NCBI RefSeq assembly: GCF_921293095.1
Contig: NC_060258.1
Coordinates: 6,586,607 to 6,650,606 of the forward strand
Source of the DNA: Ischnura elegans
Taxonomy: Eukaryota; Arthropoda; Insecta; Odonata; Coenagrionidae
Reading direction: 5' to 3'
DNA length: 64,000 nucleotides
The notes below the pieces were generated by a model. The model did not search any database and was not told where the DNA came from. It saw only the letters and a program-made list of their open reading frames with translations. The position numbers and the translations under genes were made by a program. This document shows, one piece after another, positions 1 through 64,000 of the stretch (its first letter is position 1; every line of letters starts with the position of its first letter).

Positions 1-745
1 AATAAAATATAGATAAGGATTACGGTTCGGTCTTTTTTATGCTCTTTCTACGGCGTAGTATAAGAAGTCTTCCATCATTAACGGTTGCCATAAAATCATT
101 GATGATCGTCTAAAGAAGGAAATACTTACGACCCTACGCACTCGATATTTTTCGGTGGATTTGAAAATCGACCGAATCGTACGGCAATTTTCCCTTTCTT
201 AAAACAGCTTTCATGCTAATTTTTTCGATGCTTGAACAAACTGCCATAGTAATTTTTCCTATGAACGTTGGTCCGTCGTTGATCCCGCGCAAAGTAATCT
301 TTGCGAATAATTAATGGCCCTTTCCTCAAGGACTAAGAACTCAGACTCATGTGCAATTGACAGAAATTTTAATTAAAACTATAAATACTCTTACTTAATA
401 TTCGAGCTACTTATATGTATGTTCCGTTCGACGTGTATACCACAGATTTTTGCACGTTGGCGTAGTAAATTTTTTTAAATATTCCTCTCTAATATTCGAA
501 GGTGACTAGGCAGGGTCAAATATTATGCGATTACGCAGAAGGTCATTGAGTTTATAATTTTCTAGTATAACTAAATGAAATCATAAATTCGCATTTGCTA
601 ATTTTCTAAATTGATTTTGTTGAGACAACTCTTCCTGTGTACGTTTTAATTCTCAGTACAATACTGTAAAATGTAATTAAATATATAACATAAGAATTAA
701 GTATTTGCGCAGTTGTAGTGAGCTCTTAGCAATCATGTTTCACTC
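1..745. other. AT-rich sequence, nothing recognised
   Basis: No reading frame, repeat end or RNA gene could be supported here. The stretch ends at the target duplication of the first MITE. Confidence 0.5.
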
Positions 746-753
746 CATCCAAT

Positions 754-974
754 CAGGGTCGCAGCTAGGAATTAAGTCTAGGGGGGGTTTAGGTGCAAAT
801 AATACTAAGAGGTGTGTGGTTGTATGGAATACCCACCAGGATAAGCGATAATCTTTACAATATTCTTAAAATATCCTTACATATTATAATATAATATGAA
901 TTAAACCTGAAAATTTCTCTAAGCTCAGGGGGTGGTTTTATACCCCAAACCCCTCCCCCCTCGCTGCGCAACTG
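754..974. mobile_element. hAT-type MITE, CAG-GCGYAGCTAGG family, copy 1
   Basis: A 221-bp element flanked by a perfect 8-bp direct repeat CATCCAAT (746-753 and 975-982). The left end begins CAGGGTCGCAGCTAGG and the inverted right end begins CAGTTGCGCAGCGAGG. The interior carries G-rich and C-rich runs near the ends and has no coding capacity. The 8-bp duplication and CAG start are typical of hAT superfamily elements; this is a non-autonomous copy. Related copies are at 5189-5473 and 40770-41048. Confidence 0.85.
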
Positions 975-982
975 CATCCAAT

Positions 983-2100
983 GACAAGAAAGACATTTAT
1001 GTTTGAAATTTATTGAATGTAAATGCTTAAATGTTCCATCTTTAAAAAATGTTAATGCGTGCCAGGAATGTATAAAGCTCGCGTAAATGAATCATAAATA
1101 CACATAAATCTCGGACATAACAATATTAGAATAAAAGGCATTAAAAAGACGAAAGTTGATCGATAGACTTAGAAGGAGAATAAGAAATGTGTTCCATGAG
1201 TCGTGTAAGTTATCACTGGGGTTGAGTTTTTCGATAACAAGTACGACGATTATCTCAGACGATATAGGAATAATCTCAAAGAAATAATGTCATCTCAAAC
1301 ATGTGCCAAGTGTAATTTCTTTCCCATATTGTTCTCTATAGTGAACCCATTGCACTTTCAGCCCGAAGGAAAAGAATTTTAACTTCGCCGTGATTAAGGC
1401 TGTTACATTTTAACAAAACTAATCTAAATAAGTCGTTATGCACAAAACTGTTCACATTGTTTATGATTTTTTTGCCGTCGTGTATAGATGACGCTCGGAT
1501 CTAGCGGAGGGAAAAGGTTTCGGCGCTAGGAGTACTCTTGCGTAAATATCCTGCGGAAACTTATTGAAGTCTTATTTTCAAACCATTTGACATTTTTTAC
1601 GTCTATGATTGATTTATAAGGCTACAGGTTAAGAATTAAGTATGCTTTTAGTTTTTCGTCGGTAATTTTTAATTTATTATAATAAGCTATTATTCCTTTT
1701 TATTATAATATTTTGTGTATACGATTATTCATTTTACCGTTCTCTGATGAGAAAGAGCAGCTTTAACTACTCGTTACTTCCTACTTATGAATATGCAGTT
1801 TGTATTAGTTGTGTTTATAGAGAAATGATTTATTTTCGTTCCACTGCACAATGGGCTGAAAACAAAAACAGCTGGACAAAATTCCAAAATGACGTTTTTT
1901 GAGAGGTAGACCTTAAAGTTATCGTAAATACTATGATTACCAACTATATATGCATAAGCCATTTACATCAATTCGACCCGTTACTGAGAAACAGTGGTCC
2001 AAACATGACCCAAATTTTTAAAAGACGATCGAAAAATCGCTCTCATTTCCTTCGTCGCTGACTTTTTTTCCAAGATTTTTACTTAATATTCTTCAGAAAT
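983..2100. other. AT-rich sequence, nothing recognised
   Basis: Only short chance frames are present. No terminal repeats, splice-flanked open blocks or structural RNAs were seen. Confidence 0.5.
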
Positions 2101-2109
2101 TTCTATTTT

Positions 2110-2345
2110 ACACCGTGATGTGAATTTCACGTGTTACACGTTTCGTAAACGAAAGATAATGTCTTTTTCACATGGACGTGGCCGGTCTGCGCTCCGCAGT
2201 GGGCGCGCGAATGCGATTCCATTGTCGTCAGTGGAAGCTCACGCAGAGAGTGCGTAACCACACGGAGGAGACATCCGCTTTGCCCCTCCGCCGCCCCTTT
2301 GCCCCGCCTATCATCCGCGCGAGTTAAGGCCACGGAGACAGGTTT
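2110..2345. other. Locally GC-rich, CpG-rich patch
   Basis: About 200 bp rich in CG dinucleotides stand out from the AT-rich surroundings. It could be a CpG-containing fragment of an unrecognised repeat or a regulatory patch. A 68-residue minus-strand frame exists here, but it has low-complexity basic composition and I do not call it a gene. Confidence 0.3.
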
Positions 2346-3447
2346 TTGTGCTTACATATGAACGCAGCATACATGCTCCAAGAAAGCTTTTTTTTAACGC
2401 GGTTTGCGGCATTTGAAAGCTTTTTTAAAGGAACAGCTTTCCAATTGTTTTCAAGGAAGAGAAAAGGAGAAATGACGTAGATTTGAAAATTTCTAACGGA
2501 CGTTTTCATAAAATATTTTTTAAGGACCATCAATGAAAAATGTTTTCAGGGGGCGATTGTTAACACCTTTGGGATAGTGTATCGGAATTTTTTCTAAGGT
2601 GGTGGATCATCGCGGAAAAATAAGAATATAGGATGCTATTTTGTCCTGTTTACTCTATGTTCTGGCCCTCCATAACATTTTACAGACCATTTTATAAACA
2701 TTTACTTCTCTCGCAAACGGAAGCCTTCATACCGATTGTAATACGCACCAAAAGGGAGTGATTTTTGTGAAAACTGGTCCCAAAAATTGCTCCAAAACTG
2801 CCGGATTTCGTGAAAATGTAGATTATGAAAATGAGCTCAATTTGAGTTCTCCTCGCGAAGTGGGGATGCGCCTTTCCACCATGTATAGTGAAAGTGGACA
2901 TGCGAATAAAATGTTAAATTAAGAACGTATTTACTTTATTTTAAAAACAGAAAAAATATTATAAGGAATTTGCTAGTGCAAATGTGTGTGTGTGTGTTGA
3001 TTAAGCTACTTAGAATGTTATAAACTGAATAAACTTCGACGTTATCGCATAATATTAAACCCTGCCGAGTCGCATCTGAAATTTTTGAATGAATATTTAA
3101 GAAAAAGTACGTTCCACCTATGAACTAAAATGTGTAGTAAATTTCTCGAACGGAATGGAACTAGCTGATGGAATGTCAACGAAGAATATTAATAGTTTTT
3201 TAACTCAAAATGATGTCTACGGCACATGTCTCTGTTCCTGAATTAGCAGAAAAATACGCTTCTTTGAGAATGTCGTCATATATCGCAAAATCAATGATCA
3301 AAATATGACTTTGAAAAAACTATCTTTGGATAAAAAAAACGTTAATCTGTGCAGCCAAGAGTGGGGACTCCAAATTAGTCTTACCAAATGCACGGCGGTA
3401 CATTTCCTGCGGAAGTCGTGCAACTATCCGTATGCTTATGCTGTGGA
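2346..3447. other. AT-rich sequence, nothing recognised
   Basis: No supported gene or repeat boundary. A TG-dinucleotide run of about 14 bases lies near 2983. Confidence 0.45.
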
Positions 3448-3636
3448 CAGTAGAGTAGATTCCGTTCAATGGGTACACCGGTTACTTGGGGCAGCCGCTT
3501 GATTGGGGCAGATCTTGAAGAACAGAACCCAATAGATAGGAATATCCCAGAGTATTCTCCGCTTAATCGGGACAGCATGCCGCTTTATTGGGCCATGAGT
3601 CGGCGACATAGACTCTATTTGCTTAGCGGCTGGTGT
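3448..3636 (+). repeat. Fragment of pogo-type repeat (copy of 53573-54162, inverted)
   Basis: Starts with CAGTAGAGTAGATTCC and matches, in opposite orientation, the right part of the element at 53573-54162. The match covers the segment with repeated 'cttgattggggcag' and 'gccgctttattg' phrases and runs about 185 bp with scattered mismatches. A CAGTAGA start is characteristic of pogo/Tigger-type ends. The copy looks truncated, since no matching far terminus was found. The overlapping short frames on both strands are shadows of this repeat. Confidence 0.7.
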
Positions 3637-3711
3637 CCTAACACCCTCTGCCAAATACCTTTTTAAGCGACTTCTGTAGATCTAGATGAAAATGTGTGCT
3701 GTGCAGACAGT

Positions 3712-3970
3712 CATAGGCGCCGACTCCATGGGGCTTGAGGGTGCCTGATCCCCCTCAAAAATCCGTTATGGGTGTGAGGAAAAAATGTGTTAGGCTTGTC
3801 GATTTTCCCCGGAGTGCCCAGATATCGAGATTCGATTTATCAGGGTTCTAATGTTGGTCATATGACTTCTAAAATGCTTAAAAAACTTAATACTCACTAC
3901 TTATAAAATTTCCCGGGGCAAGATCCCCGGTTTGGGCCCCCCCAATAATTTTTGTAAGTCGGCGTCCCTG
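3712..3970. mobile_element. hAT-type MITE (CATAGGCGCCGACT ends)
   Basis: A 259-bp element with ends CATAGGCGCCGACT (left) and CAGGGACGCCGACT (right, inverted). It is flanked by an 8-bp duplication with one mismatch, cagacagt (3704-3711) and ccgacagt (3971-3978). The interior has G-runs and C-runs close to the ends and no coding frame. The length of the duplication points to the hAT superfamily; the autonomous partner is not in this window. Confidence 0.8.
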
Positions 3971-4619
3971 CCGACAGTGGATATCATTTAGACGTGAATT
4001 ATTACAGGAATATTGATTTTAAATCGTGAGTTTACTCCATGAAATATTTATTATCTATATATATAAAAGAAAGTCAAAAATCGTGTTAGTTAGAACACTT
4101 ATAACTCGAGAACGGCTGCACCGATTTCAATGAGATTTGGTTCTTTGGATTCGTCTCAGGCGGGGTTAACACATAGGCTATTAAAAAAAGGATAATTTCA
4201 CAAAAAAAATTCATCTCTTTCCTATGGGCATGCTTTTAGGAGTTATAGTAACACAACAATTGATAAGTCGGTCAAAACTACAAGTTAAATAATTTGTTTT
4301 GTTTTTACCACTTTAATAACTGAATTTAGTAACAATATAACATTTTAATTACTACATATATTCAAAATATTAATTAAATTGAAATTACATTTTTAAAATT
4401 TAACTCGAGCTGATTGTAAGCCCAGCCGTGGCCCAGCTCGAGTTGGAACTTCACTACCATGTTTGTAAACAAATCTCCAAGCAATTGTTGACAAACGGTA
4501 ATGTCCGTGTTCCTGTCGAGGAATCGAGTAGTTTTAACTCATTTCCTTGGAATGATTGCAAATTAGTTTCAGTGAGCTCATCAACAAAGAGTTCCAGAAT
4601 ATGATTGATCACCAAAAGA

Positions 4620-5188
4620 ATCAAAGATGGTTGATTTAGCGAGCAAGAACGAAGATGTGGATGTCTAAAACGAGGTAAATTCAAATAGTTCGTACTCTGC
4701 ATGGATTCGAATCTTTTAAATATGTAACAAACGAAGACGAAATCACCAACTATCTATCTGAATATTTTAAGTCGTTGGACGTACCTGGCTTACCAAGGCA
4801 CGATTTACAGAAAAATGTAGTTTCTGTGCTCATGATCTTTCGAAGCCTAAACCAACCATAACTATCCAACGGAACGTGTTTGATCATTAAAAAAATTGGT
4901 GATGAATGTGATTCACGCAACTTTACTCAAAGGAAAATTCAAAGGTGAGGAAGTCCTCATTCCGTAGATTCCATGATCTCAACTCATATGCCCTTTTGAG
5001 CTTAAACGTATTCAATTTACAATTCGTGTTGCATTCGTGATAACGATTAAAAAATCGCATGGTCATTCTTTCAGTTTTTGTGTTGTTTGTTCTCATGTGC
5101 TAATGAAAACCCATCATTTTCTCATGGTCAATTTAGCGTGCTATGTTCACGAGTCGATAAACCATCCTCTGTATTTCTTCCTTCGCTT
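4620..5188 (+). pseudogene. Helitron Pif1-like helicase, C-terminal remnant
   Basis: Reading across several frames of the plus strand gives the ordered C-terminal blocks of Helitron Pif1-family helicases. They are a KNEDVDV block (4640s), an EDEITNYLSEYFKSLDVPGL block (4735-4795), a RSLNQP block followed by SNGTCLIIKK, a STHMPF block (4980s), and a SHGQFSVLCSRVDKPSS-like block at 5120-5175. Stops and frameshifts break the frame repeatedly, and the MITE at 5189 interrupts the last block. In the intact family this is an ATP-dependent 5'-3' helicase that unwinds DNA during rolling-circle transposition. Here it cannot be functional. Assignment rests on motif order recognised by eye. Confidence 0.8.
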
Positions 5189-5473
5189 CAGGTGCGTAGC
5201 TAGGATAGGGGGTTTTGGGCGCAGCTAATACCACGGGTCTGTAGGGTATAGAAAACTCGCTAAGGTAAGCGAGAAGTGTGGGGGCACTTCCCCCAGACAT
5301 TTTTTAAGATAAATGGTTCAAAAAAGTGGGTTTTGTGGCTGTGTGAATAGTTAAATATTTTTTGTTTGTTAGTCATCCGTCCCCCTAATATTAATAACAA
5401 AATCTTTCATAAAAAATTCTCTAAGCTCTTGGGGTAGGTTTATCCCCCAAAACCTCCCCTCGCTGCGTCACTG
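5189..5473. mobile_element. hAT-type MITE, CAG-GCGYAGCTAGG family, copy 2
   Basis: A 285-bp element inserted inside the Helitron helicase remnant. The left end begins CAGGTGCGTAGCTAGG; the inverted right end begins CAGTGACGCAGCGAGG. The flanking 8-bp duplication has one mismatch, cttcgctt (5181-5188) and ctttgctt (5474-5481). The interior resembles copy 1 (754-974), including the 'ctctaagctc' and 'aacctcccctcgctgcg' phrases. It is younger than the Helitron because it sits inside it. Confidence 0.85.
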
Positions 5474-6218
5474 CTTTGCTTCGCTATATTTATTTAGCTT
5501 CATCCGCTTCATCTTGAGTCTGATAACATAACAAAAACTGTTGTTTCTCAGAAGGTGCTTGACGCAAGACATTAAACCCGAATGTGTAGGGCTCACCGTG
5601 GTGCGTTTACGCAGTGCATTTTTTCCAAACAGAGATACTAAAACTGGCGCGCCTTAAGTCATTTAATGCGAATGCTGCTTCAAAGGGGCTTTTCTTGCAC
5701 GATTTTGAGCATCAGTCAAGCGTCGGTCTGGGGTCGTGTCAACCTGCCCCCTGAATGGGCCAAGTGTATGCAACAGACTTGGACCTAAAAACATTTTTTT
5801 ACAGCTAATAACGCAAATAGCCAACAACTGAATGCGTACAATTTTTATTTCATGAACTGCTTTATTAAGCCACAATGCCCAAAATTTCTTAAGATAAAAC
5901 GTAAGAAAATTTGTTGAAAAAAATCCGCGTAAACATGTCCCGATTCACCCTATGTAGATTCAATAAAGAAAATGTCTTTCTGACAAGCAATTTTGGTACT
6001 CATTTACGTAGTTTTATTGAATTTGTATCCTTATTTTATTATAATAAATTAAACATGATTAAAAACGATATAGCCGCTCTTGATTTATAAATGGTGTAAG
6101 TAAACTGTAAGTTCATTGATTGTTAGGCGGTACGAAGTTCGCCGGGTCAGCTAGTTTTTATATATTTATAAAAAGTGTTTATTTCTGACGCATGCGTTCA
6201 CTGAACTCCAAATCTTAA

Positions 6219-6999
6219 CCCTTTCGCGCCGGACCTTTGTTGAGGAAAATTCTTCCTCATTAGGAGTCTCTAGAAAGTTTTCTTTACTCCCCTGTATGAA
6301 GCTTTTTCGCGTCGACTGAAGGCAGTGATTTCCCTCCTAACCATTTTTGGACCCAACTCAGTGGGGTGCCGATCCCTTTCCTCGGCCTCCATCCCGGACA
6401 CTAGAGGATTAAAAGCCCCCTCCTAGGACGAGTCCGCAGTCAACTGGCTAAAATATTAGTGCAAAATATATGCAAATATTTGGTGTTCACATCGATTTTT
6501 ACATTCAAAATGAATTTTGTGATTCTTTTCTGAGCGTGTAGAAATTTTAAACGAAGCTCTAACGTTGATATAGATGGATTTAGAATATTTACTATTTGGT
6601 CTATAACTCCATTGATATTAACGTTAGAATTTTGTTTGAAATTTCCATGTGGTCAGAAAAAAAAGAGGAATTCATTTATAGCAATAGATATGAAAAGTAA
6701 ACAACAAATATACTTTTGGAAAACACCCTGCAAATAACAGTAGTTGACCGCATGGAGAGGATAAGAAAGGGTCGACCTGAACGGCCGAAGATGGGACTGG
6801 GCTCGCACTAAGGCGGATCACGAGGGGCGACCGCATCCGTGGGTCTATTGTGTCTGCCACGGTCACTTTTTTCGACCTGTATCGTGCAGACGTGGCATTC
6901 GTTGCGTAGATTAGGAAAATTAACGCCACACAGGTGTGGCATTCGTTGTTTATGGAAAAAAATCCTCGCCGCACAGGTGTGGCATTCGGCGCGAAAGGG
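6219..6999. mobile_element. piggyBac-type non-autonomous element (CCCTTTCGCGCCG ends)
   Basis: Perfect 13-bp terminal inverted repeats CCCTTTCGCGCCG are flanked by TTAA on both sides (6215-6218 and 7000-7003). This is the signature of the piggyBac superfamily, which targets TTAA. Near the right end there are repeated palindromes: GCCACACAGGTGTGGC at 6925-6940, and GCCGCACAGGTGTGGC at 6968-6983, the latter exactly 16 nt from the terminus. A further imperfect repeat, 'gacgtggcattcg', lies near 6890. On the left, a 19-bp palindrome (TGAGGAA-N5-TTCCTCA) lies at 6241-6259. No transposase is encoded; the 100-residue minus-strand frame over this region arises from the repeats. Confidence 0.85.
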
Positions 7000-7003
7000 T
7001 TAA

Positions 7004-8560
7004 TCGTCTCGACCTCTTGGCAACGCGATAAATGTTAATATCATTCGAATTTGAGCCACGGCGTTCCTAACGTAAAAAACCTATAAAGCATAAGAAGCCA
7101 TATTTATAAACTGTACTATAGGATGCTACTCACTAAAAAAACTTCTTTTAACCTCAAAAGTGTTATATTTCTCCCTTATTTTCAGTGGCTTCTGCATAGG
7201 GGGTCTTTGCTGCACCGGCTGGCAGCTAAAATCGTTAACTCCTGCATCTAAGGGATAAGCCTTTATAATCATATGACTCAAATTACCAATGATGTTATGC
7301 ATAGGATGGATTTCGGTATGATTGCACTTGCGGTTGGACACAGGCGAAGGTGGTCACGTACTAAAGATTCAACCAGGAGGAGGCGACAGAATCGACATAT
7401 CCAAGAAAGATTATGAAGGGATGAGAGGGAGGAGGAGGATGCAAAGAAGATAAGTGATTAACACACGATGGAGATAAGCAGAACATCGACACAGCCACGA
7501 ATGATGGAATCTTCTCAAATGGGAGTCTCCAACGTCGTTATCATATTCAAAGGTGACGTTTTCGAGTCGGCAGTCTGACTGTATTGCATTTGGAGAAGTC
7601 GAATGAGAGAGTATAGTGAATTTGCATTTCTTAGAGGAAAGAGGGAAGGGAGTGTGGAAGGAAACCCGACTTCGTCATTCATACGAAAGGCACGGATGGT
7701 ATCAAGGCTTAAAGTTCCATTCGAGGGACGGGATATTATAATTTAATTGCTCCCTGGAAAGTAACCAACTAGAGAAGTAGGAATTTCCCGTTATACTTCC
7801 GCCAGCGTTTGCTTTTGATACAGAATCTGCTGGCACGACTTCTTCATGTTTTCTACCGAAGTAACTTTTCAATTATTTCCGTATTTTCACCACCTATTTT
7901 TTCATCATATTATTTATAAACATAGATTTTCATATACAACTTAACGAGTTTCATATTTGTCAGGCGTGGATAGGATGACAAACCAATGGTAGATTTTAGT
8001 TTTCAATGTAGACGTATTAGTTTTTCAATCCTTCAGTTATTGGTGCGATACTAATTGGTACGTGGTACCTAGTACACTTCAACTGATGGAATATTTATGT
8101 CTTCTTTTATTAATAAAAATATACATCACTACGATGTAGGCTGCCTATAGGGTAATGACGGCCTGAAAAAAATATTTGGAAGTAGAAAGTGCGGACAAAT
8201 TAAGCTTCATTTACATTAAAAAGACATGGAACCCTTAATTTTCAGCTTGATAGCATGAAAATTTATAATGCCGAATCATGCTTTAAAATTTGGACGGTAA
8301 ATTTACGACGATAGGGTATTTCCTATTATTTTTTTATTGCCTAAATCGAAAGATTTTTACTCCTGTAGTCCATATTTCACGCTTTTAGATTTTTAAATGA
8401 CGATATCTATTTTTTGCGATTAAATGAAAAGTGAAAAATTTCAAGCGCGCGAAAACGCGACGGCTAAGTATGAATGCCGGGAAAACTCCGATTGACGTCG
8501 TTCTGATGCACGTTGCTGCAAGTGAAGTGACCTTGGGGCGAGGCTTTGAGCGCTGATATG
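7004..8560. other. Unassigned sequence
   Basis: A purine-rich, GA-repetitive segment lies at about 7370-7460. No gene or repeat ends could be supported. Confidence 0.4.
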
Positions 8561-8574
8561 ACGCAGGCTGCTAG

Positions 8575-8600
8575 CAGGTAGCCGAGTGCCCTGCTACCTG
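8575..8600 (+). other. Perfect 8-bp stem hairpin
   Basis: CAGGTAGC (8575-8582) and GCTACCTG (8593-8600) are exact complements around a 10-nt loop. Further GGTAGC/GCTAGC words lie on either side. There is no sign of a tRNA fold or of a longer structured RNA. It may be a fragment of a palindromic repeat. Confidence 0.4.
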
Positions 8601-9523
8601 GTAGCACCTGGCTTAAATAAGGATTATTAATACCTTACTAAACGAAGAAAGCTTTCCGACCTTAGCCAGCTTTAATAAGTGATTATTAAGAATGTTTCCC
8701 TGAGCTCTGTGCCTCATGCATGAATTGGTAATCTCAGACGATGTAAAACTCCTGTCTACTCGCATAGACACTAGGTCCTGTGACGTCAAGTGGAGTGGAA
8801 TCGCATGGGCGCCAATCTGACCTTTTTCAAATGAGGATAAAAATTGACCATTGCTATTCGTCTAAACCGGTATTTCTAAAACCAAATAATTTGTGTATTA
8901 TGAATACACAAATGGAAGGTAACGAATCGCAATCAATGCCTTTCGTTTTCTTTAATGACGGAAACTACCCTATTATCCCTACTACCATATTTCCTTTGGA
9001 TATAGGTTACATTAACTAGTCGTGGTGATGAGTTATAAAGTTAGAGTGAGATTCTAAAATTTCAATTTGCTAAAAATGGTTTGCAGTGACACTCTCTTAA
9101 GCTAACCCATAATATTTGCGCAGTTAAAATAAATTTCAAATTCCGATACTGCAAATTAAAATATTAAACCATTGAGGTTATATATCTTGGTTGTTTGCTT
9201 TCTAACGAAGAAATGCCGATTGAAACTAAAAGCTAAGATGCAATTGGATACTTTATTTAATTATTATTTGGACTAATCTAATCCCTGTCGCAGACTAATG
9301 AATAATCACCCCAAGCCAAACACCCTAGCGGTTGCTTTCTGTAACCTATGTATGCATAGAAAAAATAGGTCATAAATCAATCGGAGGGAACACTTAGCTT
9401 GTTGAAAATTAGAATGGAAACTTGTTGAACTAATGGAAAAATTATTCGTGGTTTTTGTAGACTATGGAATACAGGGAAAATTCTCAAATGCATTAGGGTC
9501 GTGATAATTCGTTCTATCATCTG
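8601..9523. other. Unassigned AT-rich sequence
   Basis: A 79-residue open frame at 8780-9019 has no recognisable motif or splice context. Nothing else was supported. Confidence 0.4.
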
Positions 9524-9531
9524 CTGTACAT

Positions 9532-10026
9532 TAGGCCGGCCCTTATTTTTCAGAATTGCGAAAAGTTATGTTTTCCAAGTCTCAAAATGAGGTTTACATT
9601 CACGTGTTAAAATTTGGTTACTTTAAAATGACGGCAACTCGTCCCCAAGGGCCCTAAGTACTGAGGACCCTTAATTGAGTTTTTTGGAGCAAAAAAGTGC
9701 TATTTCTCTGTAAAACGTGAAAGTAAAGACCTTTGGCGCCGATTTTCTGTTTGGTTTGACCTATCTCTAAGCGTTTAGGAGATATCGTCCGTCGTAGTGC
9801 AATCCACCCCCCACGGCGCCACCCCGCACCGCAGCACCGCTGAAGTACGGCCCGCACCACTTACTAAACTCAATTAAGGGTCCTCAGTACTTAGGGCCCT
9901 TGGGGCACAGGTTGCCGTTATTTTAAAGTAACCAAATTTTAACATGTGAATATATACCTCATTTCGATCATTTTGAGATTAGGAAAACATAACTTTTCGC
10001 AATTCTGAAAAATAAGGGCCGGCTTA
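9532..10026. mobile_element. hAT-type foldback MITE with ~150-bp inverted repeats
   Basis: A 495-bp element with a perfect 8-bp target duplication CTGTACAT (9524-9531 and 10027-10034). The ends are TAGGCCGGCCCTTATTT (left) and TAAGCCGGCCCTTATTT (right, inverted). The inverted arms run about 150 bp (roughly 9532-9682 and 9868-10026) with few mismatches, so the element can fold back almost entirely. A central 185-bp spacer is GC-rich and unrelated. Non-coding; short frames on the minus strand are incidental. The near-identity of the arms and intact duplication suggest a fairly recent insertion. Confidence 0.9.
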
Positions 10027-10034
10027 CTGTACAT

Positions 10035-12879
10035 CATTGCTGCGTTTTCATTCAAACCGTGCATCACCAAAGAAATCTCCGAATCCTCGAACACTGCTCC
10101 ATTATCTACTCCTATGCCTGTCCCTCCAACCTTAAAATTCTTGTACATAAATTCCGTCTCTCTCTCCCTCGCTCTACCAGAGATCACTCTCTTACAGACC
10201 CCCTACCTTTTCCAACACACTTTCGACCACTCACCCTTCCCTGGATATTTCAGTTCCCATCAGATGATTCAAGAGGGAGCTTCGGAAGGCCATCTTCTGA
10301 ATCTCTGTTTCATCCTACTTGTAATTTATATTTGTGAAAGCTGAAGATTTTAAGTTTTCTATTCAACGTAAAAGCTCTGTTGGCTGTTTTTGAATAATAT
10401 AATAATAAATTTAAGAAATTCATTTTGAGGATCGACTTTTAATACAGTAAAAAGGATAGACATTGTCTTACATGTAAGCTGAACTTATTTTCTCTCATGC
10501 AAACTGAAAGTTCGACCACAAGTCTATATTAAAATTCTGGGCGATATGAATTGTTTGCAGTGGTGTGCTTGTTATAAAATGACATGATAATTAAGTTACA
10601 CTTTTATCAATTTCGGTGCCTCAAAATGTCTAAAATTCATGTCTACCAAGAAATATTCGTGACCAAAAAAAGGTTTATTTAAAAATATGCAGACGTCACT
10701 TGCAACAAAATGTACAGAGTGATATTTCACTTGTCAATTAAGCCAGGTGTCAAGGAAAAAGTGTTCCCGCACTGCTAAATTTCCCATGACGTCACTGAGT
10801 TTTGGTGCCATTCAATAGAAGTTTGGTGAGTCCAGCGATCCGTTCCTCATTGCTCTCAAATACTTAAACATTTGCGACAAGCATCAGCGTTCAAAGAGGA
10901 AATGGAGAAGCATTGAGTCCATAAAAATGGACAGTCTGCGATATCTTATCTCCTCCTCACATTGACTCTGCCTTCACCTGCCTTTTATCACTTACGAGGA
11001 AATAATTCACAACATAACTGCATAGGCCACTATAAAGAATTGACGAAAAAATATCATCACTGTCGGAATACATATGGAAAATTGGCACAGCTAATGGATA
11101 TAAGATGACATGTTTTCTTGGGATTACATCATTACTATCAGCGATCATTTAAGAAACAAACCCAGTGGTCACTAACATACTCATAGTACTACGGGGAGTG
11201 AAGGACCCAAAAATAATACTATGGTCGTTCAATAGTTCCTTATAATCTCCGATAAACTGCTCTTTTAGTATCAAAATCTGTGTTAAACAGAAATATGCAC
11301 TCATGAATAGTCAGCTGTAAAATTTTCAGATTCCTCCATCCCATAAGAATTGCAGGCATAAACTAAATGATCTTAGATCATGTTGCTTTTTTATTCACTT
11401 ACTTTTACATTTGTTAAACATTAAGATGAAATCCTTCTCTTGTCCCAGCAAAAATTTCTCACACAAAGACTCCAAATACATTACAAACTGTGATAACATG
11501 AGTTTTAGCTCTAGCCCTTCATTTCTCTTCTTTATGCGGTGGAATGTCACTCTGTTTCTTTATATTCTTCAATCTATGTATTGTATTCGGCATCATTGGA
11601 GCCATTAAGTGTTTCCGAGCCTTGGAATACTTCTGGGTCCATTTTGGCAACATCATTTCCAGGGACTGAGAGCTGGCCTAGAACTTCAATGCGCAAAAAG
11701 AAAGCATGTATTGGTATTAAAAATGCGTATGAATAACCCGATGAGTGTTTTTGTTATGGATGAAATTAGCCATAAAATGTAGGAAAACGATATTTAGGTA
11801 TAGTGACAGCAGTAAGCATACTTACGTCAATCTTCCAAGCCTAAAGTTATTGTATTGGTATTATGCTCTCCGTTGAGCGAGAATGGCTCTTTTCAACGAG
11901 TGGTCATCCATATTTAGAAAGACAGTTCTCATGCCCACTGCCTGCTCACCTTCCATAGTGAACAGAGCCACCCAACACAAATTCTCCAGGACATTCTTTT
12001 CTTGCGAGGAAACCATTTTTCAAAATGGATCTCTTTCGACCCCAAAGAGAAGACCTTGTATGATCATTAGGAGTCAACTTATCCATCTGCATCTCATGAG
12101 TCTGCATACATCTCTAGCCTCTTCTCATATGCACATGTTTCCTTCAATTTACTGACCAAGGATGTCATACTGAACTGTTTCCGTGAGAGCGCATGATCCT
12201 TAGCTTTTCAAGCGGAAACATCACGTCACCATGCCACAGTAACCCGTTGTCAGTGGTAAAGCAGATATGCCACAGAAAGTTTTCATGAACATATTCATGT
12301 TATTTTTGGAGGCGACATTGCTGTCCCTGGAAAGAAGTAGTATTTCTTTTGTAAGCCATTTTTATACATTTCCACAGGTGAAATAAGCTCTTTGAATGTA
12401 TTATCTAAAGCATTACATTTATTCCCTTCACTTGGGACTTATATTGACTGTGACTGGCCTATTATTTGTTCATATCCCCTTATCTTCTTACCTCGACCTC
12501 CTGCCTCAGCCCTTTCGATGCCGAGATTGGAATCCCTCCTTACCTCAAATCCCCGAAACACCGTGTAGACAAAAATATCCCATAGGGGACCATTTCATTA
12601 GTGCTACGTGAAAAATGTCTCCTGAACTACCCTCATAGTAAACATACCATAAGACTTAAGGAGAGCAATAACAGCAGCTTTTTTCTCACGTAAATTATGT
12701 TTGTACGCGGCCTACTTGTATTCATGCAGGAAGGGCTTTGGAATACAATGGGAAGCGGTGGCATTATTATTCTGCCTAGGCTTGCAGCAGTTAAAATTCA
12801 TTAGTTACAAGCACCAAATGAACAAAATGAAGACACAGAAATACACCATAGTGATAGTCCTGGAAGACTATTCTCTAAC
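10035..12879. other. Unassigned sequence
   Basis: A pyrimidine-rich stretch near 10150-10270 opens two overlapping plus-strand frames, but these have low-complexity serine/proline-rich content. Other frames of 60-90 codons (11411, 11883, 12396) have no recognised motifs. No transposon ends were identified. Confidence 0.4.
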
Positions 12880-12885
12880 TTGAAA

Positions 12886-14860
12886 CGTGGTAGCTTTCTG
12901 GCAATGAGCTGCTTAATTACGCTACTAGCTTCCACTTTTATTTCCTAATGCAGAAGCACCGGCGAAAGAGCTAGCAGAAGCTACCGGTAGCTTATGTGGC
13001 TCCAACCCGTATTCTCTATGGGATGTGGAGCTACTACTTCCGTGGCTTCAAACTAGATACTATGGTAGAAGAAATTCCACGAAGGGTAGCTTCACAAAGC
13101 ACACCCTTGGGATTCCGCGCTTCAGCTAGCTTCCATCAAATTACAGGGAAATTCCTAGGAAACCACCGTGAGCCAAGTGGTGCATGTTGCTAATCTTATG
13201 TTCTATCCCATCAGTATTTTTTCTTGGAACAACTCGCGATGGATTGGTAAACAAGAAAGTTGTTGATTATTTTTGCTGTTGTCCGTAAATATTTTCTTTG
13301 ATAAGGTCACGAATGCTGCATAAATTATTTTTTAGCCTTTAATTATTGTATTCTTAACAAAGTAGAGGGAATGAGTGATAAATTCCTTGACTAAACATGT
13401 ATGTTTCGGAGTGAACTATCAATCACGTTAACTAGTTGATTACATCACTTGGAGAAGAAAAATGTTGCTTCTAATCATTTTATTTCAGTGATTATTATAT
13501 ACGTTGCCATAAACACTTTTGTACTGGCGGTAAAAATTGATGCATTGAAGTGATTACCAATGCCAATATATCCAATGCTGAGAGATGGATGTCTTATTTT
13601 TGCAAGTGTCTATGCATTTATGGTAAACTTTCCCGTACATTTTCAGCAATGATATTTGTTTTGAAGTGATTTTGTGAAGAGAGTTTAGAGCTGCATAGAT
13701 GCAGACCATCGAAGAGAAGGCAATTATTATTTTGTATTGAAATGTAAGGTGTTTTATGATAGATATTATTAAATTTCTTGCTCCTCCAATGAATGAATGC
13801 ATTCATGATCTCATTCTGATTTCCTTTGAGTGCCTAAGGCCTAATGTACCCATTTAATTTCAGTGCCGGTTGTTAGGTTGGTGTATTTGTTTTGAATTTT
13901 GAAAAAGTGTAACCATGGGCATTCAATGAGTCCACGCACGAAGTCATTACAAGAATAATGATAGTACATGACAATAATATTGAGAGAAGGAACAACGTAG
14001 GTTGGTTTATCATTGTGATGGTCAAGTTATAATGAAATGTCCTCACTTGCAATAGTGCAGGGTTGGCTGTTGGCATGTAATACTGATCCATAAAACCTTT
14101 TAAATATTAATTTAGCCATTGTGAGAATGGCACGACAGAGTTTTGTGTCAATATTGTTTGAAGTATATTGTGAGTCTAAAATGAAATAAATAAAATCATT
14201 CAATAAATGATAAGTGATAAAAATTAAATAAAATGAAATTGAAAAAATAATACTACTTATCATATACACCTGTAATTGGGATATTCCTTCGCAGTGCAAG
14301 AAGGAACAATCTCTGCTCAGAAACAGATGGTAATCAACATTTTTGTAGCAAAGTGTGACACATTAGTGAAAAGTTCTCAGGCATTAAAACGACAATTTCC
14401 TTGCTTTGGTTTTATGTCTTTGTAGTAACTTGTATTTTCACTTCACGATAATTATATGACCTAGTGGTTATGATTAACATTATTGACATAAACTGCTCCA
14501 TTGATCGAAACTATTGAATTGATACGTATGCCATATAGCCTAATACAATTATTTTTATGTATTTCTATAACAATGAAGATAAAGGCACTCGGCTTTTCAT
14601 AATTTTTTAGTTTGTTAATTTGAAATGGCCAGCCAGGAGTGACATTATGATTTTCCTGCATGTAACACAATGAAACGAGCCAGTTCATTGGTTCTAAAAG
14701 TAAAAACTGAGTTCACGTGAAATATTTCTCATATTCCATGTACCGTTTGAGAAAGCTACCAGCAATTTTTGGTCTGAGGTAGCCACCCCCACTTAGGGAA
14801 TACGGTAGGTAGCCAATTGTGGTAGCTAGTTTGAAGCTACCAGAATGGGTGCTTCGAGTT
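12886..14860. repeat. Possible TIR-bounded repeat rich in GGTAGCT words
   Basis: The left part (12886-13130) and the inverted right part (14750-14860) share several short phrases. These include GGTAGCTTNNAAACTAG-like words, 'ccgtattcyctawg' and many GGTAGC/GCTACC words. The relationship is visible but imperfect, and no clean target duplication was found. The interior (13200-14700) is AT-rich with no recognised coding. It may be an old DNA transposon with subterminal repeats. Confidence 0.35.
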
Positions 14861-15269
14861 AGTGAATAGACCCCCTGAACCATGCAGGGCCATTCTGCTA
14901 AATGAGGCCATTCTATGCACTGGGGCCATACATGAGGCTGGCCATAAGTTTCGCAAGGACTGACCCAAAATTTCCGATTCCACTCTCAAGAGACCATATC
15001 GTATGACCCGGCAAAAGTTCTTCACGCCCTTTCTGCAGGCGAGTATGAAAATTATAATTAGTACAATGAGTTCTATTAACTTTTTTTGAACACTAGTCAT
15101 TTTCTGAGAAGGAAGTTTGTTTCAACCTGGAGAAAAAAATTAATGGGTTGTATGCTGAGTGCGGGAAAAAAAATTTTCAACGTCTGACCATTGTTCAACT
15201 ACCAACACCAGTTGCTCAAAATTTTTATTGCTATCTGGGTAGAGCCAAAGTGACTTTTCCTCAATGCAG
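14861..15269. other. Unassigned sequence
   Basis: Nothing recognised. The segment ends with a pyrimidine-rich tract and CAG at 15267-15269 that could act as a splice acceptor for the following open block. Confidence 0.4.
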
Positions 15270-15494
15270 GGATTGCTAAAGCAGCTTAGCTATCCCCAGC
15301 CTTCCCTCACGGCCTCCCACAATTTTCTTTCCTACTGCTCATTTCGTTTTCTTTCCTTTCCGCTCCACGCTATGAACGCATTTGGGCACTACGACAAGAG
15401 CCCAAATGTCGGCCCATCCTTTGGTAAGAAATACAGAAGGGTTTGCCTGGATTTTATGGGTTCATTCCTTACAAAACACTCGGCCATGCTTAAG
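15270..15494 (+). CDS. Candidate 225-nt internal exon, product unknown
   Basis: An open block with an acceptor-like sequence directly upstream (ttttcctcaatgcag, ending 15269) and a donor-like sequence directly downstream (AAG followed by gtaaga at 15495). The block is exactly 75 codons, phase 0 at both sides, and stays open in the same frame. The translation contains an AFGHYDKSPNVGPSFGKKYR stretch that looks less low-complexity than other frames nearby. I do not recognise a family. It could be a real exon of a gene whose other exons lie in unannotated sequence, or coincidence. A second donor-like site (TTTG followed by gtaaga) lies inside it near 15421. Confidence 0.3.
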
Positions 15495-16125
15495 GTAAGA
15501 GTATTTCTTGGTTCTATTCTGCACAGGGTGGTAGCTAAAATCAAGTAATCCTGCAGATAATTGGTAGAACACTAGTCATTTTCTGAGATGAAAGTTTGTT
15601 CCAACCTGGAGAGACAATTAATTCTATGGCCCTTGACCAAAATGGACTCTTATTAAAGGGTAAATTTGGCCTTTCTTTAAACACTGTTCTGGTGGCAGAT
15701 GCTGGAGAACTTCAAAAAAGTTAGGAGCGAAAGTCACTTACCAGAAGAAATTTGCACCGTACAACAATTACAATATTCGTGAGTTGTACATGTAATGAAT
15801 CGACTTAGAATGTGAGATCCCCTTGTAGTTCTAACCCCCTTCCTCTCCTTCCAGTGGTGTAACTATTGCCTCATGGGTGCAATGCAGCCAATGCACTAAA
15901 TCTCAAGATGAAATTGAAACTAAAAGTTTGATTTATCAATTTTATTATTGAAGGCTTAAGTTTAGGTAACTATAAAATTATAATATCAATATGAAATTAT
16001 CATTTCTTTCATTGATTCGTGGACGGCTTTTGTCCTTAACGTATCAACTCATGGCAGCTATTTTAGAATAATATAAGGCAAGTAAAAGTATATGTAAAAA
16101 AATCTAACAACTGATGACTATGGGT
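15495..16125. other. Unassigned; contains a possible hAT-type end
   Basis: CAGTGGTGTAACTATTG at about 15853 resembles the CAGTGGCGTAACTA ends common to hAT-type MITEs, but I found no matching right end. The rest is AT-rich and featureless. Confidence 0.3.
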
Positions 16126-16129
16126 AATG

Positions 16130-16510
16130 GCCACGCTCATGTCAACAAATCAACAAGATTGATTTCATTTCCTCGGAATTTTTGCAATTTCGTGTCACGA
16201 GGATCTCATCAACAAAGTGTTTCTAAATGCGATGAATAACCACATAAAATCATAAATATAGAGTGAGCGAACAATAATGGCTAAGACGTGGATGATGCAA
16301 GCTTCCTAATTCATAATCAAACCGCTGGTGCTCTGTATTCACTCAAATCCATTGACTGTCAACAAGTTAGCAAGCAAATGCCCTTTGAATGTAAACCAAT
16401 TCCATTTCCAATTTGTGTTTCATTTGGATTGATGATTAACAAATCACAAGGTAAGTGTTTGCGGCCTTATTCAAGAAAACCCACGTTTTTATCTAGGCCA
16501 GTTTATCAAA
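16130..16510 (+). pseudogene. Helitron Pif1-like helicase remnant, second copy
   Basis: Plus-strand translation in mixed frames shows the same C-terminal helicase blocks as at 4620-5188. They are a SFPRNFCNFV-like block and a HQQSV block, a DVDDASFL-like block (16285), then MPFECKPIPFPICVSFG followed by a near-exact INKSQG motif (16378-16450). The INKSQG signature belongs to the C-terminal RecA-like half of Pif1-family helicases of Helitrons. Frameshifts and a stop are present, and typical Helitron ends were not found around it, so this is a truncated fossil. An 88-residue open frame at 16288-16554 covers the best-preserved part. Confidence 0.75.
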
Positions 16511-16554
16511 ATTTTTCTGAGAAAGGAAAGCATGGTACAACAAAAATAAAATAG

Positions 16555-17360
16555 AATAAATTAAAGATCCTTACCATATTTTTTGAAATTGGCTCATTTT
16601 AACCTCTTTTGAAATTGAAAAAAGCCTTTCAAAGAGGTCTAATAAAATTTTTCCATTGCGCCATCCTGCAAAGTTTTATTTTGCCCCAGTCCCACTTTCT
16701 TCAGCAAATCATGTATCAATGATTCTAAAGTATATATTTTTTTATTTTAAAGGTCTCCTGGTTTCGCTAGTGTTCTCATTACTGAAGTGAGTCCTAGTAC
16801 CTAAAACATTGGTTAAATAAATAGATTAGTGGCTCTCACAAATAAAAATACTAAATATTCATTTTAAATATGTGCTCTTGACCAGGGAACCATGCTAATC
16901 ACTGAATGAACCACTAAATACTTTTTCAAAGAAAGGGAATAAAATAATTTTAAATTGCTCAACATAATGACCTATGAGACAAAATTTAATTTCATTGTAC
17001 ACAAAACCCCTGAAACAGACATTAACTTGAATTATATGTACTTAGTTGACAGTCCACAGTCTCATAGCCATACTGCAATTCATGGCAGCACCACCCATCA
17101 TTTCTCTGATGCCCCAATTCTAATCCCACACATCTAATCAAGATGGCCAATTAAAATATTGATAGAACGTATTAGCCTCTGTGGGTATCTTACTGTCAAG
17201 GAATGTTCCCTCACTTTCTCGTGCATGGAGCTTATTGGCAGAAGATGCAGGTATTGGGGGCAAAGTCCTCCTCCTCTGCATCTTTTTAATGTCAGTTTCG
17301 GCTGGCATAATTCTCTTACAAAAAGGTTAATGCATTGGTTTTGATGGCTAACTTTGTTGA
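16555..17360. other. Unassigned sequence
   Basis: AT-rich, with no recognised repeat boundaries or RNA genes. Short frames at 16955 and 17134-17376 have no motif. Confidence 0.4.
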
Positions 17361-17362
17361 AA

Positions 17363-17627
17363 TGAAGAAAATTCATTGCTTAAGAATGAGAACTCATCTC
17401 TGGAAGCTAAGGAGGAAAGTTTGGAGGCTAAAATAAAGGAACTAGAAGAAACTCTTCAGGATGGAATGGATGGATGTGGAATTTTCTTCTCTAACTGATA
17501 CCCAGACCAATTTAGAAGGAGAACAGAATGATAAAAACATTATTATTGCTAGAATGGAGATTGAAAATCTACAAGATGAAGTCTTAGATGGCATAACCCT
17601 CTCTTCATCAACAGAGTCCTCACTGTA
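17363..17627 (+). pseudogene. Broken coiled-coil coding fragment
   Basis: Two plus-strand frames in succession give coiled-coil-like sequence rich in E, K, N and L. The first (about 17366-17500) includes LLKNENSSLEAKEESLEAK and ends soon after ELEETLQDG. After a frameshift near 17470 the second continues as FSSLTDTQTNLEGEQNDKN and MEIENLQDEVLDG up to a stop at about 17625. Heptad-like spacing of leucines is evident. A gtaagg donor-like word sits at 17626. It could be a retrocopy fragment of a long coiled-coil protein, or one or two decayed exons. I cannot assign the parent gene. Confidence 0.45.
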
Positions 17628-18560
17628 AGGGATATATCTTTGTGCCCTTAACTCATCTCCCCTTTCTCCCTGACTCAGCCACTGCATTTGAACAGAGTCC
17701 TCTGCTTCCTTTAATTTTGTTTTCCCCTTTAAAAGCAATCTCGAATGACGAATAGGGAGATACCCTTAACTTTATAGATACTTTAGAAATTTTTCTAGTC
17801 ATGAAAACTTTCATAAGTATGTGCTCCAACAGCCATTACAGATAGGGATGTATGTGACCAAGGAGACGAGTAGGCTTGCAAATTTTGCAGCGAATGGTGT
17901 TCGAGTTCCAAGAATAAAGTGGGTTGGATACAATGATTGAATTGCAAAGAGTGGGCTCAGAGTCGTGTTCTAATTGTGAAGAAGATGACAATTTCTATGT
18001 GATTGCTGTACACAAGTTAATATCCAGCCTCACATATTGTTAATTTACTATTTCATGTTTAGAAATATCACACGTTTTTAAAGTGTGTTTATAAAATTTA
18101 TCTTTCAAAATTGTACAATAATGGTTTTGTAAATGCAATTTCAATGGGTGCCTATTTTGCCCCATCTTTGAGGCAAAATCTACATTTTGTCAATGTTTGA
18201 AAAAAATCATAAATATATGGAATCACTTTCATAAAATGCATTTCCATTAATATGCTACACCCAATATGCATAAATATTACTGTTAACCACATTTAAATGA
18301 ATAGTAGCCACAGCGGGTCAAGTTTTAAATGAAAAAATGTTTACCTGTCGGTTTTGACCCACTTTCCCCTGCTTAATAGGAACACACAACAAAAAATGGA
18401 CAGAGGAAACAGTAATGTAGCTGGTTCGAGAGTATTAAATAATTCTACAGAAAAATTCTATGCCGGAAAAAATAAATTTCATGTTATTATATCCAAGATG
18501 AATCAACTGATATTCTCTATCGAATTTCAATTTGATAACTAATGGAACACTTTTGAAGTT
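17628..18560. other. Unassigned AT-rich sequence
   Basis: No supported gene or repeat. Confidence 0.4.
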
Positions 18561-18564
18561 CCTA

Positions 18565-18830
18565 CCGGTTATGTTTTCAAACATCATATTCTACTACTCA
18601 CAGGAACTGATTTATTTAGTTAGGAAAAGTATACCACTACATGAATGTAATCACTTTTTTCCATAATTATCACATTTGAGCCCACAAATTAGTTGGAATT
18701 CATTGAGGCTTTCCAGAGGCTGGCAGAGAATTATAAGATGACGAATTAATTAACCATATCTAACAAATAATATCACCAAATTGGTATTTGATTGTTAAGT
18801 CTGGCATTTTATGTTCAAGGAAAGTCTACG
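18565..18830 (+). repeat. Dispersed repeat R1, copy 1
   Basis: This segment matches 29640-29910 in inverted orientation. Shared phrases include 'gtaatcacttttttt', 'atcacatttgagcc', 'attcattgagg', 'gaggctggcagagaattata' and 'aataatatcacc'. Identity is moderate, with small indels, so the copies are old. No termini or coding content were identified. Confidence 0.7.
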
Positions 18831-19565
18831 ATTCGTAGGATACTATTTCACTGATAAAAAGGGATACTAACATAGTGAACACACGAAAACAATTATACTT
18901 CAAGCCGTAATTACTATGCCACAAGATGCATGAATGTGCAATACAGTTTACGGATCATGTATGATTTGCTATGCTCACGATGAAGAAAATCGAAATAGTT
19001 GAAAAACTGTTTGGATGGTTCAGTTCGAGTAGCTGTGATGAAAATGAGTTCCTTCAAAACTCAACGGAAGTAGCAATTAGCACTCAATCCTTCGTCATCA
19101 TGTGGATACGTCACAAACATCGATTCCACAATGATAAATCAATGAAGTTTATGAAATTAGTATTCTCAAATTCAGGTAAACTACGATGCATTAAAGAGTG
19201 ACCATTCTTCTCACCAAGTTTATGAAAAATGTTAAGTCTCAACTATATTTACATCTCTTTCAAATTCCAGACAAAAATTGTTTCTATTGGATCCGATTTA
19301 CCCTTCTTTCGAAGACTCGAGGAATTTCTTTGTTCCAATAACAACGCTGACACCTTTAATACACCAGAATTAAACAATAACATAAGAAACCACGTACCTC
19401 AATTCAAACCAAGCCCGAAATCATTTGTCCAAGCAAATATTTATGCCTTTCTCTCACATAAAAAATTTCGACGGGGTCATCACATTTGTGCAATCAAAGC
19501 CTGCGTAGTCAATGAAGTAAACTATTTGAGAAATTGACTAATGCTTGACCTTGACCATAAACTTG
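18831..19565. other. Unassigned sequence with two short open frames
   Basis: Plus-strand frames at 18971-19201 and 19229-19537 (76 and 102 codons) have no recognised motif. They may belong to the same repeat family as R1, but I could not establish this. The interval ends at the target duplication of the next element. Confidence 0.35.
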
Positions 19566-19573
19566 TCACGAAG

Positions 19574-20928
19574 TAGAGATGGGCAAAAATAATCGATTAT
19601 ACGTAAAAATCGATTATTTGCTTTCGATTATTGCGATTATTGAATCGATTATGGACATCCGATTATTTTGCATAATCGATTATTTGAATATAATCGGCGG
19701 GAATAAGAAGCGATCATATGGAATACAGGGCCTAATTGGTCAAGGGCGAACAATTTTTTTTCACCACCAATAAGTAATAAAGCTAATTGGGCAACTCTTA
19801 CCTAATAATCAATCGTAAATAAATGTATAACACCTCGTAAGTGGAAGAGCCCAGACACCTCATCCGAAGCCGATTCACCCATAAGTCACTAAAATCCTTT
19901 GTTCGGTGTAAGCTCAGAAATGAAAGTGATATGGCACCAGTAAAGAGTCACTTGTGGAAGTACTTCCACAAAAATTTGAGTGAGAGTAAAGAAAAACAAT
20001 CTCCTAGTCATGTACTATAATGGCATGAAAAACCTATTGACGATATCACCGTCAAGAACAAGACAAAAACTTAGCTACTTTATTACTACCTTCTTAAGCT
20101 TAAGAAGTTATTAAGCTTAATGCCTTCGTAAGCTTAAGAAGGCATTGCTACCACTCATCATCCGGATCTAAGAATGTCAGGGGTAAAATAACTTAATATT
20201 ATAAGTTAAAAAACGAACTAAATTATTTGACACGCATCATGACACCCACCTTCAAAATACCACCATTACAGCATCCGCACAATCTCAAAATACGACAATA
20301 AAACCGATTCTTTGCATTTTATTTTTCACTCAATACAAATGAGACGGTGCGCGCCGATATCTTTAGGTCTTTAGCGTTCCTACGAGACGATTATTCTACC
20401 ACGCCACAAAAAGAATCGCTTCACACTCAAATAATCGGTAGCGCACAGAATAACAATCTTCCTAGCTTACGCAAAGAATCGGTGAACAATCGAATACTTA
20501 GCCAGCACACGATTCTTGGGACGATTATGCACCGATTATCATCATACGATTATGGGGCGATTCTCTGGGCAAAATAATCGTGTGCTGAAGGTTAGGCGCT
20601 TCCGATTATTTTGTCCATTATTGCGATTCTGTGGGTGGGTGAGTTCTCCTCACCCACAGAATCGCAGCGTCATTGTTGACGATAATGGACAAAAGAATCG
20701 GGAGCGCCTAACCTTCAGCACACGATTATTTTGCCCAAAGAATCGCCCCATAATCGTATGATGATAATCGGTGCATAATCGTCTCAAGAATCGTGCGCTG
20801 GATTCGATTATTCACCGATTCTCTGCGTAATCGATTATTTCGGCCCGATTTTTTCCCTGAATCGATTATGCTTGAATTTTATCATGTGATACGATTAAAC
20901 GATTACGGAAAGTTTTTCCCCATCACTA
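19574..20928. mobile_element. Non-autonomous hAT-type element packed with AATCGATT words
   Basis: A 1355-bp element with a perfect 8-bp target duplication TCACGAAG (19566-19573 and 20929-20936). The ends are TAGAGATGGGCAAAAA (left) and TAGTGATGGGGAAAAA (right, inverted), a form typical of hAT elements. Both ends hold dense AATCGATTAT/CGATTATT words. The right third contains a palindrome with arms of about 180 bp (20466-20842). An AAGCTTAAGAAGG hairpin cluster lies at 20090-20150. No transposase is visible; the frames at 19579, 20347 and 20516 are created by repeats. Confidence 0.9.
20466..20842. repeat. Long palindrome inside the hAT-type element
   Basis: Arms of about 180 bp (20466-20645 and 20652-20842) are inverted copies around a very short spacer near 20648. 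Matching landmarks on each side are the GTGCTGAAGGTTAGGCGC word, the ATTATCATCATACGATTATG word and the GTGGGTGAG/CTCACCCAC centre. Mismatches and a few small indels are present. Such an arm length with almost no loop can form a cruciform or a long hairpin RNA. Confidence 0.9.
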
Positions 20929-20936
20929 TCACGAAG

Positions 20937-23188
20937 CAGTTCCCTCATCCGATCTTTAGTGACCATACATAGATCTGGCCGACTTCCGTGACGATAATAC
21001 ATGATCACTCGGCTTGTGACGTCACTTTTGGGAATCCAGGTGTTTTCCCAAGTTTTAATCCCTGTAAATAAACTAATCAATTTCCCGATCTGCAAACTCA
21101 TACATAATTACTGAAATGGCTTCTAAGATACTATGACTTTAGCATCTTGCCTCTTGGTTTTAGCTAAAGGTGAATAAAATTACAATTGTTTTCAAACCGA
21201 AGGTAACACTATTTGAAGGCTTGTTATAATATGAGTTCCTTAAAGTACATTTATTGACGTCATTATAAAATGAAATATGGCTCTTGAAATCCAGTATTAT
21301 TTCTTATTTCTTACATCCTGTTCTTATTTCCTGGCGCAAGGGAAAATAAAGGTGACGTAAAATATATTTTGGTCTCCTATTAAACGACATCCTTTTTAAT
21401 AGCAAATTGTAGCTTTTAAAAATTATTTTAATACTATTCCCGAAACTGAAGAGTATATTGCCTTCGAAAAAATATTTCAGTGTATTACACCATGTTAGCT
21501 AAATACTGCAGTGTTTTATTTTACGAAATTAATTTCATTGGTGTTATTGTATTCAGTGGAACTTATAGGCTTACTTTAAGGTTGGCTATAAATTTCTCGA
21601 AATATAAAATATATTTCTTTTTAATTTAACAGCAAACTTAATTTAAAATGTATTTTAAAAACGTGATATATCATATGTTGTCGTCGCAATAGCCACATAA
21701 ATGCCAGCTTAGAAACAAACTGCCGCGCTAACTGCGATTGTTTCCAATCATCATGGTAATGCCGTCTCTGTGCTTTGAGTCTTAACTTGCGTGGTATTAT
21801 GGGTATTTTGCCACGAGTGCAATAATAGCTCGTTTCCTGCTGGGAGAACGGTAACGAGAAAGTAAAAGTGGTCTGGTACGTTGTTTTTAGGATTCTCTGC
21901 ATTCTACATCGCTTTTTAGTTTATTTATCGTCCCTTAATCCTATGTGTTTGTAATCTGGATCCCACATTCGTGAGTTTTAATTATCAATGCCATGTAACG
22001 AGGCGTAGTGACTTGTGTTGTCAGACTTGGTACTACTCATTTCTAACGTGTTTACTGTTACATAACCTACTTATTTGCTATTGTTTGCAGTTAGTGTTTC
22101 ATTTATATGTGACTACGTTGTTAAAGCTTGCCTCACTACAGGTTATATTATGATTGCAATGCGGCCCTCGAATACATTCTGGATTTAGGTCACGTATACT
22201 ACGTGTTGGCGAGTTGATATTCGTTGTCTCAATGTAACTTTGTTGTGTTCTACTAATTGGATTTTATACCACTCGGTTGATTGTCCTTTGTCCATCATTT
22301 ATAACCTTATGATTTTTAGGATGTGCTTGAGAGTAAAACGGAGAAATTTGGGTTTATATTATTGGTAATAATATGGGTAGCAGTTTACTTTAAATTATGA
22401 GCCATTCCCACATGAAAATAAGTAGCGTGTATTGTGTTTATTCGATTGCAGTCACTGCGCTTTCTCCCGCCCGTAATATTGTTAAGAATGCGACATAAGT
22501 TTTGAATCCATATCATGGTGAAGATCTTTTAAAATTAGTATTCGATAAAAGTATACTGTGAACGCCTTAGGCATATTAAAACTTATGCCATTGCTGCTGT
22601 ATTGTCGTGAAATCATTGTGTCTACGAATTTCTACCATTTCTATCGATATTTGCCGGTGTTGTGTCATCATTATTGTGTAAATTTAATATGTTAAATATT
22701 GATTTGGTACCGGGATAAATGTGTTGTCACCAATGAAATTCCAGGTAGAGTAGGTAGAATTCCAGGTAGATGGTAGGATGTGCTATGATTGGGCTATTTT
22801 TTTTCTTTTGGTCTTTTCATCTATTCTCTGATAATCGGGAAATATTTCTATTTTATTCATTGAGATAGGGCTGTAGACAGCAAGTTTCTGCATATATTAT
22901 TTTTTTGCTATTTCATCTGGCCCTCGATATGAAAAGATGTCCATTAAAGACCATAGCTATGTCATTATTTCTATTTCGTTACTTGCTAGTTATATCTTTT
23001 AATGTATTGAATTAAAAAAATGTTTCGCCCTGGTTGTATTGAAGTTGTAAGGACCTTATTTCAACCCTTTCAATGGCTTTGTACGCCTTAAAATTACGTA
23101 TCTGTAGCTGTAGCATTTGTTCATGGAATGACGAAAAAGTATTCAGATGCCAATTTGTTAATCTTCATCTGTCCAATTTCCTTTCCAG
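20937..23188. other. Unassigned sequence
   Basis: Roughly 2.2 kb of AT-rich sequence. Between about 22742 and 22790 a short duplicated 'ccaggtaga' phrase occurs. No gene or repeat end was supported. Confidence 0.4.
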
Positions 23189-23234
23189 GATTCCGGTCGG
23201 AAAACTTTCATTCCAGAACCTCCTGAGTCTCAAA
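23189..23234 (+). CDS. Candidate 46-nt micro-exon, product unknown
   Basis: A strong acceptor (ctgtccaatttcctttccag, ending 23188) and a strong donor (gtgagt at 23235) enclose 46 nt. In one frame they read DSGRKTFIPEPPESQ, a proline/charge-rich string that looks coding; another frame is also open. The length gives a phase shift of one. I do not recognise the protein. If real, it is an internal exon of a plus-strand gene with long introns. Confidence 0.35.
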
Positions 23235-24365
23235 GTGAGTATTTTGATCAATTTCTTATAATTCTGTCTTCTGCAATAACAGTGTATGAAACTGCACAAT
23301 TCCATTCGATGTTATGCCATTGTTTGTTTTTAAATAAGTCGTGTCACCCAATTGCTGTCTCAGTTGTGCTTGTCTTGAAAGTTTGTGTCGTCATTTTGAT
23401 GGACAAGTTAACAAAAACGGTGATGATGAAATATTTTGCCTTGAAGCTTTTTTTCCGGTCGATCGTGCCAGCTATGCGTAGTATTTGTTTTGAAACTGGT
23501 TAAGGTGGTAGTATGTCGTGTATAGCATGTAGGTAATCATTATCAAGTTGTCTAAAGGGCAAGTCTCAATTGCTCAAGACTTTTATTGTTGTGAGTGAAT
23601 TATTGTTTTGTATGTGTTTCCTCGGTTTAGGCATTTTTTATAGCCTTAAATAGCACGATTTGATCTTAAAGTTTTAAAGTAAAATTTATATACAGGGTTG
23701 TAACCGTGTGAATATAAAATGTGTTTCTAACGCTTGAGGTGAATCATACTATTGAAAAGTTCATATTCATTGACTAAATGGCTTAGAAAATCTAAAGATT
23801 AAGATAATTCCCATTTTAAGCACTAAATATTTTATTATTTTCATTACAAAATCACCATCTCGTGAGTGGTAATAAACTTGTGTAAGAGTTTAGTCCAGTA
23901 CATGCTCCCGAGTGCTCCCGCTTCAGACGCTACAGATTCGTGGTCCACTTTTATTCCTGTCACTACCTACTGGATCACGGTTTGAGCGATTGTGGCATTT
24001 TATTAGTCATTCGTATTGCTAGTACAGTCTACATAAAGGAATGGTAAAGCCCCCTGTACTTTACTGGTCAGTAATATGTATGACAAAAAGAATATGGCCC
24101 AATATTTATCCATGGGGTACACCTCAAGAAACCTTAGTTATCCATGAATGCCCAGAAGATTTTTTTAAATATTTTACTTTCCTTGCTTAAATTATGATTC
24201 AACATCATATCTGATGAAGGAAAAAATGTTTTTTTTTTAATCTCTAACATTTGCATTGCTTAATCCTTTATGTATCTTAAGATACATATTGGCACTTGAG
24301 GGATCAACAATGTACAATATCATGTAATTTGATTCATGCACGTTTCCGCTAAATAATTCATTGCT
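23235..24365. other. Unassigned AT-rich sequence
   Basis: If the preceding micro-exon is real, this is intronic. No repeats with clear ends were seen. Confidence 0.35.
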
Positions 24366-24369
24366 TAAG

Positions 24370-25613
24370 CCCAGTGAGAAATGGATCATCGAATCTACGT
24401 CGATTCGACGTCGAAGTACTCATCGATAAAACGTCGATGGCAACACATCGATCGATGTCTATATGGTCCGAAAATCGACGTGTTTTCGACGTCGAAGCCA
24501 TCGACGTGTTTTCGACGTCGACGCCATCGACGTGTTTTCGACGTCGACACCATCGACGAGTTTTCTATGTCGACGAGATATCGTCTTTTTACCTGCGATT
24601 CCTACTAATAATTGCGGAAATATACATCTTTTCGGCTAATAAAGAGCATCTATTGCTGCGCCAACGACGTATTTCAATCGAGCACGTAAAGTCTAAAGAA
24701 ATGAAGGCTGAAATAAATTTATAATGGTGATTTGTAATCTTAAGTCCTTCGTATTCATCTTCAATAATAATCAGAAATCCTTGAGAAAAAATATGAGGTG
24801 TTGACATCTATGACGCGAGTATAAAGGTATCGAAATGAGGTAAACGTAGTCACAAAGCCAAGCTTGTGCATATCACATACCACGCAGGAAAGAAGTAAGA
24901 ACTTGGACGCAAATAGAAGGTCCGGCGTAAGTGGCAAATGTGTGAAAATGGAAATCTTGAACACATTAAATAGGGAAAGCTAATCCTACCTGTCATACAG
25001 CGGTCCAAAAGCAGACCGATTCCGAAGTATGGAAGACGTAGTGAATCTTGTCTTTACTAAGCGACGGAATGGCATGCCTTTTTTGATGATTAATACGAAT
25101 CCAAAAGCTCATTAAGTTTCAGAAGGATTTTAAATACCAATAACAGGATTTAGAGCTAGCAAAGTTTGTCGCGCAAAATAAATGCGACAATAAATTTTCT
25201 ATACGGCGCCGAATGTCTCTGTTCCGAGTTTACTGCGAAGAACTAACAGCATGACGACTAACAGCTCAACTGATATACGCAATCGAACTTCAACGGTCAA
25301 GTTACAGAATTAAAAGGAATCAAAGATTGTTCTCGGAGATTAAAACTAATGTTTATGGATAAATAAAATAATTATTTAATTTTATATTTCTTATTTAAGA
25401 CACATATGTTGTAATAACGTCTCACCGTTATTTTTAAGACATTAATAAGTCCTCCCCTCAGCCAATCAACACGCTGACCCCGCTGGCCAATGAGAATAAC
25501 ACGTCGAAAAAACGTCGATTGAACAAATAAAATCGACGTCGACCACATATCGATCTATAGTCGTCGAATCGACGAAGATTCGACGTAGATTCGATGATCC
25601 ATTTCTCACTGGG
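24370..25613. mobile_element. Non-autonomous TIR element packed with TCGACGTCGA words
   Basis: A 1244-bp element whose ends match over at least 27 bp (CCCAGTGAGAAATGGATCAT onward, inverted at the right). It is flanked by TAAG on both sides (24366-24369 and 25614-25617), giving a 4-bp duplication, or 3-bp TAA if the boundary is shifted. Near the left end, four tandem units of about 26 bp contain CGACGTGTTTTCGACGTCGA. The right end has complementary GTCGAATCGACG words. The interior (24600-25450) is ordinary AT-rich sequence. No transposase; two overlapping open frames at 24374-24724 are made by the tandem units. The superfamily is uncertain. Confidence 0.8.
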
Positions 25614-25617
25614 TAAG

Positions 25618-26053
25618 TCTTCAAGTGGTTTTTTATACTTGAATTTTTATGTATGATATAATATAATTTTGAGCATTAGGTATTATAGTATTATGGTATA
25701 AAGTATTTTTACATAAACAATGGACATTAGGATTTTGAAATTTTACAGCAGTATGTATCTCAGTTTTGTATACCCAAGCCATCCCTGTACAATCGATACA
25801 TTCAAATCCCATCTAAAATAGGTAAACTATCATTTTGTATTCCTCATCTTTGTCCGGTAATTTGCCAGTAATTGATGGCATAGGTCTACTCCACCATTGT
25901 GAGAATTCTGTGATCGCCACTGGCATTGCATCGTCATTTTTTTCTTTTCGGTGACAGAATAATGAGCATCATTTTTCATTTTATTATGCATGCAATTAGT
26001 AATCTTGGTAACTGCGTTATTACCATTCTACCTCATAATTTTTGAAAACTGTT
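25618..26053. other. Unassigned; possibly decayed 3' part of the neighbouring piggyBac copy
   Basis: AT-rich. It lies downstream of the minus-strand piggyBac pseudogene and may include its remaining C-terminal coding and tail, but I could not align it convincingly. Confidence 0.3.
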
Positions 26054-26357
26054 TCACTTAACCTGAGCAGACCTCCGTTTTGATTTTTGAAATGCAGTTT
26101 TTTTCTGGAAGGTTATACTCTTGATTCTATTTTCACATAGGGTTCCATTTCCATGCAAGCTTCTTCCTGTCAACTCTTTTAGCAGCTTTTCTGATGTGAA
26201 TAAGTTGTCAACTAATATTTTTGTGTTTGGTGGTAATTTAATCTCATCCGTTAGTCCTAAAACTACATCTCTTCCTTGACCTAGATCTGTTCTCTCAAGG
26301 TTGGTGTTAGCTCCAGCATACAGCTCCACATAATAAAAGTAGGCACTAGATTCGGCA

Positions 26358-28588
26358 AAAGGGTTGTGCAAAAAAACTCATGTTTCAAATTTCGTGTCGC
26401 TATAGTGCGGAAAAGTTGCGATATGTTATTACAAGAAAAACAAGAGAATTATTAAAATCGGACGTCATCTTCCGATCCCTCAATGCACCTGAAAAAATGG
26501 CAAAAATGTAGAAAAAGTTTTTTTTATCGTGGTAAAAAAATAAAATTTATTTAATATCTTTTAATACTATAGCAAAAAACGATTACAAATAATATAGGTT
26601 ATATTAATATATACATATTTTTGGTTTTATACGGTCTTTTATGATCACACAAGATCATTAATAATGTATTAATCTTGCAATTTAGCCGTTTTTTCAGAGT
26701 TGTGTGATAAGTAATTACCTGAAAAGGTAATATTTCATGTTTGATTATGCAGCTCTTCCTTTGTTTATACATGATTTAATCATAATTAAGCAACCCAGAA
26801 CTCACTGCGGAAAGGTGACTGCACTTTGAGTTCTACCCACACCCTCCATCCATCCAACCATTGAGGGTTACTGCTATTTACAATAATTGCAGTTTTTGTC
26901 CTCCTTTTAAATTTTAGCCTTTGAAAACTACTTTGTAGTGCGATTTAGTGGTGAAGTCTGACATAGTGGACCTTGATTTGAGTAGAGTCCAAACAAATCC
27001 ATCTCTGGATCAATAGTCACAAAGCTTAAGGGATGCCTCCGTTACCAATTTCACACACGACCCCATTGGTTGCGTGCAATATGGGAAGTTGAAATATCCT
27101 GATCTTGTTTATCGCCTGGTTCAATAAGGGAAGCTATTTCTTCATTAGTAATTAATTTCCTAAGAAGAGGTGGAGTGGATAGTTTGACTACATTCCAGTC
27201 AATCAATCCTATGTAGTCAGTTACTTTGAAGTTCTTAGTAGGAGTGATGAAGTTTACGAAGTTTGCCTTTTATTTAAGTCTGTCATCCTTAAATAGGTAC
27301 TCTTTTTAGCCCTAGCTCTCCAATGTGCCTTCTGTAATAAAAAACCGTCGCCATCAATACGTTCTCGGTGTGATCAAAGTTAGAATTCCGTTCAATAATA
27401 AATATAAGTACTTTCTTTTAATATTCAGGAATGTATCAAGAGGTTTCCATTGCTCTGTTCACACGAGTCATAGAGCATGTGAAATTGGGTCCGGATCACG
27501 GTTTGTTAAGTAATTTGGAAAGACAGCATTTGCGATTGCTTGACTAATGTCAATAAGGTATTTTTGGTCCTTGCTCAAAATTTATCTATCAACTTGTAGA
27601 ATTTCATATTCAATTGTTTGGAAATGCAGTATTGGAAGCTTTCCATAACCGTTCAGATTAGTCTGATTGGCCCACTAAATGATTTTTGGGTACTTGTTTC
27701 ACCATCTAAATACTGAAAAATATGACAGAAAAGTAATTAAATGAAATGAAGTAAACATCCCACTGCAGCAGGGGTCCAATGTTTTCTGCGAGCTTTCTAA
27801 TAGTGCAACCTTTCCATCCAATGTTGATGTTTGTACCATCACAGCAAACTAACTCTAAGTACTCTAATGATGCTCCTTGATCAGAGAGATTAGATAATAT
27901 GGAGACCACTGTATCTTTAGCAGACACGGAGCTTGGAGAAACATAACTCAAATACACAAAATCTGGTTCTTTTCTTAGAGAATGGTGTTCCGCTTTAACT
28001 GTCCGACAGTACTCCTTCAATTCAATCATTTCAAGTACACTTGACGTTATAGCAGCAGCTGTATGGTGAGATACTCCGTATTCATCGCAATGAAAATACC
28101 CTCATTTGCCATGGTGATTTAAAATTTTTTTTTAAATTACTAGGCATGTGATCTTTCTAGTCAACAAATTTCTCCTTGATTGTTGAACTTTGCGTTTTGT
28201 CATTTAAAACCTCAGCATCTTCACTTTCGGTTTCAATAGTGTTAACTTGCTGCCTTTTTAAAGTGCGATTTTGCCTTTCAATTCTAGTGGCCAGTTTTTT
28301 AGTCATTCTTGATCTAAATAGCTAATAAAAACTTCGCAAAAAATATATTAAGAAATTAATACAAAACTCTGAAAAATCGGCTAAATTGTAGAATTAATAC
28401 TCATTAAATTTTATTTTTTTACAGCAGAAAAAAACATTTTTTTGTCATTTTTTCAGGTGCTTTGCGTGATCAAAAGATTACGTCCGATTTTAATAATTCT
28501 TTTTTTGTTTTTCTTATACTATTGTCTCACAAATTTTCTGCACTATAGCGACACTAAATTTGTAACTTGTGTTTTTTCGCACCACCCT
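26358..28588 (-). mobile_element. TIR transposon of an unfamiliar type inserted in a piggyBac copy
   Basis: A 2231-bp element with long, imperfect inverted repeats of about 180 bp. The left end reads AAAGGGTTGTGCAAAAAAAC and the inverted right end AGGGTGGTGCGAAAAAAC. Both continue through a GTGTCGCTATAGTGC block and an 'attattaaaatcggacgt' block to an 'rcacctgaaaaaatg' block. The flanking 8-bp duplication has one mismatch, attcggca (26350-26357) and attcgtca (28589-28596). The 8-bp size resembles hAT elements, but the encoded protein does not show a hAT transposase signature that I can recognise. Coding remnants are on the minus strand (see 27706-28320). Confidence 0.85.
27706..28320 (-). pseudogene. 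Decayed protein of the 26358-28588 element (CDGTNxNxG type)
   Basis: A minus-strand start at about 28304 gives a short basic N-terminus (MTKKLATRIERQNRTLKRQQ) that is closed by a stop after about 50 codons. Further on, a CDEYGVSHHTAAAITSS block in another frame leads into an open frame (28029-27706). That frame includes HHSLRKEPDFVYLSYVSPSS, a SAKDTV block and the motif CDGTNINIGWKG followed by TIRKLAENIGPLLQW. I associate this motif order (CDGT-N-N-G-KG-IR-L-E-PLQW) with repeat-derived proteins found in many copies in arthropod genomes, but I cannot name the superfamily or activity. The frame stops soon after LLQW, so a downstream part is missing or frameshifted. Confidence 0.6.
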
Positions 28589-28710
28589 ATTCGTCAATGC
28601 TCCACAATTAAAACCCAAATGTTACTGGTTTCCTTCTAATACATTGCTTGCAGCTTGTAGCGTTGAGATACTATACTTTCCCGAATCCAGGCGATCGGTC
28701 AATTTGGGGA

Positions 28711-29639
28711 ATAATATTACGCATTCTGATTGGCAATGCTCAAGATGCAACTCTCAGACTATATAATAATGTTTATTGATTCTGTATCTAATAGCATAAG
28801 AATATGGGGAAGAGTTCATGAATATCACAGTGAAATGCATGAAACTTAACCAAAAATTTAATGCAAATTTCTCCATCAAGAATTCACCGCACCAATTGAA
28901 ATCTCTGATGCACTAACGCAAAATTTTCAACTTACGTAAATTTCGACTTATGCAGAGTCTGCTGGAATGCATCTCTTACGTAACTCGGGGATGCCTGTAG
29001 CTATGAGTTAAAAATTGAATTTTTAGTGCCACTTGTACCCAGAGGTATCTTTAGATTTGTCAAAACTTTTCTGATTAGTTTTGTCATGAGATTGAAAGAA
29101 AAATTAATATCTTTTAATAGATAATGCTCCTCATTATTTTAAAATGAAACAGAATAACTGGATTCAGAGAAATCTGATTAATAAGAAAGTTTAATTTTCA
29201 CGTGATCATACGGTGGCAATTTCTATGTAGTTCGAGACCATACATCTGTAAGTGAAAATAACAATTGCAAATGTTGGTTGAAATTATCTCATTACCATAT
29301 GAACCAGTTGAAGGCTTTCTTGTTTCATATGATGGAAAGAAATTGCATAAACAACAAACAAGAGAGTATTTAGGAATTTTTAAAGTATGACATAAATATA
29401 AATATAGATACGTCTTGGCTTTAATGGGTTAATATTATATCTCCGTTGGACACCATGATGGTATTCTACAAAAGACCGATGCTTGTCCTGAAGAATTTAC
29501 CCACTGGTTGGCAAATGTTGTAGCACCGAATGGATAATCTTTAATTATCAGAGCGGATCATGATACATATAAAAGAAGATAATCCCAATCAATAACACTG
29601 CTCAAATATCTTATTAGAAAATTTTCATTGAAATGAAAA
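28711..29639. other. Unassigned sequence
   Basis: AT-rich. Possibly the remaining N-terminal region and flank of the minus-strand piggyBac copy, but no motif was recovered. Confidence 0.35.
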
Positions 29640-29910
29640 GTAAGCCTAATTCATGCCACTGGACTACTCTAAAGACCTGTTTGATTTATTAGGTGATATT
29701 ATGTTTTTGGCAATAATAAATTGTTCATGGTATAATTCTCTGCCAGCCTCTCAAATGCCTCAATGAATAGCAACTTTTTGTAGGCTCAAATGTGATATTT
29801 AAAAAAAAGTGATTACGTATAGTGATGTACGATTTCAAACTAAAGAAATCAGTTTCTCTGGGTAGTAAAATTTAATGTTTGAAAACAACACCAGCAGGAA
29901 GTTTAAAAAT
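29640..29910 (-). repeat. Dispersed repeat R1, copy 2
   Basis: Inverted copy of 18565-18830, sharing the same ordered phrases ('gtaatcact', 'cacatttgagcc', 'gaggctggcagagaattata', 'ataatatcacc'). No termini were recognised. Confidence 0.7.
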
Positions 29911-30313
29911 TGTTCCATTAGTCAGTGGTGGCTGGTGGTAATTTATCGTGGGTGTGCATTATAGGAGATACAGGATGATTTATTTATATTATGCTAATTA
30001 TTATCTATGAGCATCATATTTTGTCGTAATATAATACATAGCACATGTATGACAAACCACTGGTACATTCTACCCTTAAAACTGCATTAACAGAAGTAAT
30101 ATAAGCATGCAAATGAAAACAATTATTCTAACCACACCTTTACAAGTGACGGTAGGTGAAATACATTCTCCTTTCCTTCGTCTGAGCAAACTCCTTAATC
30201 ACCTTGTCATTGAAACCTTCATTACCATCCTGGAATTTTTTTAAATTGACAACATCGCCAAAGCAGTGAGCCTGTCCTCATCTATCTGGCTAAATAACAT
30301 GTTTAACATGTTT

Positions 30314-30371
30314 AGAGGATTTTTACAACCCTTAAACATGTTTAACATGTTTAAGGGTTGTAAAATCCTCT
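30314..30371. repeat. Near-perfect 58-bp palindrome without loop
   Basis: The two 29-nt arms (AGAGGATTTTTACAACCC... and its complement) pair almost throughout with no spacer; one base is extra in the left T-run. It is preceded by another AACATGTTTAACATGTTT word at 30297-30313, so the centre motif is locally repeated. No protein or element ends are associated. Confidence 0.85.
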
Positions 30372-32228
30372 ATGCTTCACTAGTAGTCATCGGAATTGTC
30401 GCAAGAATTTTCAGTGGTATAGTTGTTTCACTGAATGTGTTTTGAATGTTTTTGTCAACCAAGAATCCTAGTAGGCAACGACACCCGAGACCTTCCGGAA
30501 GTCCTCATGCATGTAAATTTTGAAGCTCAGTTTTCAAGCTTCATTTTCAATTGACTCATTGGTTTTGAAGTTATCAGAGTTTAAAACATCCGCCAATATT
30601 TGTCATATGAACAATTTGTTTTCTTAAAGGTGTTAATAATAGATCTGGCTTTCATATATCGTAATTTCAAGATATTGGAACGAAAACTATGAGAATACCA
30701 AGCACTCAAATTGGGGCAACTTGATTTTACAAGCAAAAATGGGAATTGTTTTAGAAAAAATGAAATACAAGAAATACCATGGCGCAAAAAATTTGTTGAT
30801 GTAAATTAAGGAGAAAGTAGAAATAAATTCTCCCTCATTTGCTTTTTGTTGTATTGAAATTGATTGCCTCGTTTGGGCGATAGAACTCATCAAACTCGGG
30901 TGTGTGGCCTTTTTTTGTAGACAGTAGGATCCTGGGCACAGCTACACTACCTGTGAGTCACTCAATAAACATGTGCGTGCCCATTTGCGTTGTTTCATGA
31001 GTCTGCTCCCAGCGTCCATTTGGACAGCACATTCCCCCTGCTTACCTCGTCCCGACCGAGCCCCCTCAAGTGATTGCATCGACCGAATTTGCACCTGGCG
31101 CGATGCCAAGGGATAACATACTTGCGTAGTGGTGAATTTGCCAAGGAGTTAGCTGTAGCGTTCAGAGCTTCATATCACATCTATAAGTGGACTGGATTTT
31201 ATCCTTCTCGTAGTAAAGGAAAAGTTACATTTCTTATTTCATTCATCTTTCGGTGTGCACTTGCTAGCATGTGTATATTCACATGCCACTACCGCCATTA
31301 GTTATCAACTTGAAATTCGCTAAAGAATATCAGGTGATTGATCGTGGAGATCATAACATGATGATTTTTTCCAGCGTAGCATTGTTCAGAAGAATTATTC
31401 ACTTTTCTCAAACCAGCTACATTACTGTTTCCTCTCTCCATTTTCTGTTGTGCGTTCTATTACATCGTTCTTCTTACGTCTATTCATACTAAGGTTTGCT
31501 TATACTTTGGCATTTTGTGATCGAATGAGGTATGACGGTGAGACAAGTGTTAAAAATCTACTGTAGCATTGACGAAGGATACCTTTGATTGCCTATTGCT
31601 TCAATCATTGATTTTGTCTTGAAACAATTTTCCTAGTGAAATATTTTCAAACCGAGTCACACATACCTATACATGCTATTATTTCAATTGCGGAAGTTGC
31701 CTTGTATTTTTAAAAATCTTTTTGCACAACTTAATTAGTGTCTTCATTGGTTGCGGTGACTATTGAGGTATCATGTAGGTGAAGCCTGTCATGATTCATT
31801 CCAATCCACGTAATTTAAATTATAATTTTATCTTGGGGCCATTCGTCTAAAATTCATGGAGGCCCCTGTGAAAACCAGCATCAACACCTGGGATTTTGTT
31901 TAAGAAATTGTGTGTGCAGTATAACTTTTAATTTTTTTTCCTAAATTGGTTAATTTTAATATTCAAAGTTTTTTTTATCAAGTTATAGATGTCCAAGAAA
32001 TATTTAAAATGGCCATTATGCAACCACTTTGACACTGAGTGTCATGATAGCTTCGCTTGGCAAAATTTTCAGATCGGAGCAAAGTTAAAATTTTTACCTT
32101 CGGGCTGAAAGTGTTTAGGGGAAACATCAATTTAACGATGTCTATAATGTGGTGATATTAAATATGAGACTGGATTGATAAAAATGTTTTTTTTTCTGCA
32201 TTGGTTTCTATTTTTTTTCTCTAAATTG
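30372..32228. other. Unassigned sequence
   Basis: Includes overlapping short frames at 30581-30893 and 31074-31492 with no motif. No repeat ends were found. Confidence 0.35.
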
Positions 32229-32232
32229 CATG

Positions 32233-32233
<1 letters not shown>

Positions 32234-32303
<70 letters not shown>

Positions 32304-32304
32304 C
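32234..32304. repeat. (AT)n microsatellite
   Basis: About 70 bp of uninterrupted or nearly uninterrupted TA dinucleotides, with one TAC break near 32287. The tyrosine/isoleucine-repeat frames across it are artefacts. Confidence 0.95.
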
Positions 32305-32627
32305 ACAATGTTTTGGAAAATATGATATGCACGTGGCACGTAATATAAATAGTTCAAGTTAATAACGATAAACACAGAGACACAAAAAAGAAACACTCAC
32401 ATTGAAAAAATAAACTCGAAATATATATATAAAGTTGATAATGAAGCGTATTTTAAATTTTGTAATTGTTTGAAAATCCCTAAAATGTATCAATTTTTAC
32501 AAGTCATTTCTTTTCAACCGTGATAAGTGCTGAAAGCACTATGGATGATAGTTGTTATTTACTCTATTTGTAAATTTACTTTAATTAACTTTCGTCTGAA
32601 GATTTTCACACCTTCTTTCACCTATGT

Positions 32628-32790
32628 TGGTGGTGGTTCTCGGGTATTGCTGCGTAGAAAACATTTTCACTCAACGTTTCACTCCTCCTACTGGGAGCGT
32701 TATCAAGAGAATCAAATTCCTCTTGATGACACTCCCAGTAGGAGGAGTGAAAATGTTTTTTACAAAGCAATACCCGAGAACCACCACCAA
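32628..32790. repeat. Inverted repeat related to a dispersed element (possible Penelope-type end)
   Basis: Arms of about 75 bp (32624-32702 and 32712-32790) are inverted copies. Both contain the words GTTGGTGGTGGTTCTCGGGT, TTTTCACTCC and CTCCTACTGGGAG. The right arm reads TTGATGACACTCCCAGTAGG on to AGGAGTGAAAATG. That is a TGATGA-hairpin-GAAA arrangement similar to motifs in the pseudo-LTRs of Penelope-like retroelements. The identification as Penelope-derived is a guess from resemblance. Confidence 0.5.
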
Positions 32791-32879
32791 CATACTTTAA
32801 TTAACACCAATATTGTTGACTTTAATAAAAAAATTACTATTTAATGTGAAAATGTTGCACATTCGAGGGAGGAAGCATC

Positions 32880-33030
32880 TCAAGAAAGCCATTGTTTAAC
32901 AAATCATAAATTGTCAACCATCTAAAGAATATTTTTCTATTTAATATTTTCTATGCATCAAATACTATCATTTTTAAAAAGAAACAAATTTACATAGAAA
33001 ATGTAAACATTTATAAAAATTTACAATAAT
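32880..33030 (+). repeat. Dispersed repeat R2, copy 1
   Basis: Matches 35765-35910 in the same orientation. Shared phrases are 'aacaaatca', 'aattgtcaaccat', 'tttttctattta', 'gcatcaaata' and 'aaaagaaacaaatttacata'. Old copies, no coding, no clear ends. Confidence 0.7.
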
Positions 33031-34980
33031 AGTTGGAATACAATGTAATTTGTTATCAAGGAGTCCTAAGTGCTGTTGGGTGATATTGTGGGTGCCAGTG
33101 TGGGTAAAATCTACGCTACTCTCGGAAGGGGAGGGGTGCTAGGTTGAGGGTAGGAATAAGTTAACTTAAGTTAATTGATCCTCCAGAGTAGGTGGCGACA
33201 GACAACTTACTACTCACTGGCTCGTAAACCTGTCTGAGTTTCGGAGGAGGATGGGCAAAAGGACAGGATGTGTGAATTACATAAAGAATTTGGAGGTAGA
33301 ACTAACTTAGAATACTCAGGCTCTCGCCAACCTTGAAGATGGCAAACCCAAACAACGAAGTCTGGCTCCCAAAAATCCCGACACCAAGTGACCACCTGTT
33401 GTCTGCAGATGGTCTACCTACTGCAGGGGCTTTAGGGGCTGTCTTCCTCCCCTCCTGCAAAGGCCTCCACTGCAGTCTACTGAGGTAACTAAAAAAAACA
33501 TTTGGGGCACTAACAAAAGTAATTTATTTTACGTTCCAGGATTGCCTCTTCTGTATTGGGAATTGGAAAGTCAAGGAAGGAGCGATTACCCATTCTAACC
33601 ACATTGTGTAACCCATTTGGTAAGTAGGTAGTTGCCAATACATTTAATATATGCTTTTCCATGAATTATTCATTATTGTGTGACTTCCTTGCTTGAAAGA
33701 TGCGTGCCTGCCAAGAACCAGACTGAGTTTGAACGTAATTTAGGGTAAGAATGGATAGCATATATTTCTTGTTTTATCCATAAAAATTTTTTGCCATGGT
33801 ATAGTTCGTTCTTATTCCCAAGTGTACACACTTTCTGAAAGCTTTTCTGAAACTAATTAAAACGAAATCTCCATTTTTCTATTCATCAAGAAATAGGCAT
33901 ATCGCAACGTTTGTGTGTACGAAATAGCTTTTGGTCACTTGAGACTGTGTCAGAGGCCAACATTTGTCAGTTCTAATGAGCTGATTATTTTTTGCTTTTG
34001 TTGTGAATGGAGTTTTGAAACACACCATTTGCCATGCGGTCTGAGAGACCACTGCGTTTTTTTTAATTATGAATGCTTTCAAAATGACTATTGTTTATGC
34101 CAATAATTCCTGTTATCTTCATATTTTTTATGCTACAGATATCAAAGTCTCGAAAACTAATACTTTTATTTTTTATTTCCGTTAATATCCGACTAAATTC
34201 GATTAATGGTGTGAGAGACCATACGCCAATCCTGCGAAATGCATCAAGGAGAGGAATGATTGAAATAGGTTCAATTTTTTCCAATTAAGTACCCATTTCA
34301 ATTTAATATTTATGTCTATATTTTTAAACATGGCAAAATGTTGAATATTATAGGGTGTTTTAGACATCAGTTTTGTATTCTGTTTCAAAGAACTGTTTTT
34401 GCTGTACAATTGACCCATATAGTTGATGCATAAAATCGAATATAAATGTATGAATACCTCAGCAGTTAAAAACATAAAACTAAGCAAGAAAAATGGCTTG
34501 AAATGAGTCATAGTTTATGTAAAAAAAACAATATATCATTATTTATGCTGTCATTTAAGAGTTCTCTCCGGTCTCAGAGCTCTCTTCGAGAGTACACAAT
34601 CTATAGGCAATAACAAGGTTTTACTCGTACTATTACTGCTCCATTTAAGAACTGGTTTTGATTTCCACGTATTGGCGAGATCACATGTACAGAAAAGTGG
34701 TTTGCACGAATACTTTAAAACCACTGCGCGACATCAGAAATCAAAATTTTCAACTGCTGTGGGATGTGTATCTGTGAACACGTAGCGCGATTGCACACTG
34801 CGAGGATTCGAAAACAAGACCACTGAGCTCTTGTAAATGCAGCTAGCGCGTGATCATTTCCGTTTTACGAAGGGTAATCTTGTGGTGATAATAAGCCTGG
34901 TGTGTCCCACTATTGAAATGAAGTAATTCTGGTGGTTTTGCATCCGATTTAAATTTTCATAAAAATTGCCGCGAAAAATG
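33031..34980. other. Unassigned sequence
   Basis: No supported gene. Frames at 33210, 33879-34106 and 34063-34511 on both strands have no recognised motifs. Confidence 0.35.
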
Positions 34981-35056
34981 AGCGAGAGTGAAATTCGTGC
35001 ACGGATAATCCACAACACGGATATACCGCAGCCGGATAATCGGGAGTCTGCTGTAA
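34981..35056 (-). repeat. Possible pogo/Tigger-type end fragment
   Basis: Read on the minus strand this begins TACAGCAGACTCCCGATTAT and is followed by repeated 'ggattatccgtg'-type words. This resembles the ends and subterminal repeats of pogo/Tigger transposons. The opposite terminus was not found nearby, so it is an isolated end. Confidence 0.45.
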
Positions 35057-35764
35057 TTCCAATTTCTTAATTAAAGTGTTTATGGTAACATTCTATGAAA
35101 GCCTTCTGTTATTTTGACGAGAGAAAATATTGGAGAGGCAGTCTTACTTATATTGAAAGAAAATATTTTTACTAATTTTTCCTTATCAAAGTTAAGTTGG
35201 AGATTCATCCCCCAAAAAGGCTTTTTCTCCATCATGTGTGTCCATTTTTACCAAAAAATTACTTAACACATTCTGTGCTCACCAATTTTTAAAGAAAATG
35301 CTCAGTGGCTGACATTTTGGCAAAAAGTTGTATTTTTTATTATTAATGTAGCGACGTGATCTTATGAGTTGTGATTCTTGGTACATGTATTTACTATTTT
35401 TCCCAAAAGTAACCCACCATTTTTTATAATTTAAATTAAATTTTCCAAGTATCCTGTCAATCTTGTGATACCTTGTCGCTCTATATGTTTATGATTCTGA
35501 TATTTCTTTGCTTTTTGTCAGTACTGCAGCAAAAACCCATTTACACCTAATCATTTTCTTGAAAACTTATGAAGATAGTAATCCAGCTAATGTTAATTTT
35601 TCAATCTGGAAATTTTACATATGAAAACAATTTTAAATTTTTAATTGCGCTGAACAAAATATAATAAATATTACCAATATTTCTGGCAAAAGTGGTGTTC
35701 CTAATCATGGATAATGCATGGATAATTAATAAAAAGGAAAATTTAAATGAAAGAAGAATTATAT

Positions 35765-35910
35765 TGATGAAACATCGTCAAACAAATCAGAAATTGTCAA
35801 CCATAGGAAGAAGGTTTTTCTATTTACTATTTGTATTGCATCAAATAATATCAATATAAAAAGAAACAAATTTACATATAAAATATAGATGATATAAATT
35901 TTATAAAACA
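35765..35910 (+). repeat. Dispersed repeat R2, copy 2
   Basis: Direct copy of 32880-33030; see that entry for shared phrases. Confidence 0.7.
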
Positions 35911-36291
35911 ATTTTGTCCAGCTGTGTAAATAATTTTCAGCATTACAAATTCTTGTGATACTCCAGAAAACACTCAAGACATAATCATGGCTCAGCCAGG
36001 CTGGTGGGGCAATAATGTGAAGTGTCCTAGCAGACATTCTTCTTGAAGTGCTACCTACACCTCTTTTGTTTTAGTCTTTTCTGTCTTTCGTCTTTGTCAT
36101 TTAGTCGGGGAAATGTCTTGATAAGCCCTTGGTTTTTAATGAGGTGTGCTGGGAAGATGGTTGTCTCGTCAAGGGAGCTGGAGTTATTGATATTGTTAAA
36201 AGTGATTCTAAAATTAGAATTCAAAAGTCGATAGAAGGAATTTTCAAAAAATATTATGAGAAAAAAAAGTAACGGTTCAGTAACAGTAAGA

Positions 36292-37012
36292 TTAGTAGGT
36301 GGATTCCCGAATTTTTGTGCCACTTGATGGTTTCTTTTTCATGGGATAGGAAGGCTTAATTTGATCCCAATGATGGATGCCACTCATATAATTGTTGTAT
36401 TCAATCACTTCCTGTGGCTTTCTTGGTGTGCAACTTCGTCTTTTTGAGGCTTTAATCATTTTTTGCACTGATATCAGCGCTGATTGTCCGCACTTCCCTC
36501 TTATCCTCCCACCTTGGGATAAAGACTTCACCCTCAGATAAGGCCTCCACCACCTCACCTTTCTTTAATTCCTGGGAGAGCACAACAGGAGGAATACCTT
36601 TCTTGGTTCGCAGCATTTTCCCCATATCGTAAGTTTTCCCATTTAGATGGGATCTAGAAGTGACAATACTTTTGTTAAAGTCGTCCATACAAAAGGATTG
36701 GCTGCAACCAAAATGATTCTCTGTCAATTTTTTCTACCATCTTCTCTGAATGCCCTTTTCCAGACAATTGGTATTTGAAGACCTGCAGTGCCAAACCCTT
36801 TGCTTACGTCAACATATACAACTTTGTTGCGTACCTTTGATGCTTTCTCATATATTCACTAAATTCCAGTGTAGCTCTCTATGGAACCATAGACTCTTCC
36901 AAAAAATCGAGTCACATGAAGGTGTCACTACTTTGTCCATTTCTTCATTGAATGCATTAATAAGGGGCCTAGTTTTGAGTAATCAGCCCATCCGAAGGGT
37001 GTTTGTCCATCA
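36292..37012 (-). pseudogene. piggyBac transposase pseudogene, C-terminal half
   Basis: Minus-strand reading in several frames shows ordered piggyBac-family blocks. They are RPLINAFNEEMDKVVTPS (about 36975), an EYMRKHQRYATKLYML block (36830s), KGLALQVFKYQLSGKGHSEK (36780s) and FCMDDFNKSIVTS (36690). These are followed by MLRTKKGIPPVVL and KKGEVVEALSEGEVFIPRWE, then an EDKREVRTIS block and, after a frameshift near 36480, RKPQEVIEYNNYMSGIHHWD. The last block matches the conserved 'YN-YMGGVD--DQ' region. The order and spacing support descent from a full transposase of PGBD type. Multiple frameshifts rule out function. No TTAA-bounded ends were located. Confidence 0.75.
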
Positions 37013-39980
37013 GTAAGGTACTCCCTGACTCAGGGTTCTCGCTGATATAAACGGCTTGGAGAAATAACATGAATCGACCATGCGAATTTTGTCTCCTGAA
37101 GCAAGACAATTCATATAGAAAATGCATTTTCGAACAATCTTGAATACGGTCTATTTTTACAATTCCTGTATGAAAAATAATCCCAAAAAGTGGTGAAATT
37201 CTTCTATAGTTAAATATTTCCATCTGATAATTGCTGCTTCAGGAAGCGCAATGATCTGCATGTATCCTCCATTGTATATATATCCTTTGGCCCGGTCAGT
37301 TTCTCTGAGCTCAATGGCATGCGACTAGGTGAGGGGAGGGTTCTCTCTGAGGCATTTTTTCACTACGGTGAATGCCAAATAAAATACTTGAAAGGGTTTC
37401 GAACATTTTGGAAAAAATCTAGTAATGAGTCTCCAATACAAATGCAAGTGACCGTAATGATGGGGAAATCTATTTATTGTGCATAAAATTTAAATAGGAA
37501 AAAATAAATTGTAACGTGGAACAAAGACTTCACTAAAGTTATTGTCAAATTTATGCAAATGTGGTTATTATCTCGAGTTTAGCAGATAATGTACATAGTG
37601 ATGAATGCTAAATAAATTTTGCCATGATGAAATCATAGCGAATGAAATTCACTCGGAACTTATTATTTATCATAAAAATTGAATCACACATACCTGGAGT
37701 ATGTCCAAGATTAGACAACCAGCCAAGCAATTAACCACATGAGAGCCACAGCAAGGAAAAATTTCTCTTTCTTCAGGTAAAACCAATTGAATAAATAGAA
37801 GTTTATAATTGTGTGAAAAATAAAATAAATAAAGGTAAAATATTTTGCATTCACTTCTCGTCAATTGCAAAAGTCTTTTTTTTTATTTTAGTTTGAATAT
37901 TTGTAAAAGTTTTTTTTGCAAAAAACGGATGAGGATAATTGAGTGAAGATATTATTGCTTTAGGCATCTTAAAATAAAATTAATTATGAAATAATAAGTT
38001 ACTTCCCTCCACCCATAAATGTCTCCCTTATCTCTATACATAGTAAACATTGCATTAAATATATAATTTCTGCAATCCGAGAAAGGAAACATATGACATG
38101 GATAATGATCCACCATTTTGGAATCCACTCACTGCAAAATCAGCCATCTGGGGAATTTTTTGTAAATTAATTACTTTTCAGTATTTCATTTTCTTTGTGA
38201 GGCGAGTAATTGTGTTCTCATTTTTGGGGAGGGGGGTCCGGACCTCCCCTCTTCTCCCCTCTCGCCAGGCCACTGCCTTGGAGACCCACTTTCAAAGGAT
38301 TCAATCCCTCAGGAATGTGTCGCTGCTCTGCTGATATCCATCATGTTTATCTCTCATCTTATTTGTATTCTCCTCCTGTCCACCTCTTATATCCCACTCC
38401 AACCTCTTTCGATCTTCCTTGGAAATTCGCGATCGCCTTCTCTAGACAGAATTCTGTGTGCGTGCCCACTTACCTCTGCATCCCAAAGCACATGAAAAGA
38501 AATTGAAATGGATTGGAGAGATGACATTGATGCCAAATTGAGTCATTTGGTGAAAACGACAGAAAACGATATTTTATTTCTTTGAGATCTTGTCTCTAGC
38601 CACGTACACATTCAAGAAATATTGAGTTTTGAATTATTCAGATAAAGTAGTTTTTCTTGGAACAAGAGTTATTCTCTCTTAAGTTATTTTCACCTATCAC
38701 AGATTGTGTGGCAATATTATTTTTAGAATGAATTTTAAGTATTTACTGTTCGACTTATCTGATTATACAGTTTCGATATAATATTTTGCTTTAAAAGAAA
38801 CAATTCTAGCTGTAACTGGCAATGAATTTTGAAGAAAAAATATTCTCTAAAACGAAAAAAAAGTTGCATTTAGTAAGGAAAGAGAAAAAATATTGCTCAA
38901 TAATAAATGTAAAAAATGTTTGAATATTGAACAAGGTAACAATTTAAAAATTCACTTAAGTTTTTGCTCACACTTACAATAAAAGGCAAAACTGTTTGCT
39001 TTACATTAGCTTACATCACTTGTCCCCATTTTGCTGCTCTCTGTTGTGCAATCACTTCGGCTGTAGTGATGGAATAGTTTCATTTTGTACTCCGTCCAGT
39101 ATATAACAGGGGCGAATTTTAAAGATCGTCATCAATATTTCTTGATTTTGTTAACTATATACACGATGGCTATAGTATGAGGATGTCACAGCACATCAAA
39201 TGCATTGAAAACACAAATCAAAGGGCCACAAAAGACGAGAGAAGGCAACGGTTGTAGGGAAAGAGCGATCGACTCGCACGGCTTCCCGAAAACAATGGAG
39301 GGCTGAGAGGCGAGCGAACGGTCACAGGAGACACCGAGTGTTTATGAAAACCACAGAAGAGCGGAGAAGGCATCTATGAATGGCATTCGGTTCTTCTTCG
39401 ACACTTGCCTGTTACGGCAAAAATTTTACTGTATATATTCCTGGTATCAAATATCATTTCCCATTTTCAGAAATAAATATTTAAGCTAAGTTATTTGGAT
39501 ACAGCCTTGAGTTATTCAATTTTTTGAATCGAGTGCATATGGATATTCGTCGGAATTTAGTCATTTTCGCAGTTAAAACTTCAGATGTTAAGGCCAAATT
39601 ATATACTATCATAAAATTCCTAGGTGGTGCCAGTAGCAAGATGGACTCCGCATGCTCATATAATTCATGGAAATCATTCAAGCAAATTTGAACATGCTCT
39701 AAATTTCATTCAAATAATCATTTGAATGCAGAAAATTTCAGTTTTAGACGGTGAATTACGGTCATTCGCAAGATCATTCGCTAAATCATTCACATGGTCA
39801 TTCGATTTAATACCCACCGAGTAAAACAGCTATAACACTTTCCTGTCGGCGCCTACGAAAATTTTTTCTGTCTTACGAGTAGGATAGAATTTGAGAAAAA
39901 ACTCAACATGTGCCCGGCCCTGGTCATTGGGCTATGCATTGTGTTTTAATTTTGTTATGCCTTATTTGAGGTCACTAAAA
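37013..39980. other. Unassigned sequence
   Basis: About 3 kb. A G-rich/C-rich palindromic word (GGGGTCCGGACCTCCCC-like) at 38224-38246 may be an old MITE fragment. Repeated 'tcattcg' words occur at 39700-39800. No gene was supported. Confidence 0.35.
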
Positions 39981-39984
39981 TATA

Positions 39985-42262
39985 CAGTAGAACCTCGCTT
40001 ATGAAACTTTCAGCGGAAAACCAAAAAAAGTTACATAAGTGAGGAAGTTTCATATGTGAGGTTTTTCGGCATTTCGCATGAAATCCTTTCCTATAGGGGC
40101 CGGTTAATTTCCAGGATGCAATTACTCATTTGGAGGCAAGAAATTGAAGCTTAATGATCTTATTTTCTCAAAAGTAACACCCCAGATGATGTGTTACTTT
40201 AAGAGAAACATAATTTTACATTCCTGAAAAACATTACCCACGGTTGAACGTCTAGCATTTCTTGTACTAAGCTGCAAGGCTATCATACTGGAGAGATTTC
40301 GGAATGATGTCGCTAAAGGTTCACAGAGAAGCCATTTTTTTTTTTAAAGTTGACTTATTAAAAGCAGTTTTCAGGAAATTCATTTTACCACCTATAGGCA
40401 AACCCCAGATTGGAGATTAAAGAAATGAAATACCTGAGGAAAGTCATCCAAATTAACTCCGTAATTAGGGAGCAAAATTTCACTAATGCATCACGAAGGC
40501 TTCACACCCTATGGACCCAGGTTAATGGCAGAGGCAGAAAGTTTTCAGAGATGGCTCTATCCCTGCTTGAGAGTAGTGTGGACGGAACTTCCAGTGCAAC
40601 ACACTGTCCGGCAGATTGGACATTAAGCCCTGGTTAAGCCTATTGTTACAACCTGGCTAATTCCAACACAGGGTTTCCATACTCCCTCTCTTACCTCATG
40701 GCGCAAATGACCTCGGCTGTTGGTTTTCTCCCTCTAAATATCATGCCATAGATAATATGAAGCACCTGGCAGTGGCGTAATTATGGTTGGGGGATGAGGG
40801 GATAGATCCCTTCCAAAGCCTCAGAGAAATTTTAAAAAATTTAAAACACAAGTGTAGCTTTGATAAACAGCAACTGCATCTACTTAAAGTGAAATTTTAT
40901 GTGCCAAAATGATGTAGAACATATTTACAGGCATGCCATTTTTTTAAATTTTACGGGAATCCCCATTGCCTCGGAGGGGGGTGGGGGGATGAAGCCGCCC
41001 CCCAGGTACTACCTTCACCCCCAAAGCATATTCCTAGTTATGCCACTGGTACCCGGGATATTCCGTGACTAAGTTCACTTTTCCGGTGCTTAGAAAACTT
41101 TTAAGTGAGCATTTGAAATAACCGCGCAACTGCTGTCAGTGATGAATGGACAAAAATAGATTAAGAGCCCGGAAAAATCTCCCCTCTCAATAATGTTTAC
41201 GCACTAAAAAAGAATTTTCCCATGACATTTTAGCAATAATAGATTGAATCTACCGGGTATACCTTCTCTACCGGCATTCTTCCGCGAATTCAGCGCCGGG
41301 AACTTCGATTCACAAGCCGTGTGACTCATCTTCACGTAATATATTGCTTCCCCATATCTGGAAACAACACCAAGACTGTTTTTGTACTTCGATATAATGG
41401 TTATAAGTCATTCCTGAGTCGAAAGGAACTGCCGTATCTCTCGCGTTTTGAATTTGACTTTAATGATTACGTTACTACTAACGACGTGAGTTATTCTCCG
41501 AGGGCATTCGTACTAACTCTCGTTCAGTTAAAAAATAAACACTTGCCACCAGGCAGTCGAGGTCAAACTATATTTCATTTACACCCACAGGTACAAGTTG
41601 GGTCAGTTTTGATCTGCGCGCCGCGTAAGCAACTTTCTCCAGGCTCAATTCGTCCCGCGGATGAGGGATTAGCACGCGGAATGAGACCACGCATGCTGTT
41701 TTTACCATCGTGTTGAATCACCATCGACTTACGTCCATACTGCAAATACGATAACCTTTTTTCGATGACCTTGGAAGCAAAAATTTTGGTACGGGAGGAT
41801 TTTGAACGGCTCATTTAGGTGTTATTTCGCTGGATCGACGGGAAGTATAACCTTGGAAAATACTAGACAATCTTCCGTTAGAGATAGATATTCCGGATTA
41901 ACGATCATCTACTGCAGTTAAAATTAATGTCTAATAAACAGCATCGCTCATTATTAAAACTTATTATTCTTCATTGACATGTCTACGTAGTAAGCGCATA
42001 CTACCCCCGCTCCTGTGACTAAAATCGGGGTGCGTACCGCAATCTTCTTGTAGAGCAGTTCTCTGACAAGTTGTTTAGGTGAGGTATTTTATCTCATTGG
42101 ACTGGAAAAATACGTTTCGTAACCGAGGTCGTCGTATAAGTGAAGAGTTTCATAACTGAGGTTGGAAATACATGAGTTCATATGGGGTTATTCACCGGAC
42201 CAAAAAAAATCGGCGTGTGAGGTCATCGTATAACTTTGGGTCGTATAACCGAGGTTCTACTG
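39985..42262. mobile_element. pogo/Tigger-type element, non-coding
   Basis: The ends are CAGTAGAACCTCGCTTAT (left) and CAGTAGAACCTCGGTTAT (right, inverted), with TA on each side (39983-39984 and 42263-42264). These are hallmarks of the pogo/Tigger branch of Tc1/mariner elements. Subterminal repeats of the 'cgtataa..gagg' type occur at both ends (40030-40060; 42115-42240). The 2278-bp interior shows no DDE transposase; the 131-codon frame at 41321-41716 has no recognisable domain. It contains a nested MITE (40770-41048). Confidence 0.85.
40770..41048. mobile_element. hAT-type MITE, CAG-GCGYAGCTAGG family, copy 3 (nested)
   Basis: A 279-bp element starting CAGTGGCGTAATTATGG, with inverted right end CAGTGGCATAACTAGG. 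The flanking 8-mers gcacctgg (40762-40769) and gtacccgg (41049-41056) match at six of eight positions, consistent with an old duplication. G-runs lie near both ends. It sits inside the pogo-type element and is therefore younger than it. Confidence 0.8.
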
Positions 42263-42264
42263 TA

Positions 42265-42739
42265 TTTCGAACTTACACCATTTAGCAGCTGCATGTGTTG
42301 AATTTATTCTAATGTTCTAAATTCTTTTTTTCTGATATACTCTATTTCAGCAGCCTATTTTCCAATTTTATCATGTCAGATCATACGTTTTCGTATATAT
42401 GCTCTCGATTTTCATTCTAACCTCACTTCCCTCCCTCCTAGGTTCTCTAATAAATGTTTATACTCCTGCTTGGTTGCATGTTGAAGACAGTCCCCAGCAT
42501 CTTGTAGCGTAGCTATCTATTTTTGACAACATCGGAATTGATATTTCCTCATAAAAACGATGGTTGTGAGTGATTGAATTTCAGAAATGCCATTCCAGAG
42601 CATATTCCTTTTTATTCTGGGTTGCATAGTGAGCGACATATTTTTTTCTCGAGTCACTCATATGCTAGTTATTATGTTCCTACTCTGCTATTGACAAATT
42701 TTAAGATAGTAATTTGATGTTTCTTCTTTTATATTGCAG
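42265..42739. other. Upstream region or intron of the 42875 gene
   Basis: Two pyrimidine-rich acceptor-like sites occur, ending in cag at about 42351 and in atattgcag at 42739. The latter would place the following ATG in an exon with a 135-nt 5' leader. No promoter element could be identified. Confidence 0.35.
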
Positions 42740-42874
42740 CCAATATTTAATCTTTTCAAACTAACGCTGAGATAGTGCATTACTCCTTGGTGACCATTGT
42801 CAACACGTCTGGTTCCCACTGCCAACTTATGCTGAATCCAACACCCGCTGAAATACATTATTTTTTTCCCAAAA

Positions 42875-44272
42875 ATGGCAAGCAACATTTCTGCTAGCAA
42901 TGCAGAGCAATTTGTTGAGGAGAGGCTCATTGCTGGATTGCTGACTGGCTCATTGCGCCAGCATAAAGAGCTCCTAGACATGTTGGAAGATGTAGATGTT
43001 CGTTATCCACGGCAAAGAACACTCTTGCATGTTGGTGTGGGACTTGGAAAAACTGACTGGGTGGAGGAGTTACTGGCAAGAGGGGCCAACACAGACATTA
43101 CAGATGACAGTCAACAGAATGCATTGTCTTCGGCTGAGGAGATGGTGTGCCAGTTCCCTGATGATGTGGAACGCTCAAAAGTGCTGCAGTTGGTGACGTT
43201 GGTTCACAGGAGAGACCAAATTATTTTGCGTCGTCTGGAAGCATCTTTGAGTAGGAGCACTGATCATGTGACACCTGTGGCTAGCCCAGAATGTGATATT
43301 GCATCTCTCAAATCCTCCGTGGACTCATTGAGGCGAGAGATGAAATCTATTGTGCGACAGCTGAGCTCATCGTTGGAGGAACTGAAAGCGCAAGTGTGTG
43401 GACGCGATGCACTGTTGCGTTGTCTGGAAGAATCCGTGACGTCAACAGCGGAGGATGTGACGTGTATCAAGTGTGGTCTTATTGGGGAGGCATCTTTAAG
43501 TCAACCTACATCCGATCCGGCCAGATCAAGGCAGGAGTGCGTGGACGCCATGGTGCGAAAGACGCGGATAGTGAATGGAAGTGGAGTCGATGGAATGCGT
43601 AAGATATATGAGAGACTGTATGATGGAGATGATATCACTGCATGTATTATTAAGTTTTTAAGTGGGGATGATCGGGTGAAGGTGATGGTGGACAGTAATT
43701 CTGATTACATTGGAAGGATGAAGGAGAAGGTTGTGCGATTGGATGGGACTCAGGAGAATGGGAGTGAATGGTATTCATTTTGTGATTTTGAGAGTGAGAT
43801 TGTATATTTGGGTGGATATTATTATCCTGGTGATGAGGAGGAATTAGTATGTTCTTATTTAGCTTGGGCCCTCTCACAATTATCCCTGAAATTAGTTTTT
43901 GATAATGAGTGGAGGCCTTATAGCAGGGGAGATGTGGAACGAGAGCGAGAGTGGATGAAGGCTATAGAGGAGTTGGAGGAGAGGAGGAGGAGGGGAGAGG
44001 ATATAGAATGGTTCATCAATTATGCATTGGATGGGAAGACACTGAAGGCAAAGGCATGTTGGCTTGCGGCAGCTGTCCCTGGTATTATCGCTTATCATAG
44101 ATCCACAGAAGGAAGAGCTTTTCTGCAGAAGAATTACCCTCTCCCCCTTTCTCTCTATTCTAAAAATGTGATGGGAACACTTCTAGCCAGTGCAAAGGTG
44201 GGTCTTATGTCTATTTATTACGATTTTTCTTTACATTATTGTCTTCATAAAAACATTGAAATCATTAATTGA
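42875..44272 (+). CDS. Ankyrin-repeat-containing protein, unknown C-terminal domain
   Basis: The longest gene-like frame in the window, 465 codons. The start ATG has a favourable context (aaaaATGGCA). Residues about 45-85 contain an ankyrin-type repeat (RTLLHVGVGLGKTDWVEELL, then ARGANTDITDD). Residues about 140-200 are heptad-like and probably helical. Residues about 215-445 form a compositionally ordinary domain that I do not recognise, with features such as a GGYYYPGDEEELVCSYLAWA stretch and an AKACWLAAAVPGIIAYHRS stretch. A donor AAG|gtgggt at 44198 would end the coding exon in phase 0. An acceptor at 45001 then gives AGA TGA, so a spliced protein would be 442 residues; without splicing it is 465. 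There is no signal peptide. Function unknown; one ankyrin repeat suggests a protein-binding role at most. Confidence 0.75.
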   Translation: MASNISASNAEQFVEERLIAGLLTGSLRQHKELLDMLEDVDVRYPRQRTLLHVGVGLGKTDWVEELLARGANTDITDDSQQNALSSAEEMVCQFPDDVERSKVLQLVTLVHRRDQIILRRLEASLSRSTDHVTPVASPECDIASLKSSVDSLRREMKSIVRQLSSSLEELKAQVCGRDALLRCLEESVTSTAEDVTCIKCGLIGEASLSQPTSDPARSRQECVDAMVRKTRIVNGSGVDGMRKIYERLYDGDDITACIIKFLSGDDRVKVMVDSNSDYIGRMKEKVVRLDGTQENGSEWYSFCDFESEIVYLGGYYYPGDEEELVCSYLAWALSQLSLKLVFDNEWRPYSRGDVEREREWMKAIEELEERRRRGEDIEWFINYALDGKTLKAKACWLAAAVPGIIAYHRSTEGRAFLQKNYPLPLSLYSKNVMGTLLASAKVGLMSIYYDFSLHYCLHKNIEIIN

Positions 44273-45001
44273 AGCTGTTTTAGCCAATTAATCGGTAATT
44301 AATAAATGTAAATGTAAACAAACTTTTGAATAATTGAAAGATTTGTTCGTAATTTAATTTTCCATGATTTCCCAAAAGTGGGCCACTCATAGGTTTGGCA
44401 TATAGAGGTGAAATGAAACATCTGGTACATTGGATTCTCAATCCATAGATGTTCCTCCTAGGTGTTCTATGAGTAGTTTGATTTAATGGGAGTGGGGTTT
44501 TGTAATTTTAACATATTTAAATGCGATTTATTTTAGTCAAACATATTATTTCTCAATATTCAGAGATGCAGATTTCTTTTCAAAAGATAATGTGTTATAG
44601 CTTTAATATGTTCTTATACGTCTTAAGTTTAAAAAGGTGACTATTCAAAACTATCAATCTATGACCTAATGCATAAATATCAAAGTTAAAAATAAAATGG
44701 TGTAAGGAAATTGAAGAGTGGCTATATTCAAATCCATGATATAACAAACTGGTGATTCATGTGTAAATTCCAAACAATAAAGAAAGTCTTCCAATATTTT
44801 TCCTTATACAATAAATGATTCTTGTAGAACATGGGTTTGTCCGAAGATATTTAATAATTGTTGCTTATAATTACTGCCATTACAATTTTGTAAATGGAGG
44901 TAATATTTTATCTCACCATAAGTATTGACCTAATGTAGACATTGATTTTTGTTAGTGATTGCATTATTTTCCATTCCATTAATTTATATTTTTTGTTTCA
45001 G

Positions 45002-45269
45002 AGATGAATTTGGCCTGATACACTTTGGAGATTGTGATGGAGCCAGTCCTGAAGAGGAAAATTCTGTTAACATTATTATTTTTTTATATAACCTCTCAGT
45101 TTTTGTTGGTTTTACTCAATCACTCTTGTATTTTGTGCCATCATTACACATATCTTATGATTGCACTCGGTCACTTTTATTGATTTCATGTTTCCTACAT
45201 GGCACTTTTTTCATTGGATTGGTAATCACATTTTTAGATTCATGTTGTTATAATTTTGTGGACAAATAA
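45002..45269 (+). other. Possible downstream exon of the 42875 gene
   Basis: A good acceptor (tttttgtttcag, ending 45001) is followed by a frame that reads DEFGLIHFGDCDGASPEEEN and then hydrophobic sequence to a stop at 45269. The acidic first part looks coding, but it is one phase out from the natural donor at 44198. Either the splice donor differs, or this is 3' untranslated sequence, or an indel has disrupted the gene. The later hydrophobic part (three candidate membrane stretches) may be intronic translation. Confidence 0.3.
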
Positions 45270-45783
45270 TTTAATCAGTCTTTTCGTAGTTATTCTGCTG
45301 GGATGTTTGTGTTTTTGGTAAAAATTTAATTTACATCCCATGTATGCTATAAGTATATGGATGGAATGTACTATTTTGGCTTAGAAATGCAATCCCACAT
45401 TTTATTTAGCTGAGAGCCATCGTGCCCAGAAATCTATTTGTAACATATGCGGCTCCTTCCCATTTGTTAGAAATATATTTTGCCGGATGTGCTCATGTTT
45501 CTATAGTCCTTTGGTGAACAGTTTTGTTCATTGCTTTGGCCTTGTTTTACCCATGCCTTTGAGAGAAATTTCCCTGTAGTTTGCAACTGTGATGATGTAG
45601 GCATAATATTATGTAGTGCAGTATATTTGTGTAAGATTATTAATGTCAAAGATAAGGTGGATAATTTGAATGCAATGTAGAATTTAATTTAGCATTTTTC
45701 AGTCATGCTTTAAAAAAAGGTTTAGATGAGATTTCTTTTTTTACATATTAGAAGAAATTTGAGAAATTTTGTGCGTAGGTAAT

Positions 45784-45789
45784 TTAATA
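45784..45789 (+). terminator. Candidate polyadenylation signal AATAAA
   Basis: AATAAA followed by a T-rich region, about 0.8 kb downstream of the possible second exon. Another AATAAA-type word near 44300 would suit the unspliced transcript. The choice between them cannot be made from sequence alone. Confidence 0.3.
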
Positions 45790-47930
45790 AAGTTCTTAAA
45801 TTCATTTTCTTATATATTTGTGACCTTATTCGATTTTTATTATATTGGGTCATTGTCACATTTTCAATGGTGTTAGAGAAGATCATTGCCTTCATTCATG
45901 CACGTTTTCAACATTCACATATCCTTTGTATAATATTCAGTTGACTCGAAATAGTGGGCATTTGCTTATTTAGTAGCAACAGTAAATGTCTCTTTATTCT
46001 CACGATTGCAGACTTGGTTTTCAAGGATTAAAGCGAATATAATAGATAAGCATTTTACCTGTTCACATCATATGAAATATAGCTATTTTTGTTTCATGCC
46101 TTTGTTTGACCATCTTTCTTTGGGATTCCTTGTAATTGTAGGGCCTATTGTTTATGATGGCTTTTTATTAATAAAGTCTTTCATTGGACTGAACCTTAAT
46201 CAAAGGAGGATTTGGGATTTTTGTATTATTTTTTGTTTCACAATTTTACAGCTTTTTTTAATTTTCGGCATTATTAATTGTTAGTAATTCATATCTGTAA
46301 TTTTATTGTAAGATGAACAATATCTATTGTATTTCTGCTACCTAGGGGTAACAGACATTTGGTTCTACTGACATACATTTTTTTCCAAAGGAATATATTT
46401 TTATGTTGGTAATATCGTACAAAGAAATATTTCCTTGGTGCTCTTAGTAATGGATTTTTTAGCGTATTTCTTAAGGGATAATAATTATACCTTTGCTACA
46501 CCATGTCAGTTGGTACAGCCAGATTAGCCATCCAGATGTTGTAACTTTGTTCCTATATGAATGAATCGAGTATAATTATTTCATTAACTTATCTGAAATA
46601 GTCGTATTATATCTGGATAAAAAAAGATTTTATAATCATGTCTGGAGGTACAAATATATGCAATTAAATCTGATATGGGTAGACGACTGGCCTTGTGCAT
46701 TATTTTTAAATGTTGTAACATACTATGGTGAAATATGAACCATAAGTAAAGGACCATCATATTACCAATTTTTCCAACATTCGGCAGATGGGGGAGAGTC
46801 GTATTTTTCCCATTTATGGTGGCATTGATCTTCAAAATGGAATTAAAGGTCAGAAACTGAAGATGAATGAAGAACCCACTATGTTCCATTGATGTCTGAA
46901 TTGAACGGAATGCAAAGTATGGAAACTAGAGCATTGAACGAGTACCAACAATAAAATGGTGGGATCTCCTCCTTATTAACATAGTGTCAGTCTATGATAA
47001 TGGCACATAACAGCCAAATCTTAATGATTTTTTCCTTAAAAATGCAGAGAACGAAATGAAATATGGAAAAGGCTAGATACCTAAGAACATTTATTATCAC
47101 TTATTGACTGTAGCTGAGACTTGATGAAGTAATGAATGCATATTCCCATTTTTAATTTCTGGCAATAGTTTAAATGGGTACTTGGCCAATTCAGTATTAC
47201 TTTTTAAAGTTAAATCAACCACTGCAACTTGTAAACATAAGTTCAGTATGTTTAGGGAGAATATAGCGAGATACGTGTCCACAGCAATTCCTGCTAATTA
47301 AAGATATAAAAATATTAGGAAAATTACAAAACCGTATTTTAAAATTTCTGACTTGGATGTTAATAATTTTTAACATCATTTCCAAAAGTCTCAATACTTA
47401 TTCCATGGGAAAGATGCATTCCTGATCTTTAAAGACCTTACATTTCAGTTCCTTGGTATATTGGTCAGACGTAAAATATGTTATATCCAAAACTCCCTTG
47501 AATACAAAGTGCTTCCTATGTATAAGAATATGTGCTATATGTAACGATAGAATGGTTCAGCTTATTTACTTTATGTAAAAGAGGGGAATTACGCTGGGCA
47601 AGGAAAAATCTGGCAACAAAGATGGTATATGACCTAGAAAACAATTCACATGAATAAGAAGAGTTGATCCAACTAAACATTCCGAAAATTCATCTGCAAA
47701 GTGTGTCAGTCGACGAGATGAACCAAATTTAAGGCAGGAAAATAGTGATTATGTTTTGAAAAGCATGGAAAAAAATTCTAAACGCAATAAATCTCCACTT
47801 GGATCTGAGATTTCCCCGCCATTTGTCCACATAAGTAAAATGTTACAGGTGCTCCTCCAGCTAGTATCTGAAGGCAACGAAAGTTTTTCCAGCCATCCTG
47901 CTATCGTCTTTATGTCAAGTATTTGTCTCG
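45790..47930. other. Unassigned sequence
   Basis: AT-rich with several 60-100 codon frames on both strands, none with a motif. An acceptor-like site occurs at about 46010. Confidence 0.35.
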
Positions 47931-47985
47931 ACTTTCTTATGACCTGAAGACCCCAGCAGGATGGCTGGAGAAACTGCTGTCGCCT
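47890..47985 (+). repeat. Inverted-repeat segment with TGAAGA-hairpin-GAAAC arrangement
   Basis: CCAGCCATCCTGCT (about 47891) and AGCAGGATGGCTGG (about 47956) are exact inverted copies separated by about 50 nt. The right-hand part reads CCTGAAGACCCCAGCAGGAT then GGCTGGAGAAAC. This resembles the CUGANGA-stem-GAAAC core of hammerhead-like motifs in Penelope-type elements, with an imperfect stem. No coding fragment of such an element is nearby. Confidence 0.4.
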
Positions 47986-48208
47986 TTAGACAATGCTACG
48001 CAACGTTGTGGCTATGAGGTGGAATGCCCGAAAGCCATTACTAATTGGCAAATGTTCTCTTATTTACTCAATCATGAATTTTTTCATGAAGTTCCTATCT
48101 TACGACTTTAATGCCTGCAATTTTGAGATTTTCTTAATAAGTTGACAACACATAAAAATCTTTATTAATAATTTTTCTGATTCTTATTTTGTCTGATGTA
48201 GAATTTAA

Positions 48209-48425
48209 CCCTTTCAGTCAGATCGTCCATTAAAATGAACTTGACCTTTACCGGGTTGTTACCTCCTGAGCTGTACATCTGTTCATATATATGGACATGG
48301 ACAAAATTGACAACGTGAAATATTACCAAAGCCTTTGGCAAAATTGTTGAAAAGGTGAAATGAGGCTCAATAGCATACAAAAAAAATTCTACAAACATGA
48401 AGAAAAAAATGTGTTACTGAAAGGG
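48209..48425. mobile_element. Short piggyBac-type MITE (CCCTTTCAGT ends)
   Basis: A 217-bp element flanked by TTAA on both sides (48205-48208 and 48426-48429). The ends are CCCTTTCAGTCA (left) and CCCTTTCAGTAA (right, inverted). Sixteen nucleotides from the left end begins an almost perfect palindrome (GTCCATTAAAATGAAC), the same spacing seen in the larger piggyBac copies here. Non-coding; a 77-codon minus-strand frame overlaps it by chance. Confidence 0.75.
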
Positions 48426-48764
48426 TTAAGAGACATTTAAAGCTGAGGTCAGATGAATCTATTATCATTAGTATGTAATATCATTTTACCATTTCAATTC
48501 AATGAGAGGTTAGTTTTGAGATCATGCGTTTTCAGATATTTATGACACCTTCTTTCAACTGTACAGGAAGTGTTTACAATTTTACCGATGATGATTAATG
48601 TCTTGGATAGTGGGTCACAAAAAATACAGAAAGAATTCAGCTGTTCACAGATGTAAAAGAAAAGACAAGAATTTTGGCATATTATATGTGTAAAATTGAA
48701 TTCTTTTTACATTTATTCTTTTATTGCAAAAAAAAACATTGTAATAACTTTTCGTTACTTTAAG

Positions 48765-49050
48765 CATAGGCTAATTTAGGAGGAGAGGGCGCGTGCTCCC
48801 CCCCAGATGCTTGAAAAATAGACAAGATTTTTAATATGGTTTTCATTATGCTAGTTTTTTTTTATTTAATTGGGAGTCTCAATCATTTACGTAATTTTAT
48901 ATTAATAAGTATCTTGTTAAAATAAAGAAAATATATGGTAAAGTAATTTTTCTATGTATATTGTTACCCTTTAAATCTCAAATATGAGCAGACTGTTTGC
49001 CTGTCACACAAATGTTGCCCTCCCAGAAAAATATCCTGGATTCGTCCTTG
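48765..49050. mobile_element. Possible old MITE (CAAGGACGAATCCAGGA ends)
   Basis: The inverted right end CAAGGACGAATCCAGGA aligns with the left end CATAGGCTAATTTAGGA at 11 of 17 positions. C-runs or G-runs lie just inside both ends. The flanking 8-mers match weakly (5 of 8). This would be an old, degraded hAT-type MITE. Confidence 0.4.
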
Positions 49051-50408
49051 CCTTCATGTATCGATTTAATGTAACCACTATCATTCATTGCCCAGAATAG
49101 GGTATAAGGAATATATCGAAATGTTGGTAAACAATTTGGCATACATATTATCCTCAGACCTACACTCCGAGACGTTAATCATCATTGGTATTATTTTATA
49201 CGCTTCCTGTACAGTTAAATAAATGCTTCACGAACATCTGAAAACACCTCATGAACAGCTGAGAAATACCTCATGAACAACTTATTTGAATGATTTGTGA
49301 CATTTAAATGGGCCAAAATACAGTCCGTGAATGGTATAATAATTGTTCATGAACACTTCGGCGACAGGTTCTGAACGCTTCGTTTAATGCTTCTTGAACG
49401 GATCGTGAACAGTTCATTTTCGCAAGGGAAACAACCATTCCCATGCTTCACTGGCTAATAAGAACAAGCCAGAACGTAAATTTCCAAATTGAAAGCCGGA
49501 TCCTGATCACATACCGTATACTGAATATGCATAAACATTAGTCTATTTTTTCTTTCTGTTGAACTTCAGCATTCAGCCCCACATTGCGTTGACTCTTCAC
49601 ATTATCACTCTGTATAGAATATATTCCAATGTTGTTGTTTTCCCTTGTACTTTCATATCATTGAACTCAAATTCTTAATTAAACCGAAATAAATATGAAT
49701 TTATACCAATACATTTTACCTACCTTTTGACTATAGTCAATTTACCTTATCAACTGCTTCTCATCTCTCCTTACAACATCCCTCTGACTGTTGTACAAGT
49801 CCCTCCTTTCAATCCATTTTCTTTTTTTCACGTCGCATGATGCGTCAGTTTTCTTGTTCTCAATTACTTTGCGGTTGCTTTCAATAAGCTCACAAAGAAT
49901 CTGCTTTTCTTTAAAATTAAATGATTCAGTTTCTTTTCCGGCAATCTTTTTTCAATGATATGCTGTGATTCGCGAATACTGCTGTAGTAGATGAAGTCCT
50001 CTTGCATGTTTGATTATTATGTAAACAAACAACCGTAACTAGGTTAACAATTGACAAACAGAAAACATCTCCGGATGTGGTTACCACCACTAATACCCAC
50101 AAGCCACCCAGTCGGATATCTTCCAAAAGTGATTTAGAAATACCGATATCAAGAAGTCGTCTGGAAGCATTTCAAATGGAAGACTTGTTGAAGTATTTCA
50201 TGGAAACGACTATAAATACGACCCTAAGTTAAGTCACAAAATCCTTATTCCAATGTATTATGACAGAAAGGTCTTTTCGGTCATTCCGCTTGTGTTCCGT
50301 TAATACTGCACCTCCGGTGATATATGAGGTATCATTTTAAACCTTGTATCACTGGCTTCAGAGGAAAAACAATCCCTATCTCAAATTTCACTACCCATTT
50401 ATTACCCT
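49051..50408. other. Unassigned; includes a segment of repeated 'catgaaca' words
   Basis: At 49225-49430 there are many 'tcatgaaca', 'gaacg' and 'tgttcatgaac' words, which look like a degraded repeat with internal subrepeats. Otherwise nothing was recognised. Confidence 0.35.
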
Positions 50409-50412
50409 TTAA

Positions 50413-52174
50413 CACTAGAACCGCGGACTTTTTCGTATACCTAGAACCGCGGAGGGGGTCATTTTGACCCCTCGTCTTTTCTTGCCATATTTTCAGTATT
50501 TTGGGTTTCTTTTGGATACTGCACTATGTGAAATGAATTATCTGAGATTTACAATGAAATTTGAATGATATGTGGGCGGTATAAGCGCTAGATAGGCTAC
50601 CCGCCTTGCACAAATAATGCGTTTTTCACATTTTTACTATATGTTCGGCTGAGGATGGGGGAAAAATGTAAATTTATTTAAGAAAAAAGAAACACTTTTA
50701 TTGGTGCAGAGAAGCATACAGTAATGAAGAATGTCTAGTCAAGCTCCAAGTTCCTTGCTCCGTACGTGCATACAAAACTGCAATGAATGCTTCCGGTTCA
50801 TCCATAGATACCGACCAGTCCTTCTCCCCACTTTCTTCACGAGCCCGATTTTCCGTGCACATCTTCATGTGCTTCAGCATAGTTGGAGTTATCACCAAAT
50901 CCCATGCTGAGCGAACATCACCCTCAGTGAAGAAGAAGATTGAAGACTAGCACGCCCCCGGCGAGAACCACCTCGTCCTCGTACCTGGCCACGAGGAGCG
51001 GCAGCAGCAGACTCAAGCGGCTCGTCGTCTTCAGCAGGTGCGACTACAGCATCGCCACCCCCACGTCCTCGATGGCCCCGAGCACCACGGCAGAGGCCCT
51101 GGGCAGTTCCAGGGCGACCCCGTCCCTCGAGCAGGAACTGTGGACGCGACTTGGTCCACGGGAGGCTGTATTTGGGGACCACGTCCACGTCGTAGAGTGC
51201 GGGTGGTTGGCGGCTGATAGGGAACGTACTCCTAACCTTCATTACCTGTACCAAACAAAATAAATGCTTTATGAAATAGATTTGTAACAATTATCAAAGA
51301 ATGCGAGTAAAATAAAAATAGGAAACTTACCAGTGTCTTCGCTTGAATCTTCAGTCAAGGACTCTTCACTGTCTTCCTCGGCGTCAACGCCGCCGTCATA
51401 CACTACAACAGGATCATCCTCCGCCTCAGAGCAATCCTCAGGCACATCCTGAAGTTGCTCGAGAATACGAAAGACCTGGTCTGCGGTGTATCCCTTTGAC
51501 CGACGCATCGCTGGGCGTTGAATGGAGTATCACCCTTGAAACGGTATTGCCCTTCGTTCAGCGCTGAGCGATGCAGCGCAACAATCGAACGGGCGAGACG
51601 AACTACCGCGCAAACTGATGAATTCGGGTGAATTGCGAAGTATTACATTGTAATTCATGTAATTGAGCTGGCGACTACAATGACGCCACACTGGTAGGGG
51701 AGGCACGGTAGGAGAAGGAAGGAGCCTTGAGTGGAGGTAGCCGAGGAAACGGGGGTGCCCGGAAATTTTCGCGTAGATCCATTTCTACGCGGCTCGACTC
51801 TCACATTCTTTCAGGCGTCCGCTGAGCAGGTTGCCTTTATCTGCGGCCTAATAAGAAACGACAGAGGTAATCCATGCCATTCCTATACATTCGACCTTCG
51901 AAAATAACGCTTGCGGTGAATTTCTGCTGCGAAAATATAAAGTTCGGGAACGACAACAGAGCAGGGGTCAAAATGACCCCTACCGCGGTTCTAGGTATAT
52001 TGTTGTCTAGTGTTCACAAAAATAGTCCTAGAGCGTCGGAATTTCGCACGAATACGCCTTTCTACAATTCATTAAAAGTCAGAAAATGTCAGGTTGGTGA
52101 AAAAAAAATTAAGTGTGAAATATACATGTTGAAAATCGTAAGGGGTCAATTTGACCCCCTCCGCGGTTCTAGTG
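50413..52174 (-). mobile_element. piggyBac element A, internally deleted
   Basis: A 1762-bp element bounded by TTAA on both sides (50409-50412 and 52175-52178). The terminal inverted repeats are CACTAGAACCGCGG. On the left, a second CTAGAACCGCGG (50441) precedes the palindrome GGGGTCATTTTGACCCC at 50455-50471. On the right, the palindrome GGGGTCAATTTGACCCC lies at 52142-52158, 16 nt from the end, with a further copy at 51964-51980. The transposase is on the minus strand (50698-51508) and lacks the catalytic core. An AATAAA word follows its stop on the minus strand. The element can at best be mobilised by a related transposase. Confidence 0.9.
50698..51508 (-). pseudogene. piggyBac transposase of element A, N-terminal part only
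   Basis: The minus-strand start at 51508 gives about 59 residues of acidic N-terminus typical of piggyBac transposases (RSKGYTADQVFRILEQLQDV, then an EDSEESLTEDSSED run). A well-formed 85-bp intron follows (gtaagt at 51330, ggtacag ending 51246). The next segment has an RG-rich stretch (RGQVRGRGGSRRGR) in one frame. It passes by a one-base shift near 50900 into SAWDLVITPTMLKHMKM and DEPEAFIAVLYART, which match the conserved start of the DDE_Tnp_1_7 region. The frame then runs to a stop at 50698 without any catalytic aspartate block. The spliced frame also meets a stop just after the intron. So the protein is broken as well as truncated. Confidence 0.8.
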
Positions 52175-52178
52175 TTAA

Positions 52179-53570
52179 TTTCACGTAAAAGTATCGATTT
52201 TTTCATATCAATTACTAGCTCAAGTTATATCAACTCCACACATTTTTCAATGCTAGAATTAAAAAAAAAGTTAACTAACCCGTGAAATTCATAAGTAAAC
52301 TAAAGAAATGTAACATTAGCATGCAAAAATATCAAAAAAAAACTAAGAAGTATGCATGAAAAATGTTAAACAATGTTACAACTATTATTATCTTTAAAGA
52401 AGTTTTGTAAATTGCGTGTTGTTATTCAGGAACAGACGTCATGATTTTTCCTTCTGGTACCAAACTCTATTTCCTGTAATATATTCATTCATTTTGTGTA
52501 TTTTTGCAAGAGAACAAGTATAGAGGAAGTCCTTTATGATACACCTTTTCCGCTATTTAAAACCTAATTACACCGTTTCCTTAACATACTGATTCCCTGA
52601 TAGTTTCAAGTGGAAAATTTTCGCACGGATTAGCGAGTATTATTTATTTTCCTTCAATGCAATTTGGCCGGCCCTATATCGAATGTGGAATTGAGGTGCA
52701 TTTCCTGTGTGGCAGACTGCACCGCGATACAAATGAGTATTTGCGTGTTGCATATACGGCGGGGTGTAGCTATATAATATAAGCCGGTGTCCCACGGTCA
52801 AATTTGTATGCAACTGAAAGGGGGTCTCTCACGATCCATCTCGTTTGGATCAAAAGATGGAAAACAATAAATAAGGAAAATGTTATGGACGTTTTATTAA
52901 TAAATGATGGACGTTGTAGTTGAGATTATATTATGAATTATGCTGGAAACGCAAATTGAAATCACATTTTGCTCTCCTCGTCGAGCAGTTACTAAAATAA
53001 GGTCCTTATCATTTAATCATAGTGATCGAAACGGGCAGCCGTAGTGTTTCACAGGTAGTCATTTATCCAGCTGCTCGCTCGCTCGGAATCGCATGCCCTC
53101 TACAAAATTAACCTGTAGAATTTTCCCTCGATACCTTAAGTAAATCTTTTATTTTTTCAAAAATATGCCTCCTAGTATTGCGAGTCAAAAAGACTGCTTC
53201 CTTCTTATTATACGTGAACTCATGATTACGGATATTCTGGTTGAGAGGTTCCATCACCTATATAGACCAATTTTTGCTCATTTTTACTTTTAGGACAAAA
53301 ACAGGCGATAAAATAGACGATCACGAACGTAAATATATATTTGAAATAATGTTTTGTGAATTCACCTCGAGGTATGGTGACATTATACATTCATAACTAA
53401 ACCTTATAGTATTCCATTCAGTACTTATGAAAAACCTCAACCGATTTCGATTTTTTCAGGTCTTTATCTAGAGGTTTTCGATCATGATAATGACCTGAAA
53501 AGGTGGAAACCGGTTGGGTTTTGAATGCATACTGTGTGGAATACAACAAAGTTAATTTTTGTGCTCATAA
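52179..53570. other. Unassigned; possible outer repeat end
   Basis: At 52785 the words 'aagccggtgtcccacggtca' resemble, in inverted form, sequence at about 54375-54400 ('gaccgtgagagacggtg'). This raises the possibility of one older element spanning 52.8-54.4 kb. A 'gaccgtggg'-type match alone is weak evidence. Nothing coding. Confidence 0.3.
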
Positions 53571-53572
53571 AA

Positions 53573-54162
53573 CAGTAGATTCCAATTAATTGGGACCTAT
53601 CGGGACTTGTGCACTTTGCCCCAATTAGGCGAACTCTCGTATATGAGCATGAAAAACTTTGAAATGGTAGAAAGAAGACAAAGGAACGTTTATAATGCAA
53701 CCTAAGTTTATTAAACCATTACTTTGATTAATAAATCAGTAAAATAAGTTAAATTATTATCATTTTTAAGGATTATAATTATTTAGTTAAAACTATTTTT
53801 CACAGCCTCGGGCGACGTTGAATGAATGTCTTTTACTTAATCCTATTAAAGAAATTCCTATCCTTTTGCAGAGTGTAACAACAAGAGCTTTCAAAATAGG
53901 GAAACAATAGGAACATATGTGAAAAATAAGAGTAATTCAAAGGGGAAAATAAAAAATAGTTTTCTGAAAACCAGCAACTTTAATTTCGTCGCTAGTATAG
54001 AGTCTATGTCGCCGACTCATGGAGCAATAAAGCGGCTTCCTGTCCCAACTAAGCTGAGAATACTCTAAGATATTCCTGTCTATTGGGTTCTGTTCTTCAA
54101 GATCTGCCCCAACTAAGCGGCTGCCCCAAGTAACCGGTGGACCCATTAAGCGGACTCTACTG
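53573..54162 (-). mobile_element. pogo-type non-autonomous element
   Basis: The inverted right end reads CAGTAGAGTCCGCTTAATGG and the left end CAGTAGATTCCAATTAATTG; both share 'aattgggaccta/aatgggtcca' spacing. About 590 bp, non-coding. The right-hand 190 bp match the fragment at 3448-3636. A TA is present on the right side but not clearly on the left, so the exact left boundary is uncertain. Confidence 0.6.
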
Positions 54163-54863
54163 TATATATATTTATTAATTAAAATGCTCATGCAGATGAT
54201 TAATAAGTTTAATATATGTGGCCTGTGTGTCAGCAGCTTGGCAATGGTTTTTTGTCAAAGGCTCTGAGATTGGTTGGTTTCATCCAAATTGGATGAACAT
54301 TTAGAACCCGTCCTATCCATTAGGATAAAACGATTTTGGTCCAAATGGTCGGACCAAAAGTCAGTTGGATGAAATTTTGACCGTGAGAGACGGTGCGCGT
54401 CAGTTGTATCAAAATTTAATGCAAATGTTTCCATGGAAATTTGACCATGTATTATTGGCTTTAACCCTCGAGTGAGAGCGTTGGCATATAAAGTACGCCA
54501 GTCTTCAAAAACCAAGAATTTCAACATTGTACTTACATTCTGGTCTAAATTGGCCCCGTGTATTCTTACATTGTACTTTAACTGTCTGTAGCACGAGTTT
54601 TCAAAGATCGACGTTTTGTAGCAGATTTTTTTAATCGACAAGAAGAACTCGACACCCGTGGCGTATAAATTACGCAGCGTAACCGGCCGTATGCCAACTC
54701 TGTCTCACCTATAAGCTTGAACTAATTTCTACAAATTATAATCTTACAATACATATGAAGTACAATGTTGAAATCCTTGGTTTTCGAAGACTGGCAAACT
54801 TTATTCCCCAACTAGCTAGCTCGAATGTTAATATTATCAGAGAGGATTTATATATTTGTATTA
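54163..54863. other. Unassigned sequence
   Basis: A 128-codon minus-strand frame at 54255-54641 has no recognised domain. Its first part covers repeated 'ttggatgaa', 'ggtcca' words that look like repeat DNA. Confidence 0.35.
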
Positions 54864-55088
54864 TTAAGACTAGAACTACCGATGGAGTCATTTTGACTCC
54901 TCGCCATTTTTATTTCTCTGCCCTGTCTAAAATTTTCCGAATTCCGGCCTGAAATTCCGTGACTTTTATTCATTTTTGACACAAAATAAGGCTTTGCGGT
55001 TAAAATAATTTTATAAAATAAAATTGTCCACGTTTTTCAAAATTTACCTTTGACTACCAAAGGGAGTCATTTTGACTCCCTAATGTAT

Positions 55089-56327
55089 TGTGACGAAAAG
55101 CCTCGTCACGGCGCATTCTGCGTCCATCTCATCTCCCCGATTCATATTGGCGCGCGGCAACAGCGAGTGATGAGCGACCTTCTTTTCTTTTTCCTATGTT
55201 GTCTGCTAGAATTTAGCATGTCTCTTGTTTTGTAAAGGGTATATAAGGCCCGGTATTGTGGGATGTGGGGTTGGATTCCTGAGAAAGCGGCAGTTGTTCC
55301 GCTAGAGAAGACGGAGGTCAGCTGTGACAGTGCCAAGGTGGGGCGACAAGACGGGGTTGCGGCAGACGAGGGCTACGGCAATTTCGGAGGTCGGGCAACG
55401 CGACCAGGGGAAGGGCGTGCGGAGAGAGAAGCGTGGAGTACAGCGAGACACGAGAAAAGTGTCCTTGCTTTTTCGTCAGGACATCACGACATCGTCCAAG
55501 GATTTGCGGGAGGTGGTTCCCCGCGATCGACGCATCGTGACCCGGCGGCCAGGATTCGGACCCGCCGCCTTTGACACTTAAGTACTCTAAACCCTCTCCC
55601 GGGACAGGGAAATAATCCCGATCCCTCCCCCGCTCCAGCCAGCCCACGCGCCCTGTACGAAGAAAGTCCCCCAGTGTGCACGTGTGTCATCCTAATACTC
55701 ATGTGGCTTCTGACACAAACTCACGTCTCTCTTTCTCGGTCTGAAGACCATTTTTAATTGTATCACGATTCTCCCGTTCTCGTCATCCCTTCTGGTTGAT
55801 GTCAGACTCATTTTTGATTGAACAGAACGTGGAGCATGTAACATTTGAAAGTAGAACGACGAACATTACTCATAATCGCCTTTGAAGTGCAGCAAGATTT
55901 CGAGTGCCCGTGTCATAGCAATCTCTGAGAGTATACAGTGTTATTTTTGTCCATTTTTGTTCATTTACCCCAACAATCATCTCATCCCTCATTTATTAGA
56001 TATAAGATTTCTCTTTCTTTTTGTGTATGGCATATTTCCTTCATTTTTATTTCTGCAAGTGTATCATTGATGTCTCGCCCAATTCAGCATCACTATTCCA
56101 TCCCTCATTAGCGTTTAAGGACAGAAGTGTTCGTTTATTTTTCTCTAATAAATTTTTGTATGACAGTCATTCGCTGTGTACGAGGTCATTCATCCCCTTG
56201 CTGTGCCATTGTGTTTAATGCCGCGAGTTCCCATCTTGACCGCGAGCCCCAGAACCTACGAAAAATTAAGAACTCGGATAATAATCTCAGTTCGACGGTG
56301 CATGGCTCACGGGAGCGTACCGCCACA
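55089..56327 (+). repeat. 5' LTR
   Basis: 1239 bp, the same length as the right LTR, with about five substitutions seen by eye. One is at 55568 and another changes the terminal CGTCACA to CGCCACA. A TATATAAG box (55240-55247) and an AATAAA signal (56147-56152) mark the likely U3/R/U5 organisation. All open frames in it recur in the other LTR and are not separate genes. Confidence 0.93.
55240..55247 (+). promoter_or_regulatory. LTR TATA box
   Basis: TATATAAG about 150 bp into the LTR, the likely core promoter of the retroelement. The identical copy lies at 58423-58430 in the right LTR. Upstream of it is the U3 region with the TGTGACG edge. Confidence 0.7.
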
Positions 56328-56690
56328 TCTGGCGTCCGACAACGCGGGGCCCGACCACGAGGGGACTCGCATTTAATTTTAATGTTCGTTTTTGATGCCA
56401 CGAGGTTGGCACGTTTTGATCAAACGGCGTGTCGGGCGCGTTCCGTCACATCTGGCGCCCGACAACGCGGGGCTCGATCAGGGGAGAACTTGCCATTTAA
56501 TTTTAATGTTCGTTTTTGATGCCACGAGGTTGGCACGTTTTGATCAAACGGCGTGTTGGGCGCGTACCGTCACATCTGGCGGCCAAGAACGCGCAGCTCG
56601 ATCACGAGAAAACTTTCCATTTAATTTTAATGTTTGTTTTCGATGCCACTGTATTGGCACATTTTGATCATTCGGCGCTCGCGTCAGCTA
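56328..56690 (+). repeat. Tandem leader repeat containing primer-binding-like sites
   Basis: Three units of 123-124 bp begin with TCTGGCG at 56328, 56451 and 56575, followed by a partial fourth unit to about 56690. In the second and third units the preceding bases, CCGTCACA, repeat the end of the LTR. So each unit carries an LTR edge plus a primer-binding-like word (TCTGGCGCCCGACAACGCGG or variants). The rest of the unit has the phrase 'gccacgaggttggcacgttt'. Divergence among units is moderate. The repeated short frames here (56127-56722) are artefacts of the duplication. Confidence 0.85.
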
Positions 56691-56963
56691 TTAGTGCATT
56701 TCACCCATATGAATGCGCGTGACCACGAGCCAACTCGTGATTATTATGTAATTGGGTTCAGGTTAGTCGACCATTTGTTAGTTATAGTGTCACGCCATTG
56801 GCAATCCATTCTCAAGTTTGAATCCGATTGTGTGTTTTTCTTGTACCATCGCGTTGTCGGTTTTCTTTTCTATTTTTTTTGGTGTTTGTGGCCGATGAAT
56901 GGTGGTCTACGGGTCGTTGGGGTATCCCTTTGTTTTATTCCTGTTGTTTAAGGGGATCCAATT

Positions 56964-58418
56964 ATGAATACGTCCGACGATAAGGCACCCGCGTTTACCG
57001 TGTATCGGGAGGTCGCGAACGAAGTAGACGACTCCGACGACAAGAGCGCGAATTCGGGAACCGATGATTTAACTGACACATTCCGGGGAATGCTGTTAGA
57101 CACGCCGGGTTCCGGCATGAATGGGCAAAGTAAAACACAGCGTGAAGGTGACGAGGGGGGCGAAGCCAGCCGAACCGAATCGAGTCACGATTCTAATGAT
57201 GATTATGTGTCTAATAAAACAATCTTATTGATGATACAGAGCATGCGCTCTGAGATTAGCGCTCAGATTAACGCTAGTAACGAGAGCCTGAGCGCTCAGC
57301 TTAACGCTAATAATGAAGCCATACAGAGCATGCGCTCTGAGATGAGTACAAATAATGAAGCCATACAGAGCATGCGCTCTGAGATGAGTACAAATATTGA
57401 AGCATTGCGTCAGGAAATTAATCATAATCTACGACAGGAAGTTAGGAGTTGTCATGGTATTTTAATGCAGGAAGTTAATAGTTGTCGTGATATTCTACGG
57501 CAGGAAAAGTCCGTAATTAAAGATAAACTAAACAATGGTGAAACTCATTGCCTAGAAAAGGTGAATGAGATCGCGAAAAATGATCGCGATGAATGTCTAA
57601 GGGTGGTTGATTCACAAGTTGAAAACCTAGAGGTGCGCACAGACGCTCTAGAACGCTCTTATAATGACATTGCAAATCTTAAAAAGCACGAGGAAAATGC
57701 CGTCGAAATAGACGAACGCAGGGTAAAATCGCTCGAAGCGGAATTTGAGGCATTGAAGGATAGCGGCACGCCAGTAGCAACGGCGACGTTATCAAGTGAG
57801 TCATTGACGAAGCCCGTGTTCTCCGCTCGAGACGCCGATCACCCGATAGCGTTTTTAAAAGAAGTGGAAAATTGTCTCTCGATGATTACCGTTCCGGAAA
57901 CGATGAAATCAAAAATGATTTTTACTGAAGATTCGGAAATCGGGAGGGAAATTTTAATTTTGTTTGCCACCCGCCAGTTAAAAAAGGCTGGGCTCAAAAG
58001 AAAGCGTAGTCAAGACAAGACCCATTCTAATTTTCATGTCAGGGATTTAGTCTTGTTAAGGACACCTAAGGTGTCTGATACCCAGCTTGGGTTGTTTCAT
58101 AAGTTTTTTCATTTGCTCTCGGGTCTATTTAGAATCTCAAGTTTAGTTTTCGTTTGTTGCTCGTTCATCTGGCTTATTCTTTCCGCGATATGCATGGATT
58201 CATCTCTTTCGTTTGGACACATCTTTTTCATTCACCCCTTAGGAAAGAGATGCATCCATGCAGGGGGGCGATGTGACGAAAAGCCTCGTCACGGCGCATT
58301 CTGCGTCCATCTCATCTCCCCGATTCATATTGGCGCGCGGCAACAGCGAGTGATGAGCGACCTTCTTTTCTTTTTCCTATGTTGTCTGCTAGAATTTAGC
58401 ATGTCTCTTGTTTTGTAA
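56964..58418 (+). CDS. Gag fused to the C-terminus of integrase (deletion derivative)
   Basis: The 484-codon frame begins with an acidic region (residues 1-80). It continues with a long helical, coiled-coil segment (about 80-255) containing two 14-residue repeats (NNEAIQSMRSEMST), and then a gag-like core start (FSARDADHPIAFLKEVENCL, about 290). Within a few residues, near residue 330, the sequence switches to the tail of a gypsy-type integrase (KRKRSQDKTHSNFHVRDLVL, LLRTPKVSDTQLGLFHKFFH). So almost all of pol is missing and the two ends of the polyprotein are in one frame. The last part (after about residue 435) is LTR sequence and not real coding. It could still yield a gag-like protein, which in related elements assembles into cytoplasmic particles, but this is inference. 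Confidence 0.8.
   Translation: MNTSDDKAPAFTVYREVANEVDDSDDKSANSGTDDLTDTFRGMLLDTPGSGMNGQSKTQREGDEGGEASRTESSHDSNDDYVSNKTILLMIQSMRSEISAQINASNESLSAQLNANNEAIQSMRSEMSTNNEAIQSMRSEMSTNIEALRQEINHNLRQEVRSCHGILMQEVNSCRDILRQEKSVIKDKLNNGETHCLEKVNEIAKNDRDECLRVVDSQVENLEVRTDALERSYNDIANLKKHEENAVEIDERRVKSLEAEFEALKDSGTPVATATLSSESLTKPVFSARDADHPIAFLKEVENCLSMITVPETMKSKMIFTEDSEIGREILILFATRQLKKAGLKRKRSQDKTHSNFHVRDLVLLRTPKVSDTQLGLFHKFFHLLSGLFRISSLVFVCCSFIWLILSAICMDSSLSFGHIFFIHPLGKRCIHAGGRCDEKPRHGAFCVHLISPIHIGARQQRVMSDLLFFFLCCLLEFSMSLVL
58260..58271 (+). other. Polypurine tract
   Basis: GCAGGGGGGCGA directly before the right LTR, the expected primer site for plus-strand DNA synthesis. Confidence 0.75.
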
Positions 58419-59510
58419 AGGGTATATAAGGCCCGGTATTGTGGGATGTGGGGTTGGATTCCTGAGAAAGCGGCAGTTGTTCCGCTAGAGAAGACGGAGG
58501 TCAGCTGTGACAGTGCCAAGGTGGGGCGACAAGACGGGGTTGCGGCAGACGAGGGCTACGGCAATTTCGGAGGTCGGGCAACGCGACCAGGGGAAGGGCG
58601 TGCGGAGAGAGAAGCGTGGAGTACAGCGAGACACGAGAAAAGTGTCCTTGCTTTTTCGTCAGGACATCACGACATCGTCCAAGGATTTGCGGGAGGTGGT
58701 TCCCCGCGATCGACGCATCGTGACCCGGCGGCCAGGATTCGGACCCGCCGTCTTTGACACTTAAGTACTCTAAACCCTCTCCCGGGACGGGGAAATAATC
58801 CCGATCCCTCCCCCGCTCCAGCCAGCCCACGCGCCCTGTACGAAGAAAGTCCCCCAGTGTGCACGTGTGTCATCCTAATACTCATGTGGCTTCCGACACA
58901 AACTCACGTCTCTCTTTCTCGGTCTGAAGACCATTTTTAATTGTATCACGATTCTCCCGTTCTCGTCATCCCTTCTGGTTGATGTCAGACTCATTTTTGA
59001 TTGAACAGAACGTGGAGCATGTAACATTTGAAAGTAGAACGACGAACATTACTCATAATTGCCTTTGAAGTGCAGCAAGATTTCGAGTGCCCGTGTCATA
59101 GCAATCTCTGAGAGTATACAGTGTTATTTTTGTCCATTTTTGTTCATTTACCCCAACAATCATCTCATCCCTCATTTATTAGATATAAGATTTCTCTTTC
59201 TTTTTGTGTATGGCATATTTCCTTCATTTTTATTTCTGCAAGTGTATCATTGATGTCTCGCCCAATTCAGCATCACTATTCCATCCCTCATTAGCGTTTA
59301 AGGACAGAAGTGTTCGTTTATTTTTCTCTAATAAATTTTTGTATGACAGTCATTCGCTGTGTACGAGGTCATTCATCCCCTTGCTGTGCCATTGTGTTTA
59401 ATGCCGCGAGTTCCCATCTTGACCGCGAGCCCCAGAACCTACGAAAAATTAAGAACTCGGATAATAATCTCAGTTCGACGGTGCATGGCTCACGGGAGCG
59501 TACCGTCACA
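58272..59510 (+). repeat. 3' LTR
   Basis: 1239 bp, ending CGTCACA and followed by the GTAT duplication. TATA box at 58423-58430 and AATAAA at 59330-59335, as in the left LTR. Confidence 0.93.
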
Positions 59511-60147
59511 GTATTTAGCTTGTATTTTCACCGAATAGTAATATTTATTCAAGTGTTTATCTTTTTTTATGTTAATAATAATTAATTGAAATCAATCAAT
59601 GGCTTGAATATACAATTTTTTTCCTTTTGGCCCATATTTGCGAGACTTTGAAAGCATTTCTTATTTTACGGGTCTGTGTTTGGATCTACAAACTATGTGA
59701 ATGTCCTGATATTATTTTACCTTGCGATAAAGTGGTGAATATGCAATTCATAGCATTTTCAAATTCATGTGTTTAGAATCCGTCGTTTGTGCCCCTTTTC
59801 CCTTACACTTTCCTTCTGGCCGCCCACCTTTGCCGCCGCCTGCTAATACTGTGTATTGCGCTGCAGCACTATTATTTAAGCCTTGACTGCGTGGAAGTTG
59901 ATTTTCAAATATGAGAAAGTACCTTTGATATACTGATTCCCCAGAAAAATAGATACACTGATGAACCAGGAAAATAAATCAGTAGAATGAAATAAAGTTA
60001 CCGTCCTAGTACGTTCCGACAGCGCTGGCTGCCGGGTGCCGCACAGGAAAACCGTGTGCTGTCCTTTGCATTAGTCAATCCAGTGAACTCTCGAGTGGAC
60101 TGCAAAACTCCTATGAAGAAAGGATTTCATTCTTCCTGACTGGCAGT

Positions 60148-61460
60148 ATGGCTAGAAGAAGTAGTCGAAGGCGTGAAAAAGTCCTATCTATGTTGCATTC
60201 TATACCGGAAGGTGAATCGGAACGCGAAACAAAAGATCATTCCGGCTGTGACGAAGTCGAGGATTTTATTCCTCAAAACGTTTCTAGCGAGTCTGAAGAT
60301 TCAGACAAAACGTGTGCGAAATATAAGCAGTAATTTACATTTACTTCCCCTATCATAGGTAGTTACAAAAAAAGGTATTATCTACGATTATTTATCGATT
60401 CGTTTATACTGACTCACATAAAGCGATGTACAATTGTGGAACCACGCAGGCAAAATTACGAAGATTTCACTCTTTCCGATGTGGAGCAAGTTGCATGTAT
60501 AGCCATATTTTATGCCCGTGGAATATCAGGTACAAATGATCACTCTACTGAGAGTATTTGGTCAAACGACTGGGGAATACCATTTTCTGCAACGAACGAC
60601 TAGGTTTGTTAACATTTGGTAATGTCTAAGGTTTGATGAGAAATCTAACCTATTCCAGTGGCTCAAAACTGTCAAGTTTGCCCTCTTTTCAAGAGTGTAC
60701 GATAGTTTCATAGAGAATTACATTGCTTGTTACACACCTGGTCCGTACATTATAGTTGATGAACAACTTTTTCCCAGTATAAATAGGTATATTTAACTCT
60801 GTACATTCCTTATAATTCGGACAAATACCCCCATGAATATTGGCTACCTATTGATAAGGATAGCAAATATCTTGCAAACGCCTTCCCTTATGTTAGAAAA
60901 GGTAATTCACTTCATGCAGATTGCCGTTTAGCAGTACTGAAGCTATTGCAACCCTTTCTGAAAAAGGGCGAAATGTTACGGTATATAATTACTTTACCTC
61001 AGTCAAACTCGCTGAACAGCAAAAAATCCAGGGTAATAGCATTGTGGGAAAGGTAAATAAAAGAGAACAGAAGAACCAAAAGAGATGAAATCACAAATAT
61101 ACCACAAGAACGTCTACTCAGTGACAGCCTATCCACTCGTTGGAAAATACTCCCGACTTAGCAGGTATTCATAGATAGTGTGCAATGAGACTACCTAAAA
61201 CATTTCGCCCAAGACGTTTTAGAAAAAGCTCGTTACAGAGTTGGCTCCTCATGTTAGATGTAGATAAAAGCGTTGCGTGTCCAATGCCGTAGATTCTTCT
61301 GACGGGTTTCTGCAAAATAAGTATTTCCAGGCAAAACCAAAGTGCAAAAATAATCGATCAGTTGGGAATTGTATGACCTGCCAAAAGTCTTTGTGTGGGC
61401 AACGAAAATGAACGACCATGCTTGAACTCTAAAGCACCTTAGACAAATGCGTGGTGTTAT
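60148..61460 (+). pseudogene. piggyBac transposase of element B, decayed
   Basis: It starts with MARRSSRRREKVL and an acidic segment (DEVEDF, SSESEDSD), then a stop at 60331. In shifted frames the conserved region follows. Its blocks are QVACIAIFYARGISGTND, WSNDWGIPFSATND, RFDEKSNLFQWLK, FIENYIACYTPGPYIIVDEQ (first catalytic Asp present), SDKYPHEYWLPIDKDSKYL and NAFPYVRKGN. Next comes NVTVYNYFTSVKLAEQQ, where the second catalytic Asp of the usual DNYFTS is replaced by Tyr. A cysteine-bearing tail (to about 61440) corresponds to the C-terminal zinc-binding region, now degenerate. At least three frameshifts and several stops rule out activity. Confidence 0.85.
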
Positions 61461-61857
61461 CAACAGCAATTTTTTTTGCTTTATTTAATTATCTTCCCAA
61501 CTTCCATGTAGCCTAAGTAATATTTTTGATCATTCAAACAATATCATAAAATGTGTTGAAAAGTCTACGTTTGCTGTTTTATCCAATTCCTTTATTAACA
61601 TTCTGTTAAAACCACATAACATGTAAGAAAAAAGAATTTCAAAGCAACACTGTCAAATTTCGCATTTTTTTAATTATATTTTTTTGTTAAAGCGACGTCT
61701 AAAATATTGCAATAATCAACAAAAATGATAAACTAATACAATGTATCAATAAAAACAGAGATAAACTGCAAAAATAAGCAATTACAAGGTAGGAGTCAAA
61801 ATGACTCCATTCGGTAGTTCTAGGGGGGGGTGTCAAGTCCGGTATTCCTAGTGTTAA

Positions 61858-64000
61858 ATTATGTAAAAAAACTTAGGCTGGACTGAATCACATAACACAC
61901 TCAAAAAAGATAAAAAACACTAACAGTTAGTACTGAATTTTCGGTGGCATATTACCACCTTCCTCAGAGTTAGGTAGGAGACTGATTTTTACGTTATTTA
62001 CCTCATCGCAGAACATTTCAAAATGTCAATTATTATATTATTATGTATTTGCATCCTGCCGTATATGCAACACACTAATTCACTGTTGTATCGCGGCGCA
62101 GTCTGGCGTACAGGAAAATAAAAAGTCAAAGCGGCGACCCACAGTGGTCCCAAATCGAAAAAAGCTGGCCAAAAGTCATTTTTTCGACTTTTTACGAGGA
62201 AGTTTTGAATTATATATTCGGATTCTACAGCATATGGTCTATAATATTTCGTACCTGATAGGTCTGTTTGATTATTATGTTGACCTGTGTAACCCGTCAA
62301 ACATGGGCATGTTCAGCCTAAAACGCCCGAGGCGTAGAAATAGTCGATTTTAGGGTAAATCAACTTAATAAATTTCTATTTTAATTTCAAGCGATTCATT
62401 TGTCAATTTTAATACGGTAATTTTTCATATTTTTTTACAATATTATAGTATTTTTTTATTCGTTTCAGAATTTTTTATAACAATATTTAATTATTTATAT
62501 AGTTAGCTATTTTGGAGCCTATTTTTAGTCAAATGTGTCGATATAGTTTTGTGCCCCTCCGTGCCCCTCGAAGATTTCTATGCTGAATCCGTAGGAAGAG
62601 TATATACAACAAGATGGAGAAAAAAAATCTTACCTATACTTGCCTATCCGACATCTAGAGGGTTTTAAGTTGAGCGGTGCACCGCTCCGCTGAGGGCGGC
62701 TGGCCGGCGGGAGACAGTGGCATTATCGCTCAAATATTCCTGTATCGGTGGTCAAACATGCATGGTGTATACTTAGCATAATTCTACATCCTGTACGATT
62801 ACACACATCAAGTTCTTCACGCCTATCGTATGCACATTTCTTGTTTGTGCACTCACCTTCAAATATTCATGAAACCATTGAAGGCCGGTTTTCATGCTCT
62901 TAATGAGAAACATTATGAGTGATCAAAAGCGACCACTTGAGTCACTATGCGAGAACCTTACAGTAACCACAAGGTGCTTATCTTTGCAAAACTTTCCTCA
63001 TATTTTTATAGAGAAGAGATCCCTTACATGCCGTACAGCGTTGTCAGCACGTTATTCCGAAATAAGGAATTGGCGATAAGAGAAATAAATGCTCCCTAAT
63101 GCCAAGAATTGTTCACAGGATCATTTAAACAGCCCATAGACGTAGATAGGATTGAATTCGGAGGGAAGAATTCGGCTAAATCCACCAATCTTGCATCTTG
63201 CAAGTGCGTTTTTTTTTAATAATAATGGAATGAGGATGACGGCCCCCCTCACCAGAGCCATTGCATGGATGTGGTGAATATTTCCCACTCAGTTTTACTT
63301 AATATTTTCTTAGTGAAAAAGAGCTGTGATCCGAACTATGTTAACCCGGCTAACTCGAGAAACTTCTCCTGTCCAGGTTATTAAAGTACTTGGTTTGCCA
63401 ATGTTTGGCATTCAAATTTCAGGATGCGCCGGAAACTCAGAGGCAAGTCTATATAAGCTTTTATATCATTTATTCATTGTCAACTCATAATTTCCGGTTT
63501 ATTATTGGTTAATAATAGACAACTTTTAGAAATCACTTTCATCCTTTCAGCCGTAAATACACCTGTTAAATTTGAATTATGGGTGCCGCAAATTATTTCG
63601 TACCTTGCGGTGTAGAATAAAAATACAGAGAGAAAAGAATATTCATAAGCGAAGAAGAAGGAATATGTTGCGGAGTACTTGAAAACAAGATTTCGACTAA
63701 ATGAAATCAAGCACGCAAAAAATATTCTAACGCGTTTTGCGCGAAGAATGTTTTCTCGAAATACCTAAGAAAGTGGAATCAAAGCTCGAGGACAGATGAG
63801 CATTTCAAAGAGACGTTCAAAAGCTGGTTGCAGAAGGAAATGAAATTCCCTCCAGAAGTATATCAATATCTCCCTATCGCATCTAGTGAGTGCAAATGAA
63901 TACCGTGTATGCGCAGTCGGCGAATATATGCAGTATATAGAAATAATGAGTCATTAATCTCAATCATCGTATTTTTAAAGGTGGAGTTTTAATCCAGGAT
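61858..64000. other. Unassigned sequence
   Basis: Includes a short GC-rich patch at 62675-62720 and a segment at 63720-63890 that is open for about 50 codons in two frames, with charged composition but no identified motif. Frames at 61998-62353, 62894 and 63480 have no recognised domains. Confidence 0.35.

Follow-up and report, generated by a model that had tools for sequence, protein, structure and literature searches.

The left ends of piggyBac-type transposons in Ischnura elegans carry, in addition to the terminal 17-bp palindrome (P1), a second palindrome of the same length (P2), which lies 178 nt further inward in one subfamily (A) and 179 nt in another (B). This architecture is conserved in four subfamilies (A to D) of the one genome, the palindrome arms change in concert, and variants shared between copies are depleted in P2 when A to C are pooled. 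On balance we consider it probable that P2 acts as a third module to which a dimer of the transposase binds, that it helps transposition in cis, and that the arms co-vary through a single domain that reads each half-site.

In the window, the stretch of 64,000 nucleotides that was analysed, elements A and B are confirmed as piggyBac-type copies bounded by TTAA (Table 1). The TTAA target site is duplicated at both ends of each, and both have short terminal inverted repeats, which are CACTAGAACCGCGG at both ends of A and the imperfect pair GACTAGAACTACCG and CACTAGGAATACCG in B. By arithmetic, B without its nested LTR element is about 2560 bp long. All six palindromes lie where the first-pass annotation had placed them, and the distances it gave (16, 178/179 and 42/45 nt) are exact in the window, but the 45 nt at the right end of B is atypical. 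Compared with other copies, the one in the window has an additional C there, and the distance is 44 in all 13 other full-length B copies in which the right end was found. Among the 21 other copies with a right end found, the distance is 42, 43 or 44 in 19 and 16 and 17 in the remaining two, and TTAA follows in 20 (L046 has TTTA). A search of the window with GGRGTCAWWTTGACYCC, allowing up to 3 mismatches, gave 13 matches against 1.21 expected, a number reached in 0 of 100 shuffles; these are the six palindromes on both strands and one three-mismatch match at 53181.

Table 1. Features of elements A and B in the window, with positions counted from its first letter.
Feature	Position	Strand	Remarks
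TTAA target site, element A right-end side	50409..50412		
Element A, piggyBac-type, non-autonomous	50413..52174	-	1762 bp; TTAA-bounded, inverted ends; left end is the 52174 side
A right-end TIR CACTAGAACCGCGG	50413..50426	+	
A right-end palindrome GGGGTCATTTTGACCCC	50455..50471		42 nt from end; second CCTAGAACCGCGG precedes
A internal palindrome (P2)	51964..51980		within repeat of terminal unit (CCTAGAACCGCGGTA + palindrome, minus-strand reading)
A left-end palindrome (P1)	52142..52158		16 nt from end
TTAA target site, element A left-end side	52175..52178		
TTAA target site, element B left-end side	54864..54867		
Element B, piggyBac-type	54868..61853	+	6986 bp including nested LTR element
B left-end palindrome (P1) GGAGTCATTTTGACTCC	54884..54900		16 nt from end
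B internal palindrome (P2)	55063..55079		GACTACCAAAG before it
B transposase remnant, DDE_Tnp_1_7	60596..61097	+	two frames (profile 79-159, 201-248), both weak
B right-end palindrome	61792..61808		45 nt from end
TTAA target site, element B right-end side	61854..61857		

The DDE_Tnp_1_7 match in B is weak (E 1.2e-4, 22.0 bits against a cut-off of 22.4; the gene is broken and its stops were read as X), as is that of its second piece (E 0.025), and among PDB sequences one B piece matched only the T. ni piggyBac transposase 6x67, also weakly (E 0.91). When stops were not read as X, the Pfam scan of window pieces found no transposase domain, and in A neither the ORF pieces nor the three read-through minus frames gave a Pfam transposase match. 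By eye, no transposase-like ORF of at least 150 aa was found in 40 long loci, and the majority sequences built from 12 B copies and 3 C copies had none either; none of subfamilies A to D yielded an intact transposase. Because A has no recognised transposase domain, its left end is only presumptively the transposase-5' end, a polarity taken from the position of P2 and from an N-terminal-like ORF judged by eye. All 12 aligned full-length B copies (L032, of 2830 bp, excluded) share one stop in the frame of the transposase, where an intron is still possible. This common stop, together with the lack of a recognisable transposase in A, suggests that the families are apparently mobilised in trans, with P2 still kept.

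In the 1.72 Gb source genome, 841 left ends match the pattern TTAA-CTAG-16 nt-core palindrome, and the reversed control gave 0. A chance origin of the palindromes is ruled out by the window shuffles and by the genome-wide end counts with their zero controls. We read the first 100 left ends listed of the 841, all of them selected as having TTAA, CTAG and an intact P1 core, and found among them four subfamilies and two odd ends (L018 and L053), which were counted in the arm test and excluded from the P2 test. P2 was present in 86 of the 98 classified copies among the ends listed (A 11/11, B 43/53, C 24/25, D 8/9). In these ends, the spacing from P1 to P2 was 177-180 in A (178 in 8 of 11), exactly 179 in 39 of 43 B copies, 178-182 in 22 of 24 C copies with the others at 176 and 165, and 169-183 in D. 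Perfect B palindromes in direct orientation, 162-192 apart, formed 321 pairs genome-wide (control 0); among 100 of these listed, 98 were exactly 179 apart, one 178 and one 176.

The first-pass annotation had proposed that presence of P2, its spacing and the arms be checked in other copies, and in the 100 ends listed the architecture holds, as does the 16/44-nt asymmetry of piggyBac ends both in the window and in other genome copies. The layout had been taken as a trait of two subfamilies, but it reaches at least four, and the supposedly constant spacing of about 178 nt is narrow in A to C but looser in D. Six of the 53 B left ends listed belong to a small family of fold-back MITEs that have two outer left ends but lack P2. 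This family has 22 perfect inverted-pair loci genome-wide, and since it has spread, P2 is not strictly required. The palindrome was lost in two further B copies (L020 and L021).

Across subfamilies, the stretch separating P1 from P2 hardly aligns (six z-scores of -0.8 to 2.5, with 3 A, 23 B, 8 C and 4 D copies in the consensus sequences), yet the consensus spacing is 178, 179, 179 and 175 in A, B, C and D, and the unit re-aligns at P2. This bears on a different role for P2, as an operator in the promoter of the element, where its transposase would bind and either repress or activate transcription as a copy-number brake. We regard this as unlikely, although P2 does lie on the left side only, inward of the tip and ahead of the start of the transposase, and the 5' internal domain of T. 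ni piggyBac includes the region where transposase transcription starts (Shi 2007, PMC1783651); a third palindrome of T. ni, discussed below, falls within that left-end stretch. An operator would not have to stay 179 bp from the tip, and we disfavour it because the spacing was kept though the remaining sequence between the two palindromes turned over. P2 is also kept in A and in the 12 B copies that share a stop, a retention in non-autonomous copies that ancestral selection in autonomous parents could partly explain.

Variants shared by at least two copies occur in 2 of 51 columns of P2 compared with 160 of 675 background columns in A, B and C pooled (p = 3.6e-4), and by subfamily B alone is below 0.05 (B p = 0.0079; A 0.37, C 0.065, D 0.62). 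When counted by cells, P2 is depleted of variants in A, B and C, with no depletion in D, where one half-site of P2 is usually imperfect. The cell test keeps full-length copies that lost P2, the column test excludes L020, L021, L025 and L048, and both leave out 8 rows (the six fold-back MITEs, L112 and L045). Private variants are also few in P2 of C (1 of 17 columns against 85 of 225, p = 0.007), which is not predicted by selection in source lineages alone and counts against the reading we favour. A scarcity of private as well as shared variants would fit P2 as a functionless, passive remnant of an earlier end duplication, in which gene conversion among the three repeats, or low mutability, preserved the likeness, as would the 89% match over 45 nt between the internal and right-end units of A. 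Even so, we find a relic very improbable. The palindrome centre in A is AAATT at P1 and TTTT at P2 and the right end, so the three repeats were not simply homogenised; the distance of 178-179 bp was held although the intervening DNA of the subfamilies aligns poorly; and the letter in P2 changes in concert with the subfamily arms.

The half-site reads KGNGTCA, in which position 3 does most of the changing and its letter varies by subfamily. Compensated arms had been claimed from the two window elements (GGGGTCA/TGACCCC in A, GGAGTCA/TGACTCC in B), and this is borne out in the genome: among the 100 left ends listed of 841, the outer positions of the P1 arms are complementary in 99 at position 3, 96 at position 2 and 92 at position 1, with all three complementary in 87 and two of three in 13. 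The 3'-arm bases outside GTCA..TGAC were absent from the search pattern. The subfamily's position-3 letter is found in 80 of 80 parsed P2 sites (18 of 98 were unparsed) and in all 24 right-end sites found among the ends listed. Judged by its letters, the palindrome core GTCAWWW(T/G)AC resembles the target of the cross-brace C-terminal zinc domain, and a dimer of the transposase C-terminal domain binds the palindrome of T. ni piggyBac (Chen 2020, PMC7351741). Since the palindromes match this known protein-binding site, we attribute the compensation to two-fold symmetric recognition by a protein, and a fold of single-stranded DNA or RNA was set aside as its cause.

We infer that transposase binds P2 and that this has a positive role in cis. 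The left end would consist of two transposase-binding modules, an outer one at the tip and an inner one, P2, about 17 helical turns (178-179 bp) inward, each composed of a short core-contact motif and a 17-bp palindrome for a dimer of C-terminal zinc (cysteine-rich) domains, so that with the single right-end site there would be three dimer sites per element. The dimer bound at P2 could add to, or loop onto, the two-dimer transpososome at the tips and raise the chance of correct left-right synapsis. Because the same domain would read both half-sites at all three modules, a change in its specificity would force the same change at six half-sites. Help in cis is supported by the engineered piggyBac 'LEtandem', which, like the ends described here, has a third left-end site for the C-terminal domain, but is man-made, with a region of its right end repeated; its activity is about two-fold up (Chen 2020, PMC7351741). 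The fall in Drosophila transformation with minimal ends, given below, also speaks for it. We count against help in cis the inhibition seen in piggyBat, the greater activity of shortened-end piggyBac in HEK 293 and the position-3 mismatch in T. ni.

T. ni piggyBac (IFP2) shares with the elements described here the TTAA, palindromes set in from the tips by 16 nt at one end and about 44 nt at the other, and the half-site KGNGTCA (TGCGTCA in one arm), with a CCCTAGAAA-type tip compared with CACTAGAA here. A third palindrome, GTGAGTCAAAATGACGCA, can be seen in its left end in printed primers; unlike P2 it is imperfect, with arms TGAGTCA/TGCGTCA mismatched at position 3 (A against C). We take it to lie about 163 nt inward of the first, in a sequence of which 49 nt of the spacer are provisional. 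In this provisional sequence the third unit, which is like the right-end unit, has the inverted orientation, whereas P2 pairs here are direct. The extra palindrome had been flagged as lying outside the classic description, and the available parts of Shi 2007 (PMC1783651) and Chen 2020 (PMC7351741) do give two 19-bp repeats only; by sequence, T. ni piggyBac itself appears to carry an imperfect third palindrome similar to the site found here, which seems to be absent from those descriptions. Bouallegue 2017, as cited in PMC8086355, classes the ends of T. ni piggyBac and PLE-wu as 'multiple internal repeats', which, like those here, have more than one internal repeat. It is conceivable, though as a whole rather doubtful, that a third dimer site, at a set distance from the left tip, is of ancient standing in the piggyBac-group transpososome and exists undescribed in T. 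ni. It would loop about 16-17 helical turns of the left end back onto the synaptic complex, marking 'left' and enforcing left-right pairing, and a letter code centred on one position and common to the six half-sites would separate the subfamilies. The looped left-end stretch would be nearly one nucleosome's worth, and a nucleosome-length reading of the spacing is speculation.

Other piggyBac families with intact transposases are present in the source genome (L126, L128 and L130). L128 and L130, like A to D, have a palindrome (7 of 8 pairs) from position 17 after TTAA. The best second unit lies about 43 nt inward, a weak match (18/29 against a null 95% of 17 and a null maximum of 17-19), and was never near 179; the lack of a near-179 site in these families is counted against the third-site reading. 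A generic end pattern gave 4 matches in viral contigs, which were taken as chance because none had a second palindrome with such a core in the scanned stretch. Two T. ni-specific patterns had no match in viral contigs, and the provisional T. ni left-end sequence had none in the collections of E. coli genomes and plasmids.

The piggyBat element of Myotis lucifugus resembles these elements in having asymmetric ends and several left-end transposase-dimer modules of core motif and palindrome (three in piggyBat), but its modules are 44 bp apart rather than 178-179 bp, its palindrome is unrelated in sequence and its right end has no palindrome (PMC11707139). Removal of its innermost (third) left-end site, which is strongly inhibitory, raised activity about 8.7-fold (PMC11707139). 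By analogy, P2 might be an inhibitory third site at which a bound dimer disturbs productive synapsis and tempers activity, and removal of most of the T. ni end sequence likewise gave higher activity in HEK 293 (PMC3078864). We think this quite improbable: non-autonomous copies should be under little selection for self-restraint, the piggyBat spacing is 44 bp and not 179, and copies with P2 outnumber those without, both in the B left ends listed (43 of 53) and in perfect pairs (321 direct against 22 inverted).

If P2 is a third dimer site that helps in cis, it matters for the design of vectors, in which piggyBac ends are often trimmed to 35 and 63 bp (PMC3078864). With minimal-end donors, a result cited in Meir 2011 (PMC3078864) has transformation of Drosophila falling from 15% to 0.6%, whereas shortened-end piggyBac in HEK 293 was more active, not less (PMC3078864). 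A conserved third site in the discarded end stretch is a candidate cause of this drop in the insect germ line as against the success in human cells. Such a site also bears on the number of dimers in the natural piggyBac synapse. The four subfamilies provide natural half-site letter pairs with which to study DNA choice by the C-terminal zinc domain, and these pairs may be useful for developing transposon systems without cross-reaction.

Beyond the TTAA termini of elements A and B (table), the left, transposase-5' end of each carries a 17-bp palindrome (P1) 16 nt inside the tip and a second one (P2) that starts 178 nt (A) or 179 nt (B) inward of the first; another palindrome lies 42 nt (A) or 45 nt (B) inside the right tip. 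The left ends begin with CACTAGAACCGCGGAG-GGGGTCAAATTGACCCC in A and GACTAGAACTACCGAT-GGAGTCATTTTGACTCC in B, and the window holds 13 matches to sites of this type versus 1.21 expected by chance. On its + strand B retains DDE_Tnp_1_7 transposase remnants (22.0 bits, just under the cut-off of 22.4), one piece of which gave a single, weak match to PDB sequences, the T. ni piggyBac transposase (E 0.91). No domain match was found in A; its polarity is assigned by its layout together with an ORF that looks N-terminal-like by eye. Within B, the nested LTR element starts 9 bp past the inner edge of P2 and contains a single ORF of 484 aa, for which no Pfam match exceeded the cut-off.

Elements A and B and the LTR element nested in B
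Feature	Positions	Length	Remarks
Element A	50413-52174	1762 bp	TTAA at both ends
Element B	54868-61853	6986 bp	TTAA at both ends; ~2560 bp of transposon after removal of the nested LTR element
LTR element nested in B	55089-59510		flanked by a GTAT duplication
LTRs of the nested element	55089-56327 and 58272-59510	1239 bp	5 differences

In the source genome (1.72 Gb in 110 contigs, including the window) the self-complementary pattern GGRGTCAWWWTGACYCC occurs at 1565 places and left ends of generic form number 841; the reversed controls gave 2 and 0, respectively. The first 100 listed of these 841 sort into subfamilies B (53), C (25), A (11) and D (9), with 2 others. The first-pass annotation held that the sequence difference between A and B is compensated on both palindrome arms, and this extends to other copies in the genome: the search pattern left out the outermost three bases on the 3' arm of P1, and these are fully complementary to the 5' arm in 87/100 left ends and complementary at two of three in the remaining 13. 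Position 3 of the half-site KGNGTCA is complementary between the arms of P1 in 99/100. This letter is G in both A and D, A in B and T in C; subfamilies A and D are distinguished by position 1 (G and T, respectively). The subfamily's letter at position 3 recurs in P2 in 80/80 parsed sites (18/98 were unparsed) and in all 24 right-end sites found among 40 long loci. Position 3 is C on both arms of the end palindromes in the printed T. ni sequence, so that all four letters are in use.

P2 was found in 86 of 98 classified left ends (A 11/11, B 43/53, C 24/25, D 8/9); copies lacking it, which the annotation had named as evidence against a conserved layout, do therefore exist, as 12 of the 98. The proposed spacing of about 178 nt is narrowly kept in A (178 in 8/11, range 177-180), B (179 in 39/43, range 176-181) and C (178-182 in 22/24, the remaining two being 176 and 165), and is looser in D (169-183). 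Direct-orientation pairs of perfect B palindromes 162-192 nt apart number 321 in the genome versus 0 for the control, and by differences computed by hand 98 of the 100 listed pairs lie at exactly 179, one at 178 and one at 176. The intervening consensus aligns poorly across subfamilies (z -0.8 to 2.5 for six pairs, versus single-base shuffles), despite which the units regain register at P2; a block near position 93 (about 92-112), TGACTTTTA, is conserved in the consensus of A, B and C.

Variants seen in at least two aligned copies were taken as likely inherited through lineages that kept spreading. Such shared variants occupy 0/17 columns of P2 in B versus 64/225 in the background (p = 0.0079), and 2/51 versus 160/675 when A, B and C are pooled (p = 3.6e-4); the separate values are 2/17 versus 76/225 in C (p = 0.065), 0/17 versus 20/225 in A (p = 0.37) and 0/17 versus 17/225 in D (p = 0.62). 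Counted by cells, which are not independent and include full-length copies without P2, variants number 15/748 versus 696/10073 in B, 6/415 versus 560/5558 in C, 0/187 versus 82/2473 in A and 18/153 versus 193/1952 in D, and by neither count of aligned copies does P2 of D show excess conservation. Private variants are likewise scarce in P2 of C (1/17 versus 85/225 columns), and low mutability or conversion could therefore still explain the low variation there.

The copies without an intact P2 are of several kinds. In B, L020 is full length except for the missing palindrome and L021 is a deletion form of ~615 bp cut within P2. P2 is also missing from L112, a short left-right MITE, and from L045, which probably belongs to another family, and none was recognisable in L025 of D. 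P2 is truncated in L048 of C, where the right end is ~26 bp shorter, retains TTAA and has its palindrome 17 nt inside; a deletion between the two TIR copies there apparently shortened this end, which now resembles a left end. A further six B ends belong to fold-back MITEs of ~217 bp that have no right end: L046 and L054 consist of left-end bases 1-175 followed by an inverted copy of bases 44-1, and L031, L034, L042 and L047 are similar by eye or alignment. A perfect inverted pair at the same distance occurs at 22 loci, which resemble this family by eye (80 letters per strand viewed). Despite lacking P2, elements bounded by two outer left ends have spread in this genome, and since they moved, P2 is helpful at most and not indispensable. 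By contrast, Chen 2020 (PMC7351741) reports that, with the native transposase, T. ni donors carrying two left ends of 35 bp show no activity.

The module extends beyond the palindrome itself. The internal copy in A repeats CCTAGAACCGCGG together with the palindrome, its unit being 89% identical to the right-end unit over 45 nt, and in the consensus of all four subfamilies the short motif preceding P1 also precedes P2 (CCGCGG in A, CTACC in B, ATGCC in C, ATGCCC in D). By analogy with the structures of piggyBac (PMC7351741) and piggyBat (PMC11707139), the module would combine a core-contact motif with a binding site for the C-terminal zinc domain dimer. In the model of Chen 2020 (PMC7351741) the tips hold one dimer and the right-end repeat a second; the same source states that activity about doubled when a third site was added to the left end. 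P2 would be a natural third site of this kind, a putative dimer site held ~17 helical turns from P1 (179/10.5 = 17.05). Less probably, P2 might be an operator controlling the transposase gene or, less likely still, an inhibitory site as in piggyBat. P2 is retained in families that apparently lack a working transposase, namely A, and B with a stop common to 12/12 full-length copies aligned, which speaks for a role in cis and not for control of the transposase gene, although the history of the elements could mislead.

Intact piggyBac transposases are abundant in the genome (116 scored among 9242 candidates); they are of several lengths and include several groups with identical scores, which suggests that other piggyBac families have recently been active. 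A TTAA-C-N-C end is visible in 6/12 upstream 1.2-kb stretches; in the other six the end was unrecognised and perhaps lies beyond the stretch. At two of these transposase loci, L128 and L130, a different palindrome, TGCGACACTGTGTCGCG, also stands at position 17, with a weak second unit ~43 nt further that resembles the layout of piggyBat. Among the best matches to the end unit in the six recognised ends, none fell near 179, and the 178-179 layout seems to mark the CTAG-tip group and not all piggyBac elements. By eye, loci L049 and L028 have a LINE-like reverse transcriptase ORF, that of L049 sitting within an A element.

T. ni piggyBac presumably also has three palindromes, the third lying 163 nt (15.5 turns) inside the first in a provisional left-end sequence, with 162/215 letters confirmed by printed sequences and one printed primer in conflict; unlike P2, which is direct and at 178-179, this site is imperfect and inverted, and it is an exception to the letter code, with A and C at position 3 of its two arms. 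In the same provisional sequence, its unit matches the T. ni right-end unit at 25/31 positions (maximum 21 in 500 shuffles), and ACGTGACTTTTA also follows it. Printed primers for piggyBac left ends include this third palindrome, GCGTGAGTCAAAATGACGCATGAT, or portions of it (PMC7734426, PMC4944971 and PMC9262180). The view that an extra palindrome falls outside the classic description agrees with passages of Shi 2007 (PMC1783651) and Chen 2020 (PMC7351741) that give only two repeats in piggyBac ends, and less well with a passage of PMC8086355, after Bouallegue 2017, in which T. ni piggyBac and PLE-wu ends are complex with multiple internal repeats. A literature search for a third site in piggyBac pointed to the piggyBat work, Chen 2020 and PMC3459987 (three palindromes, PGBD3); others may already have noted this one, and we claim no priority. 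The imperfection of the third T. ni palindrome slightly lowers the odds of a broader interpretation, which we regard as tentative and rather unlikely: that a third dimer site at a set left-end distance would be an ancient part of the piggyBac-group transpososome, undescribed in T. ni, looping 16-17 turns of DNA and marking the left end, with a letter code that separates the subfamilies.
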